A DNA stretch of 64,000 nt from Rhodomicrobium sp. R_RK_3 (GTDB lineage Bacteria; Pseudomonadota; Alphaproteobacteria; Rhizobiales; Rhodomicrobiaceae): the NCBI RefSeq assembly GCF_002198715.1, contig NZ_MWLK01000021.1:124001-188000 (forward strand). The letters are read 5' to 3'. Below the pieces are notes generated by a model, which saw only the letters and a list, made by a program, of their open reading frames with translations, was not told the origin of the DNA and ran no database searches. The translations under genes were made by a program, and so were the position numbers. Shown here one piece after another: positions 1-64,000 of the stretch (position 1 is the stretch's first letter; each line of letters opens with the position of its first letter).

Positions 1-88
1 GGAGAGGTCCATGCGATATGCAAAGTGGGGGAAGGACTTGGCTGCTGATCGGTGTTGGTCTGGGACATTCCCGCCTGACTGATCCGCA

Positions 89-619
89 CTAACCGGCAAA
101 ATCCGCCCAGCCGCGATCCTTGTCGGATATCACCGTCACCGGCAGGGGCCAGTCGATGCCGAAGGCGGTATCGTCATAGCGGACGCCGCTCGCCGCAGTC
201 GGCTCGTAAAAGGCCGAGATCAGATAGCCGACCTCCACGTCGTCCGTCAGCGCCTGGAAACCGTGCGCGAAGCCTTTCGGGATATACAACCGGTGGCGAT
301 TCTGCGCCGTCAGCTCAAAGCCCTGCCAGCGCCGGAAGGTCACCGCACCGGGCCGCAGATCCACGATCACGTCGAGGATCGCGCCCTTGCCGCATGTGAC
401 GATCTTCACTTCGCCATGCGGGTCGGCCTGGAAATGCATGCCCCGCAGCGTGCCCTGCTTCACCGAGGATGACGTGGCGTGCTGGACGAATTGCGTCTCC
501 AGCCCGTGCTCGGCCAGTTCGCGCACGCAAAAAGTTCGGGCGAAGAAGCCGCGATGGTCGTGGACGGGCTCCGGCACGATCAGCCAGGCCCCTGGCAGGC
601 TGGTCTCCTCAAACCGCAT
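89..619 (-). CDS. rfbC: dTDP-4-dehydrorhamnose 3,5-epimerase family protein
   Basis: The 176-residue product matches the RmlC/RfbC cupin family, which epimerises C3 and C5 of dTDP-4-keto-6-deoxyglucose on the way to dTDP-L-rhamnose for LPS or exopolysaccharide. Visible family marks are DHRGFFARTF near residue 21, LRGMHFQ with the catalytic-base His, the DVIVDLR strand and IPKGFAHGF. Length is normal for the family. It starts 33 bp after the mlaD-like stop and may be the last gene of that transcript, although the pathway partners rfbA, rfbB and rfbD are not in the window. Some relatives act on other nucleotide sugars, so the exact substrate is inferred. Confidence 0.9.
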   Translation of the reverse strand: MRFEETSLPGAWLIVPEPVHDHRGFFARTFCVRELAEHGLETQFVQHATSSSVKQGTLRGMHFQADPHGEVKIVTCGKGAILDVIVDLRPGAVTFRRWQGFELTAQNRHRLYIPKGFAHGFQALTDDVEVGYLISAFYEPTAASGVRYDDTAFGIDWPLPVTVISDKDRGWADFAG

Positions 620-652
620 GACAAGGTCCTCCGTGCTTGGGCCCGCCGCGTG

Positions 653-1900
653 TTATTGCTGGGCTGGCGCATCCGGTGCCGGGGCGGCCTGCGCTGCGCC
701 GGGAGCCGGTGCCGGGTCCGCGTCGGGCGTTGCCGAAACGGCGGGCTCGCCTACGTCTTCGACCGGCTCGGCGCCCTTGGCCAGCACGGTCGAGGCCCAA
801 TCCACCAGCTCCGTCGCCGCGATGCCGAACGCCTTGTTCAGCGCCTCGACCGCCGGGCCGGTATCAGCCGACGGCGCGGGAGCCTCGGCATGAAACAGCT
901 TGGCGTCGATGATCTTGCCGTCCTTGTCGGCGATCTTGGCGCTGAAATCGAGTTCGGCGAGCGGCGTTGGGCCGGTCAGCATCTGGAAATTGCGAATGTC
1001 GGTCAGGAGCTGGAAATCGCCGGTCACCGCATCGCCATTCTTGCTGACGCTGCCGATATAGCCCGCGTTCTCGAAGCTCTGCACGATCTTGGACTGCACC
1101 AGCACGGTGAGATTGTCCGCCCAGCGCGGGCCCGGCGTCAACGGGCTTTCATTCGGCGAGGGCCGGAACAGGATGTTCTGCGTATTGACCTGGATGATCG
1201 CCGACGGCTCGGGGATGGTGAGCTGGCCGCGCAAGGGTTTTGCCGGGCTGTCGAACTTCGTCGCCGCGATCAGGTCGAAGGCCTTGTCGCTGTCGGGGCC
1301 GCGCACGCCGCCGGTCATGCGCTCGAGGCCGGCGAGAATGCCGTCGACCTTGGCGGCATTGCGCGACAGCGCGGAGGCGAAATTGTTCAGATTGCCGACA
1401 AGCTCCTTGAAGGGCTGCGAATTGTCGTCGAGGATGCCGTTGATCTTCAGAAGCGCGTCGCGGGCCGATGTCGTCACGGTCTGCCCCGCGCCGACGCGGG
1501 CGACCAGCAAGGGCGGACGGCCGTTCTGCGGCACCAGCGGCACGCCGCTATTGCCGCCGGTCAGCGAGATCGCCGCGACGCCGGTCAGGCCCTGATATTC
1601 GAGATCGACTTCGGTGTCGCTGCGGATCGGCGTGTCGGCATCGACCGCGACCTCGACATCGACCTCGCTCGGGCGCACGGCGCTCAGGCGCAGCGCGGTG
1701 ACTTCGCCGACGCGGATGCCGTTGAACAGCACCGACGAGCCCGTGAACAGGCCCGATACCGATTTGTCGAAGCGGACATTGTAGGTCGCCCGCTGGCCGA
1801 AGCCAGCGGAGTTGTTGAGCCAGTAAATGAAGCCGAAACCTCCCGCGAGCACCGCGATGAGGAAGAGGCCCATGAGGATATAGCGTGCACGGATTTCCAT
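653..1900 (-). CDS. MlaD-like MCE substrate-binding protein with C-terminal ABC-auxiliary domain
   Basis: The 415-residue protein has one N-terminal membrane segment (about residues 8-28) and an MCE domain (about 38-117, with FTGSSVLFNGIRVGEV and LEYQGLTGVAAISLTGG). This is the periplasmic, lipid-binding part of an Mla-type transporter. Unlike E. coli MlaD (about 180 residues) it continues through a helical stretch (about 150-200) into a region (about 210-370) that looks like the ABC-type transport auxiliary lipoprotein domain (PqiC/YmbA-like), here without its own lipobox. It ends in an Ala/Pro-rich disordered tail. It lies 10 bp after the ATPase gene in an E-F-D operon. The C-terminal assignment is by pattern and less certain than the MCE domain. 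Confidence 0.88.
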   Translation of the reverse strand: MEIRARYILMGLFLIAVLAGGFGFIYWLNNSAGFGQRATYNVRFDKSVSGLFTGSSVLFNGIRVGEVTALRLSAVRPSEVDVEVAVDADTPIRSDTEVDLEYQGLTGVAAISLTGGNSGVPLVPQNGRPPLLVARVGAGQTVTTSARDALLKINGILDDNSQPFKELVGNLNNFASALSRNAAKVDGILAGLERMTGGVRGPDSDKAFDLIAATKFDSPAKPLRGQLTIPEPSAIIQVNTQNILFRPSPNESPLTPGPRWADNLTVLVQSKIVQSFENAGYIGSVSKNGDAVTGDFQLLTDIRNFQMLTGPTPLAELDFSAKIADKDGKIIDAKLFHAEAPAPSADTGPAVEALNKAFGIAATELVDWASTVLAKGAEPVEDVGEPAVSATPDADPAPAPGAAQAAPAPDAPAQQ

Positions 1901-1910
1901 CTGCTGGCCT

Positions 1911-2690
1911 TCACATGGCGGTTGGGCGGGGCGCTTGCGCGATCATGCTGGCGCGCTTGCCCCGGAAATAGGATTTCACCCAAGGGTGTTCGGACATCAT
2001 CATCATGTCCATGGTGCCCTCGGCGACGACGACGCCGTCGGCCAGCGCCGCGATCCGGTCGCAGACCGTATGCAGGCTTTCCAGATCATGCGTGACCATG
2101 AAAACGCTGAGACCCAGCGTCTGCTGCAGCGTACGGATTAGCAGGTCGAAATCGCCGGCGGAGATCGGGTCGAGGCCGGAGGTCGGCTCGTCGAGGAAGA
2201 CGATTTCGGGGTCGAGCGCCAGGGCGCGGGCGAGGGCGACGCGCTTGGTCATGCCGCCGGACAGCTCGGAGGGGAATTTATCGGCGTCGCGCGCCGTCAG
2301 CCCGACCATTTCCAGCTTGGCGATGGCGACCTCGTCCATCAGCCGCTCGGACAGTTTCAGATATTCCCGCATCGGGAATTGCACGTTCTGGCGCACCGTG
2401 AGCGAGGAGAACAGGGCGCCGTTCTGGAACAGCACGCCCCAGTGCCGCTCGACGCCGCGCCTTTGTGCGTCGCTCGCCGTGTCAAGCCGCGTGCCGAGCG
2501 CTTCGATGCTGCCCGCCCTACGCGGCAAAAGGCCGATGATCGTCCGCAGCAGCACCGATTTACCGCTGCCCGAGCCGCCGACGAGCCCCAGGATTTCGCC
2601 GCGATGCACGTCGAGCGACAGGCCCTTCAGCACATTGTGGTCGCCGAAACCGACCACGAGATCGCGCACTTTGATGATGGCTTCCGGCAT
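1911..2690 (-). CDS. MlaF-like ABC transporter ATP-binding protein
   Basis: This 259-residue ATPase energises the inner-membrane lipid transporter formed with the neighbouring permease and MCE protein. The Walker A motif is GGSGSGKS, the signature LSGGMTKRVALARAL and Walker B IVFLDEPTSGLDP, followed by the H-loop MVTHD. SGGM in place of SGGQ is usual for MlaF. A short tail after residue 225 (MDMMMMSEHPWVKSYF) matches the MlaF C-terminal extension that contacts MlaB-type STAS proteins. The gene begins 6 bp after the permease stop, so the two are likely translationally linked. Confidence 0.92.
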   Translation of the reverse strand: MPEAIIKVRDLVVGFGDHNVLKGLSLDVHRGEILGLVGGSGSGKSVLLRTIIGLLPRRAGSIEALGTRLDTASDAQRRGVERHWGVLFQNGALFSSLTVRQNVQFPMREYLKLSERLMDEVAIAKLEMVGLTARDADKFPSELSGGMTKRVALARALALDPEIVFLDEPTSGLDPISAGDFDLLIRTLQQTLGLSVFMVTHDLESLHTVCDRIAALADGVVVAEGTMDMMMMSEHPWVKSYFRGKRASMIAQAPRPTAM

Positions 2691-2696
2691 CCCGCC

Positions 2697-3833
2697 TCAC
2701 ATTCCGATCGAGGCGAAGAAAATGGCGAACAATCCGTCCAGCACGATGACCATGAAGATCGATTTTACCACCGATGACGTTGTTTTGAGGCCGAGGGATT
2801 CGGCGCTGCCCTGCACGCGCAGGCCCTCGGTGCAGGCGACGAACCCGATCACCAGCGCCATGAACGGCGCCTTGATCAGCCCGACCTCGAAATGGGTGAT
2901 GCTGATCGCCTCGCGCAGCCGCTCGATATAGATCTCTGGCGCCATGCCGCCATAGAGGAAGGCGACGAGCCCGCCGCCGAACAGCGCCGCCATCGAGCCG
3001 AGGAAGGCGAGGATCGGCAGCGCGATGAGCAGCGCCAGGATGCGCGGCAGCACCAGCACTTCGATGGGATCGAAGCCCATGGTGCGCAACGCGTCGACCT
3101 CCTCGCGCATCTTCATCGAGCCAAGCTCGGCGGTGTAGGAACTGCCCGAGCGGCCGGCGACCATGATGGCGACGATCAGCACGCCGATTTCGCGCAGCAC
3201 CAGAATGCCGACCATGTCCACGACATAGATGTCGGCGCCGAACTGGCGGAAATGGAAAAAGCCCTGCTGGGCGATGATGCAGCCGATCAGGAAGGTGATC
3301 AGCAGGATGATCGGCACCGCCTGCCAGCCGACGCGGTCGAGATGGTGCACGGCGGAGGTAATGCGGAAATTTTTCGGGCGGGCGACGACCCTGACCAGCG
3401 CCTCGCCGACCGCGCCGAACATGTTGACGAAGGGCAGCGTGCCGCGCAGGGCGCCCTCGAAGCTGCGGCCGATGCCATTGAGCCAGCGCAGGATTCCGGC
3501 GGATGTCCGCCGCGCATCCGTGTCGCCGCGATTGGCCTGATGAACCTCGTCGAGCAGACCGCGATAATGCTCCGGCAGGCCGGTGATCTCGACGCTGCGT
3601 TCGTTGCCCTTCCAGGCGCGCACCAGCCGCTCCAGCAGCCAGGCGCCAAAGGTGTCGAACTCACGTACGCCGGTCATGTCGATCGACATGCCGTGCAGTT
3701 TCGCGGCGGCGGCCGCCTGATTGTCGACCAGCGATTCGAGCTGCCCGGCATAGGTTGCGGTCCAAGAACCGCTGGCCGCGAGGAGCAGCCGCTCGCCGCT
3801 CACCGTGCTGTTCAATGCGGGCGCCGATGCCAT
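2697..3833 (-). CDS. MlaE-like permease with N-terminal STAS-like domain
   Basis: The integral-membrane subunit of the Mla-type ABC transporter. Residues about 1-110 resemble a STAS domain (the MlaB function fused to the permease, with IDMTGVREFDTFGAWLLERL); residues about 150-378 are the MlaE permease with several hydrophobic segments and the conserved RSGSSYTAELGSMKMREEVDALRT region read in pieces. An upstream in-frame GTG at 3848 is possible; the ATG at 3833 is preferred because it follows a G-rich purine run. It is the first gene of an operon with mlaF-like and mlaD-like genes. The fused STAS domain explains why no separate mlaB is seen. Confidence 0.9.
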   Translation of the reverse strand: MASAPALNSTVSGERLLLAASGSWTATYAGQLESLVDNQAAAAAKLHGMSIDMTGVREFDTFGAWLLERLVRAWKGNERSVEITGLPEHYRGLLDEVHQANRGDTDARRTSAGILRWLNGIGRSFEGALRGTLPFVNMFGAVGEALVRVVARPKNFRITSAVHHLDRVGWQAVPIILLITFLIGCIIAQQGFFHFRQFGADIYVVDMVGILVLREIGVLIVAIMVAGRSGSSYTAELGSMKMREEVDALRTMGFDPIEVLVLPRILALLIALPILAFLGSMAALFGGGLVAFLYGGMAPEIYIERLREAISITHFEVGLIKAPFMALVIGFVACTEGLRVQGSAESLGLKTTSSVVKSIFMVIVLDGLFAIFFASIGM

Positions 3834-3947
3834 CCCCACCCCATACACTCTCCAGATTCACCTTACGCAGCTAAGCTTTAGCGTCCTTCGCACGAAAATA
3901 AAATAACCGATGCTCCGAACGGCGCGAGTGGCGTCAGCGACGCAACT

Positions 3948-4322
3948 TTAGCGTGCATCTCTGATGCGGACGACACGGAAGGTGCGCTCTTTGCCGTCCT
4001 GCTCCTTGAGCGAGACATAGGCGCCGAGCTCGAAGACATGCGTGTTGAAGCGGTAGCCGCTGTCATCGTCGTCCTCATTGCCCTCGCCGTCATAATGGAA
4101 GGCCCAGGCGCCGCCGGGCTTGCGGATGAGATGGCCGCTCTCCTCGTCCTCGTCGCCCCAGAAGCGGGTAACGGTGCATTCGCCGCGATGATGCTTCCAT
4201 TCGGCCGCGTCCAGGCTGCCGTCCGCCGCCAAGGGAGCAACGAACTCATAGCCGTGCTCATTGCTGCCGTCCGGGAACTCATGATCTCTGGCAAGCTCGA
4301 GGCGGATGCTCTTCATGGTCAT
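3948..4322 (-). CDS. Conserved hypothetical protein, 124 aa
   Basis: An acidic soluble protein with no signal peptide or membrane segment. It contains a run of Glu and Asp around residues 79-88 (EGNEDDDDSGYRF) and a C-terminal strand-rich part (FELGAYVSLKEQDGKERTFRVVRI). The start ATG at 4322 is preceded by a good ribosome site, GGAAGGA. It resembles small proteins widely annotated as hypothetical in Rhizobiales; I do not know its function. It is divergent from hemH and 114 bp before the mla operon start. Confidence 0.75.
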   Translation of the reverse strand: MTMKSIRLELARDHEFPDGSNEHGYEFVAPLAADGSLDAAEWKHHRGECTVTRFWGDEDEESGHLIRKPGGAWAFHYDGEGNEDDDDSGYRFNTHVFELGAYVSLKEQDGKERTFRVVRIRDAR

Positions 4323-4532
4323 GGCGGTGTCCTTCCATTGTCCGGCGACCCGGAGCTGAGCATATGGGTATGAGCTTTCAAATAGGTCAAGCTGGCGGCA
4401 GTTCTTTGATTTGCGCCATGTTCACCCCACATTGCGCAACGACAAATGCCCACGGCCCCCTTGCTCTTTAAGGGCCACCTCCCTAAACCTGCATCTCAAG
4501 TCCTTCCCGATAAAACCCTCTGGTTCCCCGCA

Positions 4533-5558
4533 ATGGTCAACCCCGCCGCTACCGATCATCCCCCTGTCAAGCACGGCAATATCGGCGTGCTGATCGTCAA
4601 TCTGGGCACGCCCGACGCGACCAGCTATTGGCCGATGCGGCGCTATCTGAAGGAATTTCTATCCGACCGGCGGGTGATCGAGGTCAATCCGGTGGTCTGG
4701 TGGTTCATCCTGAACGGCCCGGTGCTGACCAAGCGGCCCTTCAGCTCGGGCGAAGCCTACCGCCAGATCTGGAACACCGAGCGGGACGAATCCCCCTTGC
4801 GCACCATCACGCGCAACCAGGCTGAGATCCTTAGCCGGGATTTGGCCGAGCAGCCGCGCGTCAAGGTCGACTGGGCGATGCGTTATGGCAATCCCTCCAT
4901 TGCGTCGCGGCTCGAGGTGTTGCAGGCCGAGGGCTGCGAGCGCATCCTGCTGGTGCCGCTCTATCCGCAATATTCCGCCGCCACCACCGCGACCGTCTGC
5001 GACAAGGCGTTCGATGCGCTGAAGACCATGCGCTGGCAGCCGACATTGCGCGTGGCGCCGCCCTATTATTCCGATCCCGGCTATATCGAGGCGCTGGCCC
5101 AGTCGATGCGCGCCAGCATCGCGGCGCTGGATTTCGAGCCGGAGGTGGTGATCGCCTCCTTCCACGGCCTGCCGCTGGAATATTTCCAGAAGGGCGACCC
5201 CTATCATTGCCACTGCGTGATGACGGCGCGGCTCTTGCGCGAACGGCTCGGCTGGGACGAAAAGCGCCTCCAGACCACCTTCCAGTCGCGCTTCGGCAAG
5301 GCGGAATGGCTGCAACCCTATACGGACAAGACCATCGCGCGCCTCGCGGAAGAAGGCGTCAAGCGGATGGCGGTAATTACGCCGGGCTTCGTTTCGGACT
5401 GCGTCGAGACGCTGGAGGAGATCGCCATGCAGGGCGGCGAGACCTTCCACGAACATGGCGGCGAGCATTTCGCCGCTCTTCCCTGCCTCAATGACAGCCC
5501 CGAGGGCATGGCGTTCCTGGCGACGCACGTCCGGCGTGAATTGCAGGGCTGGATTTAG
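4533..5558 (+). CDS. hemH: Ferrochelatase
   Basis: Inserts ferrous iron into protoporphyrin IX, the last step of protoheme synthesis. Over 341 residues the family marks are GVLIVNLGTPDA at the N-terminus, the metal-site His in IASFHGLPLEYFQKGDPYHC, and the C-terminal PGFVSDCVETLEE with the conserved Glu. The frame is open from 4446, but the N-terminal conserved block begins a few residues after the ATG at 4533, so that start is chosen. No other heme genes adjoin it. The gene ends convergently with the zinc-ribbon gene, with a long hairpin between them. Confidence 0.95.
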   Translation: MVNPAATDHPPVKHGNIGVLIVNLGTPDATSYWPMRRYLKEFLSDRRVIEVNPVVWWFILNGPVLTKRPFSSGEAYRQIWNTERDESPLRTITRNQAEILSRDLAEQPRVKVDWAMRYGNPSIASRLEVLQAEGCERILLVPLYPQYSAATTATVCDKAFDALKTMRWQPTLRVAPPYYSDPGYIEALAQSMRASIAALDFEPEVVIASFHGLPLEYFQKGDPYHCHCVMTARLLRERLGWDEKRLQTTFQSRFGKAEWLQPYTDKTIARLAEEGVKRMAVITPGFVSDCVETLEEIAMQGGETFHEHGGEHFAALPCLNDSPEGMAFLATHVRRELQGWI

Positions 5559-5568
5559 CCTCCGGGGT

Positions 5569-5597
5569 ATGGCGGCGAACCGGGCGCCCGCCGCCAT
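5569..5597. terminator. Hairpin between convergent hemH and zinc-ribbon gene
   Basis: A 9-bp perfect inverted repeat, ATGGCGGCG and CGCCGCCAT, encloses an 11-nt loop directly after the hemH stop and 7 bp before the stop of the opposing gene. It has no T-run on either side, so a bidirectional terminator or mRNA-end protector is inferred from position only. Confidence 0.4.
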
Positions 5598-5603
5598 GCG
5601 CGA

Positions 5604-5921
5604 TCAATCGCCGAATATATCGAAGATGCTCCGGCGCCCGCCGCGATTGCGCCCGTAGTCGTCGTCATCATCGTCATCCCCCCAGCCGCGGCGGCCTTCG
5701 GGACGGCCCATCGGCCGAGGATCATATCCTCCTTGCGCCCACCCCTCCCGGCGGTCGTCATGATGTCCCGACTCCGCCTCGCGCGCGAAGGCGAGCAGCT
5801 TTTCAAGCTCGCCGCGGTCGAGCCACACGCCGCGGCAGGTCGGGCAGATGTCGAACTCAACGCCGGATCGTTGCACGGTCTGCATCGGTCCATTGTCGTT
5901 CGGGCAAAGCAACAGGGGCAT
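5604..5921 (-). CDS. Zinc-ribbon (TFIIB-type) domain protein
   Basis: A 105-residue protein whose first 45 residues carry the zf-TFIIB-type block LCPNDNGPM ... CPTCRGVWLDRGELEKL, a putative zinc knuckle followed by a helix. The rest is low complexity: His/Asp-rich, then DDDDDDD, then Gly/Arg-rich, ending RRSIFDIFGD, which may be a short binding motif. The frame is open to 5969, but the ATG at 5921 has AGGAGA at the right distance and starts on the conserved MPLLLCPND. The molecular role of the family is not established. Confidence 0.85.
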   Translation of the reverse strand: MPLLLCPNDNGPMQTVQRSGVEFDICPTCRGVWLDRGELEKLLAFAREAESGHHDDRREGWAQGGYDPRPMGRPEGRRGWGDDDDDDDYGRNRGGRRSIFDIFGD

Positions 5922-6483
5922 CAGGTTTCTCCTTTCAGGTTGGGATGGGTCGCCGGCGCGCCAGAGCAAACGGTCGTTGCCCGCGGCGGGGATGGCGAAG
6001 GCAAACGGCCACGCGGCCGGGATCGCGCGGAGGCGGCGCAGACGCCGGAGCCAGCTTGCTCAGTCTCTCGAATTGGGAAATTCAATGGCCACCTCCGTGT
6101 TAGGGAGTGGGCTCGATCGGGCGCCGTGAACATCGGGCCCAGGCATCAAGCGCACTCGATGCGGTCCGACATCACGACCATCAGGTCGCCAGAGGGGCCC
6201 GGCCCGCAAAATCGAGATAGGGGATCCGGATTGACCTTGCAAGGGGGGGAGGTTCCGGCTTCTTCGCCTATGTTTGTGCGACGTTGCGGCCGGCTAAGCG
6301 CTTGCCGGTCCGGGCTCGCCAGGTCGGCGGCCGCCCCCACTCGACCCGCGCCTCCCGGTTGCTGAACACTGCCATGGTTGGCCCGCATTCATTTGATGTG
6401 TGCTATTCCTTAACGGCTTTTTGCTTCCTATCGCACTGACACGCGCTCGAAGCGAAGATTCCGGGCTTCTGGGGAGAATAATC
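5922..6483. other. 562-bp intergenic region, no gene seen
   Basis: Between the divergent zinc-ribbon and stomatin genes. Frames here have no conserved protein pattern, and the small ORFs are not supported by ribosome sites. The 6390-6420 part is the only AT-richer stretch and is the likely promoter zone for the stomatin gene. No tRNA or clear riboswitch fold was recognised. Confidence 0.4.
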
Positions 6484-7518
6484 ATGTCGGGCTTTTCGAT
6501 TTTTATTATCACTCTCCTCTTCCTCATCGTCGTCACCGTGCTCTCGACCGCCAAGGTCGTGCCGCAAGGCAATAATTTCACCGTCGAGCGGCTTGGCCGC
6601 TATGTCCGCACGCTGGGGCCGGGGCTCGGCATCATCGTGCCGTTCATCGAGCGGGTCGGGCGCCGCGTCAACATGATGGAACAGGTGCTCGACATCCCCA
6701 CGCAGGAGGTCATCACGCGCGACAACGCCATGGTCCGCGTCGATGCCGTCGCCTTCTATCAGGTGCTCGACGCCGCCCAGGCCGCCTATGAGGTCAGCAA
6801 TCTGCAGCAGGCCATGCTCAACCTGACCATGACCAATATCCGCACCGTGATGGGCTCGCTGGACCTCGACGAATTGCTCTCCAACCGCAACGAGATCAAT
6901 GCGCGGCTTTTGCATATCGTCGACGAGGCGACCAACCCCTGGGGCATCAAGGTGACGCGCGTCGAGATCAAGGACATCGCGCCGCCCGCCGATCTGGTCG
7001 TCGCCATGGGCCGGCAGATGAAGGCCGAGCGCGAAAAGCGCGCCTCGATCCTGGAAGCGGAAGGCAAGCGGCAGGCCGCGATCTTGCAGGCCGAGGGTGA
7101 CAAGCAGGCGCAGGTGCTCTCCGCCGAGGGCCGCAAGGAAGCCGCCTTCCGCGACGCCGAAGCGCGCGAGCGCCTCGCCGAAGCCGAGGCCCGCGCCACG
7201 CAATTCGTCAGCGACGCCATCGCCTCGGGCAGCATCCAGGCCATCAACTATTTCGTCGCCAATAATTATGTCGGCGCGCTGAAGGAACTGGCCCGCTCGC
7301 CCAATCAAAAGGTTTTGATGCTGCCGATCGATACGGCCGGCATCATCGGCGCGATTGGCGGCATCGCCGAGATCACGCGCGAAGCCTTTGGCGGGCTGAA
7401 CGGCGCCCAGAAGCCCGGCGATGGGGCGGATGGCGCGGCGGCGCGCGCCACGGCGGACGCGCGGGCGAAGGCTTCCGGGCGCACGACGCCGGGCGGCTCG
7501 GTGCCGACGGTCTCGTAG
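6484..7518 (+). CDS. SPFH/stomatin-like membrane protein (QmcA family)
   Basis: A 344-residue protein with one N-terminal hydrophobic segment (about residues 2-24) followed by an SPFH/band 7 domain ([23 protein letters not shown], read to about residue 190) and a long Ala/Glu/Arg coiled coil (about 190-250, [20 protein letters not shown]). Such proteins oligomerise into membrane microdomains and are linked to protease or quality-control partners. The ATG at 6484 is preceded by GGGGAG. The NfeD-like gene follows after 105 bp, the usual stomatin-NfeD pairing. Confidence 0.92.
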
Positions 7519-7623
7519 AGCGCCGTGATCGACCAGGATGCGGACATCAAACTGCCGCGCGATTTGGCAAATCCGGCCTCGGCCCTGTCCGATCGCGCCA
7601 CTCAGCCGGGGGACACGCTTTCG

Positions 7624-8088
7624 ATGGACAATTATCTCAACCTGCTGATCGGCGCGACCGGCTGGAACTGGCTGATCGCCGCCGCCATCTTCTTCGCCCT
7701 CGACGTGCTGGCGCCGGGCTTCTTCCTGCTCTGGTTCGGCTTCGCCGCCGCAGCCGTCGCGGCCCTGGTCTTCGTGGTGCCGCTGCCGCCGCATTGGCAG
7801 ATCATCGCCTTTTGCACCGCCTCGGTCGCCTCGTTGCTGATCGGCCGCAAGCTCTGGGGCGGCGCCAATGAAGACACCAGCGACAAGCCGCTGCTCAACC
7901 AGCGCGCCCGCCAGCTCATCGGCCGCGTCTTCGTGCTGAAGACGGCGATCCAGGGCGGCGAAGGCCGCGTCTATGCCGGCGACGGCGTCTGGTCCGTCCG
8001 CGGCCCCGACATGCCCGCCGGCAAACTGGTCCGCGTCACCGATGCAGATGGGACCGTGCTGATCGTCGAGGCGGCGGAGGGGGCATAG
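7624..8088 (+). CDS. NfeD family membrane protein
   Basis: A 154-residue short NfeD protein: two or three membrane segments (about residues 12-75) followed by a soluble OB-fold-like domain (about 95-150, LIGRVFVLKTAIQGGEGRVYAGDGVWSVRG in family order). NfeD proteins act with the adjacent stomatin, probably in membrane microdomain assembly. The frame is open from 7525, but the segment before the ATG at 7624 has no similarity and is polar. No protease domain of the long NfeD form is present. Confidence 0.9.
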   Translation: MDNYLNLLIGATGWNWLIAAAIFFALDVLAPGFFLLWFGFAAAAVAALVFVVPLPPHWQIIAFCTASVASLLIGRKLWGGANEDTSDKPLLNQRARQLIGRVFVLKTAIQGGEGRVYAGDGVWSVRGPDMPAGKLVRVTDADGTVLIVEAAEGA

Positions 8089-8304
8089 GCCCGAATGTAA
8101 TCTCACTCGCGTCGTCCGGACACCGCGAGCGCTGCGGCACGAGGAAAGGCGAGTGGCGCCGGCTCGAAGTCGGGGCGACGAGTTTGGAAATAAAAGGCGG
8201 GATCGACTCACCGCTGACCACGTCGCGACCGTAATTCTCCAGCAATCCCCGGAAGTTTTCCCGCACGGGTAAATTTATCCCCAAACGTGTTCGAATTCCC
8301 ATAA

Positions 8305-8320
8305 TACGCAGTATTGCGTA
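8305..8320. promoter_or_regulatory. Palindrome upstream of NERD-helicase gene
   Basis: TACGCA, a 4-nt spacer GTAT, then TGCGTA: a perfect 6-bp inverted repeat about 90 bp before the helicase start, inside the 318-bp gap 8089-8406. It looks like a repressor operator, but no regulator gene adjoins it. The rest of the gap shows no gene. Confidence 0.35.
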
Positions 8321-8406
8321 AGGTCGGCCCGGCAGAGTAAGAGATTATACGCACCTATCCGGTGCGGGGGGACTCCGATCGACTTGTATGCGTTGGGGAG
8401 CAGACT

Positions 8407-10305
8407 ATGGCGCAGATGATACCGGAGCGGCTGCCGGCGAGGGCGAGCCGTGGCGAAGAGCGGCTGTTCGAGATCCTGAAAAAGCTGCCGGATGATTGCA
8501 TTGTCTATTACGAGCCGATCGTCGCCGACCGTTATCCTGATTTCGTCGTCATCATTCCAAGTCTTGGCGTGCTCATCGTCGAGGTGAAGGGCTGGTATCT
8601 CGGCTGGATCTCGGACGCCGATCAGGAGCGTGTCGTCGTCAATGAGAATGGCGGACAGGTGCGCAGGGACCATCCCCTTCAGCAGGCGCGCAAATATCAG
8701 TACGAGCTGATGGACGAGGCGCGCAGGCAGGATTTCGCAAAATGCCTGCTTCATCAGGGCGGCGAGCGCCTTGGCAATTTTCTGTTCCCGTTCGGCCATT
8801 TCGCGCTGCTGACCAACATCACCCGCGAGCAATTGGACAAGTCGGACAAGCCGGCCGTGCGGCAGGCGTTTTCCTCGCGCCGCGACGTCACCCGCGATGT
8901 CATGGAGGAATGGGAAGCGCTGGGCGGCGAAGCCTTGCTGCTGGCGCTGCAGGCGCGGTTCGATCCTTATTGGCCGATCGAGCCGCTGAGCCCGCGGCAG
9001 GTCGATGCGATCCGCGCGGTAATTCATCCGGAGACGATCATCTCGCTGCCGGCAGTGGGCGGTGGCGCAGGCCCGCGCGATGGCCTCGACCTGCTCAAGA
9101 TCCTCGATCTTCACCAGGAGCGTGAGGCCCGCAATATCCGCAGCGGACACCGGATCATCCGGGGCGTAGCGGGCTCCGGCAAGACGGTGCTGCTGCTGGC
9201 CCGCGCCAAAATGCTGGGCGGCGATGGCAGCAAGAGGGTGCTGCTGCTTTGCTATAATAGGGCGTTGGCGGGATATCTTCGTTCCTGTGTGTCGAACTAT
9301 CCGAATGTCACTGTGCGGCATTTCTATGAATGGGGCAGGGCGAACGGGATCGGGTTCAAGCGTGACGAAGGCGCAGACGATTATGGGCAGCGCCTGCTAA
9401 CTCAGCTTGAGCGCGGTGAAGGCGAGGCTGGCATGTTTGACGCTGTCTTGATTGATGAGTATCAGGACTTCGCCTTGTCCTGGTTCAAATGCGCCAAGCT
9501 CGCGTTGAAAGAACCGGAAGATGGGGATTTCGTCATTGTCGGCGATGCGAGCCAGTCGGTTTATAAGCAGCTAGGTTTTCGATGGTCCGATGCCGGTATC
9601 AAGGCGCGCGGACGCTCGACCAAGCTTGAGGTGAACTACCGCAATACCCGCGAGATGATGATTGCGGCCGCAAGCTTCGCGCCGCAAGGCCGTGACGACG
9701 AGGACGATCTCGGCGCGAGCGTTCCTCCGTCGGTCGAGACATGCCGCCGTAGCGGACCGAAGGTCGAGGTTATCCAGTGCCTCGACATAGCCGACGAAGT
9801 GACCCAGGCCGCGAGGCGAATCAAGCAGTGGATCGACGCAGGCCAGTACCGGCCTCACGAAATCGCAATTTTGTATGCACGTCGGGAGACCCGGCGGCAC
9901 AAGTCCGAGCTGTACCGCCTTCGCGGTCTCCTGGACCCTTATCCATCGGTACTGCTTGCCGGTGATGCCGACGTTGGCTCGTATGCCGATCCGGGAATCA
10001 AGATCTCGACCATCTACAGCTCCAAGGGCCTGCAATTCCCGGCGGTTCTGGTGATCTGGGCCGATCTCCTTCCGTCGAATTTCCCAGATCGCGATGACGA
10101 CAATGAGCGAAGCCAATTCTATGTCGCTTTGACCCGGGCCGAGCATCAGCTGGTGATTACGCATTCCGGCGGATCGACCTATGTCGACGAGTTGCGGAAT
10201 AATCTTGAGCTTCCCCGGTCGGAGGCCGCGTTGGGGCAACCGTGGCTGCCTGAGATCGTGGATAGCCCGGAAGGCGTCGGGGCGAACGACAATCTGGGTC
10301 TTTAA
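8407..10305 (+). CDS. NERD nuclease-like domain fused to UvrD/Rep-type helicase
   Basis: A 632-residue protein. Residues about 15-130 form a NERD domain (SRGEERLFEILKKLPDD, VVIIPSLGVLIVEVKGW), a nuclease-like fold where the Glu-x-Lys of VEVKGW is the expected catalytic pair. Then comes a superfamily 1 helicase: Walker A GVAGSGKTVLLL (about 252), Walker B LIDEYQDF (about 348), GDASQSVYKQ, VNYRNTREM, TIYSSKGLQFPAVLV and YVALTRAEHQL. The ATG at 8407 follows GGGGAG. NERD-helicases occur in DNA repair and in phage or plasmid defence contexts; the single-gene setting here does not decide between them. It has a REP pair downstream. Confidence 0.85.
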   Translation: MAQMIPERLPARASRGEERLFEILKKLPDDCIVYYEPIVADRYPDFVVIIPSLGVLIVEVKGWYLGWISDADQERVVVNENGGQVRRDHPLQQARKYQYELMDEARRQDFAKCLLHQGGERLGNFLFPFGHFALLTNITREQLDKSDKPAVRQAFSSRRDVTRDVMEEWEALGGEALLLALQARFDPYWPIEPLSPRQVDAIRAVIHPETIISLPAVGGGAGPRDGLDLLKILDLHQEREARNIRSGHRIIRGVAGSGKTVLLLARAKMLGGDGSKRVLLLCYNRALAGYLRSCVSNYPNVTVRHFYEWGRANGIGFKRDEGADDYGQRLLTQLERGEGEAGMFDAVLIDEYQDFALSWFKCAKLALKEPEDGDFVIVGDASQSVYKQLGFRWSDAGIKARGRSTKLEVNYRNTREMMIAAASFAPQGRDDEDDLGASVPPSVETCRRSGPKVEVIQCLDIADEVTQAARRIKQWIDAGQYRPHEIAILYARRETRRHKSELYRLRGLLDPYPSVLLAGDADVGSYADPGIKISTIYSSKGLQFPAVLVIWADLLPSNFPDRDDDNERSQFYVALTRAEHQLVITHSGGSTYVDELRNNLELPRSEAALGQPWLPEIVDSPEGVGANDNLGL

Positions 10306-10357
10306 GGCCGTTCCGCAAGTCAGGGCGCGGCGACGCGCCCTTCAGCGACCACGCACT

Positions 10358-10467
10358 TGTCATTCCCGCGAATGCGGGAATCCATTGCGCCCCAGCAGTC
10401 TCGGCTGAGGGAGTGCCTCGGCTGCAAACGTTGCCCTCTACTGGATCCCCGCTTCGCGGGGATGACA
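10358..10467. repeat. BIME-like element, two inverted REP ends (family C)
   Basis: The left end, around CCCGCGAATGCGGG, and the right end, around CCCCGCTTCGCGGGG, are inverted copies of one another, each itself a hairpin and each flanked by the same TGTCAT and ATCCA words. The element lies between the convergent ends of the helicase and kdsD genes, the same kind of site used by the family A elements elsewhere in the window. Repeat and orientation are seen directly; any role in termination or mRNA stability is inferred. Confidence 0.75.
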
Positions 10468-10497
10468 AAAAAGGAGAGCGTTCGCGAGCCGTCGCCC

Positions 10498-11523
10498 CTA
10501 AGCCACTCCGGCCCGCAGCAGATCGTGGATGTGGATGATGCCGACCGGCTTGGCGTCCTCCACCACGAACACCGCCGTGATTGCCGATTCGTTCACCAGT
10601 TGCAGGGCCGCGCTGACCAGCGTGTCGGGCGTGATTGTCTTGGGGTGGGCGGTCATGATCTCCCGCACTTCGGCGGACAGCAGATCCGGACCCATATGGC
10701 GGCGCAGATCGCCATCCGTCACGATGCCCAGCAATTCGCCCGCATCGCCGACGACGCCGAGGCAGCCGAAGCTCTTCTCCGTCATGATGACCAGCGCTTC
10801 GCCCATCCGGGCGGAGGCCGCGCAAAGAGGCAGGCGCTCGCCGCTATGCATCATGTCGGCAGCGTAACGTAAATTGGCGCCGAGCTGGCCGCCGGGATGA
10901 AAAATCTTGAAATCGGCGGCGCTGAAGCCGCGCGATTCCAGCAGCGCCACCGCCAGGCAGTCGCCCGCGGCGAGCTGCATCGCGGTGGAGGTGGTCGGCG
11001 CGAGGCCGTGCGGGCAGGCTTCCTGCGAATTGGGCAGCTTCAGCACCACGTCCGAGGCCTTGCCGAGAGCGCTCTCCTCGCGCGAGGTCAGCGCGATCAG
11101 CGGCACGGCGAAGCGGCGTGAATAGGTGATGATATTGCCCAGTTCCACGGTCTCGCCGGACCAGGACAGCGCCAGGATGACGTCCTCCGGCGTAATCATG
11201 CCGAGATCGCCGTGGCTTGCCTCGCCCGGATGCACGAAGAAGGCCGGGGTACCGGTCGAGGCGAAAGTCGCGGCGAGCTTTTGGCCGATATGGCCGCTCT
11301 TGCCCATTCCGGTGACGATGACGCGGCCGCGCGAGGCCCGGATGGTCTCGACCGCCGCCACGAAAGCTGCGCCCAGGCCATCGTCGATGGCGGCCTTCAG
11401 CGCGGCAAGGCCGCCGATCTCCAGATCGAGCGTGCGCCGCGCCGAGGCGATGGCGCCCTCCGGCTCGGCCTTTGTTCCTCGCGCGATGATGACCGGGCGA
11501 CGGAGCGCCTCGTCCTGCAGCAT
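10498..11523 (-). CDS. kdsD: Arabinose-5-phosphate isomerase (KpsF/GutQ family)
   Basis: Interconverts D-ribulose 5-phosphate and D-arabinose 5-phosphate, the first step to KDO for the LPS core. The 341 residues hold a SIS domain (VIVTGMGKSGHIGQKLAATF, then HPGEASHGDLGMI and SWSGETVEL) and two CBS domains in the C-terminal half (about 210-340). The ATG at 11523 follows AGGGGAG; an upstream extension of the frame to 11622 has no support. It is followed, with an opposite neighbour, by a BIME-like element. galU lies upstream on the same strand after 165 bp, so the two make up a sugar-nucleotide block. Confidence 0.93.
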   Translation of the reverse strand: MLQDEALRRPVIIARGTKAEPEGAIASARRTLDLEIGGLAALKAAIDDGLGAAFVAAVETIRASRGRVIVTGMGKSGHIGQKLAATFASTGTPAFFVHPGEASHGDLGMITPEDVILALSWSGETVELGNIITYSRRFAVPLIALTSREESALGKASDVVLKLPNSQEACPHGLAPTTSTAMQLAAGDCLAVALLESRGFSAADFKIFHPGGQLGANLRYAADMMHSGERLPLCAASARMGEALVIMTEKSFGCLGVVGDAGELLGIVTDGDLRRHMGPDLLSAEVREIMTAHPKTITPDTLVSAALQLVNESAITAVFVVEDAKPVGIIHIHDLLRAGVA

Positions 11524-11688
11524 GCCCTGCTCCCCTAGAAGGCTTCCCCAACAAGCATCGGGAAAGCCATCCCTCGCGGAACCGGGATAGACGCGGCTTT
11601 TCCCACAAAAAATGGTGCGCAAATAAAAACGTCCAGATTGTGATCGGTCCGGCTGGACCGACCGCCAATCTTTTCCCCAACCGCCCGG

Positions 11689-12582
11689 TCAGCCCGCCAG
11701 CAGCTTGCCCATCTCTTCGGCGAAGCGCGGGCCCAGCTCCTTATGGTCGAGCGCGAAGGCCGCATTCGCCAAGAGGAAGCCGAGTTTTGAACCGCAGTCG
11801 AAGCTGCGGCCGGAATATTTATAGGCGTAGAAGCGCTGCGTCTTCATCAGCGTCTTCATGGCGTCGGTGATCTGGATCTCGTTGCCGGCGCCGCGCTCCT
11901 GGCTGGAGAGGATGTCGAAGATCTCCGGCTGCAGCAGATAGCGGCCCATGATGATGAGGTTGCTCGGCGCTTCGGCGACCGAGGGCTTTTCCACCATCGC
12001 GGTGATCGGCCAGAGCGGCCCGTCGCCCGGCTCGATGCCGACGATGCCGTAGCTCGAGACCTCGTTCTGCGGCACTTCCTCGACGGCGATCAGATTGACC
12101 TTCTCGCCGGCCGCCGACAGCTCATTATAGACGTCCATCATCTGCGCGAGGCAGCTCGGCCCGTCATTCTTCACCAGCACGTCCGGCAGCAGCAGCGCGA
12201 AAGGCTCGTGCCCGACGATGTCGCGCGCGCACCAGACCGCGTGGCCAAGGCCGAGCGGTTCCTGCTGGCGGGTGAAGCTGGTCTGGCCGGGCGCGGGCAG
12301 AAAACGGTTCAGCGCCTCGAGTTCGGCCAGCTTGTTGCGCTGGCGCAGCGTGTGTTCCAGCTCGAAGGGGCGGTCGAAATGGTCCTCGATGACGCCCTTA
12401 TTGCGCCCGGTGACGAAAATCAGATGTTCGGCGCCGCCCTGGCGCGCTTCGTCCACCACATGCTGGATCACCGGACGGTCAACAACGGTGAGCATTTCCT
12501 TGGGCATCGCCTTGGTGGCAGGCAAAAACCGCGTCCCCAGGCCGGCGACGGGAAAGATGGCTTTACGGATGGATTGGGTCAT
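11689..12582 (-). CDS. galU: UTP-glucose-1-phosphate uridylyltransferase
   Basis: Makes UDP-glucose from UTP and glucose 1-phosphate for polysaccharide and LPS synthesis. The 297-residue protein opens with the nucleotidyltransferase signature AIFPVAGLGTRFLPATK, followed by PKEMLTVVDRPVIQHVVDEA, GLGHAVWCA and the C-terminal SGRSFDCGSKLGF. Length is typical. The frame is open from a TTG at 12618, but the ATG at 12582 starts five residues before the signature and is chosen. Confidence 0.95.
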   Translation of the reverse strand: MTQSIRKAIFPVAGLGTRFLPATKAMPKEMLTVVDRPVIQHVVDEARQGGAEHLIFVTGRNKGVIEDHFDRPFELEHTLRQRNKLAELEALNRFLPAPGQTSFTRQQEPLGLGHAVWCARDIVGHEPFALLLPDVLVKNDGPSCLAQMMDVYNELSAAGEKVNLIAVEEVPQNEVSSYGIVGIEPGDGPLWPITAMVEKPSVAEAPSNLIIMGRYLLQPEIFDILSSQERGAGNEIQITDAMKTLMKTQRFYAYKYSGRSFDCGSKLGFLLANAAFALDHKELGPRFAEEMGKLLAG

Positions 12583-12800
12583 TTGCTGCTTTTTAATGTG
12601 GGTAAAATTACGGCTCAATTTGGGACAGAAACGCCCGCCCGGAATTTATGGCCGAAAGGGCAAACCCCGTCCAGACCAGATTTGCGCGATGTTTGACGCA
12701 GCATCCATAAGCGAACGACAACCTCCGCGCGCACTTCCGGGCTGGCATCGCGGCGCAGTCTCTGCCAGTATGCGCCCGGTAAACGATTTGAGGGTTCTGA

Positions 12801-14186
12801 ATGTTTCGCTTGTGCGCCTGCCGCACGCTGATTGCCGTGATGCTTGCCGTCTGCGCTCTCGCGATGGCGTCCCCCGTAAGGGCGGCGAGTTTCGAGGTTT
12901 GGCTCGGCGAATTATGGCCCGAGGCCAAGGCAGCCGGCGTTTCCCGCGCCACCTTCGACCGCGTTTTCGCTGGAATGACGCCCGATTGCGGCGTGCCCGG
13001 CGTGTTCTGCCCGGGCGAGAAGGAGAAGCCCGCCGGCCGCACGCTGAGCGAGCGCACCGGCCTTCCTGAGACCTGTAACAAGATCACCCAGTCCGAGTTC
13101 CTGCAGCCGGAAAAATACTTCCCGCCCAAATATATGCGCTCGCTGGCGCTGCGCGGCAAAGGCATCCTCGACAAGCTCGAAAAGGAAGGGCCCAAGACCC
13201 ATCAGGCGCTGATCGACATCGAGCAGAATTTCCGCATTCCGCGCGCCATGCTGATGGGCTTGTGGGGCCGCGAGACCGCCTTCGGCGACGCCAAGCTCGA
13301 CCATAACGCGCTGCAAGCGCTCGCCTCCTCCGCCTATGCCGGCTACAAGAGCCGCCGCGATTGGAGCCGCAAGCAATTGATCGCGGCGTTGAAAATGGTC
13401 GAGGACGGCCATATCACGCCGGAGAAGTTCCGCAGCTCCTATGCCGGCGCGACCGGCCTCACCCAGATCATGCCCGACGAATTCCTCGGCTTTGCCGTCG
13501 ACGGCGACCGCGACGGCAAGCGGGATATCTGGAATTCCATGCCGGACGCGATGGCGACCACGGCCAATGTTCTGAAGGATCGCGGCTGGCATAGCGCGGC
13601 GCGGAGCTGGGGCTATGAGATCAAGCTGCCGCCCACCAGCCAGAGTTTCGACTGCACCATGGAGAACCGCACCAATCGCTGGCCGATCGGCGAATGGGCG
13701 AGCCGCTACGGCATTTCCCGGCTGGCGCCCGGCGGCGGCACGCTGGACTTCCCCAACCCGGCGGTGACCGGCTATCTCGTCATGCCTGCCGGCGCGCGCG
13801 GACCGGCCTTCATCGCCACCGAGAATTTCGACGTGCTGCGCAGCTACAACCCGTCCGACCTCTATGCCCTGTTCGTCGGGCACTTGGCCGACCGCGTCGG
13901 CTGCGACACGGATGGGCGCGAATGCGGCTTCCAGACGCCCTGGCCGAAAGCCACCGACGCCGATTTCGAATTTTCGGTGGAGAATCTATGCCGGATGCAG
14001 GTGGCGCTGAAGCAACGCGGCTTTCTTGACGGCACTCCGGACGGGCTGTTCGGCGCGGGCACCCGCGTCGCCATCGGGCGCTATCAGAAAGCCATGCAGC
14101 GCTCGCCCGATTGCTATCCGACCCGCACAATCTTCCAGGAGCTGACCGGCAAATCCGGCACCCAGGCTCTCAACGCTCCGAACTAG
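12801..14186 (+). CDS. Lytic murein transglycosylase with peptidoglycan-binding domain
   Basis: A 461-residue exported enzyme. The signal peptide spans about residues 1-28, cut before ASFEVWL. The SLT_2/MltB-type domain (about 30-380) has the catalytic Glu in LMGLWGRETAFGD and the supporting motifs YAGATGLTQIMPDEF and DIWNSMPDAMATTAN. The C-terminal 60 residues form a peptidoglycan-binding domain (LKQRGFLDGTPDGLFGAGTR). It cleaves the glycan strand with 1,6-anhydro formation. There is no lipobox, so it is a soluble periplasmic form. It precedes two SGNH-type secreted proteins on the same strand. Confidence 0.93.
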   Translation: MFRLCACRTLIAVMLAVCALAMASPVRAASFEVWLGELWPEAKAAGVSRATFDRVFAGMTPDCGVPGVFCPGEKEKPAGRTLSERTGLPETCNKITQSEFLQPEKYFPPKYMRSLALRGKGILDKLEKEGPKTHQALIDIEQNFRIPRAMLMGLWGRETAFGDAKLDHNALQALASSAYAGYKSRRDWSRKQLIAALKMVEDGHITPEKFRSSYAGATGLTQIMPDEFLGFAVDGDRDGKRDIWNSMPDAMATTANVLKDRGWHSAARSWGYEIKLPPTSQSFDCTMENRTNRWPIGEWASRYGISRLAPGGGTLDFPNPAVTGYLVMPAGARGPAFIATENFDVLRSYNPSDLYALFVGHLADRVGCDTDGRECGFQTPWPKATDADFEFSVENLCRMQVALKQRGFLDGTPDGLFGAGTRVAIGRYQKAMQRSPDCYPTRTIFQELTGKSGTQALNAPN

Positions 14187-14279
14187 CGATGGCGCGGCAA
14201 TCAGGGTAGAACCGGCTGGACGATGGCGGCCAATTTCGTAAGATCTGGCTGACATATCGGACTTGGCGAAACGACGAAG

Positions 14280-15593
14280 ATGACGGCAATGCGCATGATC
14301 CCCTCCCGGCCAAGACGGCGCCATCGGTTTCAGGCAATCGGCGCGTCGCTGCTGACCGCACTCGCCATGTCGGCCGCCCCGGCGGAGAACGCCGCCGCAC
14401 AGGCGCAGAGCCAGGCCCAGAACCAGGGGCAGGCGCCCGCCTTCGCCTTCCGCGCCCGCTCCTATATCAATCCGTTTCCGCAGACCGACCGCTATCATCT
14501 GCATGTCATCGGCGATTTTCTCGGCGCGGGCCTCGCCAGCGGCCTCGAGGAAGCCTTCGCCCAGGACGGCACGCTGAAGATCATCAACTCGACCAAGCCG
14601 ACTGCCGGTCTTGCCCGGCCAGACCGCACCAGTTGGGCCGCCGATATCGAGGAACTGGCAAAGGCGCAGCCGATCCACATCGCCGTCGTCATGATGGGCG
14701 TCAACGACGTGCGCAACATCCGCACCGATGGCGGCACCATCGCCCGCTGGGGCACCGAGGAATGGCGCACCGCTTACGGCGAGGAAGTCGACAAGCTGAT
14801 CAAGGCGCTGAAGGACAAGGGCATCGCCATCTACTGGGTCGGGCTGCCGGTGATGGCGAACGCCAAGACCAACGAAGCCATGGCGCTGATGAACGACATC
14901 ATCCGCGAACGGACCTATGTCTCCGGCACCAAATATATCGATAGCTGGAACGGCTTTACCGACCAGCTCGGCGCCTTCGCCGCCTATGGCCCGGACCTGA
15001 CCGGCCAGTCCAAGAAGCTGCGCGAGGCCGACGGCACCTCCTTCACCGCGCGCGGCAACCGGAAGCTGGCCGATTACGTCGAGATCAATCTGAGGCGCGA
15101 CCTCGCCGCCGCCCGCTCCGAGCGCAACATCCCGCTCGCCGGCGACGACGAGGAGCAGTCGCGGCTGGTGGCCAAGGCGCCGGGCGACGCCGCGCCGCTC
15201 GCCGACAATGCCGCGCCTTCCGCCGGGGCAAACCCCGCAGCGCCGCAATCGGACAATCCGTCCACGGCGCCCGCCGGCAAAACCGCCGCCGCCGCGCCGC
15301 AAGGAACGCCCGGCGCAGCGCCCCAGGGGCCTGCCGCGCCGGCGGCTCCGGCACCGGTTGCCGCCAACGCTTTTGCCAGCGGCTACTCGCCGCCCGGCGA
15401 AACGATTTTGGGCGATGTCAGCGAGGGCGTCACAGGTCTGGCGACTGTGTCTCCGATGACAGACCTCAACGCAAATTTCGGCGAACGCCGCCTTCCGGTC
15501 ACGGAAAGGCTTTATTATAAGGCTCTGGTCAAAGGGGAAGCGCTTAAACCGAAGCCCAGCCGGGCTGACGATTTCAAGTGGCCGCGAAGCTGA
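14280..15593 (+). CDS. DUF459 (SGNH hydrolase fold) exported protein, catalytic residues altered
   Basis: A 437-residue protein with a signal or anchor segment (about 19-42), a DUF459/SGNH domain (about 70-275) and a Pro/Ala-rich tail (about 300-370). Block I reads HVIGDFLGAG (residues 75-84), with Phe where the nucleophilic Ser of GDS would be. Block III GVNDVRNI (140-147) is kept. Block V reads DGTSFTARG (251-259), with Ser in place of the catalytic His. The fold is therefore kept but the classical Ser-His pair is absent; some DUF459 relatives may share this. It may bind or present peptidoglycan or glycan rather than hydrolyse it. The next gene is an SGNH protein with intact motifs. Confidence 0.85.
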   Translation: MTAMRMIPSRPRRRHRFQAIGASLLTALAMSAAPAENAAAQAQSQAQNQGQAPAFAFRARSYINPFPQTDRYHLHVIGDFLGAGLASGLEEAFAQDGTLKIINSTKPTAGLARPDRTSWAADIEELAKAQPIHIAVVMMGVNDVRNIRTDGGTIARWGTEEWRTAYGEEVDKLIKALKDKGIAIYWVGLPVMANAKTNEAMALMNDIIRERTYVSGTKYIDSWNGFTDQLGAFAAYGPDLTGQSKKLREADGTSFTARGNRKLADYVEINLRRDLAAARSERNIPLAGDDEEQSRLVAKAPGDAAPLADNAAPSAGANPAAPQSDNPSTAPAGKTAAAAPQGTPGAAPQGPAAPAAPAPVAANAFASGYSPPGETILGDVSEGVTGLATVSPMTDLNANFGERRLPVTERLYYKALVKGEALKPKPSRADDFKWPRS

Positions 15594-15650
15594 AGGCAGG
15601 CGTCGCGGCTCGGCGTCGTTGCGTTATCGCGTTTTAGGGGGAATTGGAAG

Positions 15651-17219
15651 TTGATTGGGGCGTGGGCGGACTCCAGGCACGTGCGTCGCGCAGTGCGGAT
15701 CGTGGCTGCGGGGGTGACGGCATTCGGCGTGGCCGGCTGCTTGCCGGGAAGCCAGTCCGCGAACAAGAAGGGCGATGCCGCGCATCCCTATGCCGAGGCA
15801 TCCGGCAAGCCCGGCGCCATCCGCACCGGCAAGAGCGACCCGCAGCTCGACGAGATCGCCGAAGCCGCCGATAGGCTGTTTAACACCGACGCCGCCACCG
15901 CCAGCCGCAAATCGAGCCAGGAAGCGGCGATCTATACGACCGCCACCACGAGCGCTTCGGCCCAGGATGCTCTGACCGGCGGCGGCGGCGCGCCTTCCGT
16001 CGAGGAAATTCCCGAAATCCCGGCCAATGTCGCGCTCGCGCGGTTCTTCTCCGCGCTCGAGAAGTTGGAGGGGCGGCAGGGCACCAAGACCGTCACCGTG
16101 CTGCATCTCGGCGACAGCCATATCGCGGCCGACCGGTTCTCCGGCGGGTTGCGCGACCAGTTCCAGAGCCGCTTCGGCGATGCCGGCCGGGGCATGCTCA
16201 CGCCCGGCCTGTATCTTGCGAGCGGCGTCAAATTCGATCGCGGCGGCCAGTGGCAGACCGCGCTCAGCACCGGCACCGTGCCCGGCCCCTACGGCATCAC
16301 CGGCGCCAAGCTGACGGCGGAGGGCCGCGATGCCTGGCTGCGGCTGACGGCGGTCGACCAGCCATTTGCCTGGTGCGAATTGACGCTCGAGAGCGGCCCC
16401 GACACCGGCACCGTGCTGATCGATCTCGACGGCGACCAGAAGCAGGCCTCGACCCGCGAAGCGGCGCCGAACTGGCGCAATATCCGCATCGAGCGGCAGG
16501 CGCGCGAGCTTCTCATCAAGCCCAAGGGCGACGGCGCCATCACCCTGCATTCGATTTCCATCGGCACCGACAAGCCGGGCGTGCGCTACGTCAATCTCGG
16601 CCTGCCCGGCGCCACGGCGACGACGCCGCTATCCTGGGACCCCGCCTATATGGCGCGCGACATGAAGCGGCTGGCGCCCGATCTGATCATCTTCTCCTAC
16701 GGCACCGACGAGAGTTTCGAGGACCAGCTCAACCTCGCCGATTACGAGGCCAAGGCCAGCACCGCCATCGCCCGCCTGCGCCAGAGCGCACCGCAGGCCT
16801 CGATCCTGATCGTCGGCCCGCCGGACGTGGCGCGGATGCCCAAATTCGCCGCCGGCACCGGCAAGGCGAGCGACGTCTGCCGCGCCCTCAGCGCGTCCGA
16901 GCGCGGCGATTACGGCAAGCGCCTCCGGGCCGGCGACCCGCGCCTTGCCCGCTGGCACCCGCCCTTCAACCTGGAAGCCGTCCGCAACACCCTGCGGCGC
17001 CTCGCCGCCGCGCATCAGGCCTTCTTCTGGGACTGGTCGAAGCTGATGGGCGGCGCTTGCGGCGTCCACGCCTGGGTGCATTCCAACCCGCCGCTCGCCG
17101 CCAACGACCACATCCACCTGACGGAAGAGGGCTCGAAGCGCTCCGCCCGCCTGCTGTTCCGCGAGATCATGAACGCCTATGACAGCGGCGGCCGCGGCGC
17201 GGTCTCGGCGAAGAAGTAG
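15651..17219 (+). CDS. SGNH/GDSL-family hydrolase, putative lipoprotein
   Basis: A 522-residue protein starting at TTG 15651 behind GGGGAATTGGAAG. The N-terminus has Arg residues, a hydrophobic stretch and a lipobox GVAGC (Cys30), so it is likely a lipoprotein. Residues 31-140 are low complexity. The SGNH domain keeps block I LHLGDSHIAADR (Ser156), a block III variant SYGTDES and block V NDHIHLTEEG with the Asp and His of the triad. Secreted SGNH proteins of this layout deacetylate or acetylate cell-wall or exopolysaccharide sugars. The pairing with a motif-altered DUF459 protein 57 bp upstream suggests joint work in the periplasm. Confidence 0.88.
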   Translation: MIGAWADSRHVRRAVRIVAAGVTAFGVAGCLPGSQSANKKGDAAHPYAEASGKPGAIRTGKSDPQLDEIAEAADRLFNTDAATASRKSSQEAAIYTTATTSASAQDALTGGGGAPSVEEIPEIPANVALARFFSALEKLEGRQGTKTVTVLHLGDSHIAADRFSGGLRDQFQSRFGDAGRGMLTPGLYLASGVKFDRGGQWQTALSTGTVPGPYGITGAKLTAEGRDAWLRLTAVDQPFAWCELTLESGPDTGTVLIDLDGDQKQASTREAAPNWRNIRIERQARELLIKPKGDGAITLHSISIGTDKPGVRYVNLGLPGATATTPLSWDPAYMARDMKRLAPDLIIFSYGTDESFEDQLNLADYEAKASTAIARLRQSAPQASILIVGPPDVARMPKFAAGTGKASDVCRALSASERGDYGKRLRAGDPRLARWHPPFNLEAVRNTLRRLAAAHQAFFWDWSKLMGGACGVHAWVHSNPPLAANDHIHLTEEGSKRSARLLFREIMNAYDSGGRGAVSAKK

Positions 17220-17367
17220 CAACGGGGGCAATTGGGAGCGGGACAATGGGACTGGTGCGATCCTGAACGCGCGGCGGCCTTGCCCGCCTCGGCGCGCCGG
17301 GTGAAGGGTTACAAGCGATTGGTAAGTTGCAGCGCCTCACACAATCTCCCTGAAGACACCCCACCTC

Positions 17368-17474
17368 CGTCGCCCCGGCCGAAGAGCCGGGGCCCACTCG
17401 CCTTTTTTCTTACCGCAGTGCTCGCTGATCGGCCATTGGGTCCCGGCTCGCCCTTACGGGCGTCCGGGACGACG
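17368..17474. repeat. BIME-like element, copy 1 (family A)
   Basis: The 107-bp element has inverted ends: the left word GTCGCCCCGGC...GCCGGGGCCCA and the right word TGGGTCCCGGCTCG...CCGGGACGACG are reverse complements with a few mismatches. Related copies lie at 30532 and 57510. It occupies the 330-bp gap between the convergent SGNH and M50 protease genes; nothing else is seen in that gap. Confidence 0.75.
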
Positions 17475-17549
17475 GAGCTTGGCGATCAACTTCGAGGATT
17501 TTTCCGCGGCGCCCGTCTTGTTACGTGCCACGGGTGAACGGGGGGCACC

Positions 17550-18698
17550 TCACCCCACCGTCTGGCCGCCCTCCGACCCGCGCATGGCGTTGCCGCGGTG
17601 GATGTACGCGAAGATGTCGCGGGCGCTGATCCAGCCGGAAATCTTGCCATCGCTCAAGACGAAGGCCTGGTTGCCGCGGGTGCGGCCAAGCTGGCGCAAC
17701 GCCGCAATCGCGCTGCGGTCCGCACCGACGGTCTCGTCTGCCTCCAGCGGGCGCACCGCCTCGCTCAGCGACATGCCGGCCCGCCGGTCGGCCGGGATCT
17801 TCTGCAGCTCCGACAGCAGCACCAGACCGATCGGCCGCCCGTCCTGCATCACCGGAAACAGGATGTCGCCGGCGCGCGCATCGGTGTGCGCGATCAGCTC
17901 GTCCACCTTGATCTGGCCGGGAACGCCGGCGGGGGCCGGCCGCATGAGCTGGCGCACGCTGACGCCGCGCAATGCCTCCATGATCTCGGTCTGACGCCGC
18001 GCGCCACCGGCCGCATTGTAGATGAAATAGCCGATCAGGATCTGCCAGAGCCCGCCGATGGTTGAGCCCTGGTAGCTGTTATAGGCGCCGTAGACCATCA
18101 GCGCGATGCCGAGCACCGCGCCGAGCACCGAGGCGATGCGGGTGGCGCTGCGCAGGTCGCCCTGCCACCACCACAGGCCCGCCCGCAGCATCCGCCCGCC
18201 ATCGAGCGGGAAGGCCGGGATCAGGTTGAAGATTGCCAGCACCATATTGATCAGGCTGAGATAGCCGAGCAGGGCGAGCACCTGGATCGAGGCGCTGTCG
18301 AGCAGCAGCTCCGCCAGCCCCCACAGCGCGAAGGCCAGCACGACGCTGGAAATCGGCCCGGCGATCGCCACCAGAAATTCTGATTTTGCGGTTGGCGGCT
18401 CATCCTCCAGTTCGGCGACGCCGCCGAAGATGAACAGCGTGATGCCAGCGATCTTGATGTCGTAATAACGGGCGACGAGCGCATGCGCCAATTCGTGATA
18501 GACGATCGAGGCGAACATGCCGGCGGCGGCAAAAACGGCGGTCAGGTAGTAATCCTGAACGGTCAGGCCGGGCAGGACTTCCGGGAAATAGTTGGTGGCC
18601 AGGCTCCAGATCACCAGCGCGGCGAGGAAGAACCACGACAGGTCGATGCTGATGCGGAAGCCGAGAATGGAAAACAGCGGAAAGCTTTTGGTAAACAT
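17550..18698 (-). CDS. M50 site-2 protease family membrane protein with CBS pair
   Basis: A 382-residue intramembrane metalloprotease. The zinc motif HELAH lies in a membrane segment (SIVYHELAHALVARYY, about residue 65), and the third ligand motif FNLIPAFPLDGGRML is present near 160. Five or six membrane segments fill residues 10-225, followed by two CBS domains (about 245-370) that in this subfamily (SpoIVFB/Rv2625c-like) may sense adenine nucleotides. It may process membrane-bound regulators; the substrate is unknown. It ends convergently with the SGNH gene across a BIME-like element. Confidence 0.92.
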   Translation of the reverse strand: MFTKSFPLFSILGFRISIDLSWFFLAALVIWSLATNYFPEVLPGLTVQDYYLTAVFAAAGMFASIVYHELAHALVARYYDIKIAGITLFIFGGVAELEDEPPTAKSEFLVAIAGPISSVVLAFALWGLAELLLDSASIQVLALLGYLSLINMVLAIFNLIPAFPLDGGRMLRAGLWWWQGDLRSATRIASVLGAVLGIALMVYGAYNSYQGSTIGGLWQILIGYFIYNAAGGARRQTEIMEALRGVSVRQLMRPAPAGVPGQIKVDELIAHTDARAGDILFPVMQDGRPIGLVLLSELQKIPADRRAGMSLSEAVRPLEADETVGADRSAIAALRQLGRTRGNQAFVLSDGKISGWISARDIFAYIHRGNAMRGSEGGQTVG

Positions 18699-18864
18699 CG
18701 CACCTGTCCGGTTGCTCGCTTGGGTCGCTCCAACAGAGATGGGAGTTTGTGGCGAAATTCCTAAAGGAAGGAAAGCAAACGGTTGCGCAAACCCGCTTGC
18801 CCGGCGGCGGACGTGATGCTATGCAGCTTTTCCGCACCGGTCCTTCGGGGACCCGCCGGGTTTC

Positions 18865-18939
18865 GGTCGCTTAGCTCAGCGGTAGAGCACTACGTTGACA
18901 TCGTAGGGGTCAGTGGTTCAATCCCACTAGCGACCACCA
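18865..18939 (+). tRNA. tRNA-Val (anticodon GAC)
   Basis: A complete cloverleaf can be drawn: acceptor stem GGTCGCT pairs with AGCGACC, the D-arm is GCTCAGCGGTAGAGC, the anticodon arm is CTACG-TTGACAT-CGTAG with anticodon GAC, and the T-arm AGTGG-TTCAATC-CCACT. Discriminator A and an encoded CCA end follow. There is no variable-arm insert. No integrase or tRNA 3'-end duplicate was found next to it. Confidence 0.97.
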
Positions 18940-19139
18940 TTCCTCCCGCCGCAAGTTCGCGGCTCATTCCGCCAGATCGCTGACCACGCGCTGCAAATTA
19001 ATTGTGACGCGCGCCAGCCGAAGGGCCGTCGCCGGGGCCGCAGCAGATATGCGGGCGCCGCGTCGAATTCTACGTCAGCCGATTCATGCGCCAGGCGCTG
19101 CGGAGAAAAATCCCTCGCGCGGGACGGCGTCGCGTCGCC

Positions 19140-20531
19140 TCACCCCGCCAGCCGATCCAGGATCCGCGCCCAGGACCGAGCGCCTTTCTTAAAACTCGTC
19201 AGATTGTACTTCTCGTTCGGCGAGTGAATGCGGTCGTCCTCCAGCGCGAAGCCGACCAGCACCGAATCCATGCCGAGCTTGCGCTTGAACGAATCCACGA
19301 TCGGGATCGATGCGCCGCAGCCCATCAGGATCGTCTCCGCATCCCATTCCTCGCGCAGGGCTTCCGCCGCGCGGCGAATGGCGGGCAGGCCGGTGTCGAA
19401 GCCGATGGCCGGGCTGCCGCCCGTACCCTTGAATTCGGCCCGGCAATCGGCGGGCAGGTTGGCCGTCACGAAGCGTTTAAAACCCTCCACGACCGCCGCA
19501 GGGTCCTGCCCCGGCACCAGGCGAAAAGTCAGCTTTGCCGAGGCCTCGGCGGGGATCACCGTCTTGGTGCCGGGCCCCGTATAACCCCCGACAATGCCGT
19601 TGATCTCGGCGGTCGGGCGCGACCAGAGCTGTTCCAGGAAACTCTTATCGGCCTCCCCCGCCGGCGTCGACAGGCCGACCGGGCCAAGCGTGCGCGCCGC
19701 ATCGACGCCGAGCGCGCGCCATTGCGCGATCTGCGAGGCCGACGGCTCGATAATGCCGTCATAGAAGCCGGGGACCTGCACGCGGCCATCTGCGTCGTGC
19801 AGCCGCCCGAGGATCTGCGTCAGCGCCCGGATCGGGTTCATCGCCGGGCCGCCATAGAGGCCTGAATGCAGATCGCGGCTCGCCGCCTTGATAACCACCT
19901 CGGCATGGGTGAGGCCGCGCAAGCTGGTGGTGATCGCCGGCTGTCCCGGGCTCATCTGGCCGGTGTCGCAAATGAAGACGTAATCGGCTTTCAGCTCGTC
20001 CGCATAGCCGTCGAGAAAGGCCGGAAGGCTGGGGCTGCCGCATTCCTCCTCGCCTTCGAGCAGCACCGAAATCGAGGCCGGCAGGCCGCCCGTCACCGCC
20101 ATCCAGGCGCGGAAGGCCTCGATGAACGTCATCACCTGGCCCTTGTCGTCGCTCGACCCTCGCGCCACGATCACCTGGCCGTTGGCGCCGTCCTCCGCCA
20201 GACGCGGCTCGAAAGGCGGCGTCTCCCACAGACCGAGCGGATCGGCGGGCTGCACGTCGTAATGGCCGTAGAAGAGCACATGCGGAGCGTTTGCCGACGA
20301 ATGCCGCCAATGCGCGACCACCATCGGCTTGCCCGGCGTCGCCTGCACACGTGCCTCGAAACCGATCTCGCGCAACTGCGCGGCGCACCAGCCGGCGGCG
20401 CTTCGGCAGGCCTCGTCATAGGCCGGATCGGTCGAAATGCTCGGGATCGCCAATAACGAGAAGAGCCGCGCCAGCGCTGCATCGGTCGATGCATCGAGCT
20501 GCGCAAGCACAGGTTTCAAAGCTTCGCTCAT
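19140..20531 (-). CDS. M20 family dipeptidase/metallopeptidase
   Basis: A 463-residue di-zinc peptidase of the CNDP/ArgE-like branch. Ligand motifs in order: YGHYDVQP (first His and Asp), [10 protein letters not shown] (bridging Asp), [13 protein letters not shown] (catalytic and ligand Glu), FICDTGQ (Asp) and the C-terminal His in [10 protein letters not shown]. The dimerisation lid domain lies between about 205 and 315. The ATG at 20531 follows GAGGATAG and is preferred over upstream in-frame codons. It is cytosolic, with no signal peptide. It probably cleaves dipeptides or small N-acyl amino acids; exact substrates are unknown. Confidence 0.92.
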
Positions 20532-20768
20532 ATCGGCTATCCTCAATTGTCGCGGATCATCTCGAAAACCATACATACCGGCTTTGCTTACCAAAGTGTT
20601 TTCCCAGCCTCTCCTCCACAAGCCATTTCGCTCACTCATCACGCCATCGTGGCCGATTTAATGCAAAACCCTGGCCAGGAATGCTTGGCTTTCCCCTCAC
20701 TCCGCATTAAACCGGATGGGGACCGCCCCGCCCCGGCCGGGCGCGGCACGGTTGCTGCACGGGGCGCG

Positions 20769-21302
20769 ATGGGCGACAGCGAGTTCAGTCTCAGACGCAA
20801 AGAGGTGCAGGAGGGGCTGCCGCCGCTCCTGAAGCGGCTCTGGCGCTACGGCCTCGTCCTCTCCGGCGACAGCGACACCGCCCACGAGCTGGTCCAGGCG
20901 ACCTGCCTGCGGGCTCTCGAAAAATGCGATCAGTTTCAGCCCGGCACGCAGATTTCGCGCTGGGCCTACACCATATTGCGCTCGATCTGGATGAATGAGC
21001 TGCGCTCGCGGCGCGTCCGCACCGGGAACGGCTTCGTCGATCCGGAAATTGCCCTGATTGCCGACGGCATCGGCGAAATGGACACGAATTTATTGGCTCG
21101 CCAGGTGTTGAAGGAGGTGGAGCGTCTGCCCGAAGGACAGCGCGAGGCCGTGTTTCTGGTTTATGGCGAAGGATTATCCTACCGCGAGGCTGCGGACATG
21201 CTGGGCATCCCGCAAGGGACGGTGATGAGCCGCCTGGCCGCCGCACGCGCGAAACTCGCCGATCTAAAGGATCACGGCGACCATTTATTGCCCGCCGAAT
21301 AG
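20769..21302 (+). CDS. ECF-type RNA polymerase sigma factor
   Basis: A 177-residue sigma-70 family factor with region 2 (LLKRLWRYGLVLSGDSDTAH, LVQATCLRALEKCDQF, SRWAYTILRSIWMNELRSRR) and region 4 helix-turn-helix (YREAADMLGIPQGTVMSRLA). Region 3 is missing, as in extracytoplasmic-function factors. The ATG at 20769 begins just before the family start; upstream codons to 20547 are not conserved. An anti-sigma factor gene follows after 27 bp, so it is likely autoregulated and held by that protein. The signal it answers is not visible. Confidence 0.9.
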   Translation: MGDSEFSLRRKEVQEGLPPLLKRLWRYGLVLSGDSDTAHELVQATCLRALEKCDQFQPGTQISRWAYTILRSIWMNELRSRRVRTGNGFVDPEIALIADGIGEMDTNLLARQVLKEVERLPEGQREAVFLVYGEGLSYREAADMLGIPQGTVMSRLAAARAKLADLKDHGDHLLPAE

Positions 21303-21329
21303 CCCCGGCGGGGTGGAGAAAAGAGCTTT

Positions 21330-22172
21330 ATGGCCCCGGCAGACCATAGTGACCTCAGCGACGAGACGCTGGTCGCCTTTATCGACGAGGCGCTTAGCCC
21401 CACGGAGCGCAGGCGGACGGCGGACGCTCTGTCGCGCAACGCGGAGGCGCGTGCCCGGCTCGAGCGGCTCAGGCGCGGCGGCCGCCCGTTCGGCGAGGCG
21501 TTCGATGCACTGCTTCAAGCTGCACCTGAGCACAGGCTGCACGCGATGTTCGCCGATTTGATGGCGAAGCGTGGCGAAACGGCGACAGTCGGTTTCGGCG
21601 GTAATGTTGCGCCGATGCGGCGGCGCGCGCGGAGCGGCGGCTCGTCGGCGTGGCAGATGGCGGCGGCCGCCGCTGTGGTGGCGCTCGCCTTCGCCGGTGG
21701 GCTGCAGACGGCGGGCTATTTCGGGACGGCGCGACAGATTGCTGAGCAAAAGCCAGGCTGGCGCGAGGCCGCTTCCCGCTATGTGGCGCTGTTCTCGAAG
21801 GAGACGCTGGAGGGGATGCCGCGCGACCAGCAGGCCCGGCAGGCCAATCTGCAGCGCGCCGCGCAGGTGCTCGGCCTGCCGCTCTCGGACGAGCGCATCG
21901 CCAATCCGGCCTTGGATTTCCAGGGCACGCAGATCCTACAACTCGACGGCAAGCCGCTGGCGCAGATCTCCTATCTGTTCGACGGCCGCACGCCGGTCGC
22001 GCTCTGCATCATCCGCACCGCGAACGCCCCGCAGACCGCGCAGATCGAGGAGCGGCACGGGCTGAACATCGTGCATTGGGTGAAGGGCGGTTACGGCTTC
22101 ATGGTCATTGGCGACATCCCCGGACCGGAGCTGGAGCGGATCTCGCGGACCTTCCGGGCGCAGTTTTCGTAA
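21330..22172 (+). CDS. Membrane-anchored anti-sigma factor
   Basis: A 280-residue protein with an N-terminal anti-sigma-like helical part (DETLVAFIDEALSPTERRRT, about residues 10-60), one membrane segment (about 107-130, SSAWQMAAAAAVVALAFAGG) and a periplasmic C-terminal domain of about 150 residues with no recognised fold. It probably binds the ECF factor encoded 27 bp upstream and releases it on an envelope signal. No zinc His-x3-Cys-x2-Cys motif of the ZAS type is seen. A different reading frame overlaps its end and continues into the DprA-like gene. Confidence 0.85.
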   Translation: MAPADHSDLSDETLVAFIDEALSPTERRRTADALSRNAEARARLERLRRGGRPFGEAFDALLQAAPEHRLHAMFADLMAKRGETATVGFGGNVAPMRRRARSGGSSAWQMAAAAAVVALAFAGGLQTAGYFGTARQIAEQKPGWREAASRYVALFSKETLEGMPRDQQARQANLQRAAQVLGLPLSDERIANPALDFQGTQILQLDGKPLAQISYLFDGRTPVALCIIRTANAPQTAQIEERHGLNIVHWVKGGYGFMVIGDIPGPELERISRTFRAQFS

Positions 22173-23218
22173 CGGTCGCGGCGAGGGCTGCGGCGGCTGC
22201 TTATGCGCAATCGCGCGGAGCCCGCGACCGGTGGCCGCCCGCTATAAGGGCAGCGGAACGCATCGCTTTTCCGGAAGGCCCGCCGCTGTATCAGTCCATC
22301 GCCCGCCGCCTCGGTTTCGCCAAGCCGCAAGCTGATGGCGCCAAAGCGCTGCTGCCCGAACTCGGCGCCTACGAAGCTCTGTGGCTGCGGCCGGGCGCGA
22401 GTTTCAAGACGCTGGCGGAGTGCATCGGGGCCGCGCCGCGCGGGTTGCCATCCGATCTGGTGGATAGGGCGACGGCGGAGCGCCATGCCGTCGAGATCGC
22501 GCAGCGGTTCGAGCGGGCAGGGCTCCGCGATGTCGGCATGCGCCTGCACGGCGCGCCGGACTATCCGGCGAAGCTGTGCGATGCGCGCTGGCCTTTGCGC
22601 GCCTTTTATTTCCGGGGCGATTGGGAGTTGATCCATTCGCCGTCCGTCGCGGTGGTGGGCTCGCGCCAGCTTTCGCCACAGGGCGTAGCGCGGACGCGGC
22701 GGCTGGTGCGGCGGCTGGTCGAGGACGGGTTTACGATCGTCTCGGGGCTGGCGGCGGGCACCGACCGCGTCGCGCATAGGACCGCGATCGAGGCAGGCGG
22801 GCGGACGATCGCGGTGCTCGGCACGCCGATCCACAAGACCTATCCGCGGGAAAATGCCGAATTGCAGCAGGAGATCGCCGAGCGTTTCCTGGTGATCTCG
22901 CAAGTGCCGATGCTGTTCTACGAGAGCAAGGATTGGCGCACCAACCGCAGGTTCTTCCCCGAGCGCAACATCACCATGTCGGCGCTGACGGATGCCTCGA
23001 TCATCGTCGAGATCGGCGAGTCGGCGGGGACGTATATCCAGTCCAAGGCGGCGCTCGATCAGGGCAGGCCGCTGTTTCTCCTGAATAATTGCTTTCAGAA
23101 GAAAGGGATTAGCTGGCCGGCCCAGTTTGAGAAGCGGGGGGCGGCGAGGGTGCGGGATTATGCGGATATCGGGGAGCGGATTGCGGGTTTGGTGCGCCGA
23201 AGGTGGCAGCATGACTGA
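22076..23218 (+). CDS. DprA/Smf-like DNA-binding Rossmann-fold protein, start unresolved
   Basis: The open frame of 380 residues carries a DprA-type Rossmann domain (about 188-350): VAVVGSRQLSPQG, TIVSGLAAGTDRVAHRTA, IAVLGTPIHKTYPREN, FPERNITMSALTDASIIVE. DprA loads RecA on ssDNA in transformation; several related proteins occur in defence or mobile loci. The usual FPxRNRIIAG motif is altered. Only a TTG at 22076, 97 bp inside the anti-sigma gene, opens the frame before 22444; the N-terminal 30 residues are probably not genuine. A short variant starting at an unusual codon, or a lost start, is possible. It runs just before a toxin-antitoxin pair. Confidence 0.65.
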   Translation: MGEGRLRLHGHWRHPRTGAGADLADLPGAVFVTVAARAAAAAYAQSRGARDRWPPAIRAAERIAFPEGPPLYQSIARRLGFAKPQADGAKALLPELGAYEALWLRPGASFKTLAECIGAAPRGLPSDLVDRATAERHAVEIAQRFERAGLRDVGMRLHGAPDYPAKLCDARWPLRAFYFRGDWELIHSPSVAVVGSRQLSPQGVARTRRLVRRLVEDGFTIVSGLAAGTDRVAHRTAIEAGGRTIAVLGTPIHKTYPRENAELQQEIAERFLVISQVPMLFYESKDWRTNRRFFPERNITMSALTDASIIVEIGESAGTYIQSKAALDQGRPLFLLNNCFQKKGISWPAQFEKRGAARVRDYADIGERIAGLVRRRWQHD

Positions 23219-23558
23219 GGCAATCATCGGGAAAGTTGAAAAACTCAGGTTTTTCGATTATCATGAATTTATGGAGAAATCAGAGTCGAATCCCCCGCGC
23301 GTCAGCTCATCGGAGTTCCTGAAGAGCTACGGCGCCCTGTCCCGACGCGCCCAGCGCGAGCCGGTAACCATCACCAATCACGGCCAGGACAGCCTCGTGC
23401 TGATCTCGGCGGAGGAGTTCAAGCGGCTGAAATCGTTGGATACGCGGCGGGCTTATTATCCGTGGGAATTGCCCGACGAATTGAAAGCGGCTCTCGACGA
23501 AGCCGAGCCGCCAGCTTGGACCGCCAAGTTCAATCACGAATTGGATGAGAAAAAATAG
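23211..23558 (+). CDS. Phd/YefM-type antitoxin
   Basis: A 115-residue protein. Its middle (about residues 25-75) has the Phd pattern: VSSSEFLKSYGALSRRAQRE, then VTITNHGQDSLVLISAEEF, the beta-alpha N-domain that binds the promoter. The C-terminal DELKAALDEAEPP is likely the toxin-binding tail. The ATG at 23211 has a GGTGG ribosome site; an ATG at 23271 would give a shorter form. The toxin gene follows by 6 bp, so translation is coupled. It overlaps the DprA-like stop by 8 bp, so the three genes may be one transcript. Confidence 0.82.
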   Translation: MTEAIIGKVEKLRFFDYHEFMEKSESNPPRVSSSEFLKSYGALSRRAQREPVTITNHGQDSLVLISAEEFKRLKSLDTRRAYYPWELPDELKAALDEAEPPAWTAKFNHELDEKK

Positions 23559-23564
23559 CGCGCC

Positions 23565-24008
23565 GTGTCACTTCCCGAACCTGAAACCGGCATGGTCATT
23601 CGCTACGCCTATCTTTGGCGAGCCGAGGCCGGACGGGGATTGGAAGAGGGACAAAAGGATAGGCCCTGCGCCATCGTTCTCGCCCACAGACGCCAGGAGA
23701 ACGGCGATACGACCGTTGTGGTCGCTCCGATCACGCATCAACATCCGACGGGCGATCCGGATGCGATCGCGATCCCATGGGCCGTCAAACGTCGTATTGG
23801 TCTCGACGACGAGCCATCGTGGATCATCACCAATGACGTGAATAGCTTTGTCTGGCCAGGTCCGGATTTGCGGAGTGTCGACCCGAGGACGTCTGGCTCG
23901 GGATTTGTATACGGTTTCTTGCCAGAAAATCTGGCGAAACAGTTGGTAAGCGCGATCAGGATGCATATGCGGCAGGGGACATTCCGACCGGTTCAACGGA
24001 CCGAATGA
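23565..24008 (+). CDS. PemK/MazF-like toxin partner
   Basis: A 147-residue protein starting at GTG 23565. Its order of strands resembles the PemK/MazF fold: PETGMVIRYAYLW at the start, KDRPCAIVLAH (about 32-42), VVVAPITHQHP (about 51-61), PSWIITNDVNSF (about 84-95) and a closing helix LPENLAKQLVSAIRMHM. Such toxins are mRNA interferases neutralised by the partner antitoxin. Pairing with a Phd-type antitoxin rather than MazE is common. The family call rests on pattern; individual catalytic residues cannot be assigned here. Confidence 0.65.
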   Translation: MSLPEPETGMVIRYAYLWRAEAGRGLEEGQKDRPCAIVLAHRRQENGDTTVVVAPITHQHPTGDPDAIAIPWAVKRRIGLDDEPSWIITNDVNSFVWPGPDLRSVDPRTSGSGFVYGFLPENLAKQLVSAIRMHMRQGTFRPVQRTE

Positions 24009-24021
24009 ACGCGGTAGCGCC

Positions 24022-27000
24022 TTACCCCAACGTCCCCGTACCGCCCCGGTCCTCGTCCACGCGCTCTCTCGCGTAATAAGGCAGCAACTGAAAAGCCGCA
24101 TAGGGCGCGTATTGCTGGTTCTGAATCAGGCCCTGGAACATCTCCTGTTTCTCCAGCAGCTCATGCACTTCCTGCGCCTGCACCCCGCTCGCCGAGCCGG
24201 TCACAGCGCGCACCACGGCCTTCTTGTGATCCGGCTGCTGGTTCTTCAGGAAGATCCGCGTCGCCAATGAACCGGCGAGATCCGGCGGCAGATCGCCCGG
24301 ATATTGCGTGCCAATCGCCAAACCGACGCCGAAGGCCCGCCCCTCGCGCGCCAGATTTTCCAGATGCTTCGACGATGCCACGCGCCAAGCCTCGTCCAGC
24401 ACCAGGAGCCGCGTCAGGCGTCTCGGCTGGCTGCCGCGCACCAGATAACCGTGCAGGCGAATGATGATCAGCTCCGCGAGCGCCGCCTTGATCTCGTCCG
24501 TCGGCAGCTCGAACAGCGACAGGACCAGCCGCTCGTTCAGCATGGTCTCGAACGGCACTTCCAGCTCATGCGCCTTCGGGAACAGGCCCAGCTCGAACAG
24601 CGGCGAGACGCGGTCGATCAGGCTGATCGCGGTGGTGTTGCGCTGCTCCTTCTGCTCCTCGAGGATCGAGATCACGTCATCGAAACTCGGCGCGCGGATG
24701 GTATCGACCGGCGCCCAGCGCTGAGGATCGACGCCGTGCGCTTCAAACGCCGTCTTCATCGCGTCGCGCAGCAGGGCGGCCTGCCGGTCGCCGAGGCCGA
24801 AGACGCGCTTCAAGACGCCGGTGATGGTGAAGATGTGCTCGATGGGCTGGGCCATGCCGTCATCGGCGGCGCTCGGGAATAGGGGATTGAACGGGATGCC
24901 GTGGCGGCGCACGTCATGCACGCGCAGCCCCTGCTCGGAGGTGAAGCCGCGGTCGGCATAGTCGTTCTTGAAGTCGAAGATGCAGACCGGCGCGCCGATG
25001 CCGATGACGCCGTCGATGATGACGCGCAAGGTCTGAGTCTTGCCGGAGCCGCTGTCGCCGGTCACCAGCACGCCAAAATTCAAAAGCTTCGGGTCGCTCT
25101 CGAAGGGCGCCCAGAAGATGCCTTGGCCTTCGCCCTCATTGCCGAGGAAGACCGCCGGGCCAGTCGGCATTTTCCGCAGGATGCGGGGTTTGAGCGGCTC
25201 GACCACGCGCTTGGCCTCGAGCTCGATGGCGTTCTCATCGACCGGCGCGCGATAGGGATATTGCAGCACCTCGGACAGCGAGGCGATCTGCGTCAGCGGA
25301 CGCGCGCGGCGTTGCCAGTCGATGAAGCCGGGCAGGTGTTCATGCAGCGAAAAGAAATCCTTCAGCGCCCGGATGCGCTCCCAGCTTGCCGCCTCGAACT
25401 GGCGCACGACGATGGCGCCGTTTTCGCTGGCATGGTCGAGCAGCGGCCCTGCCGTGCGTCCGCCTTTCGGGAACCGCCCGCCGCGCGGCCGCACCAGCAC
25501 CGGGCGCGCATCGCCGTGGCAGGTCGCCAGCACGGAGCGGATTTCATCGGCGAGCTGCGAGCCCAGATTGGCCTCGTTGCAGAGCGCCACTTCGCGCCGC
25601 TCGACGACGGTCGAATCCTTCTCCAGGTCGAAGCCGATGACATAGGTTTGCGCGCGGCCCCGGCAATCGCGGCGGGTGCGCATGGCGGTGATGCCCTCGA
25701 TTTCGGGCATGGCGGCCTTGATCGCCCATTCCATCAGATCGGCCTGCTTGGAGCCGTCATTCGGCACGCCGAAAAAGGAATGCTGGGCGTAATATTTATC
25801 CCATTGCGCGTCGAAATCGAGGGTCGGGGCCTGCGGGGCAACCGGAGCCGCCGGCGTGACCGCCGCCGCCACGCCCTTGCCCGGTTTCGCGGCCACATGC
25901 GCCGGCACGGCGCTCAACACGGCTTCCGGCAGCGGGAAATCGTCCATCGACGGAATGCGATCCAGCTCGACCAGCAGCCGCTGGAATTGCTGCACATATT
26001 CCGTCACATAGCGCGAGGTCTGGCCGGCCAGCTCGTCGAGGAACCAGGGCTCGAACGGATAGAGAGGATCGCTGGCATCGGGCGCCGCGCCGCAGACGTC
26101 GAACAACAGCGCCAGCCGCCGCTCGAGCAGCGCCGTCACCTCCGGCCGCGACAGGGGCTTCAGCACCACGGGCTGCGCGCCGAGCCGCTCGATGCGGTCA
26201 CGGATCGAGGCGTCGATATTTTCGGTGATCTTGGCGTAGAGCGAGGGCAGCACGGCGAAGCTCACCGCCACATTCGGCAAGGTCTCGGTAATCAGCGCGC
26301 CGCGGCTGATCGCGTGGGTGAGACGGCCCTCCCAGCCTTCCAGCTTGCTCTGTTCCAACTGGTCGAAGGCGATGAACACCGCGCCGCCGAAAGCCCCGAT
26401 GATCTTCACCAGCTCTTCCAGCCGCAGCCTTCCGCATTGCTCGCTGTCGGGATTGGTGACGCGCACACCGCCGATCATCGCATCGACCGGCAGGCCGCGT
26501 AGATAGTCGAACGCCTCGTCCTCGCCGAACAGCACGCCAAGAATGGCCGCAATGGTGCCTTCGCCCGCCGGCGGAATCCGGGTCGCCCGCGCCATTCGGC
26601 TGCGGATGCCGGCCACCAGTCCCTTGAACTCGGCCTCGCTGACGGTGACGTCGCCATCGTTCGCAGCCTGCTTCAGCCGCTTGGCGACCGGTCCCGGAAC
26701 CAGATCCAGCAGCGCATTGCCGAGCGCCACCAGCGGCACCGGCGAGCCTTCCGGCACCAGATAGGGCTCGCTCAGCCGCGTCACGAGGCTGCGCGTCAGC
26801 CAGGCGTCGAACTGCGATTCGGAGACGAATTCCACCATCGGCAATACGGCGGCGAAGACATCGCCATGCCGGTGCAACCCGCGCACGGCGGTCAGCAGCG
26901 TATGGGTCTTGCCGGTGCCGGTCTGGCCCTTGATCAGCAGCAGCCGCGAGGCCGGGTCGGGATTCTTCGAGCGGGCGTGATGGACGACGGAGGCGATGGC

Positions 27001-27129
27001 CTCGTCGGCGGTCGGGCCGATATCGGAGACGTCGAGCAGCTCTTCCTCAGCCGCGCCGGCAAGCGAAGCCACCGCGCCGAAAACGCGGAAGAACTCGGGG
27101 CTTTTGAAGGCCTCAAGGCGCGGATCCAT
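24022..27129 (-). CDS. Double-ATPase: AAA/ORC-like N-domain fused to HerA/VirB4-like translocase
   Basis: A cytosolic protein of about 1035 residues. The first P-loop is IKGQTGTGKTHTLL (about 66-79) with Walker B AVFIAFDQLE (about 250) and a winged-helix-like end (about 325-390). After a Pro/Ala linker (about 410-440) comes a region with no recognised fold (about 440-640). The second ATPase has Walker A VTGDSGSGKTQTL (about 690), CIFDFKNDYADRG, Walker B RLLVLDEAWRV (about 908), IGTQYPGDLP and the TRIFLKN arginine stretch, all HerA/VirB4 marks. An in-frame TTG at 27135 is an alternative start. Its partner gene ends 20 bp upstream. Possible roles are DNA translocation in defence, conjugation or repair; I know no described system with this exact pair. 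Confidence 0.85.
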   Translation of the reverse strand: MDPRLEAFKSPEFFRVFGAVASLAGAAEEELLDVSDIGPTADEAIASVVHHARSKNPDPASRLLLIKGQTGTGKTHTLLTAVRGLHRHGDVFAAVLPMVEFVSESQFDAWLTRSLVTRLSEPYLVPEGSPVPLVALGNALLDLVPGPVAKRLKQAANDGDVTVSEAEFKGLVAGIRSRMARATRIPPAGEGTIAAILGVLFGEDEAFDYLRGLPVDAMIGGVRVTNPDSEQCGRLRLEELVKIIGAFGGAVFIAFDQLEQSKLEGWEGRLTHAISRGALITETLPNVAVSFAVLPSLYAKITENIDASIRDRIERLGAQPVVLKPLSRPEVTALLERRLALLFDVCGAAPDASDPLYPFEPWFLDELAGQTSRYVTEYVQQFQRLLVELDRIPSMDDFPLPEAVLSAVPAHVAAKPGKGVAAAVTPAAPVAPQAPTLDFDAQWDKYYAQHSFFGVPNDGSKQADLMEWAIKAAMPEIEGITAMRTRRDCRGRAQTYVIGFDLEKDSTVVERREVALCNEANLGSQLADEIRSVLATCHGDARPVLVRPRGGRFPKGGRTAGPLLDHASENGAIVVRQFEAASWERIRALKDFFSLHEHLPGFIDWQRRARPLTQIASLSEVLQYPYRAPVDENAIELEAKRVVEPLKPRILRKMPTGPAVFLGNEGEGQGIFWAPFESDPKLLNFGVLVTGDSGSGKTQTLRVIIDGVIGIGAPVCIFDFKNDYADRGFTSEQGLRVHDVRRHGIPFNPLFPSAADDGMAQPIEHIFTITGVLKRVFGLGDRQAALLRDAMKTAFEAHGVDPQRWAPVDTIRAPSFDDVISILEEQKEQRNTTAISLIDRVSPLFELGLFPKAHELEVPFETMLNERLVLSLFELPTDEIKAALAELIIIRLHGYLVRGSQPRRLTRLLVLDEAWRVASSKHLENLAREGRAFGVGLAIGTQYPGDLPPDLAGSLATRIFLKNQQPDHKKAVVRAVTGSASGVQAQEVHELLEKQEMFQGLIQNQQYAPYAAFQLLPYYARERVDEDRGGTGTLG

Positions 27130-27149
27130 GAGCAATAATGTCCTTTAGG

Positions 27150-28211
27150 CTAAATCCATTCGTTGACGATGAAGTGCCGCTCGTCGCGGCCGAAGGCGAT
27201 GCGGGACCGGTCCCGCAGAGCCGTGTCCATCGGTCCCGCGATGTCGTAGCGCTCCAGATCGATCAGCCCCGCCCGCCCGGCTTCCGCGACGCTGGCCTTA
27301 AACCCGTCGAGCGAGCCGAAGTTCAGCCCGCGCGAGGTGCCGGCGTCGTAGACCTGGGCGATGGCGACGCGGCCCGCGAAAGGATCGGTGCGCAGCGTCT
27401 TGGCGAGGTCGCGGACGGTCGCCGCGAATTCGGCAAGGTCGGGCGCTGCCTTGCGCAAATCCACTTTCGGCATGGACGGCGCGGGACGCGGCGCGGCCTT
27501 GGTGATGCCGGAGCGGATCAGCGCTTCGGCGACGCCGCCGGCCGCCTCGGGCCGGAGCCCCAGCGCCTTGCGCAGGAGCACGCTCTCGGCGTCCCTGAGC
27601 GCGCCGCGTTTCAGGCCAGCGGCGCCCAGCATGACGGCCCGGCCGATGGCGTCGCGCGAAGTGTTGTGCATGGAAATCTCCGTGAAGGCGGGTTCGCACT
27701 CGGGGAGGCGGCTGGCGATCATCGCGCGCAGCAACGCAAACCGGACTTGCGGACGCGTCGGCATGGTGCCGAGCCCTGACAATCCATAGAGGCGGGCAAG
27801 GGCGGCGCATTCGAGATTTTCGCGCCGCGCCAGATAGACCCGGGCCTTCTCGGTCCGCGGATCGATGCCGAGCGCCAGGACGGGCAGCGCACGGGAGAGG
27901 ATCGCCGGCCAGGAGCGGCCGATGAGCTTGCCGATCTTGCCTTCGGCGCGGGCGCGTCCGCTGTCGTCGATGCGGCAGCGCCCGCCTTTGGAGAGCCAGA
28001 TCAGCCCTTCATCGCCGAGCGCCGCCAGCGCCGTCCCGAACTGGCTGGGATCGGCGTAGAGCGGCGTCAGCGCCTTTTCGACCGCATCGCGCGAGGAAGA
28101 CCCATGTCCGCTAATCGCCAGAAAGGCGAGGATGGGGAGCCCGGGATCGATCGGCGACAGGCGGTCGAGATCCGGCCCGGGCAATGGCGCTTGCTGCTGC
28201 GATGTGGTCAT
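27150..28211 (-). CDS. Uncharacterised partner of the AAA-HerA ATPase, 353 aa
   Basis: A cytosolic protein I do not recognise. Residues about 25-95 have the look of a winged helix (AVEKALTPLYADPSQFGTAL, then LIWLSKGGRCRIDDSGRARA). The middle (about 150-260) is helical, and the C-terminal 75 residues (FGSLDGFKASVAEAGRAGLI ... DERHFIVNEWI) form a second possible winged helix. No nuclease, methylase or membrane motifs are seen. It lies 20 bp before the ATPase in the same direction, so both are made together; it may be the DNA-recognition subunit. The ribosome site is weak. Confidence 0.75.
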   Translation of the reverse strand: MTTSQQQAPLPGPDLDRLSPIDPGLPILAFLAISGHGSSSRDAVEKALTPLYADPSQFGTALAALGDEGLIWLSKGGRCRIDDSGRARAEGKIGKLIGRSWPAILSRALPVLALGIDPRTEKARVYLARRENLECAALARLYGLSGLGTMPTRPQVRFALLRAMIASRLPECEPAFTEISMHNTSRDAIGRAVMLGAAGLKRGALRDAESVLLRKALGLRPEAAGGVAEALIRSGITKAAPRPAPSMPKVDLRKAAPDLAEFAATVRDLAKTLRTDPFAGRVAIAQVYDAGTSRGLNFGSLDGFKASVAEAGRAGLIDLERYDIAGPMDTALRDRSRIAFGRDERHFIVNEWI

Positions 28212-28483
28212 GATCCGGGGGCGTTGGCCTTTGGCATTAAACTTTGCTTAGGGATTATTAACTATCCGATTCGCGGGCCTGTGTTGACCCGGCATTATTT
28301 CCCGTGGATTTGCCGCGACTTGATGAAGACACGTTGCTGTGGAGACACGGCAAGAGAGGACCTTGGCGGCAGCTTTACGCAAACGTCAACCAATGGTAAA
28401 TTTTGGCCGTTGCGTCAGCCGGGCACCGGGGCGCAGCTAACAAAACGGCGCCGGCCCGCGGCCGGTCATTGGGAGGATGGGTT

Positions 28484-28909
28484 ATGCGTGTGGCAGGGAT
28501 GGCGCTGGGCGCCGGATTGTTGTTGATATGCGCCTCAGGTCCGAGCTTTGCGCAATCGGCCGAGGATGCGCTTGGCGTGTGGGAGAACCCGGAGAACGGC
28601 TCGCATATTCAGATCGCCAAATGCGGCGGCGGCGTCTGCGCGACGGTGGTGAAGGTCAAGGACCCCTCGCGCACCGATACGCAAAATCCCGATCCGCAGC
28701 TTCGCAAGCGGCCGATCAAGGGCATCGTCATCATGAACGGAGCGACCAAGTCGGATGCCAAGACCTGGTCCGGCAAGCTCTACAATACGCAGGACGGCCA
28801 GACCTATAGCGGCACGCTGTCGGTCGTCGACAAGAACCATGTCAAGCTGCAGGGCTGCGTCATGGGCGGGCTGGTCTGCAAGGGGCCGACCTGGAACCGG
28901 GTGCAGTAA
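28484..28909 (+). CDS. DUF2147 family exported protein
   Basis: A 141-residue protein with a signal peptide (about 1-23, cut after SFAQ) and a DUF2147 domain: LGVWENPENGSHIQIAKCGG, KRPIKGIVIMNG, TYSGTLSVVDKNHVKLQGCV. The family is periplasmic and of unknown function, with a lipocalin-like barrel as a possible fold. There are four Cys residues in the mature part, likely in two disulfides. The ATG at 28484 follows GGAGG. A strong hairpin follows the gene. Confidence 0.9.
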   Translation: MRVAGMALGAGLLLICASGPSFAQSAEDALGVWENPENGSHIQIAKCGGGVCATVVKVKDPSRTDTQNPDPQLRKRPIKGIVIMNGATKSDAKTWSGKLYNTQDGQTYSGTLSVVDKNHVKLQGCVMGGLVCKGPTWNRVQ

Positions 28910-28938
28910 CCCCGCATTGCGACAACGCAAAATCGTGA

Positions 28939-28962
28939 AAGGGCCGGCCTCGTCCGGCCCTT
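28939..28962 (+). terminator. Rho-independent-like terminator of DUF2147 gene
   Basis: A perfect 9-bp stem, AAGGGCCGG with CCGGCCCTT, closes a 6-nt loop 30 bp after the stop codon, followed by the T-rich AGCATTTT. Confidence 0.7.
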
Positions 28963-29146
28963 AGCATTTTGGCGGAATAGCGTAAGATCGGCGCCGCGAG
29001 GGTTAACCCTTTCGATGTAAATCCGCCGAAGGCTCTTGCGCTCTATCAACTCCGCGCTGCAAATGTTTGGCATTTGCCAGATAATGGATATTGCAACTCG
29101 CGAGCGGCCGGCGTTTTCCGCTCCCAAGCTCAAATGAGGCACAAGC

Positions 29147-30487
29147 GTGAATTTGCACTCCCCGCGCTTCCCGATCTCCTCCCGGCTGCAGCAGAAGGCG
29201 CATGCGCTCATCCCCGGCGGCTCGCACACCTACGCCAAGGGCGACGATCAATATCCGATCCTGGCGCCCGGCTTCATTGCGCGCGGGCAGGGCTGCCACG
29301 TCTGGGATGCGGACGGCAATGAATATATCGAATATGGCATGGGCAACCGCGCCGTCGGCCTCGGACACGGCTTTGCCCCGGTCGTCGCGGCGGTAACGGC
29401 GGAGCTGGCGCATGGCTGCAATTTCACCCGGCCGAGCCCGATCGAAGTCGAATGCGCGGAGAGCCTGCTCGGTCTGATCGGCGGCGCCGAGATGGTGAAA
29501 TTCTGCAAGAACGGCTCCGACGCGACCTCGGCGGCGGTCAAGCTCGCCCGCGCCTATACCGGCCGCGATCTCGTCGCCTATTGCGGCGACCATCCGTTTT
29601 TCTCGGTCGACGACTGGTTCATCGGCCCGACGCCGATGGGCGCCGGCGTCCCCGACGCCATCAACAAGCTGTCGGTGACCTTCCGCTATAATGACATCGA
29701 GAGCGTCAAGGCGCTGATCGCGGACTATCCGGGGCAGATTTCCTGCTTCATGCTCGAGGCGGCGCGCACCGACGACCCCAAGGACAATTTCCTGCACGAG
29801 GTCAAGCGGCTGGCGAACGAGGCCGGCGCGCTGTTCGTGCTGGACGAGATGATCACCGGCTTCCGCTGGCACAAGAACGGTGCGCAGAAGCTCTATGACA
29901 TCGAGCCGGACCTCTCGACCTTCGGCAAGGCGCTGGGCAACGGCTTCTCGGTCTCGGCGCTGGCAGGAAAGCGCGAATTCATGCGGCTCGGCGGGCTCGA
30001 CCATTATGACCGGCCGCGCGTGTTCCTGCTGTCCACGACGCATGGGGCTGAGACGCATGCGCTGGCAGCGGCGATCGCGACGATCAAGGTCTATCAGGAG
30101 GAGCCGGTGATCGAGCGCATGCACGCCGCCGGCGACCGGCTGCGCAAGGGCTTTGCCGAGGTGATCGCGCGGCGCGGTCTCGGCGATTATGTGTCGGTTA
30201 TGGGTCGGTCGAGCTGCCTGCTCTATGGCACCAAGGACAAGGCGGGTCAGCCGAGTCAGGCCTACCGGTCGCTGTTCCTGCAAGAGGTGATCCGGCGCGG
30301 CGTCATCATGCCCTCGCTCGCCACGAGCTATTCGCATAGCGACGCGGATGTGGACCGGACCGTCGCGGCGATAGACGGCGCGCTGGATATTTACGCGCGG
30401 GCGCTGGAGGATGGGACGGAGCGGTATCTGGTCGGACGCCCGTCGCAGATGGTGCAGCGGCGGTTCAATGTGCCGGACGCGGAGTGA
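29147..30487 (+). CDS. Class III PLP aminotransferase (glutamate-1-semialdehyde aminomutase-like)
   Basis: The 446-residue protein starts at GTG 29147 with GAGG upstream. Marks of the group are ALIPGGSHTYAKGDDQYPIL, CKNGSDATSAAVKLARAYTG (phosphate and substrate region), LDEMITGFRW and the PLP Lys in FGKALGNGFSVSALAGK. It is longer than ordinary HemL (about 430) and has a C-terminal extension ending in RRFNVPDAE. Many such paralogues work in sugar or secondary metabolite pathways rather than heme synthesis, and no heme gene adjoins it. The substrate is therefore open. The gene ends convergently with a Uma2 gene across a BIME-like copy. Confidence 0.85.
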   Translation: MNLHSPRFPISSRLQQKAHALIPGGSHTYAKGDDQYPILAPGFIARGQGCHVWDADGNEYIEYGMGNRAVGLGHGFAPVVAAVTAELAHGCNFTRPSPIEVECAESLLGLIGGAEMVKFCKNGSDATSAAVKLARAYTGRDLVAYCGDHPFFSVDDWFIGPTPMGAGVPDAINKLSVTFRYNDIESVKALIADYPGQISCFMLEAARTDDPKDNFLHEVKRLANEAGALFVLDEMITGFRWHKNGAQKLYDIEPDLSTFGKALGNGFSVSALAGKREFMRLGGLDHYDRPRVFLLSTTHGAETHALAAAIATIKVYQEEPVIERMHAAGDRLRKGFAEVIARRGLGDYVSVMGRSSCLLYGTKDKAGQPSQAYRSLFLQEVIRRGVIMPSLATSYSHSDADVDRTVAAIDGALDIYARALEDGTERYLVGRPSQMVQRRFNVPDAE

Positions 30488-30531
30488 CGGTTCGCAGCGC
30501 TGGCGGGTCCCCGCATCGTCAGCACCCCACT

Positions 30532-30624
30532 CGTCGCCCCGGCCTACTCGCCTTGCCGCTTGCCGCAATGTTCGTTGATAGATGATTGGGTCCCGGCTCG
30601 GCCTGCCGGCCGTCCGGGACGACG
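30532..30624. repeat. BIME-like element, copy 2 (family A)
   Basis: A shortened relative (93 bp) of the element at 17368. It keeps the GTCGCCCCGGCC left end, the TTGGGTCCCGGCTCG word and the CCGGGACGACG right end, but has lost the GCCGGGGCCC half of the left hairpin. It lies between convergent gene ends. Confidence 0.7.
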
Positions 30625-30631
30625 CCCGTGA

Positions 30632-31225
30632 TCAGTTCAGATCGAGCGCCGCGAGCGTCAGCGCCAGCCCTGGCACGAGGCTCGGCACCAGTTCCTCGCC
30701 CGCCTGCCAGTCGGTGACGTCGCGGAAACCGGTCGGGGTGGGCTCGCGCATGATGCGGGTTTGCAGCCGGACCGCGTCGATCACCCAAAGCTCGGCGAGA
30801 CCGAAGCCGGAATAGATGCGTGCCTTCAGGCCGGTGTCATAGGCAAGGCTGGAATCGGCGATCTCGACGATCAGCAGCGCGGTCTGCGCATTGAGCCGGG
30901 CCAAGCCGTCGGCCCGCCGGTAGACAACAATATCCGGCTCCAAATAAGTATCTTTACTGAGCCGGAAAGTCGTTTCCGGAATCAGCATGAGCTCGTCCGG
31001 CTTAGTGCGATACCAACGCTCCAAGAGGACAGCTTTCAACGCCTCATGCTGGTTTCCCTTTGGGGACATCGGGACTATCTCACCGCCGATCAGCTCAAGG
31101 CGCTCGTCCTCAGTGAGTATACCCGCTGCAGTCATTTTTTCCATCTCGGAAATAGTGAAAGTCCGGCGCGGAAGTTCCTTTGCTGAAATCTTTGTCATTT
31201 GATTGGTCGGGCGGAAGCTGTTCAT
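30632..31225 (-). CDS. Uma2 family (DUF820) endonuclease-fold protein
   Basis: A 197-residue protein of the PD-(D/E)xK-like Uma2 group: FTISEMEKMTAAGILTEDER, LELIGGEIVPMSPKG, YLEPDIVVYRR with the acidic position, LLIVEIADSSLAYD and the closing K of the metal site at DTGLKARIYSGFG. The nuclease activity of the family is predicted from fold. Multiple copies are frequent in cyanobacteria and occasional in alphaproteobacteria; no partner is visible here. Confidence 0.85.
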   Translation of the reverse strand: MNSFRPTNQMTKISAKELPRRTFTISEMEKMTAAGILTEDERLELIGGEIVPMSPKGNQHEALKAVLLERWYRTKPDELMLIPETTFRLSKDTYLEPDIVVYRRADGLARLNAQTALLIVEIADSSLAYDTGLKARIYSGFGLAELWVIDAVRLQTRIMREPTPTGFRDVTDWQAGEELVPSLVPGLALTLAALDLN

Positions 31226-31395
31226 GACGTTATTATGACATACCCCATCGGCGAATTATATCATAACCGCCGGGGCGCGCACCCGCTACATGGCGTTGAT
31301 TATCGTTCAAACCCATGAACTTCCGCCACAGTTCCATGAGCCGGGCCAGCGAAGTCCCTGAAAATCGGGCGATTCATAGCTCTTTGCGAAGCGCC

Positions 31396-31442
31396 AAAAA
31401 AAATCAGCGCGCCTCCGTTCGCCGAAGCTAGGAAGGCGCGCC
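31396..31442 (-). terminator. Rho-independent terminator of rpoD
   Basis: On the minus strand, the GCGCGCCTTCC arm pairs with GGAGGCGCGC (one bulge), followed by TGA and eight T residues, 20 bp after the rpoD stop. Confidence 0.75.
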
Positions 31443-31462
31443 GATCTCTTCGGAAAAGCCGA

Positions 31463-33499
<2,037 letters not shown>

Positions 33500-33803
33500 C
33501 CCATACTCCAGATGGTCGCCTGACCCGGCTTCCATGAAAACCTAGCCGCCGGTGTCCCGGCTGCCCGCTGCGGCAGCCGTCCGAACGGCGCTGTGAAGTT
33601 CTGACGTCGTGGACACAGATCCGCTCAGCCTGAGCCGACCATCGTCCGACGCAAACGATATTCCTCTAAAACCCGGTCTTTCGCAGAAGAACTGGAAACG
33701 TCGCCGCAGCAGGCTGGACCGAATCACCGCAATCGCCTCAATATGGAGCTAATGCACTTAAGTTAAATATTCTTGAAACCGTCACCGGGCGGGTGACGAA
33801 GCA
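33500..33803. other. 304-bp dnaG-rpoD gap with probable rpoD promoter
   Basis: No gene is seen. The stretch around 33735-33780 is AT-rich compared with its surroundings and could include termination of dnaG; the rpoD promoter cannot be pinned by eye. Confidence 0.35.
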
Positions 33804-35771
33804 TTAGCCATCTTCGGATTTTCCATAATCTGATGCTGCAATTTCGACACCCTCCGTGCTCCAGACTTGCCTGGAGAGGTCTTGCAGCCTCAGATAGTTC
33901 TCTTCCGATTGGTCGATTTCGTATGCGCGTCCGGCCGACTCCAGCTCCCGTTTCAACTCAACTGCCTTGCGGTGCAGCGCCAGCCTGTGACGCCAGCCTA
34001 TCAAAACGCTCTCATGTGAGGCGTGAGGCTGCGTGTTCCAATCGCTGTTGTGCGTGATGGCGTGCTCAACCCGGGCCAAAAGACGAGAATGGCCCAATTT
34101 CCCCAATTGATGGCTTAGAGTGTCCTTGTCAAGAGGGTTTTGCTCCGTATGCACGGATAGGATGCAATCGCGCAACGTCTGTAGCGCATCGGCCTCAAAT
34201 TGGATAGCGGCAACTTCCTCGCTATAATCGTCAAGTAACCAGGGATGGTTCAAAAGCGTCGTGACGATTAACGCCTCGCGATGCGGCAGCGAGCTGTCGG
34301 TGGCGCGGATCATCGCGCTTTCGGCGAGGCTTGCCGTCGCGCTTTGATCGACAAACGGCTGGTAACCTCCGCGTTTCGAGCCGGTGAAGCCGCCCGACTG
34401 GCGGGACGATTGGCCGGGCTTTGCTCCAAAACGGTTCGCTCCGCGCTGCGGGCCTTTTCCTTGGCCGCCCGCAGAAAAATCGCGCCGCGGCTGCTGGCCA
34501 TAGCCGCTGAACTGGTCGCGCAGCCGCCGCCTGACCTCTTGAGCGTAATATTGCCGGACGGTCTTGTCGGCGATGGTCTCGATCAGCTCATTCAGCCGGG
34601 TCTCGAACCGGGCGCGCCGCTCCGGCGTCGTCCATTGCTCGGCGGAGAATTCCTTAGCCCAGAGCACTTCGACCAGGGGCTTCGGCGTCCTGAGCGCCGC
34701 GGCGACGCCTTCGGGGCCCTGCTGGCGCAGCAGATCGTCCGGGTCTAGCCCGTCCGGCAGGAAGGCGAAGGCGAGGCTTTTGCCGGGCGTCAGCAGCGGC
34801 AGGGCGGTTTCCACAGCCCGGTGCGCGGCCTTGATGCCGGCAGCGTCGCCGTCGAAGCACAGGAGCGGCTCGTCCGCCATCCGCCAGAGCAGCTTGATCT
34901 GGTCCGGCGTCAGCGCGGTGCCGAGCGGGGCGACGGCATTGGCGAAACCGGCGCGGGCGAGGGCGATCACGTCCATATAGCCCTCGGCGACGATAACGCC
35001 GCCGTCCGTATGCGCCGCCTGCCGGGCGATGGCCGCATTGAACAGCACCGAGCCCTTGTGGAAGAGCGGCGTTTCCGGCGAATTCAGATATTTCGGCTGC
35101 TGCTCCGCGGCAAGCGCCCGGCCGCCAAAGGCGATGACCTCGCCGCGCGGATCGGTGATCGGGAAGATCAGCCGGTTGCGGAAGCGATCATAGCTGACGG
35201 GGATGTCGTCGCCCGCGATCAGCATGCCCGAGGCCGCCATGTCGTCCGGGGCAAAGCCTTGCGCCGCCAGATGCTCCTTGAGCTGGTGCCGTCCCTGCGG
35301 CGCATAGCCGAGCCGGAAGCGCTCGATGTCCTCGCGCCCGAGCCCGCGCCGGTCGAGATAGGCGCGCGCGTCGCGCCCCTCCGGACTGGCCAGCATCTTC
35401 TGGAAATAGGCGCCGGACGCCGCCGTGATCTTCCTCAGGCGGACGACGAGTTCCTCCCGCGCCTCGGCCTGCGGCGTCGATTTCGGCATCTCGACGCCCG
35501 CTTCCCCCGCAAGCTGCTCGACCGCCTCGGGAAAGCTCAGCCCCTCGACCTTCATCAGGAATTTGAAGATGTCGCCGTGCTCGCCGGTGGCGAAGCAATG
35601 GTAGAAGCCCTTTTGATCGTTGACCGTGAAGGAAGGGGTCTTTTCCTGCTTGAACGGCGACAGCCCGGCAAATTCCCGCCCCTGCCGCTTCAGCTTGACG
35701 CGCCGCCCGATCACCTGGCTGGCCGGCAGCCGGGCGCGGATTTCGTCGAGCAGGGATGGCGGGAAGCGCAT
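33804..35771 (-). CDS. dnaG: DNA primase
   Basis: A 655-residue replication primase. The N-terminal domain aligns with the CHC2 zinc finger (LSPFKQEKTPSFTVNDQKGF, then YHCFATGEHGD, residues about 38-67), but only one Cys of the C-H-C-C ligand set remains: Ser, Lys and Thr stand at the other positions. The TOPRIM core is complete: VIVAEGYMDVIAL with Glu, then LLCFDGDAAGIKA with the DxD acids, about residues 262 and 310. A Gly/Arg-rich linker (about 420-465) leads to the DnaB-interaction domain. It is followed by rpoD. Confidence 0.97.
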   Translation of the reverse strand: MRFPPSLLDEIRARLPASQVIGRRVKLKRQGREFAGLSPFKQEKTPSFTVNDQKGFYHCFATGEHGDIFKFLMKVEGLSFPEAVEQLAGEAGVEMPKSTPQAEAREELVVRLRKITAASGAYFQKMLASPEGRDARAYLDRRGLGREDIERFRLGYAPQGRHQLKEHLAAQGFAPDDMAASGMLIAGDDIPVSYDRFRNRLIFPITDPRGEVIAFGGRALAAEQQPKYLNSPETPLFHKGSVLFNAAIARQAAHTDGGVIVAEGYMDVIALARAGFANAVAPLGTALTPDQIKLLWRMADEPLLCFDGDAAGIKAAHRAVETALPLLTPGKSLAFAFLPDGLDPDDLLRQQGPEGVAAALRTPKPLVEVLWAKEFSAEQWTTPERRARFETRLNELIETIADKTVRQYYAQEVRRRLRDQFSGYGQQPRRDFSAGGQGKGPQRGANRFGAKPGQSSRQSGGFTGSKRGGYQPFVDQSATASLAESAMIRATDSSLPHREALIVTTLLNHPWLLDDYSEEVAAIQFEADALQTLRDCILSVHTEQNPLDKDTLSHQLGKLGHSRLLARVEHAITHNSDWNTQPHASHESVLIGWRHRLALHRKAVELKRELESAGRAYEIDQSEENYLRLQDLSRQVWSTEGVEIAASDYGKSEDG

Positions 35772-35886
35772 TCAGGCGTCCTTATATGTGCGGGGCAGAG
35801 CTTAAGCGATTCGAATTGCGCACAGGCCGCCCTGTCCCGCATGCGAGAAAAATGTGGATAAGAATAAGGAAAAGCCGGACGGCCGG

Positions 35887-36258
35887 TCAGGCCGGCTTGC
35901 CGCAGAGCCTTGCGCTGGCGCGGCATTTCTGCTCTCGGCCGATCGCGCCGCCGAAGTCGATATAGTCCTCGCAGGTCACCGTACGGTCCTGCACGAGGAA
36001 GGCTTTCAGTCCGCGGCTCGCGAGCGTGTCCTTGGCCTCGTTGATGGCGAGATCCAGATTGCCCTGTACGAAGGTGGTGACGTTGTCGAGCCCGAAGCCG
36101 ACCGCGACGGCCTGCACGGGCTCGCAGATCCGGGCCTCTTCGGTGCGCGCCGGCTTGCGGGGCGCGGGCCGGTACGCCTTGGGCTGTGCAAGGCTGGTGC
36201 CTGCCGCGATGACGGCGAAGGCGCAGATCGGCAGGCAGACTCTGGCTGTACGCAACAT
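35887..36258 (-). CDS. Hypothetical exported protein, 123 aa
   Basis: The signal peptide is about residues 1-24 (ICAFAVIAAGTSLAQ). The mature part is small, with four Cys (CEPVQ, VTCEDY, KCRAS, LCGKP) and the helix NLDLAINEAKDTLASRGLKA. It may be a disulfide-bonded periplasmic protein; I do not recognise a family. It lies between dnaG and a citE-like 3'-end fragment. Confidence 0.65.
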   Translation of the reverse strand: MLRTARVCLPICAFAVIAAGTSLAQPKAYRPAPRKPARTEEARICEPVQAVAVGFGLDNVTTFVQGNLDLAINEAKDTLASRGLKAFLVQDRTVTCEDYIDFGGAIGREQKCRASARLCGKPA

Positions 36259-36285
36259 GATTCCCCCAACTCAAGGCCCGTTCGG

Positions 36286-36422
36286 CTAGCCCCGCGCGGC
36301 GATCGCATCGGCGATGGCGACGGTCCGCTCGGCGATCCCGGCGTGCATCAGCTCCACCATCCGCCCGTCGAGGCTGATTACCCCCTTACCCAAATTCTCA
36401 GGCAAAGCAAAGGCTGCGATGA
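36286..36422 (-). pseudogene. 3'-end fragment of a citE-like lyase gene (left repeat copy)
   Basis: This stretch reads in frame as the last 44 or so residues of a CitE-like protein, ending ...ADAIAARG and TAG, and is 96 percent identical over 132 bp to the end of the intact gene at 37180 (see the direct repeats). No gene body precedes it: codons stop matching beyond 36422. Four of the five differences are silent, so the fragment stood under coding selection before it was separated. Confidence 0.8.
36291..36422. repeat. Direct repeat, left copy, 132 bp
   Basis: It is identical to 37191-37322 except at five positions, offset by exactly 900 bp. It starts at CCCGCGCGGCGATCGC and ends at GGCTGCGATGA. 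Confidence 0.95.
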
Positions 36423-36451
36423 ATCCGACGTGCTTGCTGCGGCGTCAATAC

Positions 36452-36469
36452 ACATGTATATACAAATGT
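36452..36469. promoter_or_regulatory. Imperfect palindrome upstream of brnT
   Basis: ACATGTATATACAAATGT, with a perfect GTATATAC core, in the AT-rich stretch 36445-36545 before the toxin gene. BrnA-type antitoxins repress their own promoter; this is a fitting operator candidate, by inference. The rest of the 375-bp gap 36259-36633 holds the citE-like fragment. Confidence 0.4.
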
Positions 36470-36633
36470 CCGCCCGACGTAGGGCGGTTCGCGTATCAGT
36501 ATGCGGTCCGATAATCACGTCGATTGAAGGAAATATAATTGCAGCACAAGAGCCAGCCATCGGCGTGCGCCCGCACGCTATGGCCACAACCGGCAAGGGA
36601 GCGGATGGCGATTGCATCCGCTGGTGCAAAGCA

Positions 36634-36933
36634 ATGTTATTCGAATATTTCGAATGGGACGAGGGCAAGCGACGTAAAAATCTTGCCGCGCATAAAATAG
36701 ATTTTGAAGATGTTCATGGCGTTTTTGAGGGTCCGTTTCTTTCCAAACGATCTGATCGCGACGGCGAAGAACGTTGGCTCGCAATCGGATGCCTGGGCAG
36801 TCAGATCGTTGCGGTCGTCTACACGATGAGAGCGGACCGCTGCCGTATAATTTCGGCGCGAAAGGCACGCACAAATGAAGGAGAAGCCTATTACCAAGCG
36901 ATCAAAGGAGAAGCCTCGCCAAGGGAAAACTGA
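36634..36933 (+). CDS. brnT: BrnT family ribonuclease toxin
   Basis: A 99-residue toxin. It matches the BrnT pattern: FEYFEWDEGKRRKNLAAHKI, FEDVHGVFEGPF, GEERWLAIGC, IVAVVYTMRADRCRIISARKART. These RelE-fold RNases block translation and are neutralised by BrnA, whose gene overlaps by 59 bp. The frame stays open far upstream (to 35854), but the conserved part starts at the ATG at 36634. The pair occupies a 768-bp interval bracketed by direct repeats. Confidence 0.9.
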   Translation: MLFEYFEWDEGKRRKNLAAHKIDFEDVHGVFEGPFLSKRSDRDGEERWLAIGCLGSQIVAVVYTMRADRCRIISARKARTNEGEAYYQAIKGEASPREN

Positions 36934-37183
36934 CTGGGAGGCACTTGATCGTCTGAGCGACGACGACATCGCTGCGGCCGTCGAAGGCGACGCCGATGCG
37001 ATGCCGCTGGATATTGATTGGTCGGGCGCCGAACTTAAGGTTCCGCCGCCTAAAAAAGCCATCAGCATCCGTCTGGACGAGGATATCGTCGACTATTTCA
37101 GGAAGACCGGGCCGGGTTATCAGACCCGGATCAATGCGGTTCTGAGGCATTATCTAGAACGGCGGCGCGGGAAAACCCTCTAA
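36875..37183 (+). CDS. brnA: BrnA family antitoxin
   Basis: A 102-residue partner of BrnT. The N-terminal half is charged (RSKEKPRQGKTDWEALDRL, then the acidic DDDIAAAVEGDADAM); the C-terminal part is a ribbon-helix-helix-like DNA-binding domain: KKAISIRLDEDIVDYFRKTG, YQTRINAVLRHYLERR. The stop TAA at 37181-37183 overlaps the stop codon of the convergent citE-like gene by two bases. It likely autoregulates the pair. Confidence 0.9.
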   Translation: MKEKPITKRSKEKPRQGKTDWEALDRLSDDDIAAAVEGDADAMPLDIDWSGAELKVPPPKKAISIRLDEDIVDYFRKTGPGYQTRINAVLRHYLERRRGKTL

Positions 37184-38061
37184 GCGTTCTCCCGCGCGGC
37201 GATCGCATCGGCGATGGCGACCGTCCGCTCGGCGATCTCGGCGTGCATCAGCTCCACCATCCGCCCGTCGAGACTGATCACCCCCTTACCCAAATTCTCG
37301 GGCAAAGCAAAGGCTGCGATGATTTTCCGGGCGCTCTCGACCTCCTCGGCGGAAGGGCTGAACACCGCGTTGCAGGGCTCGATCTGGCTGGGGTGGATGA
37401 GCGTCTTGCCGTCCATGCCGAGCAGGCGACCCTGCTCCAGCTCGGCCCGCAGGCCCGCTTCGTCGCCGATGCCGTTGAAGACGCCGTCGAGCACTTCGAT
37501 GCCGTAGGCGCGGCCCGCCGCGATGCAGGTCGACAGCCAGCTCAGCATGCCGATGCGGCCGCCAGCGAGCGAAGCGCGGGTTTCCTTGGCGATGTCGTTG
37601 GTGCCCATGACGAAGGCCACGAGCGGATAGGTGCCGGGACCGGCGGCGGCGATGGCGGCGGCGTTGAGGATGGCGAGCGGCGTCTCCATCATCGCCCAGA
37701 GCGGCTGGGACGGGGCAACGCCTGCCCCTTGCAGCACCGCGCGCACGGCCTCCAGATCGGCCGCCGCCTGGACTTTCGGCAGCAGGATGGCGTCGGCTCC
37801 GGCGATAGCGGCGGCCTTCAGATCGGCCTCGCCCCAAGGGGTCGCCAGCCCGTTGACCCGGATCACGATCTCGCGCCCGCCGTAGCCGCCGCCCTTCACC
37901 GCCGCGACGACCTGCTCGCGCGCCGCCTCTTTCGCCTCCGGCGCCACGGCATCTTCAAGGTCCAGAATCAGGGCATCGGCCGGGAGGGTCTTGGCTTTTT
38001 CGAGCGCGCGCGCATTGGAGCCGGGCATGTACAGGACGCTGCGGCGGGGGCGAATGGTCAT
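37180..38061 (-). CDS. HpcH/HpaI aldolase/citrate lyase beta (CitE-like) family CoA-ester lyase
   Basis: A 293-residue TIM-barrel enzyme: RRSVLYMPGSNARALEKAKT, ALILDLEDAVAPEAKEAARE, GADAILLPKV, MMETPLAILNAA and KTLIHPSQIEPCNAVFSP. Members split malyl-CoA, methylmalyl-CoA, citramalyl-CoA or citryl-CoA-type substrates; which one here is unknown. The C-terminus (last 44 residues) is repeated as a fragment 900 bp away, on the far side of a BrnT/BrnA module, so this end may have been replaced or restored when that module arrived. No other citrate-lyase genes adjoin it. Confidence 0.9.
   Translation of the reverse strand: MTIRPRRSVLYMPGSNARALEKAKTLPADALILDLEDAVAPEAKEAAREQVVAAVKGGGYGGREIVIRVNGLATPWGEADLKAAAIAGADAILLPKVQAAADLEAVRAVLQGAGVAPSQPLWAMMETPLAILNAAAIAAAGPGTYPLVAFVMGTNDIAKETRASLAGGRIGMLSWLSTCIAAGRAYGIEVLDGVFNGIGDEAGLRAELEQGRLLGMDGKTLIHPSQIEPCNAVFSPSAEEVESARKIIAAFALPENLGKGVISLDGRMVELMHAEIAERTVAIADAIAARENA
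37191..37322. repeat. Direct repeat, right copy, 132 bp
   Basis: The copy that forms the true 3' end of the citE-like gene; see 36291 for the left copy. The repeated segment ends 9 bp before the stop codon, and the 3' codons diverge (REN-A here, R-G in the left copy). Confidence 0.95.
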
Positions 38062-38165
38062 GTTTTACCCTTGAGTTTGGGAGCTCTGGAGGTAGTGTCG
38101 GCGTTGCTACTCAAAATAGCTGAGGCACCCCGGCCGCAAAAGGCCCGATTGCAGAAAGCCCCCCG

Positions 38166-38993
38166 ATGCCGACCATTCTCAGCCTGTCCTCGCAAGTTGC
38201 ACGCGGCCATGTCGGCCATTCGGCGGCGGTGTTCGCCTGGCAAAGGCTCGGGCTCGAGGTCGTGGCCCTGCCGACCATCATTTTGTCCAACCGTCCCGAC
38301 TATCCGCACCGGGCGGGCGAGCGCGTCCGGCCTGAGCTTCTGGGCGAGATGATCGAGGCGCTGGACGCCAATGGCTGGCTCGGCGGGATCGACGCGGTGT
38401 TCACCGGCTATCTGCCGAGCGCGGCGCACGTGGAGGTGGCGCGGGCGCTGGTCGAACGGCTGCGAGCGGCGAAGCCTGGGCTGTTCTATTGCTGCGACCC
38501 GATTATCGGCGACGAGCCGGGCGGGCTCTACATCGCCGAGGACGCCGCCAAGGCGATCCGCAGCGAACTCCTGCCGCTCGCCGATCTGATCACGCCGAAC
38601 CGCTTCGAACTGGGGTGGCTGACGGGGCAGGGCGTCGCGACGCGCGATGAAGTGCTGGCGGCGGCGGCCACTGCCGGCGCCATGGTGCTGGCGACCTCGG
38701 TGCCGGGCGAGACCGAAGCCGAGCTCATCAATCTGCTGGCGGCGGGCGGCCATGCCTGGCGCTGCGCCGTCGCCCGGCGCGATGAGGTGCCGCATGGGAC
38801 GGGCGATCTGCTGGCGGCGTTCATGCTGGCCTATCTCATGCGCTCGCGCACGCCGCCGGATGCCCTGTCCATGGCGACGGGCGGGCTGGAGGCAGTGATC
38901 GACGCCAGCATCGGCGAAGAGGAGCTGAACCTCATCGGCGCACAGGACCGCTGGGCGTTGCCCGCGCCCTGGCCCGTCGAGCCCGTCGCGTGA
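38166..38993 (+). CDS. pdxY: Pyridoxal kinase
   Basis: A 275-residue kinase of the PdxK/PdxY group that makes pyridoxal 5'-phosphate in the B6 salvage route. Marks are SSQVARGHVGHSAAVFAWQR, LSNRPDYPHRAGE, the GYLPSA turn, CDPIIGDEPGGLY and the closing anion-hole PHGTGDLLAAFML. The DUF429 gene follows after 24 bp. Confidence 0.93.
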   Translation: MPTILSLSSQVARGHVGHSAAVFAWQRLGLEVVALPTIILSNRPDYPHRAGERVRPELLGEMIEALDANGWLGGIDAVFTGYLPSAAHVEVARALVERLRAAKPGLFYCCDPIIGDEPGGLYIAEDAAKAIRSELLPLADLITPNRFELGWLTGQGVATRDEVLAAAATAGAMVLATSVPGETEAELINLLAAGGHAWRCAVARRDEVPHGTGDLLAAFMLAYLMRSRTPPDALSMATGGLEAVIDASIGEEELNLIGAQDRWALPAPWPVEPVA

Positions 38994-39017
38994 TCTCGTT
39001 CTTACATTGAGAGCGGG

Positions 39018-39779
39018 ATGACGAGCGGAAAACCGGTTCCCACTTTTCCTTATCCCGCTCTTGTCGCCGGCGTCGACGGCTGCCGCGCGGGCTGGGTCTG
39101 CGTGCTGGCCGATGCGGAGACGGGCGCGCCGCGCGAGGCGTTTATCGCCAGGCACATTGCCGAGATCGCCGCGCTGGAGGGCGTCGTGCGGATCGCCATC
39201 GACATCCCGATCGGCATCCCGGATTTTGCGCGCAGCGGCGGGCGCGGCTGCGATACGGCCTTGCGCCGAAACCTTGGCGAGCGGCAATCGTCGGTCTTCA
39301 CCGTGCCCGCCCGCGCCGCCTTGGCCGAGGCCGATTATTGGCGCGCCTGCGATGCCGCCGCCGCCCATTCGGATCCGCCGCGCAAGGTCTCCAAGCAGTG
39401 CTTCCACATCTTCCCGAAAATCCGCGAGGTGGATGCGCTGATGCGGCCGGAATTGCAGGCGCGGATCGTCGAATGCCATCCGGAAGGCGCGTTCTGGGCG
39501 ATGAACGGGATGCGGCCGCTGACCGAGCCGAAGAAGGTCAAGTCGCGCGGCTATCCGGCGGGGCTGGCATTGCGGCGAGGGCTGCTGCAGGCGGCCGGCT
39601 ATCCGGCGGAGTTCCTGAGCGCGCGCCGCTTCCGCGCCGCCGAGGCCGGGGAGGACGATATGCTCGACGCCTGCGCCTGCGCCTGGACGGCGCGCCGCGT
39701 TCTGCGCGGCGAGGCGCGCAGGTTCCCGGATGAGCCGCTGCTGGATCCGAAGGGATTGCGGATGGAGATCTGGGCGTGA
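39018..39779 (+). CDS. DUF429 family protein
   Basis: A 253-residue protein with an RNase H-like order of acids: VDGCRAGWVCV at the start, then IAIDIPIGIPD, GGRGCDTALRR, SSVFTVPARAAL, ECHPEGAFWAMNG and EDDMLDACACAWTARR with the last Asp. The group is thought to be nuclease-like, but no activity is established. Transcribed after pdxY (24 bp gap). It ends convergently with the TauE gene. Confidence 0.88.
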   Translation: MTSGKPVPTFPYPALVAGVDGCRAGWVCVLADAETGAPREAFIARHIAEIAALEGVVRIAIDIPIGIPDFARSGGRGCDTALRRNLGERQSSVFTVPARAALAEADYWRACDAAAAHSDPPRKVSKQCFHIFPKIREVDALMRPELQARIVECHPEGAFWAMNGMRPLTEPKKVKSRGYPAGLALRRGLLQAAGYPAEFLSARRFRAAEAGEDDMLDACACAWTARRVLRGEARRFPDEPLLDPKGLRMEIWA

Positions 39780-39789
39780 GCGGCGCGGC

Positions 39790-40539
39790 TTAGAAGAAAA
39801 TACAGGTCACGAAAGTATAAGTGCCCAGCAAAACCAGGCATACGAAGAAGATTTTCCGGAATTGTCCTTCCGGCAATCGCTGCCGGAAGAGCTGCCCGCC
39901 ATAATAGCCCAGCATCGCCGGGATCAGCGCCAGCCCCGACAGCAGGGCGTGCGTCCCCGTCATGACGCTGTGCCCCGTCAACGAGACGCCCAGCGACATG
40001 CTGGCGACGAGAAACAGGATGCCCATCGCCTGGATCAGCTCGTCGCGGCTGAGGCGGAGGGCTTCCAGATACAAGGTGCCGGGGATGATGTACGACCCCG
40101 TCAGGCCGTTGACGATGCCGTTCAGGAAGCCGATCACCGGAGACAGCCAGACTTCCGCGCGCCCAGGCGGCGGCGGGGCAGGGCGCAATAGGCCCGCCAA
40201 GGCGTAAAGCGTCAGGATGGCGCCGAAAATGCCGCTCATCAGCCGCTGGTTGCTCGACGCCAGCACTTCCACGCCGAACCAGGTGCCGACGCATAGCATC
40301 GCCAGCAACGGCCAGAAGCGCTTGACCAGCGCCACGCCGCGCCCGCCGTCGAGCGCCTGCCAGATATTGGTCGCGATGGCCGGGATGACGACCAGGGGAA
40401 TCGCGTCGCGCGGCTCGATGGCGTTGATCAGCACCGCGATGGCGACGGTCGGCAGGCCGACGCCGACCAGCCCCTTGATGCCGCCCGCGAGCAGGAACGC
40501 GCCCAGCACGAGGGCGAGCAGTGAGGGAGTGAATTCCAC
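39790..40539 (-). CDS. TauE/SafE family membrane permease
   Basis: A 249-residue protein of about eight hydrophobic segments with the duplicated TauE/SafE pattern: GGIKGLVGVGLPTVAIAVL early, and the second copy at GFLNGIVNGLTGSYIIPGTL. These permeases export or import sulfite, sulfoacetate or other organic anions. The taurine transporter lies 11 kb away, so no direct link can be drawn. It is transcribed downstream of asd (70 bp gap). Confidence 0.9.
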   Translation of the reverse strand: MEFTPSLLALVLGAFLLAGGIKGLVGVGLPTVAIAVLINAIEPRDAIPLVVIPAIATNIWQALDGGRGVALVKRFWPLLAMLCVGTWFGVEVLASSNQRLMSGIFGAILTLYALAGLLRPAPPPPGRAEVWLSPVIGFLNGIVNGLTGSYIIPGTLYLEALRLSRDELIQAMGILFLVASMSLGVSLTGHSVMTGTHALLSGLALIPAMLGYYGGQLFRQRLPEGQFRKIFFVCLVLLGTYTFVTCIFF

Positions 40540-40609
40540 GGGAAGATGACGCTGACTTGGGGCGGGGAAGCCGCGCCGCAGGCATATGGCCCGCCGCGCG
40601 GAAAAGCGA

Positions 40610-41641
40610 TCAGGCGGCTTCGCGCGCCTTCAGCAACTGCCGGTTGATGATGAGCTCGGCGATCTGCACCGTGTTGAGCGAGGCCCCTTTGCGCAGATTA
40701 TCCGACACGATCCACAGCGACAGGCCGTTCTCCACGGTCTGGTCCTCGCGGATGCGCGAGACATAGGTGGCGTAGTCGCCGACGCATTCGACCGGCGTCA
40801 CGTAGCCGCCGTCCTCCTGCTTGTCGACCACCAGCACGCCCGGCGCCTCGCGCAGGATGTCGCGCGCTTCCTGGGCCGAGATCGGCTTCTCGAACTCGAT
40901 ATTGACCGCTTCGGAATGGCCGACGAACACCGGCACGCGAACGCAGGTCGCCGTCAGCTTGATTTTCGGGTCGAGGATCTTCTTGGTCTCGACCATCATC
41001 TTCCATTCCTCGCGCGTCGAGCCGTCTTCCATGAAGCGGTCGATATGCGGGATGACGTTGAAGGCGATCTGCTTGGTGAAGACTTCCGCGGTGGGCGGAT
41101 CGGTGACGAAGATGCCCTTGGTCTGCGTCCACAGCTCGTCCATCGCATCCTTGCCCGCGCCCGACACCGACTGATAGGTGGCGACGACCACGCGCTTGAT
41201 GACGGCGGCGTCATGCAGCGGCTTCAGCGCGACGACGAGTTGTGCGGTCGAGCAGTTCGGATTGGCGATGATGTTCTTCTTGCGGAAGCCGGCGACGGCA
41301 TCGGCATTCACCTCCGGCACGATCAGCGGCACGTCCATGTCGTAGCGCCATGCGGAGGAATTATCGATGACGACGCAGCCGGTCGCGGCGATGCGCGGCG
41401 CCCATTCCTTCGAAATGTCTCCGCCCGCCGACAAGAGCGCGAAGTCGCATTGCGAGAAGTCGAAGGTCTCCAGATCTTTGCATTTGAGCGTTTTGTCGCC
41501 GAAAGACACCTCGAGCCCCTGCGACCGGCGCGAGGCGATGGCAAACACCTCCTTGGCCGGAAATTCGCGTTCGGCCAGGATATTCAGCATTTCGCGGCCC
41601 ACATTGCCCGTGGCGCCGACGACGGCGACATTGTAGCTCAT
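40610..41641 (-). CDS. asd: Aspartate-semialdehyde dehydrogenase
   Basis: Reduces aspartyl-phosphate to the semialdehyde for lysine, diaminopimelate, threonine and methionine synthesis. The 343-residue protein has the N-terminal Rossmann motif VAVVGATGNVGREML, the active-site Cys in NPNCSTAQLVVAL and the substrate His region (FVGHSEAVNIEFEK). The ATG at 41641 follows AGGAAG; the open frame beyond (to 42046) is not conserved. Confidence 0.96.
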   Translation of the reverse strand: MSYNVAVVGATGNVGREMLNILAEREFPAKEVFAIASRRSQGLEVSFGDKTLKCKDLETFDFSQCDFALLSAGGDISKEWAPRIAATGCVVIDNSSAWRYDMDVPLIVPEVNADAVAGFRKKNIIANPNCSTAQLVVALKPLHDAAVIKRVVVATYQSVSGAGKDAMDELWTQTKGIFVTDPPTAEVFTKQIAFNVIPHIDRFMEDGSTREEWKMMVETKKILDPKIKLTATCVRVPVFVGHSEAVNIEFEKPISAQEARDILREAPGVLVVDKQEDGGYVTPVECVGDYATYVSRIREDQTVENGLSLWIVSDNLRKGASLNTVQIAELIINRQLLKAREAA

Positions 41642-41766
41642 TTTAAAATTCTTCCTGAGTTTTACGAACGGGGCTTTGTACGCCTCATAGATGGTGTTGT
41701 CCATTGGCTGGGCAAGGCGGATCATGCGGCCGGTTGCGCGGAACATCCCGTCGGCGGCGGTCAGGC

Positions 41767-42147
41767 CTATTGCTTCCGGGTGGGGCCGAAGTCGCTGCCG
41801 GCTCGTCCGGTCCACCTGCCCGTTTTCAGGCACGCCGCCTTTCTCGCATCGCAGCCTTTCGCGCCATTCCCGGCGCTGAGGCATCGCTGATGGCGCTCCG
41901 AGCAGGTTGGCACGGGATCGCCCTCGCATTGAGGCCCCATCTGCCTGAAATTGTAGCAGCCGCTCTGCTGACAGAGGCCGATGCGGCCCGCGCAGGTGTC
42001 GTTGCACGTCGCCTTGGACACGCCGGTTGGGCAAGTGGTCCGGCACACCTTATGCCAGCGGGCGCAAAACTCGGCGCGGCTCTCGGCTTTAGCCAAGACA
42101 CAGCAGAAGACGAGCGCCAGCACGAGGAAGACAATGCGCTGCATCAC
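41767..42147 (-). CDS. Cys-rich exported protein, paralogue 1
   Basis: A 126-residue protein with a signal peptide (about 1-21). The mature part shows the spacing C-x6-C-R-x2-C-x8-C-x3-C-x6-C-x4-C-Y in its first half and further Cys pairs downstream (12 Cys in the whole mature chain). The protein at 44324 shows the same spacing. I do not know the family; probable disulfide-stabilised periplasmic or secreted product. Confidence 0.7.
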   Translation of the reverse strand: MMQRIVFLVLALVFCCVLAKAESRAEFCARWHKVCRTTCPTGVSKATCNDTCAGRIGLCQQSGCYNFRQMGPQCEGDPVPTCSERHQRCLSAGNGAKGCDARKAACLKTGRWTGRAGSDFGPTRKQ

Positions 42148-42372
42148 ACCCTCCCCAGTCAGTCATTGATCCTTCTACGGGGCACCATAAATTCCGACCC
42201 TGAGCAATAGCACAGTTGTTCGTCGAGAAATGTGGTGTCCATCCGATAGGGCAGGAAGAATTTGTTGCGGCGAACCATATCTCGGCCGGCGTTGGGCCGT
42301 CCATTCGGGGCTTCCCGGAGGCGGGCGGATCTACACGGACTCTTCATGTCCGGTGCCTAGGATAACGCCGCG

Positions 42373-43143
42373 GTGCGTTGGAGATGGGTTGCTGAAATGA
42401 GTTGCGTCGGCTGCCGTGACGGTGTTGGGTTCGACATGCCCATCACCATGGCCTTTCAGCCCATCGTCAATGTGGAGGCGCAGCAAATCTTCGGCCATGA
42501 GGCGCTGGTGCGCGGGCCGGACGGGCAGGGCGCGGGCTATGTGCTTGAGCAAGTCTCCGATGACAACCGCTATGCTTTCGATCAGCTCTGCCGGACCACC
42601 GCCATCGAGCTTGCCGCCAAGCTCGACATTTCCGGGCGCGGCGAGTGCGTCTCGATCAACTTTCTCCCCAACGCTGTCTACGAGCCGACCGCCTGCATTC
42701 AACTGACGCTTGCTGCCGCCTTGCGCACGGGTTTCCCCCTCGACCGCATCATCTTCGAATTCACCGAGAGCGAAAGCTACGAGCCGGCCCATATTCTCAA
42801 TATCCTGCAGTCCTACCGGGCGCAGGGGCTGAAAACGGCGATCGACGATTTCGGCGCCGGCTATGCGGGGCTTGGCCTCCTCACCAAGTTCCAGCCTGAT
42901 CTGGTCAAGCTGGATATGGAGCTGATCCGCGACATCGACACCAACAGCGTGAAGCGGACCGTGGTCAAGAACACGCTCGCCATGCTGCGCGACCTCGGCA
43001 TCAACACGATTTGCGAGGGCGTCGAGACGATCGGCGAATATGACGTGCTGCGCGATCTGGATGTTTGCCTGATGCAGGGCTTTTTGTTCGCCCGGCCCGC
43101 TTTGTCGAGCCTGGCCATTCCGGCATGGCCGGACCACGCATAG
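42373..43143 (+). CDS. Stand-alone EAL domain c-di-GMP phosphodiesterase
   Basis: A 256-residue protein that is almost all EAL domain. Catalytic positions are in place: EALVRG, NFLPNA (Asn), FEFTESE (Glu), IDDFGAGYAG (Asp-Asp), LVKLDM (Lys), EGVET (Glu) and MQGFLFARP (Gln). The YAFDQLCR sequence and general order resemble EAL domains of the BlrP1 type, but no BLUF photosensor precedes it; the N-terminus has only CVGCRD, a possible redox or metal patch. It degrades c-di-GMP to pGpG. A second ATG at 42397 is possible. Confidence 0.88.
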   Translation: MRWRWVAEMSCVGCRDGVGFDMPITMAFQPIVNVEAQQIFGHEALVRGPDGQGAGYVLEQVSDDNRYAFDQLCRTTAIELAAKLDISGRGECVSINFLPNAVYEPTACIQLTLAAALRTGFPLDRIIFEFTESESYEPAHILNILQSYRAQGLKTAIDDFGAGYAGLGLLTKFQPDLVKLDMELIRDIDTNSVKRTVVKNTLAMLRDLGINTICEGVETIGEYDVLRDLDVCLMQGFLFARPALSSLAIPAWPDHA

Positions 43144-43155
43144 CGCGGCATTCCG

Positions 43156-44109
43156 TCAATATCGCCAAAAACTTCTTTCCTGGGGCGTCGGCCATTTGCA
43201 TCCCGGCATCAGGCACCTTTTCGGCGTCCCCGGCTGGGCGGCGGAGCGCTTTGCCCAAAGCGGGTGCGAGGGGTCCTGGAGGACGCGCGAGGGGAGCGCC
43301 GCGGTGACCGTCGGCTTGCTGGGGGGCGATGGCTCGGCCTCCACCGGCTCCGGGAGAGACGCCGTCGCTTGCTCCGAAATGTCCGGCATGGCGCTTGGCG
43401 CCGGGGTCGGCTCGCGGCTCATCGGCTCCGATCCGGCCCTATGGTCAGGTGGAGATTTCACAAGTGGCGGCGCGGCGGGTTCCAATGAGGCGAGTTCGGC
43501 CTCCGGAGGCAGCAAGGGCGCCTTCTCCGGCAGCGGCGGCAGCAATGCCGGCGGCGGAGCAAGACGGGGCGGCCCCGCCAGCGCGGCCGCGAGGGCGGGC
43601 AGCCCGTCCCCCTGTCTCGGCGACACGGCCGGCTCGGCTTGCGGCAGCGGCTCAAAAGGCTGGACGAACGGCACAACCGTGATCGTCTTGACCTCCCGGA
43701 AACGCTTCGGTGCCTGCGCCCTCAGTGTTTCAACGGCCCATTCCTGGCAGAGGTCCGCCGGCGTGGTGCGAAACAGCTCGGCCACACTGGCAATGTCGCG
43801 CCGGCGCCCGATGTCCCAGAAACCGTCCTCGCCGGCCTGCTGGGCGCGCTCGCCCTGCTCACGGTCGAAGGTCTCGCTCGAGGGCAGCTCGCGCAAGGTG
43901 GTCTCGACGGCCGTGATGGCCTGGTCGGCGATGGTCGGCTCGAGCAACCGCTTGGTCCGGCAATAGCGGATCAGCCCGATCTTGTTGCGCCCGGCCTCGT
44001 AGACAATATCGTTTTCGTTGAACTGCTGGGCCCAAACTCTGTGCGAGGGAAGAAAGCAGAATGTCAGCCCAAGCAGCATAAAGAGTGATGGGAGTTGGAA
44101 CATACGCAC
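43156..44109 (-). CDS. Pro-rich exported protein of unknown function, 317 aa
   Basis: The signal peptide is about residues 1-28 (cut after VWAQ). A 120-residue domain follows, with paired Cys (RYCRTKR and DLCQEWA) and helices; then a Pro/Ala/Glu linker (about 155-270), ending in a Cys pair CLMPGCKW. The layout resembles envelope-spanning or surface proteins. The family is not recognised. It ends 12 bp after the stop of the opposite EAL gene. Confidence 0.7.
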   Translation of the reverse strand: MRMFQLPSLFMLLGLTFCFLPSHRVWAQQFNENDIVYEAGRNKIGLIRYCRTKRLLEPTIADQAITAVETTLRELPSSETFDREQGERAQQAGEDGFWDIGRRRDIASVAELFRTTPADLCQEWAVETLRAQAPKRFREVKTITVVPFVQPFEPLPQAEPAVSPRQGDGLPALAAALAGPPRLAPPPALLPPLPEKAPLLPPEAELASLEPAAPPLVKSPPDHRAGSEPMSREPTPAPSAMPDISEQATASLPEPVEAEPSPPSKPTVTAALPSRVLQDPSHPLWAKRSAAQPGTPKRCLMPGCKWPTPQERSFWRY

Positions 44110-44127
44110 CTCACCGCAGGTGGCATA

Positions 44128-44139
44128 TTTGTATACAAA
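44128..44139. promoter_or_regulatory. Perfect 12-bp palindrome in divergent promoter region
   Basis: TTTGTATACAAA lies between the divergent Pro-rich gene (44109) and the Cys-rich gene (44324), in a short AT-rich patch. It could serve as a shared operator. No regulator gene adjoins it. Confidence 0.4.
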
Positions 44140-44323
44140 CTTGCGGCGCCATGATGGCGAAATCGCGACGCTTCATGGCATGTGGTTCATACGCATGACG
44201 AAAAGCGGTCAGGCGAGCGCCCGGATTGCGACCGCGATTGTGCGAAAAATGCCTATCTGTCAACACAGTAAAGGCACGAAATAATCGTTAGCTGGCGCGT
44301 TGGGGTTTTTGGCGGAGGCCGGG

Positions 44324-44674
44324 GTGCGCTGGGCTAATCGATTATGCTGCTGTCTGTTCCTGGCTTTCGTCGTCGCGGGCGCCGGCGCGCCGCTTCACGC
44401 GACCGACCTGAAGTCACCCCATAAAACCTATCCGGACGAACGGCTCAACGCGGACGACGGGCCGACGGCGGACGATGTGGTGGAGTTCTGCTACGGCCAG
44501 CGCCGGATCTGCCGCAAGGTCTGCTATCTCCGCTTCCGCGACGACCTGATTGGCTGCCCACAATCCTGCGACAGCCGCGTGTCCCGTTGCGCCACCACAG
44601 GCTGCTACAGGTGGTCGGAGGCCGAAATCATCATCGCCGGCCGGTTCGGGGGCTATCAATGCCCTTCGAGATAG
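44324..44674 (+). CDS. Cys-rich exported protein, paralogue 2
   Basis: A 116-residue protein starting at GTG 44324, with GGAGG five bases before; a TTG at 44300 is an alternative. The signal segment is LCCCLFLAFVVAGAG. The mature part has C-x6-C-R-x2-C-x10-C-x3-C-x6-C-x4-C-Y, the same spacing as the protein at 41767 apart from two residues in one loop. Function unknown. It is followed by the convergent AbrB-type permease. Confidence 0.68.
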   Translation: MRWANRLCCCLFLAFVVAGAGAPLHATDLKSPHKTYPDERLNADDGPTADDVVEFCYGQRRICRKVCYLRFRDDLIGCPQSCDSRVSRCATTGCYRWSEAEIIIAGRFGGYQCPSR

Positions 44675-44708
44675 GTCGGGCAAGGGCGGCCGGTGCGGTC
44701 CGCCTTGG

Positions 44709-45743
44709 TCAGATCGCCGGATCGCGCAGGTAATATTTCACGATCACCGGCAAGAGCAGCGACAGGCCGAGAAAGCGCACCAATTGATGGGTGGCGACGA
44801 AGGCCGGGTCCAGCCCGAGCACGAAGGCGAGGATGGTCATCGCCTCGATGCCGCCGGGCGCGAAGGCGACGATGACCTGTCCGAAGGGCAGGCCGAGCGT
44901 CGAGGCGACCACCACGGCGCCGACGGCTGAGATCAGCAGGGCGATCAGAAACGATCCCATGGACGGCACGAAGGCCTGCAGCAGGAAGCTGATGCGCGTG
45001 CCGATGAAGCGGACGCCGATGGTGCAGCCGAGCAGGAGCTGGCAGGGGATGAGGAAGCCGGGCGGCATCGAGCCGACCAGCCCGCCGGACAGATGCAGGA
45101 TAGCGCCGCTGACCATGCCGCCGAACAGCATGCCGGCCGGAAAATTGCGCTTCTCCAGGAGATAGCCGATGACGCCGCCGACGGCCGCTTCGACCAGCAC
45201 GCCGAGATAGCCGCTGACCTGCGGCACCGGGAGGCGATCGGCGGCGACGGACAGGGTGATGAGCGAAGGCAGGACGGCGAGCAGCGCCACGATGCGCAGC
45301 ATCTGCGCCACCACCACCAGCCGCGTATCGGCCGAGGAGCGCAGCGACATCGCCACCACATAGGAGAGCGCGCCGGGGACGGAGGCGAACAGGGCGGTCG
45401 CGCGGCTCCATTTGCCGTAGAGGATGAGAAACGCCGCCGACCCCAGGATGACGAAGACCACCGTCACGCCGAGGATGCCGATGCTGATCGGCCAGCGCGC
45501 CACATTCTCCATGATCGCCGGCGTGAAGCCCGAGCCGATCGAGACGCCGAGCATCAGGAACACCACCTGCCGGACGATGACGGGCATGTAGACCGGCAGC
45601 CCGGCGAGCGCCAGCGCGGAGACCGTCAACATGCTGCCGGTCAGCCATGCGGCGGGCGTGCCGAGCGCGTGCAGAGACAGCGAGCCCGCGACCCCGGCCG
45701 CGAGCGTGAAGGCGACATGGCGCGCCTTTTCCCAAGAGATCAT
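44709..45743 (-). CDS. AbrB-family membrane transporter
   Basis: A 344-residue membrane protein of about ten segments, the family often labelled putative ammonia monooxygenase / AbrB transporter. The two halves repeat the pattern (LTGSMLTVSALALAGLPV and PPGFLIPCQLLLGCTIGVRF), a sign of duplicated topology. The substrate is unknown. The start at 45743 is chosen because the upstream in-frame codon at 45803 is TTG and the extension is hydrophilic. It lies 87 bp after the stop of the DUF-type gene on the same strand. Confidence 0.85.
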   Translation of the reverse strand: MISWEKARHVAFTLAAGVAGSLSLHALGTPAAWLTGSMLTVSALALAGLPVYMPVIVRQVVFLMLGVSIGSGFTPAIMENVARWPISIGILGVTVVFVILGSAAFLILYGKWSRATALFASVPGALSYVVAMSLRSSADTRLVVVAQMLRIVALLAVLPSLITLSVAADRLPVPQVSGYLGVLVEAAVGGVIGYLLEKRNFPAGMLFGGMVSGAILHLSGGLVGSMPPGFLIPCQLLLGCTIGVRFIGTRISFLLQAFVPSMGSFLIALLISAVGAVVVASTLGLPFGQVIVAFAPGGIEAMTILAFVLGLDPAFVATHQLVRFLGLSLLLPVIVKYYLRDPAI

Positions 45744-45830
45744 GAAGAAGGTACTTTCGCCGGCCCGACCAGCCGCATGATGGAACCCGTGCCGGACCGG
45801 CAAGCGGATGCCGGTGAAAGGCTTTCCATA

Positions 45831-46646
45831 TTAAGCGTGACCGCTGCCCTCAATCAAGCGCGCGCACAGCCAGAATTCGCCCTGAATGACGCAGCCTGGC
45901 GCGAGTTCGCCGCGGAGCTGGCGGGTATCGGCGACGACATCGACTGTGCCGCCGAGGATTTTCACCTGCGCCGCATGAAAAACCTGGCCGGTCACGCTGT
46001 TGCGGCGCTGCTCCACCGAGAGCACGCGGCCGGCGAAGAAGGCGCGGGAGGCGGCGGTAAATTCGTCGGCGCTGGGATCGTGGAAGACAGCCGCGGAGCC
46101 GGCCTCGCCGGAGGAGAACAGGCCGCTGGCGAAGAAGCTTTCGGGGGTGAACTGCACCGTCTGGCCGATTTGGGCGCGGGCGAAGGCATCCTCGTCGGGG
46201 AAGACCATGAGGTCATGCGGGAAGGCGGCGATCTGCGCCACGGCCATGAACGGCGTGACGCGATTGGCCCACACGGCGTAATCGACGACGTCGAGCAATG
46301 CCACGGTCGAGCATTGGCGCGGGCGCGGTCCCGGCTCGATCTCGACGAAGACTGCGCCTTCGAAAGCGTTGTCGGTCGGGCGCTGGCGCTTCTTCATGAC
46401 CCTGACGGGCACCCGCCCGCTGCCGCTGAAATAGGGCGTCACCCCGACGATATCGAGCTTCTCGTCTCCGCCGCCGGCCGCCAGATGCACCCAGAGTTCC
46501 GAGCCGCTATCGGAGTGCCAGCGATAGTAATAGCCGGGCGCGCAAGGCTGTGAATAGGCGCCTGTGTCGGGCAGTTTACTCACCATTTCGGCCAGCTCTT
46601 CCGCCGAGCCGGCGTTGAACCCGATGACACTGAAATGATCAGTCAT
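45831..46646 (-). CDS. Conserved hypothetical protein, 271 aa
   Basis: A cytosolic protein with mixed alpha/beta pattern and no transmembrane or export signals. N-terminal FSVIGFNAGSAEELAEMVSK, then YYYRWHSDSGSELWVHLAAG and the middle FPHDLMVFPDEDAFARAQ, are distinctive but not linked to a known family. It appears in Rhizobiales-type genomes as a conserved hypothetical by my recollection of style only; no function is claimed. Confidence 0.72.
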   Translation of the reverse strand: MTDHFSVIGFNAGSAEELAEMVSKLPDTGAYSQPCAPGYYYRWHSDSGSELWVHLAAGGGDEKLDIVGVTPYFSGSGRVPVRVMKKRQRPTDNAFEGAVFVEIEPGPRPRQCSTVALLDVVDYAVWANRVTPFMAVAQIAAFPHDLMVFPDEDAFARAQIGQTVQFTPESFFASGLFSSGEAGSAAVFHDPSADEFTAASRAFFAGRVLSVEQRRNSVTGQVFHAAQVKILGGTVDVVADTRQLRGELAPGCVIQGEFWLCARLIEGSGHA

Positions 46647-46744
46647 CGCCCCGCTTGCCTCTCTCTTACGCCTGAACGCGATGCATTACGCGAACGCCGG
46701 GACTGCCTGGGAGAAGCGCCCTCCGCTTCTCCCAACCCGGAAGC

Positions 46745-47854
46745 TTACGCCGCCAGCGCCTCAAGCTCCTCGATGACGGCCCCGCCCATCTGGGATGTCG
46801 AGACCTTGCGCATGCCGTTCTGCATGATATCGCCCGTCCGCAGGCCCTTATCGAGCACCCGGGCGATAGCCGTGTCGATCATGTCCGCCTCGCGCCCCAT
46901 ATCGAACGAGTAGCGCAGCGCCATGCCGAAGCTGGCGATCGTCGCGATCGGGTTGGCGGCGCCCTGGCCGGCAATGTCGGGCGCGCTGCCGTGGACGGGC
47001 TCGTAAAGCGCCGGCCGCTTGCCGGCCGCATCCGGCGCGCCGAGCGAGGCGGAGGGCAGCATGCCGAGCGAGCCGGTCAGCATCGCCGCGGCGTCCGACA
47101 GGATGTCGCCGAACAGATTGTCGGTGACGATGACGTCGAACTGCTTCGGCGACCGCACGAGCTGCATGGCGCAATTGTCGGCAAGGATGTGGCTCAGCTC
47201 AACATCGGCGTAGTCCTCGCGATGCAGCTTCGTCACCACCTGATTCCAGAGCACGCCGGATTTCATCACATTGCGCTTCTCGGCCGAGGCCACCTTGTTG
47301 CGCCGCTTGCGGGCGAGTTCGAAGGCGACGCGGGCGATGCGGTCGATCTCGCCGGTCGTGTAGACCTGCGTGTCGACGGCGCGCTGCTCGCCGGACTCGA
47401 GCGTGACGATCTCCTTCGGCGCGCCGAAATAGACGCCGCCGGTCAGCTCGCGCACGATCATCATGTCGAGCCCCTCGACCAGTTCGCGCTTCAGAGAGGA
47501 GGCGTCGGCAAGCGCCGGGTAGCAGATGGCGGGGCGCAGATTTGCAAAGAGCTGCATATCCTTGCGCAGGCGCAGCAGCCCGGCCTCGGGGCGCGCATCG
47601 TAAGGCACATTATCCCATTTCGGGCCGCCGACCGCGCCCAGCATGACGGCATCGGCCTTCATCGCCTTGGCCATGGTGGCGTCGGAAATCGCGACGCCGT
47701 GCTCGTCATAGGCACAGCCGCCGACGAGGTCGGTCTCGGTGTTGAAGCGGGCCGCGCCGCGCGCGTTCAGCCATGCGATCACGCGTTCGACTTCACCCAT
47801 AACTTCCGGCCCGATGCCATCGCCTGGCAGGAGCAGCACGTCAAATGTCGGCAT
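46745..47854 (-). CDS. leuB: 3-isopropylmalate dehydrogenase
   Basis: Oxidises and decarboxylates 3-isopropylmalate in leucine synthesis. The 369-residue enzyme has the N-terminal [19 protein letters not shown], the substrate Arg motif ([15 protein letters not shown]), [15 protein letters not shown], the Mg-Asp motif [15 protein letters not shown] and [18 protein letters not shown]. The ATG at 47854 begins the conserved start; the open frame continues to 47902. leuD lies about 7 kb away on the same strand, so the Leu genes are scattered. Confidence 0.96.
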
Positions 47855-48011
47855 TGATAACTCTCGGCAGTGGGCGGCGCGGTGACGCCCGGTCGGTCCC
47901 ATTGATTAACCTGTTGCTAATGGGAAACAGAATGATGGGCAAGCCGCAAGCCCGATTTTACGGAAAACCGCCCGGCAACTGTGATCTTGATGCACAGATT
48001 TATGGGCAAAA

Positions 48012-48371
48012 CTACGCCATCAGCCCGGCGCGGCGGCCGACCTCCCAGCAGCTTTTGGCGCAGGCGCGGCAGGCCTCGGCGCAGCGGCGCATCTCGGCGT
48101 CGCCGACGGCGTCGCAGGAGCGCGCGCAGGCTTCGCAGATCGCCGCGCAGGTGGTGCAGACCGAGGCGTGCATTCGCGAGTTTCTGGTCATGAAATCGCC
48201 GCTGGTCTGACAGATCTGGATGCAGTCCACCATCAGCCGGACATGATCCGCCTCGGCGTGCTTGCCGCCTTTTTCGAGGCAATAGTTGAACAGCACGGAT
48301 TGGCAGGTATCGCGGCAGGTCCAGCATTTCTCGATGCAATCCAGCAATGCCGGATCCGTATTGTGATGCAT
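48012..48371 (-). CDS. Four-helix bundle Cys-rich copper-binding protein (Csp-like)
   Basis: A 119-residue protein with Cys regularly spaced on four helices: CIEKCWTCRDTC, YCLE, VDCIQICQTS, CTTCAAICEACARSC and RCAEACRACAKSCWE. Such Csp proteins hold many Cu(I) ions in the core of the bundle. No signal peptide is present, so this is a cytosolic Csp3-type. The ATG at 48371 follows AAGGAG; an upstream extension to 48404 is not needed. Confidence 0.9.
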   Translation of the reverse strand: MHHNTDPALLDCIEKCWTCRDTCQSVLFNYCLEKGGKHAEADHVRLMVDCIQICQTSGDFMTRNSRMHASVCTTCAAICEACARSCDAVGDAEMRRCAEACRACAKSCWEVGRRAGLMA

Positions 48372-48567
48372 CTGGGATTTCTCCTTGGTCGGGTGGCATA
48401 ACAACAGCTCGCGCCGGGGGTTCCGGGCGAATCGCGCGGGGGCGGTTATGACGGGGCGATGCGGTCGGGTGAAGGCGGACGCGGACGCGGCGCCGCTCGC
48501 ATTTACGGATCACCTGCGACGCCTTGGGACGGCCTAAAAGACATGCAAGGTCAGGGCAGGGGCAAAG

Positions 48568-49083
48568 ATGGGAAGAAAGACTCAACTGATGCGGACACGG
48601 ATTTCAAAACTTGCAGCCGCGGCACTGGTCGTCCTCGCGGGAGCTTCGATGGTTTCCTCGTTGGCTCACGCCGACGCCACTCCGCTGTTCAAGAAACTTG
48701 TCGGGAGCTGGCAGGGGGCGGGCGATCTGGTTTTGGAGGACGGCACGCGCGAACAGCTCTCCTGCCGGGGCTATTACGGCCTCAAGTCGGAAGGCAACGG
48801 CCTGTCGATCGTGAGCCTTTGCAGCTCTCCGACCCGGAAATTTGAACTTCGCAGCCTCGTTACCGAGACCGCGACCGGCGTTGCCGGCCAGTGGGAAGAG
48901 CGCACGTTCCATGCCACCGGCGACGTCTCCGGCAGCGCGAGCGGCACGACCATGAACCTGAACTTCTCCGGCACCATCGAAGGGACGATCTCTATCGCGC
49001 TCACGGGTCAGACCCATTCGGTGAACGTGTCCGCCGCCGGTGCGGGGATCAAGGGCATTTCGATTTCGCTCACCCGCGGGTAG
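48568..49083 (+). CDS. Hypothetical exported protein, 171 aa
   Basis: The signal peptide is about residues 1-36 (cut after AHAD). The mature part is strand-rich with a start like ATPLFKKLVGSWQGAGDLVL, which resembles lipocalin-type small barrel proteins, and two Cys that could form a bridge. No family is recognised. A second in-frame ATG lies at 48589. Confidence 0.7.
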   Translation: MGRKTQLMRTRISKLAAAALVVLAGASMVSSLAHADATPLFKKLVGSWQGAGDLVLEDGTREQLSCRGYYGLKSEGNGLSIVSLCSSPTRKFELRSLVTETATGVAGQWEERTFHATGDVSGSASGTTMNLNFSGTIEGTISIALTGQTHSVNVSAAGAGIKGISISLTRG

Positions 49084-49407
49084 GGCGATTTTGCTGCCGG
49101 CATGCTGACCGGCTTCCCGGAGCCCGTGCGCGGGCCCGGGACCTGCGAGGGCGCTCGCTCGCCGGCGAGACGCCGTGACGGTCCGGTCAGGCGAACCTTA
49201 TCGAACAAATCCAGCGTCGTTGGCTGGTTGGCGCAAGTGGCGCGGCCGGGCGGCTGCCGATGTCCCGTCCCGGCCTCAGCGTGGCGAGGAGACGCGGCGA
49301 GCCTTAGCCCGCCATCGCGAAAAACGCATAAGCAAATCGGTTTTTCATATTTAAGGCGTGCCGGTTTGAAGGCTAGCCTGAGGCGGAAACCATGGATTGG
49401 ACCGCGC
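49084..49407. other. 324-bp intergenic region, no gene seen
   Basis: Only a GC-rich inverted segment (around 49119-49142, GAGCCCGTGCGCGGGC) and an AT-rich patch around 49330-49355 that may be the promoter zone of the next gene. The frame of the oxidoreductase stays open here but lacks conserved residues. Confidence 0.35.
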
Positions 49408-50622
49408 ATGACCAAGGCCGCGACGCAGCTTCCCCTGACCGCCGAATCTGCCCAGCTGCAGGCCCTTCTCGCCGGCATCGCGGAGGGCGAGGCCGAGCGG
49501 GAGCGCGAGCGCGTCCTGCCATTCGCGCAGATCGATGCGATCCGGCGGGCGCGGCTCGGCGCTCTGCGGGTGCCGTCCGAACATGGCGGCGGCGGCGCTT
49601 CGCTCAGGGATTTGTTCGAAATCGTGATTCGGCTCGGCGAGGCGGACGCCAATGTCGCGCATATCCTGCGCAACCACTTTTCCTTCGTCGAGCTCTACGC
49701 GCGCTTTCCGGAAGACGCGCCCGGGCGCAGGTGGCGGCAGGCGGTCGCCGAAGGCGCGATCATCGGGCTCGCCAGCGCCGAGCTCGAAAGCCCCAAAGTC
49801 GGCAATGTCGCCCTCGCCACCACGCTGACGCGCGGCGCGGACGGCTATCGGCTCAATGGCGTCAAATATTATAGTACCGGCACGATCTATGCCGATCATG
49901 TCCTTGTCCGCGCCACCGGGCCCGATGATGTTCCCGCATCGGTCGTCATACCGGTGGCGCGGGCAGGGATCGAGGTGCTGGACGATTGGGACGGCGCGGG
50001 ACAGCGCCTGACCGGCACCGGGACGACGCGCTTCTCCGACGTGCATGTCCATGAGGGGGAGGTGGTCTTCGACGGCGCGGAAATCGGCTTCGGCCGAGCC
50101 TATTACAACACCCACGCCCAGCTCTATCTCACTGCCGTCAATGCGGGCATTCTGCGCGCCGTCCTGCGCGATGCGACGGAACTCGTCCGCAGCCGAGAGC
50201 GGAGTTTCTACTACGCTCCCGCCGAGCGCCCGGCCGACGATCCGATCCTGCAGCAGGTGATCGGTCAGATCGCCAGCAACGCGTTCGCCGCCGAGACCGT
50301 GGTGCTCGCCGCCGCCGAGGCGCTGGGGCGGGCGGGCGAAGCCCGCGAGCGGGGCGATCCGGCCGCCGCCGTCGCGCTCGATGCGGAGGCCGCCTTGCGC
50401 GCGGCCCAGGCCAAGGTCGTGGTGGATGAACTCGCTATTCGCAGCGGCGGGTTGCTCTTCGATGTCGGGGGCGCCTCGGCGACCAAGCGCTCGCTCAATC
50501 TGGACCGGCATTGGCGCAATGCCCGCACGCTCGCCACGCACAACCCGTCGAGCTACAAGGCCCGCGCTATCGGAGACCTCGCCGTCAACGGCACGCCGTT
50601 GCCTTCGAAAGGATTTTTCTGA
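49408..50622 (+). CDS. Acyl-CoA dehydrogenase-like flavoprotein (SfnB/DszC-type)
   Basis: The 404-residue protein has the acyl-CoA dehydrogenase fold, but the shape of its N-terminal (RARLGALRVPSEHGGGGASL), central (IIGLASAELESPKVG, YYSTGTIYADHVLVRA) and C-terminal (LFDVGGASATKRSLNLDRHW) parts matches the SfnB/DszC subgroup. Members are FMNH2- or FAD-using monooxygenases in sulfone and other organosulfur use. The convergent sulfonate-transporter block just beyond supports a sulfur role. It stands alone on its strand. Confidence 0.8.
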   Translation: MTKAATQLPLTAESAQLQALLAGIAEGEAERERERVLPFAQIDAIRRARLGALRVPSEHGGGGASLRDLFEIVIRLGEADANVAHILRNHFSFVELYARFPEDAPGRRWRQAVAEGAIIGLASAELESPKVGNVALATTLTRGADGYRLNGVKYYSTGTIYADHVLVRATGPDDVPASVVIPVARAGIEVLDDWDGAGQRLTGTGTTRFSDVHVHEGEVVFDGAEIGFGRAYYNTHAQLYLTAVNAGILRAVLRDATELVRSRERSFYYAPAERPADDPILQQVIGQIASNAFAAETVVLAAAEALGRAGEARERGDPAAAVALDAEAALRAAQAKVVVDELAIRSGGLLFDVGGASATKRSLNLDRHWRNARTLATHNPSSYKARAIGDLAVNGTPLPSKGFF

Positions 50623-50659
50623 GCCGCGGCGCCCGAAGGTGCGGCGGCCCAGAATTTGC

Positions 50660-51442
50660 CTAAGCCGATTGCCCGAGCAGCTTCACGAATGTGTCCGAGG
50701 AGATCACCGGGGCGAAGAAATTGTTAATGCGCTCGAGCGCTGGGGCGAGCTGGGCCGGCTTCTGCGTGCCGGTTGCGTCGCCGATAACGATCGGCAGATA
50801 GCCGTTGTCCCGGGCGGCGCGGGCATTGCCCTCGATGCACAAGTCTGTGTGGATGCCGGTCAGCACGATGACCTCGACGCGCTTGCGGGCGAGTTCCAGC
50901 GGCAATTGCGTGCCGGCGAAGGCGGTCTGCAGCGCCAGCTCGTTGAATTCGAGATCGCCGGGGCGGACCAGCGCCTTGAGTTCATCGACCAGCTCATTGT
51001 CCGCCTTCTTCTTCTCGGGCGAAAAATTCAGGCCCTCGACCCAGGTCTCATATTGCACCTTGTCGAATTCCGACTGCGGGTAGGTCTCACGGAACACGGC
51101 ATAGCCGACCCAGCTAAAGGAGACGAAATTCTGTGCCTTGCGGGCGGCCTGCGCGACTTTGACCGTGGCGGGCAGGCTGCCGCGCTCCCAATGGCGCTCG
51201 CCGGCCTGCGCGCCCCAGTCGCGGTAGAGCGAATTGTTCTGGCTGACCGAGACGAAGGCGGCGCGCTTTTGCAGGATCTTGGCCAGATCGAGCCTCTTCC
51301 ATTGCGGCGCCAGCTCGGGAATGGCGGCGAGTTCGTCGCCGGTGGATTTGGCCTGCGCGGCGGCGGCGTTGGCGAGGCCAAGGGCGGCCAGCGAACCAGC
51401 GGTGCCGGCAAGGAACGCGCGGCGCGATGGGGTGGTTGTCAT
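50660..51442 (-). CDS. Tat-exported isochorismatase-like cysteine hydrolase with altered catalytic residues
   Basis: The 260-residue protein begins with a twin-Arg signal, PSRRAFLAGTAGS, so it is exported folded. The isochorismatase-like core keeps the active-site Cys in LTGIHTDLCIEGNARAARDN. The Asp of the usual V-I-D-x-Q motif is Ser here (FVSVSQNN), and the Lys expected before the SAF.GT region is not at its place (GDLEFNELALQTAFAGTQL). It may be inactive or a divergent hydrolase. It lies downstream of tauC across a 296-bp AT-rich gap on the same strand. Confidence 0.75.
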   Translation of the reverse strand: MTTTPSRRAFLAGTAGSLAALGLANAAAAQAKSTGDELAAIPELAPQWKRLDLAKILQKRAAFVSVSQNNSLYRDWGAQAGERHWERGSLPATVKVAQAARKAQNFVSFSWVGYAVFRETYPQSEFDKVQYETWVEGLNFSPEKKKADNELVDELKALVRPGDLEFNELALQTAFAGTQLPLELARKRVEVIVLTGIHTDLCIEGNARAARDNGYLPIVIGDATGTQKPAQLAPALERINNFFAPVISSDTFVKLLGQSA

Positions 51443-51738
51443 GGATCATTCCTCCTGGCCGCGCTGCCAGCGCTGCCGATGTTGCGGCCGGGTTGAGCCA
51501 CGAGCAGAACGCTCACCACTTCCCGGTCTGCAAAATCATAGGCTCAGTTTTCCGCGCTCCAAAAGAAGTAATTCTGCAATGTAAATTCAAATATCCGCAA
51601 AAAAACTGCAGTTTGCTTGTTATTCCATCCGACGTTATTTAACTTTATCAGGAATTTTACAACGTCGCGCGTTCATAATTGCGAATTGATGTTGCCGTCG
51701 TTTGTACAGCTATGCCCGACATCATTACGGCGGCCGCG

Positions 51739-52632
51739 CTAAACCCTTCCTTTCCAGGGGACGGCCCAGCGCTCGATCAGCCGCATCACCAGCTCGAAAG
51801 CCGTGGCGACGAGGCCTATGGCGAGTATGCCGAGCACCACGACGTCGGTGCGCAGGAAATTGGAGGCGTTGTAGACCATCTTCCCGAGCCCGGCGTCGGC
51901 GGCGACCATTTCGGCTGCGACCAGCGTTGTCCAGCCGACGCCCATGCCGATCCGCAGGCCCACCAGAATGTCCGGCAGCGCCGCAGGCAGCACGACGTAG
52001 CGGACGAGTTGCCGGCGGCTCGCCCCCATCGACAGTGCCGCCTGGATCTGCTCCTGTGCGACCGACCGGGCGCCCGCCCGCGCCGAGAGCGCGACCGGCG
52101 CGAGGATGGCGAGGAAGAGCAGCAGCACCTTGGCCAGTTCGCCGATGCCGAACCAGATGATCATCAGCGGCAGATAGGCGAGCGGCGGCAGCGGCCGGTA
52201 GAATTCGATGAACGGGTCGAACAGGCCGCGCGCCGCCGGGCTGACGCTCATGCCGATGCCGAGCGGGATGCCGACAATGACGGCGAGCGCGAAGGCGGTG
52301 AAGACGCGGGCAAGGCTCGCCGCGAAATGGCTGAGCAAAGTGTGATTGTCGAGTTCGCCGCTCATGGCCTGACGGAAGGCGAACCAGATCGATTCCGGCT
52401 TGGGCAGGAATAACGGCTTCAGCAGCGGCAGCTCGACCGGCAGCGTCCCGCCCCACGGCAGCCAGATTGCGAAGGAGAGGTTGCGCGTCAGCAGCCACCA
52501 CAGCGCGCCGGCTCCGATGAGGGCAACGATGCTGTAGGCGAGGCCCGAGCCTTCGCCGAGCTGGCGGTAGCGGCTGGTCTTCCGGGCATGGCCGCGCGCG
52601 GGCGCCGGGCGCCGTCCGGCCGGGTCAAGCAT
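51739..52632 (-). CDS. tauC: Sulfonate/taurine ABC transporter permease (TauC/SsuC-like)
   Basis: A 297-residue permease with six membrane segments and the EAA-type loop ([20 protein letters not shown]). Together with the ATPase and binding protein it imports taurine or other alkylsulfonates. The start overlaps the ATPase stop by 8 bp. The N-terminus (about 45 residues) is basic and hydrophilic. Confidence 0.87.
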
Positions 52633-53422
52633 CGGCGGAGGCTCCCTGGCCGTTGCGCTGCTGGATGTCGGCCAGCACCTGTTCGCGAATGGCGATGAAT
52701 TCGGGATGCGACTTGACCGCCCGCGCGTCGCCGCCCGCCAGATAGCGGCGGCAGAAATCGAGCTGATAGGTCTTCTCGATCTTGCCGGGCCGGGGCGTCA
52801 TGACGATCAGCTTGGTGGCCAGGAACAGCGCTTCCTCGACCGAATGGGTGATGAAGAAGATGATCTTGCCGGTGCGGTCCCAGACGTTCAGGATCAGCTC
52901 CTGAAGCTGCTCGCGGGTCAGGGCGTCGAGGCTGCCGAGCGGTTCGTCCATCAGCAGCACATCCGGGTCGGAGGCGAGCGCCCTGGCGATGCCGACGCGC
53001 TGCTGCATGCCGCCTGACAGCTCGTAGATCATCTTGCGCTCGAACCCCGCGAGGCCGACCAGCCGCAGCTTTTCGGCGGCGATGTCCTGGCGCTCGGCGC
53101 GGGGGAGGCCCCGCATTTTCAGGGCGAAGGCGACATTGTCGGCGACGTCGAGCCAGGGCATCAGCGCATGGCGCTGGAACACCACGCCCCGGTCGGCGCC
53201 CGGCCCATGCAGCTCGCGGCCATGCAGGCGGACGATGCCCTCAGAGGGCGCGAGAAAGCCGGCGATGACGGAGAGCAGCGTGGTCTTGCCGCAGCCGGAG
53301 GCGCCGAGAGCCACGACGAAATCGCGGTCCTCGATGGAAAGATCGACAGCCGAAAGCGCCTCGACGATGCCGGAGGCGCTTTGGTAGCGGACGGAGAGAC
53401 CGGTGATGTCGAGCGCTGGCAA
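52625..53422 (-). CDS. tauB: Sulfonate/taurine ABC transporter ATP-binding protein (TauB/SsuB-like)
   Basis: A 265-residue ATPase: Walker [13 protein letters not shown], signature [15 protein letters not shown], Walker [14 protein letters not shown] and the H-loop [13 protein letters not shown], the pattern of the nitrate/sulfonate/taurine family. It energises the permease of the next gene. The binding-protein gene is separated by 227 bp that hold REP-like hairpins. Confidence 0.9.
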
Positions 53423-53500
53423 GGGCTTCCTTTCGGAGAGAACGGACGAAGCATTAGAGCCTGCGCAAGCGGCTCCCCCTTACCCGGTCGCTTCGCGCCC

Positions 53501-53591
53501 GCCCTCTCCCACGAGGGGAGAGGGCTGAAAAACGAGAGGCGGCCCGCTTGCCCTCTCCCCTCGAGAGAGAGGGCTCCCGCCGCAAGGCGGG
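53501..53591. repeat. REP-like hairpin cluster (family B) inside the tau operon
   Basis: Three hairpins in a row: GCCCTCTCCC/GGGAGAGGGC (53501-53525), GCCCTCTC/GAGAGGGC (53550-53574) and CCCGCC/GGCGGG (53576-53591). They sit between the binding-protein stop and the ATPase start. A related unit is at 54895. Confidence 0.8.
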
Positions 53592-53649
53592 TGGGTGAGG
53601 GGGCCTTTTTTGCAGCATCAATTGTGCCTGAGGTCTTCGCCCCCGCAAT

Positions 53650-54651
53650 CTATTTCGCGGCAGCGGCGGCGAACTCCGGGTTGACGAACTTGCCGAAATC
53701 CGCCGGGATGTCGGTGATCCGGCCCTGCTCCTTCAAGAACACCGCCGTATTGGCCAGCGCCTTGGCGACGCCGGACTCCTTGCCGCCGCCGAGCCACGCA
53801 TCGCTCGCCTGCTCTGCGGGCGTCGGGAAGGCGTAATCTGCGAGCGTCGCCGGCACCGTCTCGGGCGAGCCGCCGACGGTCTTGGCGATGGCCTTCACCT
53901 CTTCGGACTCCTTGGTGTATTTGTCTTTGCCGGCCTTATAGGCTTCGTTCGCCTTGGCGATTTCCTTGACCAGCGCGGTGACAAAGGCCTTGTTCTTCTC
54001 CGCCCAGACCCGGTCGACGATGATGGCGTCGAAAGTCGGCGCGCCCTGCTTGGCGACATCGGCCGCCGAGAGCACGACCTTGCCATTCGCCTTCACCTTG
54101 GACAGCACCGGGTCCCAGATGAAGGTCGCGTCGATGTCCCCGCGCTCCCAGGCCGCCGCGATCTCGGCGGGGCGCAGATTGACGGTCTGCACATCGCCGG
54201 GCGAGACGCCGGCCTTCTTCAGCGCGAACAGCAATTGATAATGGGCGGTCGAGACGAAGGGCGTCGCGACCTTCTTGCCCTTCAAGTCAGCCAGCGCGCC
54301 GATGCCGGAGCCGTTGCGGGCGACGAGTTGCTCGGCATTGTTGATGTCGTCGAGGATCCAGATCACCTGCACGTCGAGCCCTTGCGCCGCCGCCGTCGCC
54401 GCCGGGCTGGAGCCGACCTCGCCGATGGGAAGGTCGCCCGAGGCAAAGGCGCGGATGACATCGCCGCCGCCGCCGAACTGCTTCCAGGTGATCTTGGTGC
54501 CGGTCGCCTTCTCGACGGCTCCCGCCGCCTGCGCGACCCGGAAGGGAACGACCATGTCCTGATAGCCGAAGGTGACCTCCTTCGTCTGCGCCTGGGCGGC
54601 GCCCGTCGCGCCAAGCCCGAGAGAAAGCGCCAATAGCCAGAGTTTCCGCAT
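53650..54651 (-). CDS. tauA: Sulfonate/taurine ABC transporter substrate-binding protein (TauA-like)
   Basis: A 333-residue periplasmic protein. The signal peptide (about 1-21) is cut after AAQAQ. The fold marks are KEVTFGYQDMVVPFRVAQAAG, GDVIRAFASGDLPIGEVGSS and AWERGDIDATFIWDPVLSKV, typical of the taurine/nitrate binding family. The ATG at 54651 is chosen since the frame beyond (to 54726) is not conserved. First gene of tauA-tauB-tauC. Confidence 0.92.
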   Translation of the reverse strand: MRKLWLLALSLGLGATGAAQAQTKEVTFGYQDMVVPFRVAQAAGAVEKATGTKITWKQFGGGGDVIRAFASGDLPIGEVGSSPAATAAAQGLDVQVIWILDDINNAEQLVARNGSGIGALADLKGKKVATPFVSTAHYQLLFALKKAGVSPGDVQTVNLRPAEIAAAWERGDIDATFIWDPVLSKVKANGKVVLSAADVAKQGAPTFDAIIVDRVWAEKNKAFVTALVKEIAKANEAYKAGKDKYTKESEEVKAIAKTVGGSPETVPATLADYAFPTPAEQASDAWLGGGKESGVAKALANTAVFLKEQGRITDIPADFGKFVNPEFAAAAAK

Positions 54652-54984
54652 AGTTTCCGCCCCAGTCTTGCATTTGCGTGGAAGACCATCCGCCGCGCCC
54701 CAATGGACGCGGCGCCTCATACCCACGCTATGCTAAGCGCAAAGGCGCCTGGCTCTAACAACAAAGAACCGATAAGCTTATAAAAATAGACCCGGTACGG
54801 GCGCAACCATTGCGGCTCCGCGAGCGTTTCGGCGGTTGCTTGGTTGCAAGCGCTCAGGAGGGGGAGGCTGTTGTGCGTCCGACGAACGTTTCGCGCCCTC
54901 TCCCGTTGCGAGAGAGGGCGCCGCGCGAAGGCGGGTGGGTGAACGGGCTTAGCCAGGTCGCGGCCCGCCGAGACGGCTGACCGA
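54652..54984. other. 333-bp intergenic region upstream of tauA
   Basis: It holds the tauA promoter zone (AT-rich around 54745-54790) and a REP-like unit at 54895. No gene is seen. The leuD gene on the other side ends at 54985 and reads in the same direction. Confidence 0.5.
54895..54946. repeat. REP-like hairpin (family B), second unit
   Basis: GCCCTCTC with GAGAGGGC around a 9-nt loop (54895-54919), followed by the shared tail GCGAAGGCGGGTGGGTGAAC seen also after the hairpins in the tau operon. Confidence 0.75.
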
Positions 54985-55590
54985 TCAGCCCCAAGGCCGC
55001 GCGGCGTGGGCCTTGGTCTCGTAATCTGCGATGCTGTCCTGCTTGGTGAGGGTCAGGCCGATATCGTCGAGGCCCTCCACCAGACATTTCTTGCGGAACG
55101 GATCGATGTCGAAATGGATGACGCCGCCATCCGGGCCGTGGATCTCCTGCGCCTCAAGGTCGACGGTAAGCGTGGCATTGGAGCCGCGCGAGGCGTCATC
55201 CATCAGCTTGTCGATCTCCGATTGCGGCAGGGCGATCGGCAGGATGCCGTTCTTGAAGCAGTTGTTGTAAAAGATGTCGGCAAAGCTCGGCGCGATCACG
55301 CATTTGATGCCGAAATCGAGCAGCGCCCAGGGGGCGTGCTCGCGGCTCGAGCCGCAGCCGAAATTGGCGCCGGTGACGAGGATCTTGGCCTTGCGGTAGG
55401 CCGGCCGGTTCAGCACGAATTCAGGCACTTCGGTGCCGTTCGTATCGAAACGCATCTCGTGGAAGAGGTTGGCGCCGAGGCCGGTGCGCTTGATCGTCTT
55501 CAAAAACTGTTTCGGGATGATCATATCGGTGTCGATATTGAGCATCGGCAAGGGCGCGGCGACGCCCGTCAATTCGGTGAATTTATCCAT
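54985..55590 (-). CDS. leuD: 3-isopropylmalate dehydratase small subunit
   Basis: With LeuC (not in the window) this subunit isomerises 2- to 3-isopropylmalate. The 201-residue protein has the starts [20 protein letters not shown] and the swivelling-domain motif [20 protein letters not shown]. Length is typical. leuB lies 7 kb away. Confidence 0.96.
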
Positions 55591-55673
55591 CGGTCAAGCC
55601 CTTCGGGATTGATTTGACGTGTATATTGACCGGAATCTGCCCCGCTGCAACCCCATTGCGCCGCCCGCGCGCC

Positions 55674-56768
55674 TCAAGCGGGCAATTCCCGCACCGTGAC
55701 CTTATAGGCGAAACCCTCCGGGCCGCCATCGCCGAGGCGGGCGTCGGCGGTTTGGGCTAAGGGGCGCGTCAGGAACGGGATCGGGTTGGCGGCGGAATGC
55801 GGCAGCACGATATCGGCCGCGTTATTATAGGCGATCCAATTGCCCTCGCAGGCGCCGAACAGTGTCACGCGCGCGGCGACCGCCTTCGGCTCGCCCCCGG
55901 CTTGCGGCTCGGGCGGCTCGTGCTCGGCGACGCGCCGGGCATCGCCCGGATCGACCGGCACCCAGCCATAATCCTCCAGCCAGACTTCGGCGCGGCAATG
56001 CTCCTCATGAGTGATGTCGTCGGAGGCGGCGCCGAGGCTCGCAAAGCCGAATTGCGACGGCGCGACGCGCACGCCGTAGACGGAGCGGGCGGGCAGGCCG
56101 AGTGCCCGGACCAGTGCCACATAGAGTCCGTTGAGACGACTGCAGCGCGGGGCAGCGTCGCTTTCGACGGCTGGGGTCAGTGCGGACAGGGCAGCCAGAT
56201 CGCCAGCGCCGCAGGTTTTTTTCGCCACCAGCCATTCATAGACCGCCATGGCCTTGCCGAGGTCGGTCTTGGCATTCTCGACGATGGCGGCGGCCGCGCC
56301 CCAGGGCTGGCTCTCGATCGGCACGGTGGTCGTAGAGGCGGTATAGCGGCGCCGTTCCTCGGCGGTGAGAGGGACGGGGCGGCGCGGCTTGGCGAATTCG
56401 GTCAGCCGGCTGCGCGTCGACGCCTCGCTGCTGACTTCGGCAACCGGCGCGGCGTCGCCGTCCGGCCATTCGAAATAGACCATTTCGGCGCCCGACGCAG
56501 GATCGGTTTCGAGTTTGGCGATCTTGGCATTGGTGCGCCAGTCGCTGCCGAGGGGCTTTGCCCAGCTATCCTCGTCGATCGATGGGACCGGCACCCAGGC
56601 TTGCAGCCGGCCGCGCGTCGGCCTTGCGAAACTCAGTCGCGAGATGATTTCGAATTTGCGCCAGGCGCCCTGCTCGACGATGAAGCGCTCCTGAGCACGG
56701 GCTAAATGCGGAAGTAGCGCGGCTCCGGCCAAGGCAGCGCCGAACTTGAGAAAGTCGCGCCTGTGCAT
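55674..56768 (-). CDS. Tat-exported transglutaminase-like protein
   Basis: A 364-residue protein with a twin-Arg signal (HRRDFLKFGAALAGAALL). The C-terminal half has the transglutaminase-like core: Cys in APRCSRLNGLYVALVRALG, His in THEEHCRAEVWLEDYGWVPV and Asp in VDPGDARR, which gives the Cys-His-Asp triad. The rest is an N-terminal strand domain (FEIISRLSFARPTRGRLQAW). It may cleave or cross-link peptide bonds in the periplasm; the substrate is unknown. It is divergent from the DUF442 gene. Confidence 0.87.
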   Translation of the reverse strand: MHRRDFLKFGAALAGAALLPHLARAQERFIVEQGAWRKFEIISRLSFARPTRGRLQAWVPVPSIDEDSWAKPLGSDWRTNAKIAKLETDPASGAEMVYFEWPDGDAAPVAEVSSEASTRSRLTEFAKPRRPVPLTAEERRRYTASTTTVPIESQPWGAAAAIVENAKTDLGKAMAVYEWLVAKKTCGAGDLAALSALTPAVESDAAPRCSRLNGLYVALVRALGLPARSVYGVRVAPSQFGFASLGAASDDITHEEHCRAEVWLEDYGWVPVDPGDARRVAEHEPPEPQAGGEPKAVAARVTLFGACEGNWIAYNNAADIVLPHSAANPIPFLTRPLAQTADARLGDGGPEGFAYKVTVRELPA

Positions 56769-57021
56769 GGCGATTGCTTCCCTGAAGCGGCTCGAAAGCG
56801 GGCGAACATGATCCCGCCAGAATGCGCGGAAATGGCTGTCGCTCCGATGAACGAAAGCCTCGCGCCGCCGAACTTTTCCGCGTATGTGGCAAATTTACAC
56901 GTTCCGGCGGCCGCCGTCATTCGGCATCGAGCCATCAGAGTTCGTATCTTTCCAGCCAAATCGCTCTATGATTTGCGCTGAGAACAGACACCACATCAAC
57001 GCCGACGGCATGGAGCTGAAC

Positions 57022-57468
57022 ATGGCGGAGCTGATTCCAATCGACGAAAAGACGTCCGTGGCCGGACAGATCCAGCTCGACGAGCTGGAAGAGCTCGCCG
57101 CGAGCGGCATCAAGGTGATCGTGAACAACCGGCCGGATGGCGAGGCCTTTTTCGGCCAGCCCAAGGCGAAGGATCTGGAGGAGGAAGCGGCTCGGCATGG
57201 CGTCGCCTTCTTCAACCTGCCGTTCACGATGCAAACGCTGACGCCTGAACTGGTCGCCGAATTCGCAAAAATCCTGAAGGATGCGGACGGGCCGATCCTG
57301 GCCTATTGCCGGACCGGCAACCGCTCGTCGCTGCTCTGGGCGGCCTCGCAGGTGGCGCTCGGCGCGCCGATCGAGGCGGTTTTGGCGCAGGCTCAGGACG
57401 CTGGCTACGACCTGCGCCCCGCCGAGCAACTCATCACCGATCTCGGCCGCCGCGCCTTGGTGGAATAG
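57022..57468 (+). CDS. DUF442 (TIGR01244) dual-specificity phosphatase-like protein
   Basis: A 148-residue protein of the group linked with sulfide and beta-lactamase-like proteins. The P-loop Cys motif CRTGNRSSLLWA is complete. Other marks are TSVAGQIQLDELEELAASGI and IVNNRPDGEAFFGQP. It may act as a phosphatase or as a sulfur-transfer domain. The ATG at 57022 has GGAG 7 bases ahead; an ATG at 57010 is an alternative. Confidence 0.87.
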   Translation: MAELIPIDEKTSVAGQIQLDELEELAASGIKVIVNNRPDGEAFFGQPKAKDLEEEAARHGVAFFNLPFTMQTLTPELVAEFAKILKDADGPILAYCRTGNRSSLLWAASQVALGAPIEAVLAQAQDAGYDLRPAEQLITDLGRRALVE

Positions 57469-57509
57469 CCTCGGGCGAGAGCGAAGCCCCCATGCCGAAA
57501 CCTCACATT

Positions 57510-57618
57510 CGTCGCCCCGGCCGTCAGAGCCGGGGCCCACTCGCCTCGCCTCTTGCCGCAGCATTCGCGGATGGATGATTGGATCCCGGCTCACCGCTTC
57601 GTGGTGTCCGGGACGACG
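57510..57618. repeat. BIME-like element, copy 3 (family A)
   Basis: Full 109-bp relative of the 17368 element: CGTCGCCCCGGCC..., GCCGGGGCCCACTCGCC, then the right end with GGATCCCGGCTC and TCCGGGACGACG. It lies between the convergent DUF442 and XRE regulator genes. Confidence 0.75.
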
Positions 57619-57680
57619 AGCGTGGATGGTCGCGGGAGCCGAAGGCGAGGGGGAGCTGCCGGAGCTCGATCGAAGCGCTG

Positions 57681-58445
57681 TCAGACCGCTTTCAGGAACA
57701 GCGCGAAGGGCTCTTCGACCGTGCGCCGCAGCAGGCCGCGATAGGGCGCATAGCAGGGCTGGCCGGGTTTGATGCGGCCGAACTCGGCCGAAGGCATCGC
57801 CTTCAGCGGCGTCAGCACGATGGGCGTGGCGACGGGCGTGAGCTGCGCGCCCCGCCCCACCTGCAAGGTGGTCAGAATGCCGTGCAATTCGCCGCGGATG
57901 GTCGGCCGGGCGACGATGATGAGCCGGTACTGGCCGTGCTTGTTGGTGACGAGATAGATGTGCCCGGATTGATGCGGGGCCGAGACCACGCCGCCTTGCG
58001 TATATTCCGCGTCGATGCGCTCGGATTCCGTGAATACCAGATTTGACGCCACCTGATCCCAGCGGATCTGGGTGAGATAGGCGTAGATCGCCTCGGGCTC
58101 GCTGAAGGAGGGGCGGAGTGTGACGTAATCGCCTTCCATCCAGGCGACGGCGGGGCGCGAATAGGAGCCCAGCCCGTCCGGGGCGAGCCCGAACGGCGTG
58201 TCGTTCAGCGGTACGGAATTGCGCTGGCGCAAATTGACGGCGAGCGCTTCCTCGATCCGCACCAGCGTGGCCAGGGTGAATGGCCGCCTGCCGGACAGCG
58301 CTTTCTCGAGCGTAGATAGGCTGATTTTGGCAAGCGCGGCAAGCTGTTGGCGGGTCATGCGGCGGCGCGCCAGTTCCTCGGCGATGCTCGAGGCCGCCGC
58401 CCGGCTTTCCTCATCCGCCAAAGACTGCTCAGAGCGGCCCGACAC
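57681..58445 (-). CDS. XRE-family transcriptional regulator with C-terminal sensor-like domain
   Basis: A 254-residue protein starting at GTG 58445 with GGAGG upstream. The N-terminal helix-turn-helix (LARRRMTRQQLAALAKISLS, TLEKALSGRRPFTLATLVRI) is followed by about 150 residues with no named domain (SYSRPAVAWMEGDYVTLRPS, then HIYLVTNKHGQYRLIIVARP). Its target genes are not visible. It is divergent from the sortase-substrate gene. Confidence 0.85.
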   Translation of the reverse strand: MSGRSEQSLADEESRAAASSIAEELARRRMTRQQLAALAKISLSTLEKALSGRRPFTLATLVRIEEALAVNLRQRNSVPLNDTPFGLAPDGLGSYSRPAVAWMEGDYVTLRPSFSEPEAIYAYLTQIRWDQVASNLVFTESERIDAEYTQGGVVSAPHQSGHIYLVTNKHGQYRLIIVARPTIRGELHGILTTLQVGRGAQLTPVATPIVLTPLKAMPSAEFGRIKPGQPCYAPYRGLLRRTVEEPFALFLKAV

Positions 58446-58639
58446 GGCGTGCTCCCTCCGCCAAAAACCGTAATGAACCGCACATACCCGTAAAGCGACG
58501 AAGGATGCAAGCGGTTCGTGGCGGTTCGCGGCGGCTCCTTGCCGAACTATCGCGAAGAAGACGCTCGAAGCTCCCGGCCGCATCGGTGAAGGTTTGTGGG
58601 CATTGAACCCCCGCCAATGACGACCAGAGGTCACCCCCG

Positions 58640-60922
58640 ATGTTTCCGCAATATTTTCGAGCCGGCAGCCGCCGGAGCTTTGCCATGATGCCGGGTCTCC
58701 ACCTGATACTTGCGGCTATAGTTTCCATAATTGCATTTGCCGCCGCCCAGGCCGGCGTACCGACCATGCGCCCGGGCGATGCCCGCTCGGGGACGCTGCT
58801 GTTCAAGGCGGTCGAGGAAGGCCGCTATGTCGCGGCGCCGCTGGTCGGCACCGATATCGACATCGCCGTCTCCGGTCCGACCGCCCGTGCCCGCGTCACC
58901 CAGCATTTCTACAACCCGACCGAAAACTGGGTCGAGGGCGTCTATGTCTACCCGCTGCCGGAAAATTCGGCCGTCGACAGCCTCAAAATGGTGATCGGCG
59001 ACCGCATCATCATCGGCGACATCAAGGAGCGCCAGGAGGCCAAGCGCATCTATGAGGAGGCCAAGCGCGAGGGCAAGAAAGCGGCGCTGATGGAGCAGGA
59101 GCGGCCGAACATGTTCACCAATTCGGTCGCCAATATCGGCCCCGGCGAGACCATCGTCGTGCAGATCGAATATCAGCAGAGCGTGCCGCAATCGGCAAAC
59201 CGCTTCTCGCTGCGCGTGCCGTTGGTCGTCGCTCCACGCTACAATCCGAAGCCCCTGGTGCAGACCGTCGATTTCGGCGGCAAGGGCTGGGGCCAGATCA
59301 GCGATCCGGTGCCGGACCGCGACCGCATCGAGCCGCCGGTGCTTGACCCGCGCGACAACGCGCCCGTCAATCCGGTGACGCTGACCGTGCGCCTGCAAGC
59401 CGGCTTCCCGCTCGGCGAGGTCAAGAGCGCCTACCACACGGTCAAAACCGAAAGCCCGAGCGAGGACAGCCGCATCGTGAAAATCGAAGGCGCCGTCCCC
59501 GCCGACAAGGACTTTGAGCTCACCTGGGAACCCAAAGCCGGGCAGGCGCCCGCCGCCGGCCTGTTCCACGAGCGCCTCGGCGGCACCGATTACCTGCTCG
59601 CCTTCGTCACCCCGCCGGTGCTGTCGCAGGCCCAGGCGCCGCGTCCGCGCGAAATCATCTTCGTCATCGACAATTCCGGTTCAATGGGCGGCAGCTCGAT
59701 CGTTCAGGCCAAATCCAGCCTGCTCTACGGCCTGCGCCAGCTCAAGCCGGGCGACCGCTTCAACGTCGTGCGCTTCGACGACACGATGGAGGTGCTGTTC
59801 CCTGGCGCGGTGCCAGCGGACATGGAACATGTCGGCCAGGCTCAAACGTTCGTCTCGGCTCTGCAGGCCAATGGTGGCACGGAAATGGTGCCGGCGATGA
59901 AGGCGGCGCTCACCGACGATGGCGGCGCGGGTGCCGAAATGCTGCGGCAGGTCGTCTTCCTCACCGACGGCGCCATCGGCAACGAGCAGCAATTGTTCGA
60001 GACCATCGCATCCGGTCTGGGCCGCTCGCGGGTCTTCATGGTCGGCATCGGCTCGGCGCCCAACTCCTATCTGATGCGCCACGCCGCCGAGTTGGGTCGC
60101 GGCAGCTTCACGCGCATCGGCAGCGGCACCCAGGTCGAGGAGCGGATGCGCGCGCTGTTCAACAAGCTGGAGAAGCCTGCGGTGACCGATCTCAGCGTCA
60201 AATTCTCGCTAAGCGGGGCCGACGTGACGCCACGGGTTCTGCCGGACCTTTATGCGGGAGAAACCCTGCAAATCGCCGCAAAACTGTCGAGCATGGGCGG
60301 TAAGGCTGAGATCAGCGGCATGATCGGCGACCGGCCCTGGACGGCGACACTGCCGCTCTCCGGGTCCGCCGAGGGCAAGGGGCTGTCGAAATTGTGGGCG
60401 CGCGAGAAGATCGCCGATGCGGAGGTCGAGGTGACGATGGGCCATATCAGTCAGGCGAGCGCCGATCAGCGCATTCTGACGCTGGCGCTGGAGCATAGTT
60501 TGATCAGCCGCCTGACCAGTCTCGTTGCGGTCGACAAGACGCCGAGCCGTCCGGCGGGCGCCACGCTCGTCCGCGCCGACCTGCCGCTCAACCTGCCCGC
60601 CGGCTGGGACTTCGACAAGGTGTTCGGCAAGCGCGGCGGCGAGCGCGGCAACGGTCCGGTGCAGGATGGCGGCGTCGTGCCCGCGCCGGATCAGGGAGAC
60701 GCGCTGAAGCTCGACGCGGCCTATGTGCAGACCATCGCCGCAGGGCAGAGCCCGGCACAGGCGCAGCAGGCAGCGAAGCAGCAGTTCACCAACGTGGCGC
60801 TGCCGCAAACCGCGAGCGACGCACCGCTCTATCTCTGGCTCGGCCTGCTGATCTTGATCGCCAATGTGCCGCTGTTCGTCATCGCCCGGCGGCAGTCCCG
60901 GCGCGAGGCGGAATGGGAGTAA
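58640..60922 (+). CDS. VIT/VWA domain surface protein with LPQTA sorting signal
   Basis: A 760-residue protein: N-terminal export segment (about 14-38), VIT domain (about 50-180, TQHFYNPTENWVEGVYVYPL), VWA domain with MIDAS DNSGSMGGSS (344-353), and a C-terminal sorting signal: LPQTA (721-725), a membrane segment and basic RRQSRR. It matches the sortase-target family paired with class GN sortases in Proteobacteria. The sortase is encoded next, in the same operon. Attachment to the envelope and ligand binding via MIDAS are inferred. Confidence 0.93.
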   Translation: MFPQYFRAGSRRSFAMMPGLHLILAAIVSIIAFAAAQAGVPTMRPGDARSGTLLFKAVEEGRYVAAPLVGTDIDIAVSGPTARARVTQHFYNPTENWVEGVYVYPLPENSAVDSLKMVIGDRIIIGDIKERQEAKRIYEEAKREGKKAALMEQERPNMFTNSVANIGPGETIVVQIEYQQSVPQSANRFSLRVPLVVAPRYNPKPLVQTVDFGGKGWGQISDPVPDRDRIEPPVLDPRDNAPVNPVTLTVRLQAGFPLGEVKSAYHTVKTESPSEDSRIVKIEGAVPADKDFELTWEPKAGQAPAAGLFHERLGGTDYLLAFVTPPVLSQAQAPRPREIIFVIDNSGSMGGSSIVQAKSSLLYGLRQLKPGDRFNVVRFDDTMEVLFPGAVPADMEHVGQAQTFVSALQANGGTEMVPAMKAALTDDGGAGAEMLRQVVFLTDGAIGNEQQLFETIASGLGRSRVFMVGIGSAPNSYLMRHAAELGRGSFTRIGSGTQVEERMRALFNKLEKPAVTDLSVKFSLSGADVTPRVLPDLYAGETLQIAAKLSSMGGKAEISGMIGDRPWTATLPLSGSAEGKGLSKLWAREKIADAEVEVTMGHISQASADQRILTLALEHSLISRLTSLVAVDKTPSRPAGATLVRADLPLNLPAGWDFDKVFGKRGGERGNGPVQDGGVVPAPDQGDALKLDAAYVQTIAAGQSPAQAQQAAKQQFTNVALPQTASDAPLYLWLGLLILIANVPLFVIARRQSRREAEWE

Positions 60923-60927
60923 TGTCG

Positions 60928-61578
60928 ATGAAGCTGGCGGCTGTTTCCGCGCTTCGCTCAAAAATGCAGCCGCCGGCGCGTCCGGCGATGGCGGCTGCCG
61001 TCCTCCTCGGCCTGATCGGCCTCGCCTTGATCGGCAAGGGCCTTTATATGCACGCCAAAGCCGGACTGGCGCAAATCCTGCTGGAGAGCGCCTTCGCCGA
61101 AAGCCTCGCGACAGGGCAGCCGGTGAAGGCGTGGTCCTGGGCCGACACCTGGCCGGTCGCCCGGCTGGAGGTGCCGCGCCTCGGCGCCAGCGCCATCATC
61201 CTGAAGGGCGGCAGCGGCGAGGCGCTCGCCTTCGGCCCCGGCCTGCTCGACGGCACGCCGGCGCCCGGCGAGCGCGGTACCTCGGTGATCGCGGCGCATC
61301 GCGACACGCATTTCACCTTCCTGCGCGACATCCGCAATGGCGACATGCTGCGGGTGACGCGCGCCGATGGCGTCATCGTCTGGTTCCGCATCACCGCCAC
61401 CGATGTGGTGCCGTGGAACGCCTCGGGCATCGACGCACAGGCGGATGGCTATGGGCTGGTGCTCTCGACCTGCTGGCCGCTGGATGCGGTGACGCATGGC
61501 GATCAGCGCTATATCGTCAAGGCGCAGATGGTCGGTCGGCAATTGTCGCAATCGCCGGCGCCCGGCGCCCCGCTATAG
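60928..61578 (+). CDS. Class GN sortase
   Basis: A 216-residue transpeptidase with an N-terminal anchor (MAAAVLLGLIGLALIGKGLY) and the active-site triad: His in VIAAHRDTHF, Cys in VLSTCWPLDAV and Arg in GDQRYIVKAQ. The start at 60928 has GGGAG at 8 nt; ATGs at 60913 and 60922 (the latter overlapping the TAA of the upstream gene) are alternatives. It cleaves the LPQTA signal of the neighbouring protein between Thr and Ala. It ends convergently with the acyltransferase gene, overlapping its stop by 6 bp. Confidence 0.93.
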   Translation: MKLAAVSALRSKMQPPARPAMAAAVLLGLIGLALIGKGLYMHAKAGLAQILLESAFAESLATGQPVKAWSWADTWPVARLEVPRLGASAIILKGGSGEALAFGPGLLDGTPAPGERGTSVIAAHRDTHFTFLRDIRNGDMLRVTRADGVIVWFRITATDVVPWNASGIDAQADGYGLVLSTCWPLDAVTHGDQRYIVKAQMVGRQLSQSPAPGAPL

Positions 61579-62631
61579 CGCCGTATTCGACTTGACGGGC
61601 TGGCCGATGATGCCCGGCCGCAGGATGCGCGAGAGTTTGAGCAGCGGCGTCTCGACATAGAAATAGCTGAGCAGCGCGAGCACGATGCTGGCGGCGAAGG
61701 CCGCGAGGAAGAAGGCCGCGCCGCCTTCGGTCGTGTGCCAGAGATCGAACTTGTGCCAGACCACCGCGACCGCCCCGACCGCGAACAGATGCGTCAGGTA
61801 GAGCGAGTAGGAGGCATCGCCCAAAAGCCGCAGGAAGGGCACCTCGCGCACCGCGCCGTGGCGCTCCAGATAGAGTGCGCCGAGCACGATGAAGATGGCG
61901 GGAATGCCCCAGAGGATGACGCGGGTATGCAGTGTCGCGCCCGCCAGACCCAGTCCGAGAAGCGCGAGGCCGCCGCCGATCAGCGCGATCCAGGCCAGCG
62001 TGCGCGGGAGCACCACGCCCGATGTGTACATCGCCCCGATGGCGACCCCGGCTGCGAATTCCAAAAGGATCGGCGAGGCCAGCCACCCGAGAACTCCGCC
62101 GGGCGACAGGATGAGTCCCGCCGCCACCAGCCCGGTCAGCGCGGCCAGCAGCGCGCCAGCCCGCAGCGACGCCGTAGAGGCCAGCAGGCAAAGGCTGAAG
62201 ATCACGTAGAAGAACATCTCGAAATTGATGGTCCAGCCGGGCGTGTAGACCGGGAAATACATCGACGGATCGACCGGGCTCGGCCGGGGAATGAACAGCA
62301 TCGAGGCCAGCAGGTGGTTCGGGTCGGCTGGCATGCCGCCGGCGATCGTGCCGGACACGAACGGCATGGCGAACATCACCAGCGTCACCAGCCAGTAGAG
62401 CGGCACGATGCGCGTGATGCGCCGCCACATGAAGCTGCCGGGCGAGATGGGCTTGCCGGCGGTGGTCAGCCACATGATCAGCCCGCTGATGACGAAGAAG
62501 ATGTCCACCCCCGCCGCGCCGACCGCGTAGACCGAGGGGATGGCGAAATATTTCACCAAATGATCGGCGGCGTGAAAGAACACCACCATGCAGGCGGCGA
62601 GCGCGCGGAGATACTGGATGGAATAAATCAT
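61573..62631 (-). CDS. Acyltransferase family 3 membrane protein (OafA/ExoZ-like)
   Basis: A 352-residue protein with about ten membrane segments. The start IYSIQYLRALAACMVVFFHA carries the motif with R (RALA) and the conserved His, and GAAGVDIFFVISGLIMW follows. Such enzymes acetylate sugars of LPS O-antigen, peptidoglycan or exopolysaccharide. The ATG at 62631 is used since upstream residues are not conserved. Confidence 0.9.
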   Translation of the reverse strand: MIYSIQYLRALAACMVVFFHAADHLVKYFAIPSVYAVGAAGVDIFFVISGLIMWLTTAGKPISPGSFMWRRITRIVPLYWLVTLVMFAMPFVSGTIAGGMPADPNHLLASMLFIPRPSPVDPSMYFPVYTPGWTINFEMFFYVIFSLCLLASTASLRAGALLAALTGLVAAGLILSPGGVLGWLASPILLEFAAGVAIGAMYTSGVVLPRTLAWIALIGGGLALLGLGLAGATLHTRVILWGIPAIFIVLGALYLERHGAVREVPFLRLLGDASYSLYLTHLFAVGAVAVVWHKFDLWHTTEGGAAFFLAAFAASIVLALLSYFYVETPLLKLSRILRPGIIGQPVKSNTAL

Positions 62632-62803
62632 GCTTCGCCGCGCCTTCCGCGAGGATAAATCTCGTAAAATTTGCGCATATTCACCCGAATGATGCAATCG
62701 GCGCAACTGTCCTGACGGCTGATAAGGAAACGCTGTTACCTCGAAAGACTGAGCACCGGTCCATAGGCTAGCCTCTGTCTCGCGGCGGCAACCAACACTT
62801 CCT

Positions 62804-63703
62804 TTAGAGACGGTAAACGGCCCTGGCCGCCGCGACGGTGTTGAGGATGGCGGCGACGGTTTGCTCGATCGGATCGCAATAGCCCCCGCCGACGCCGATG
62901 CTGACCGGAATGCCCCGCGCCGAGAAGGTCTCGAACACCAGCCGGTCGCGCGCTGCGAGGCCCTCATAGGTCAGCGACAGCCGGCCAAGCTTGTCATGCA
63001 CCAGCGGATCCACGCCGGACTGGTAGAGCACCAGGTCCGGGCGGAAGCCGAGGACGGCGTCGAGGCCATCATGCAGCGCGTCGAGATAAGCCCTGTCCTC
63101 GGTGGCGTCGGGCAGGCCGATGTCGAGGTCGGAGGCGGCTTTGCGGAAGGGAAAATTCTTCTCGGCATGCAGGCTGAAGACGAAGACCGACGGGTCATCG
63201 GCAAAGATCGCGGCGTTGCCGTCGCCCTGATGCACGTCAAGATCGACGATGGCGACGCGCGAGGCAAGTCCCTCGGCAAGGGCCGTTGTGGCGGCGAGGG
63301 CGAAATCGTTGAAGACGCAGAAGCCGGAGCCGAAATCGGCATGCGCGTGATGGGTGCCGCCGGCGAGCTGGCCGGAAAAGCCTTCGCGCATCGCCTCCCG
63401 CATCGCCGCGACCGCGCCGCCGAGCGTCGCCCGCGAGCGCAAAACCAGATGCGGGCTCCACGGCATGCCGATCCTGCGCATGGCATCGCGCGGCAGGGTG
63501 CCTTCGAGCACGGCGTCGACATAGGCTGGGGTGTGGACGCGGATGATATCGCCGCGTTCGGCGAGCGGCGAAAGCTCAAGCTCGTCGTGCCCGATCAGCC
63601 CGTCGCGCAGCATGGCCTCGCGCGCCAATCGGTTCTTGCTGCGCGGAAAGCGGTGATTGTCCGGCAGCGGGATCTCGTACCGGTCGGCGTAGAAGAGCTT
63701 CAT
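62804..63703 (-). CDS. Histone deacetylase family protein
   Basis: A 299-residue Zn-dependent deacetylase of the HDAC/AcuC/AphA superfamily. Marks are GGTHHAHADFGSGFCVFNDF (His pair), VAIVDLDVHQGDGNAAIF (zinc Asp and His), LVLYQSGVDPLVHD (zinc Asp) and SIGVGGGY. It may remove acetyl groups from lysine, polyamines or small molecules; the class with this spacing is bacterial HDAC-like. It is divergent from the caspase-like gene. Confidence 0.93.
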   Translation of the reverse strand: MKLFYADRYEIPLPDNHRFPRSKNRLAREAMLRDGLIGHDELELSPLAERGDIIRVHTPAYVDAVLEGTLPRDAMRRIGMPWSPHLVLRSRATLGGAVAAMREAMREGFSGQLAGGTHHAHADFGSGFCVFNDFALAATTALAEGLASRVAIVDLDVHQGDGNAAIFADDPSVFVFSLHAEKNFPFRKAASDLDIGLPDATEDRAYLDALHDGLDAVLGFRPDLVLYQSGVDPLVHDKLGRLSLTYEGLAARDRLVFETFSARGIPVSIGVGGGYCDPIEQTVAAILNTVAAARAVYRL

Positions 63704-63831
63704 GTCGCGAGTGTAGCGCGTGCGGGCAGGGGACGCAAAGCGGGGCGGACCGGCATGGCCGAGCCCGGGCCTGTATCCGTCATTCAGAATTTTATGCTAT
63801 TTTACGGCAAATTTTTTAACGGAGTTGTGCC

Positions 63832-64000
63832 ATGGCTGGGTCGCAGCCCCTGGTCCGGTTGATTTTCGTATTTCTTATCCTCGTTTTCGCCGGCCCTGCC
63901 GAGGCCGCAAGGACCCGGACCGCGCTGGTCATCGGCAATTCCGCCTACCAGCATACCGAGCCGCTCAGAAATCCCAGGAACGACGCGGCCGAGGTGGCGG
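63832..64000 (+). CDS. Caspase-like (peptidase C14) protein, N-terminal part
   Basis: The frame runs off the window. From the ATG at 63832 (GGAG upstream) it reads a signal peptide (about 1-24, cut after AEAAR) and the caspase-like start RTALVIGNSAYQHTEPLRNP, typical of bacterial C14 proteins. Catalytic His and Cys would lie beyond the edge. Confidence 0.82.
   Translation, partial: MAGSQPLVRLIFVFLILVFAGPAEAARTRTALVIGNSAYQHTEPLRNPRNDAAEVA

Follow-up and report, generated by a model that had tools for sequence, protein, structure and literature searches.

The locus and its genes

The window, a 64,000-nucleotide stretch of a Rhodomicrobium sp. R_RK_3 contig (NZ_MWLK01000021.1), contains two Cys-rich genes that enclose two others in the order P1 (minus strand), EAL (plus strand), Pro-rich (minus strand) and P2 (plus strand), with P1 and EAL diverging, EAL and Pro-rich converging, and Pro-rich and P2 diverging again. 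P1 (41767..42147, minus strand) has 12 Cys in its mature part and P2 (44324..44674, plus strand) has 8; the first-pass annotation had reported two such reading frames on opposite strands, and both were found with the ends it gave. The N-termini of both proteins were judged by eye to read as signal peptides. A Shine-Dalgarno-like run lies ahead of each start: P2 begins at the GTG at 44324, preceded by GGAGG, and the true start of P1 is likely the ATG at 42144, behind GGGGAGG. Third-position GC is 0.81 for P1 and 0.79 for P2, and 0.80 for the EAL and Pro-rich genes. Over 116 aligned codons, P2 and its ortholog in G001, a Hyphomicrobiales MAG of the same family, differ at 48, 35 and 66 of the first, second and third codon positions, respectively, which is the pattern of a selected coding gene.

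P1 is made up of a full putative hairpin (C6C3C-8-C3C6C) with SGCY...C and then a reduced one (C6C-9-C6C) with KTGRW. The first hairpin region (mature residues 1-56; 41917..42084, minus strand) has a P1-like counterpart in G379 (41% over 56 columns), and the second (mature residues 57-105; 41770..41916, minus strand) is matched by the member from G343; both matches come from a small local database and have E 1.6e-7 and 0.008, respectively. P2 carries one full putative hairpin (C6C3C-10-C3C6C) plus TGCYRW...GGYQC.

The two genes in between are treated as neighbours outside the family. EAL (42373..43143, plus strand) encodes a stand-alone EAL-domain protein (Pfam EAL, 148.3 bits) whose best NCBIfam model is RimA (NF052265; 317.2 bits, below the cut-off of 430) and whose EAL, DDFG and other catalytic motifs are presumably intact. 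Pro-rich (43156..44109, minus strand) encodes an apparently exported protein with an N-terminal part resembling ESAT6_1 of the pore-forming ESAT-6 family at a sub-threshold score (NF035933; 34 bits against a cut-off of 100, E 3.4e-8), and a paralog is present in the same genome (35% identity, E 2.5e-23; 29 bits to NF035933). The protein does end with a Cys pair, as had been noted (C-x4-C in ...KRCLMPGCKWP...); it was considered as a third family member and rejected, the pair being missing at that place in the paralog. Elsewhere in the window, a Cys-rich open reading frame (48012-48371, minus strand) fits a loose form of the cysteine expression; it matched nothing in Pfam at E 0.001 and resembles a four-helix copper-storage protein.

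A cysteine spacing common to P1 and P2

Behind their apparent signal peptides, P1 and P2 both contain C-x6-C-R-x2-C-x8/10-C-x3-C-x6-C-x2-[ST]-G-C-Y, which bears out the common spacing proposed from the first look at the locus, with gaps of 6-3-8-3-6-4 in P1 and 6-3-10-3-6-4 in P2. With 300000 shuffled copies of each mature protein, such a spacing came up by chance 161 times for P1 (12 Cys) and 13 times for P2 (8 Cys). Compared alone by BLASTP, the two proteins gave E 1e-5 (27% identity over 51 aa), and in a whole-genome search with P1 as query P2 appeared at E 0.086 only. An 11-member profile built without P1, P2 and the G001 ortholog was run on 888 reading frames of the window and returned P1 at 3.3e-11 and P2 at 2.7e-9, the next frame following at E 0.047; this test is partly circular, in that the members of the profile were first found via P1, P2 or profiles containing them.

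Relatives in other genomes and in family databases

As a sole query, P2 found its ortholog in G001 (49% identity, E 1.8e-29), which was also the only relative returned by the genome-contig scan, and P1 found a tandem pair in G042 (E 0.006 and 0.009). The weak rows of these early searches were dropped, with P1, P2 and the G042 pair being retained. A five-row profile, from which two of nine rows were discarded (G022 and G104), brought in G281 and G058. Within the order, the resulting seven-row profile matched 24 of 397 genomes at E 0.01, with 26 rows; on reading, 14 of these rows carried the Cys pattern and the other 12 were dropped. At E 0.001 the same profile matched 2 of 385 genomes in the class sample, namely our own genome and G701. 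With a 14-row profile at E 0.001, at least 14 of the 397 order genomes, including our own, contained members (17 rows), and the six-Cys core was present on reading in 17 of 17, with shortened gaps in one of the G379 proteins (C13). In the phylum sample 4 of 299 genomes matched and two were accepted (our own and G041), with two of the five rows dropped, one for an internal stop and the other as a short frame lacking the first helix; a sample of 38 genomes from the genus of G041 added one more member, in G1038. The further homologues on which the idea of a family depended thus exist in the order, the class and this genus.

Plasmid searches with three queries, including P1, and a scan of viral contigs with P2 yielded no relative. 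A looser pattern, run on both strands of 99 loci, matched none of the loci of dropped rows except one (L054, in G383), where it lies in an overlapping frame of the opposite strand that goes unmatched by the profile. The pattern alone was not accepted as grounds for membership because its looser form also matches extra frames beside true members, for example in L067. The hairpin domain is sparse and patchy in the genomes sampled, and its spread is probably greater than counted here, since no more than 17-23 first-look candidates were scored in each genome.

Pfam, NCBIfam and PHROGs do not name these proteins, which bears on the question, raised with the first description of the spacing, of whether it belongs to a known HMM family. 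Pfam held no family at E 10 for either P1 or P2; NCBIfam gave no match for P2 and two for P1 at E 0.25, which score about 10 bits where the cut-offs are 478 and 793. Matches were weak for all of the remaining 12 aligned members, the best being E 0.0059 in Pfam (DUF7107, three members), E 0.0013 in NCBIfam (a cation antiporter subunit, one member) and E 0.031 in PHROGs (one member). Literature listings, read by title, showed no bacterial family of this kind. By Pfam, NCBIfam, PHROGs and title searches, the family is apparently undescribed.

Domain anatomy, decoys and the proposed disulfide arrangement

The core read from 14 aligned rows is C-x6-C-x3-C-x(7-13)-C-x(3,4)-C-x6-C-x2-[TSR]-G-x-[YWF], in which six Cys and one G are invariant and the residue two positions after the G is aromatic in 14 of 14. 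Mean column identity is 38%, with low conservation outside Cys and G and none in the inter-helix loop. Two G379 proteins deviate, one (C220) with x5 rather than x6 before the sixth Cys and the other (C13) with gaps of 5 and 2, where other members have 7-13 and 3-4. Eight-Cys members, P1 and P2 have an extra Cys within a G-C-[YWF] motif and another 8 to 18 residues further on.

With so little conserved besides Cys and G, the spacing could be convergent, that is, each of these short exported proteins could be an unrelated disulfide-stapled hairpin with no single family behind them. The 14-row profile was run on a decoy set of 3839 frames from 282 kb plus their reversed copies. The best decoy, at E 0.0011, was a reversed member (L025), because the Cys pattern is palindromic, and a reversed member scoring this well means that much of the score comes from the Cys pattern by itself, as convergence would have it. 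Against this, 19 frames outscored the best decoy and every one was a member (weakest E 8e-5), with forward members at 21 to 63 bits and the decoy at 18; pairwise matches link some of the subtypes; and [TSR]-G-x-[YWF] follows the sixth Cys in all 14 aligned members, a feature that lies outside the local regular expression although inside the profiles. With a profile lacking P1, P2 and the G001 protein, the weakest member (L090, E 0.0013) was barely ahead of the best decoy (0.0023). The members having been found through P1, P2 and profiles that contain them, the decoy test is one of consistency rather than a blind test. On this evidence, we consider convergence unlikely and a single family the better description.

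The order of the Cys, C6C3C...C3C6C, has a simple geometric reading. At 100 degrees per residue, Cys at i, i+7 and i+11 of the first helix come to lie at angles of 0, 340 and 20 degrees, those at i, i+4 and i+11 of the second at 0, 40 and 20 degrees, by arithmetic, which puts the three Cys of each helix on a common face; the mirror order in the second helix fits an antiparallel partner. The domain would accordingly consist of two antiparallel helices with three Cys on one face each, and from this placement the Cys would pair as C1-C6, C2-C5 and C3-C4, three stacked disulfides that lock the hairpin. Locking would take place after export, in an oxidising periplasm or outside the cell. The [TSR]-G-x-[YWF] motif may form a turn after the second helix, with a fourth disulfide (C7-C8) probable in many members, and P1 would hold the domain twice, its second copy reduced. 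Each of the 18 sequences counted among the 19 members, whether a mature part or an excised domain, has an even number of Cys; G076 was left out as near-identical to G111, and cleavage sites and domain ends were set by eye.

Cys-rich proteins of this kind might instead bind copper or zinc as periplasmic metal chaperones or stores, and reduced small Tim proteins with twin CX3C motifs do bind zinc (PMC3759932, in excerpt). Stacked disulfides would, however, suit both the even Cys counts and the palindromic spacing along the helix faces, no His or Met column is conserved, and no metal-handling neighbour recurs beside members when read by eye, though transport genes flank the member in G071. Metal binding is accordingly a very unlikely function.

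Structure models are compatible with a helical hairpin. AlphaFold2, given three sequences per model, predicted P2 as a hairpin in which a loop connects a helix of residues 22-43, with C29, C36 and C40, to one of residues 50-65, with C51, C55 and C62; the hairpin block has a pLDDT of 85-92, and across the five P2 models mean pLDDT ranged from 40.0 to 76.4. The predicted placement of the Cys is modest evidence for the hairpin. The P1 model (mean pLDDT 72.6, pTM 0.51) has two hairpins, with C18 just outside the first helix and helices 61-70 and 75-88 in the second hairpin. Foldseek with the P2 model gave nothing below E 0.6 among the matches listed. A similarity of this model to nitric oxide synthase (Foldseek E 0.6 at best; VIA-align Z 7.2, rmsd 2.5, 60 aligned) was rejected as a common helix arrangement, since the Z lies below the level that the tool treats as telling for helical models. 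For the P1 model, the best VIA-align result among the matches listed was Z 5.8 (rmsd 2.5, 51 aligned). Taken with the sequences, these predictions are consistent with export and oxidation to a three-rung hairpin.

Neighbouring genes and the proposed c-di-GMP link

The first-pass annotation had suggested an uncharacterised secreted family linked to c-di-GMP. The family part is supported, with homologues that are unnamed and export signals read by eye, and the c-di-GMP part is not. Member neighbourhoods were collected as 14 loci from 13 other genomes (193.5 kb, several cut by contig ends, and exclusive of G041 and G1038). Searches by tblastn at E 0.05 with the EAL protein and with the N-terminal part of the Pro-rich protein found no match in these 14 loci, and the EAL gene, put forward earlier as a possible conserved neighbour, is thus not one. 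Read by eye, the genes flanking members vary between lineages with no constant neighbour, and gene order is shared in close pairs, G281/G309 and G111/G076 for example.

The idea of a c-di-GMP-controlled exported system formed by P1, P2, EAL and Pro-rich gains something from the intergenic regions that the divergent pairs P1/EAL and Pro-rich/P2 share and from a perfect 12-bp palindrome, TTTGTATACAAA, between Pro-rich and P2. It is nevertheless extremely improbable, given that relatives of EAL and Pro-rich are absent from the member neighbourhoods, that a search of 60 other genomes at E 1e-5 found no relative of the Pro-rich protein, and that the P2 ortholog in G001 occurs without either gene, though on a contig of only 6.3 kb. 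Most likely, the EAL gene is a chance neighbour of P1 and P2.

Fusions to caspase-like proteins and a proposed role

In G041, the hairpin domain is the C-terminal part of a protein of 532 residues that carries an apparent signal peptide and matches Peptidase_C14 in Pfam (E 5.5e-37). The G1038 member (45% identity) likewise has the hairpin at the protein end, and its N-terminal part reads by eye like the same peptidase, over a locus that does not reach the start of the fusion protein. Our own genome has six Peptidase_C14 matches, one of which lies some 19 kb from P2 and runs across the window's right edge, and the hairpin module is found in none of the six. The role of caspase-like proteins in bacteria is, to our knowledge, largely open. 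A regulatory or substrate-docking function of the three-rung hairpin in exported caspase-like proteins, with stand-alone P1 and P2 acting in trans as partners or inhibitors, strikes us as a distant prospect.

On balance, and with somewhat more confidence than doubt, we place P1 and P2 in an undescribed family whose exported mini-domain would be a helical hairpin with three disulfides, possibly a binding module, and to which the EAL gene is incidental. Its most likely role, tentatively, would be that of a rigid, protease-resistant extracytoplasmic binding module, a suggestion that draws on its end position in two peptidase-like proteins of one genus and on the fact that no enzyme domain is recognised in it. 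The module would be used alone as a small exported protein, doubled as in P1, or attached to the C-terminal end of caspase-like proteins. Such a family adds an unnamed extracytoplasmic domain to alphaproteobacterial genomes and ties it to caspase-like proteins; a domain profile would let annotators recognise proteins that are unnamed in Pfam, NCBIfam and PHROGs, and the proposed fold, with three stacked disulfides on a helical hairpin, is testable with one small protein.

Comparison with known hairpins and end domains

YARHG is a small, helical and extracellular domain that a secreted caspase-like protein of Bradyrhizobium has at its C-terminus. It resembles the family in size, probable location and end position, and differs from it in probably having four helices and in conserving Cys in a subgroup only (PMC3355149, in excerpt). 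At E 1 in Pfam, YARHG matched neither the 14 members nor the G041 caspase-like protein. In mitochondria, small Tim (twin CX3C) and CHCH (twin CX9C) proteins follow the locking principle proposed here, as helical hairpins held by an inner and an outer disulfide in an oxidising compartment (PMC3759932, in excerpt), with two rungs rather than three; for the 14 members Pfam listed seven families at E 1, and neither Tim10 nor CHCH is among them.

In the PDB, P1 alone found nothing below E 0.98, and the seven-row profile matched best an alpha-hairpinin, vicilin-buried peptide-10, at E 0.006, with the next match at 0.048. Alpha-hairpinins are small plant helix-loop-helix proteins with CX3C on each helix, for which a passage of PMC7191063 gives the motif XnC1X3C2XnC3X3C4Xn, where X is any residue but Cys, and disulfides C1-C4 and C2-C3; antimicrobial and trypsin-inhibiting peptides are among them. 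P1, P2 and their relatives could by analogy be effectors, exported as disulfide-locked antimicrobials or protease inhibitors against competitors or foreign proteases, and the basic character of several members would suit this, the G042 pair carrying net charges (K+R-D-E) of +11 and +15. Charge across members nevertheless runs from -2 to +15 with no uniform cationic make-up, the loop joining the helices is unconserved, and no immunity or toxin gene was recognised beside members in a partial reading by eye of first residues, so that an effector role of this kind seems rather improbable and the binding module is the reading we retain.

In looks, alpha-hairpinins are the nearest known kind to the family, and homology between the two is putative on sequence grounds. 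The family is bacterial, has the TG-x-aromatic motif and fusions to caspase-like proteins, and reaches its best alpha-hairpinin match at the modest E-value above. The inner four Cys of P1 and P2 form C-x3-C...C-x3-C (x4 in some members), and two more flank them at x6, where the quoted alpha-hairpinin definition bars Cys from X (PMC7191063, in excerpt). The proposed inner rungs C3-C4 and C2-C5 would then correspond to the alpha-hairpinin bonds C2-C3 and C1-C4 (same source, in excerpt), and the extra CX6C step on each helix would supply the third rung.

Neighbouring genes and a palindrome in the P2 upstream region

The Pro-rich exported protein (window 43156-44109, minus strand), whose N-terminal domain is ESAT6_1-like at a sub-threshold score, has a single paralog in its own genome (G000:C20:68427-68930), and apart from this paralog no relatives were found at E 1e-5 among the 60 other genomes searched. 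The gap separating its gene from the divergent gene for P2, a small Cys-rich protein, holds a 12-bp perfect palindrome, TTTGTATACAAA, at window 44128-44139. Exact matching across the whole window recovered this sequence once, at that position, and matching at two mismatches added one further copy at 36455; the chance expectation at two or fewer mismatches is 0.25 matches. The palindrome is a possible operator.

At the window's right edge, from about 63916, lies one of the six caspase-like proteins of this genome (G000:C14:187916-188593; Peptidase_C14, 152 bits). Elsewhere, at two loci of one genus (L084 and L093), the six-Cys hairpin module forms the C-terminal end of caspase-like proteins.

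Pfam searches at E 0.001 returned no match for two further minus-strand products, a 271-aa ORF (45831-46646) flanked by an AbrB-like gene and a leuB-like gene, and a small protein (48012-48371) in which numerous Cys residues recur at regular intervals. On reading, we take the latter to resemble a four-helix copper-storage protein.
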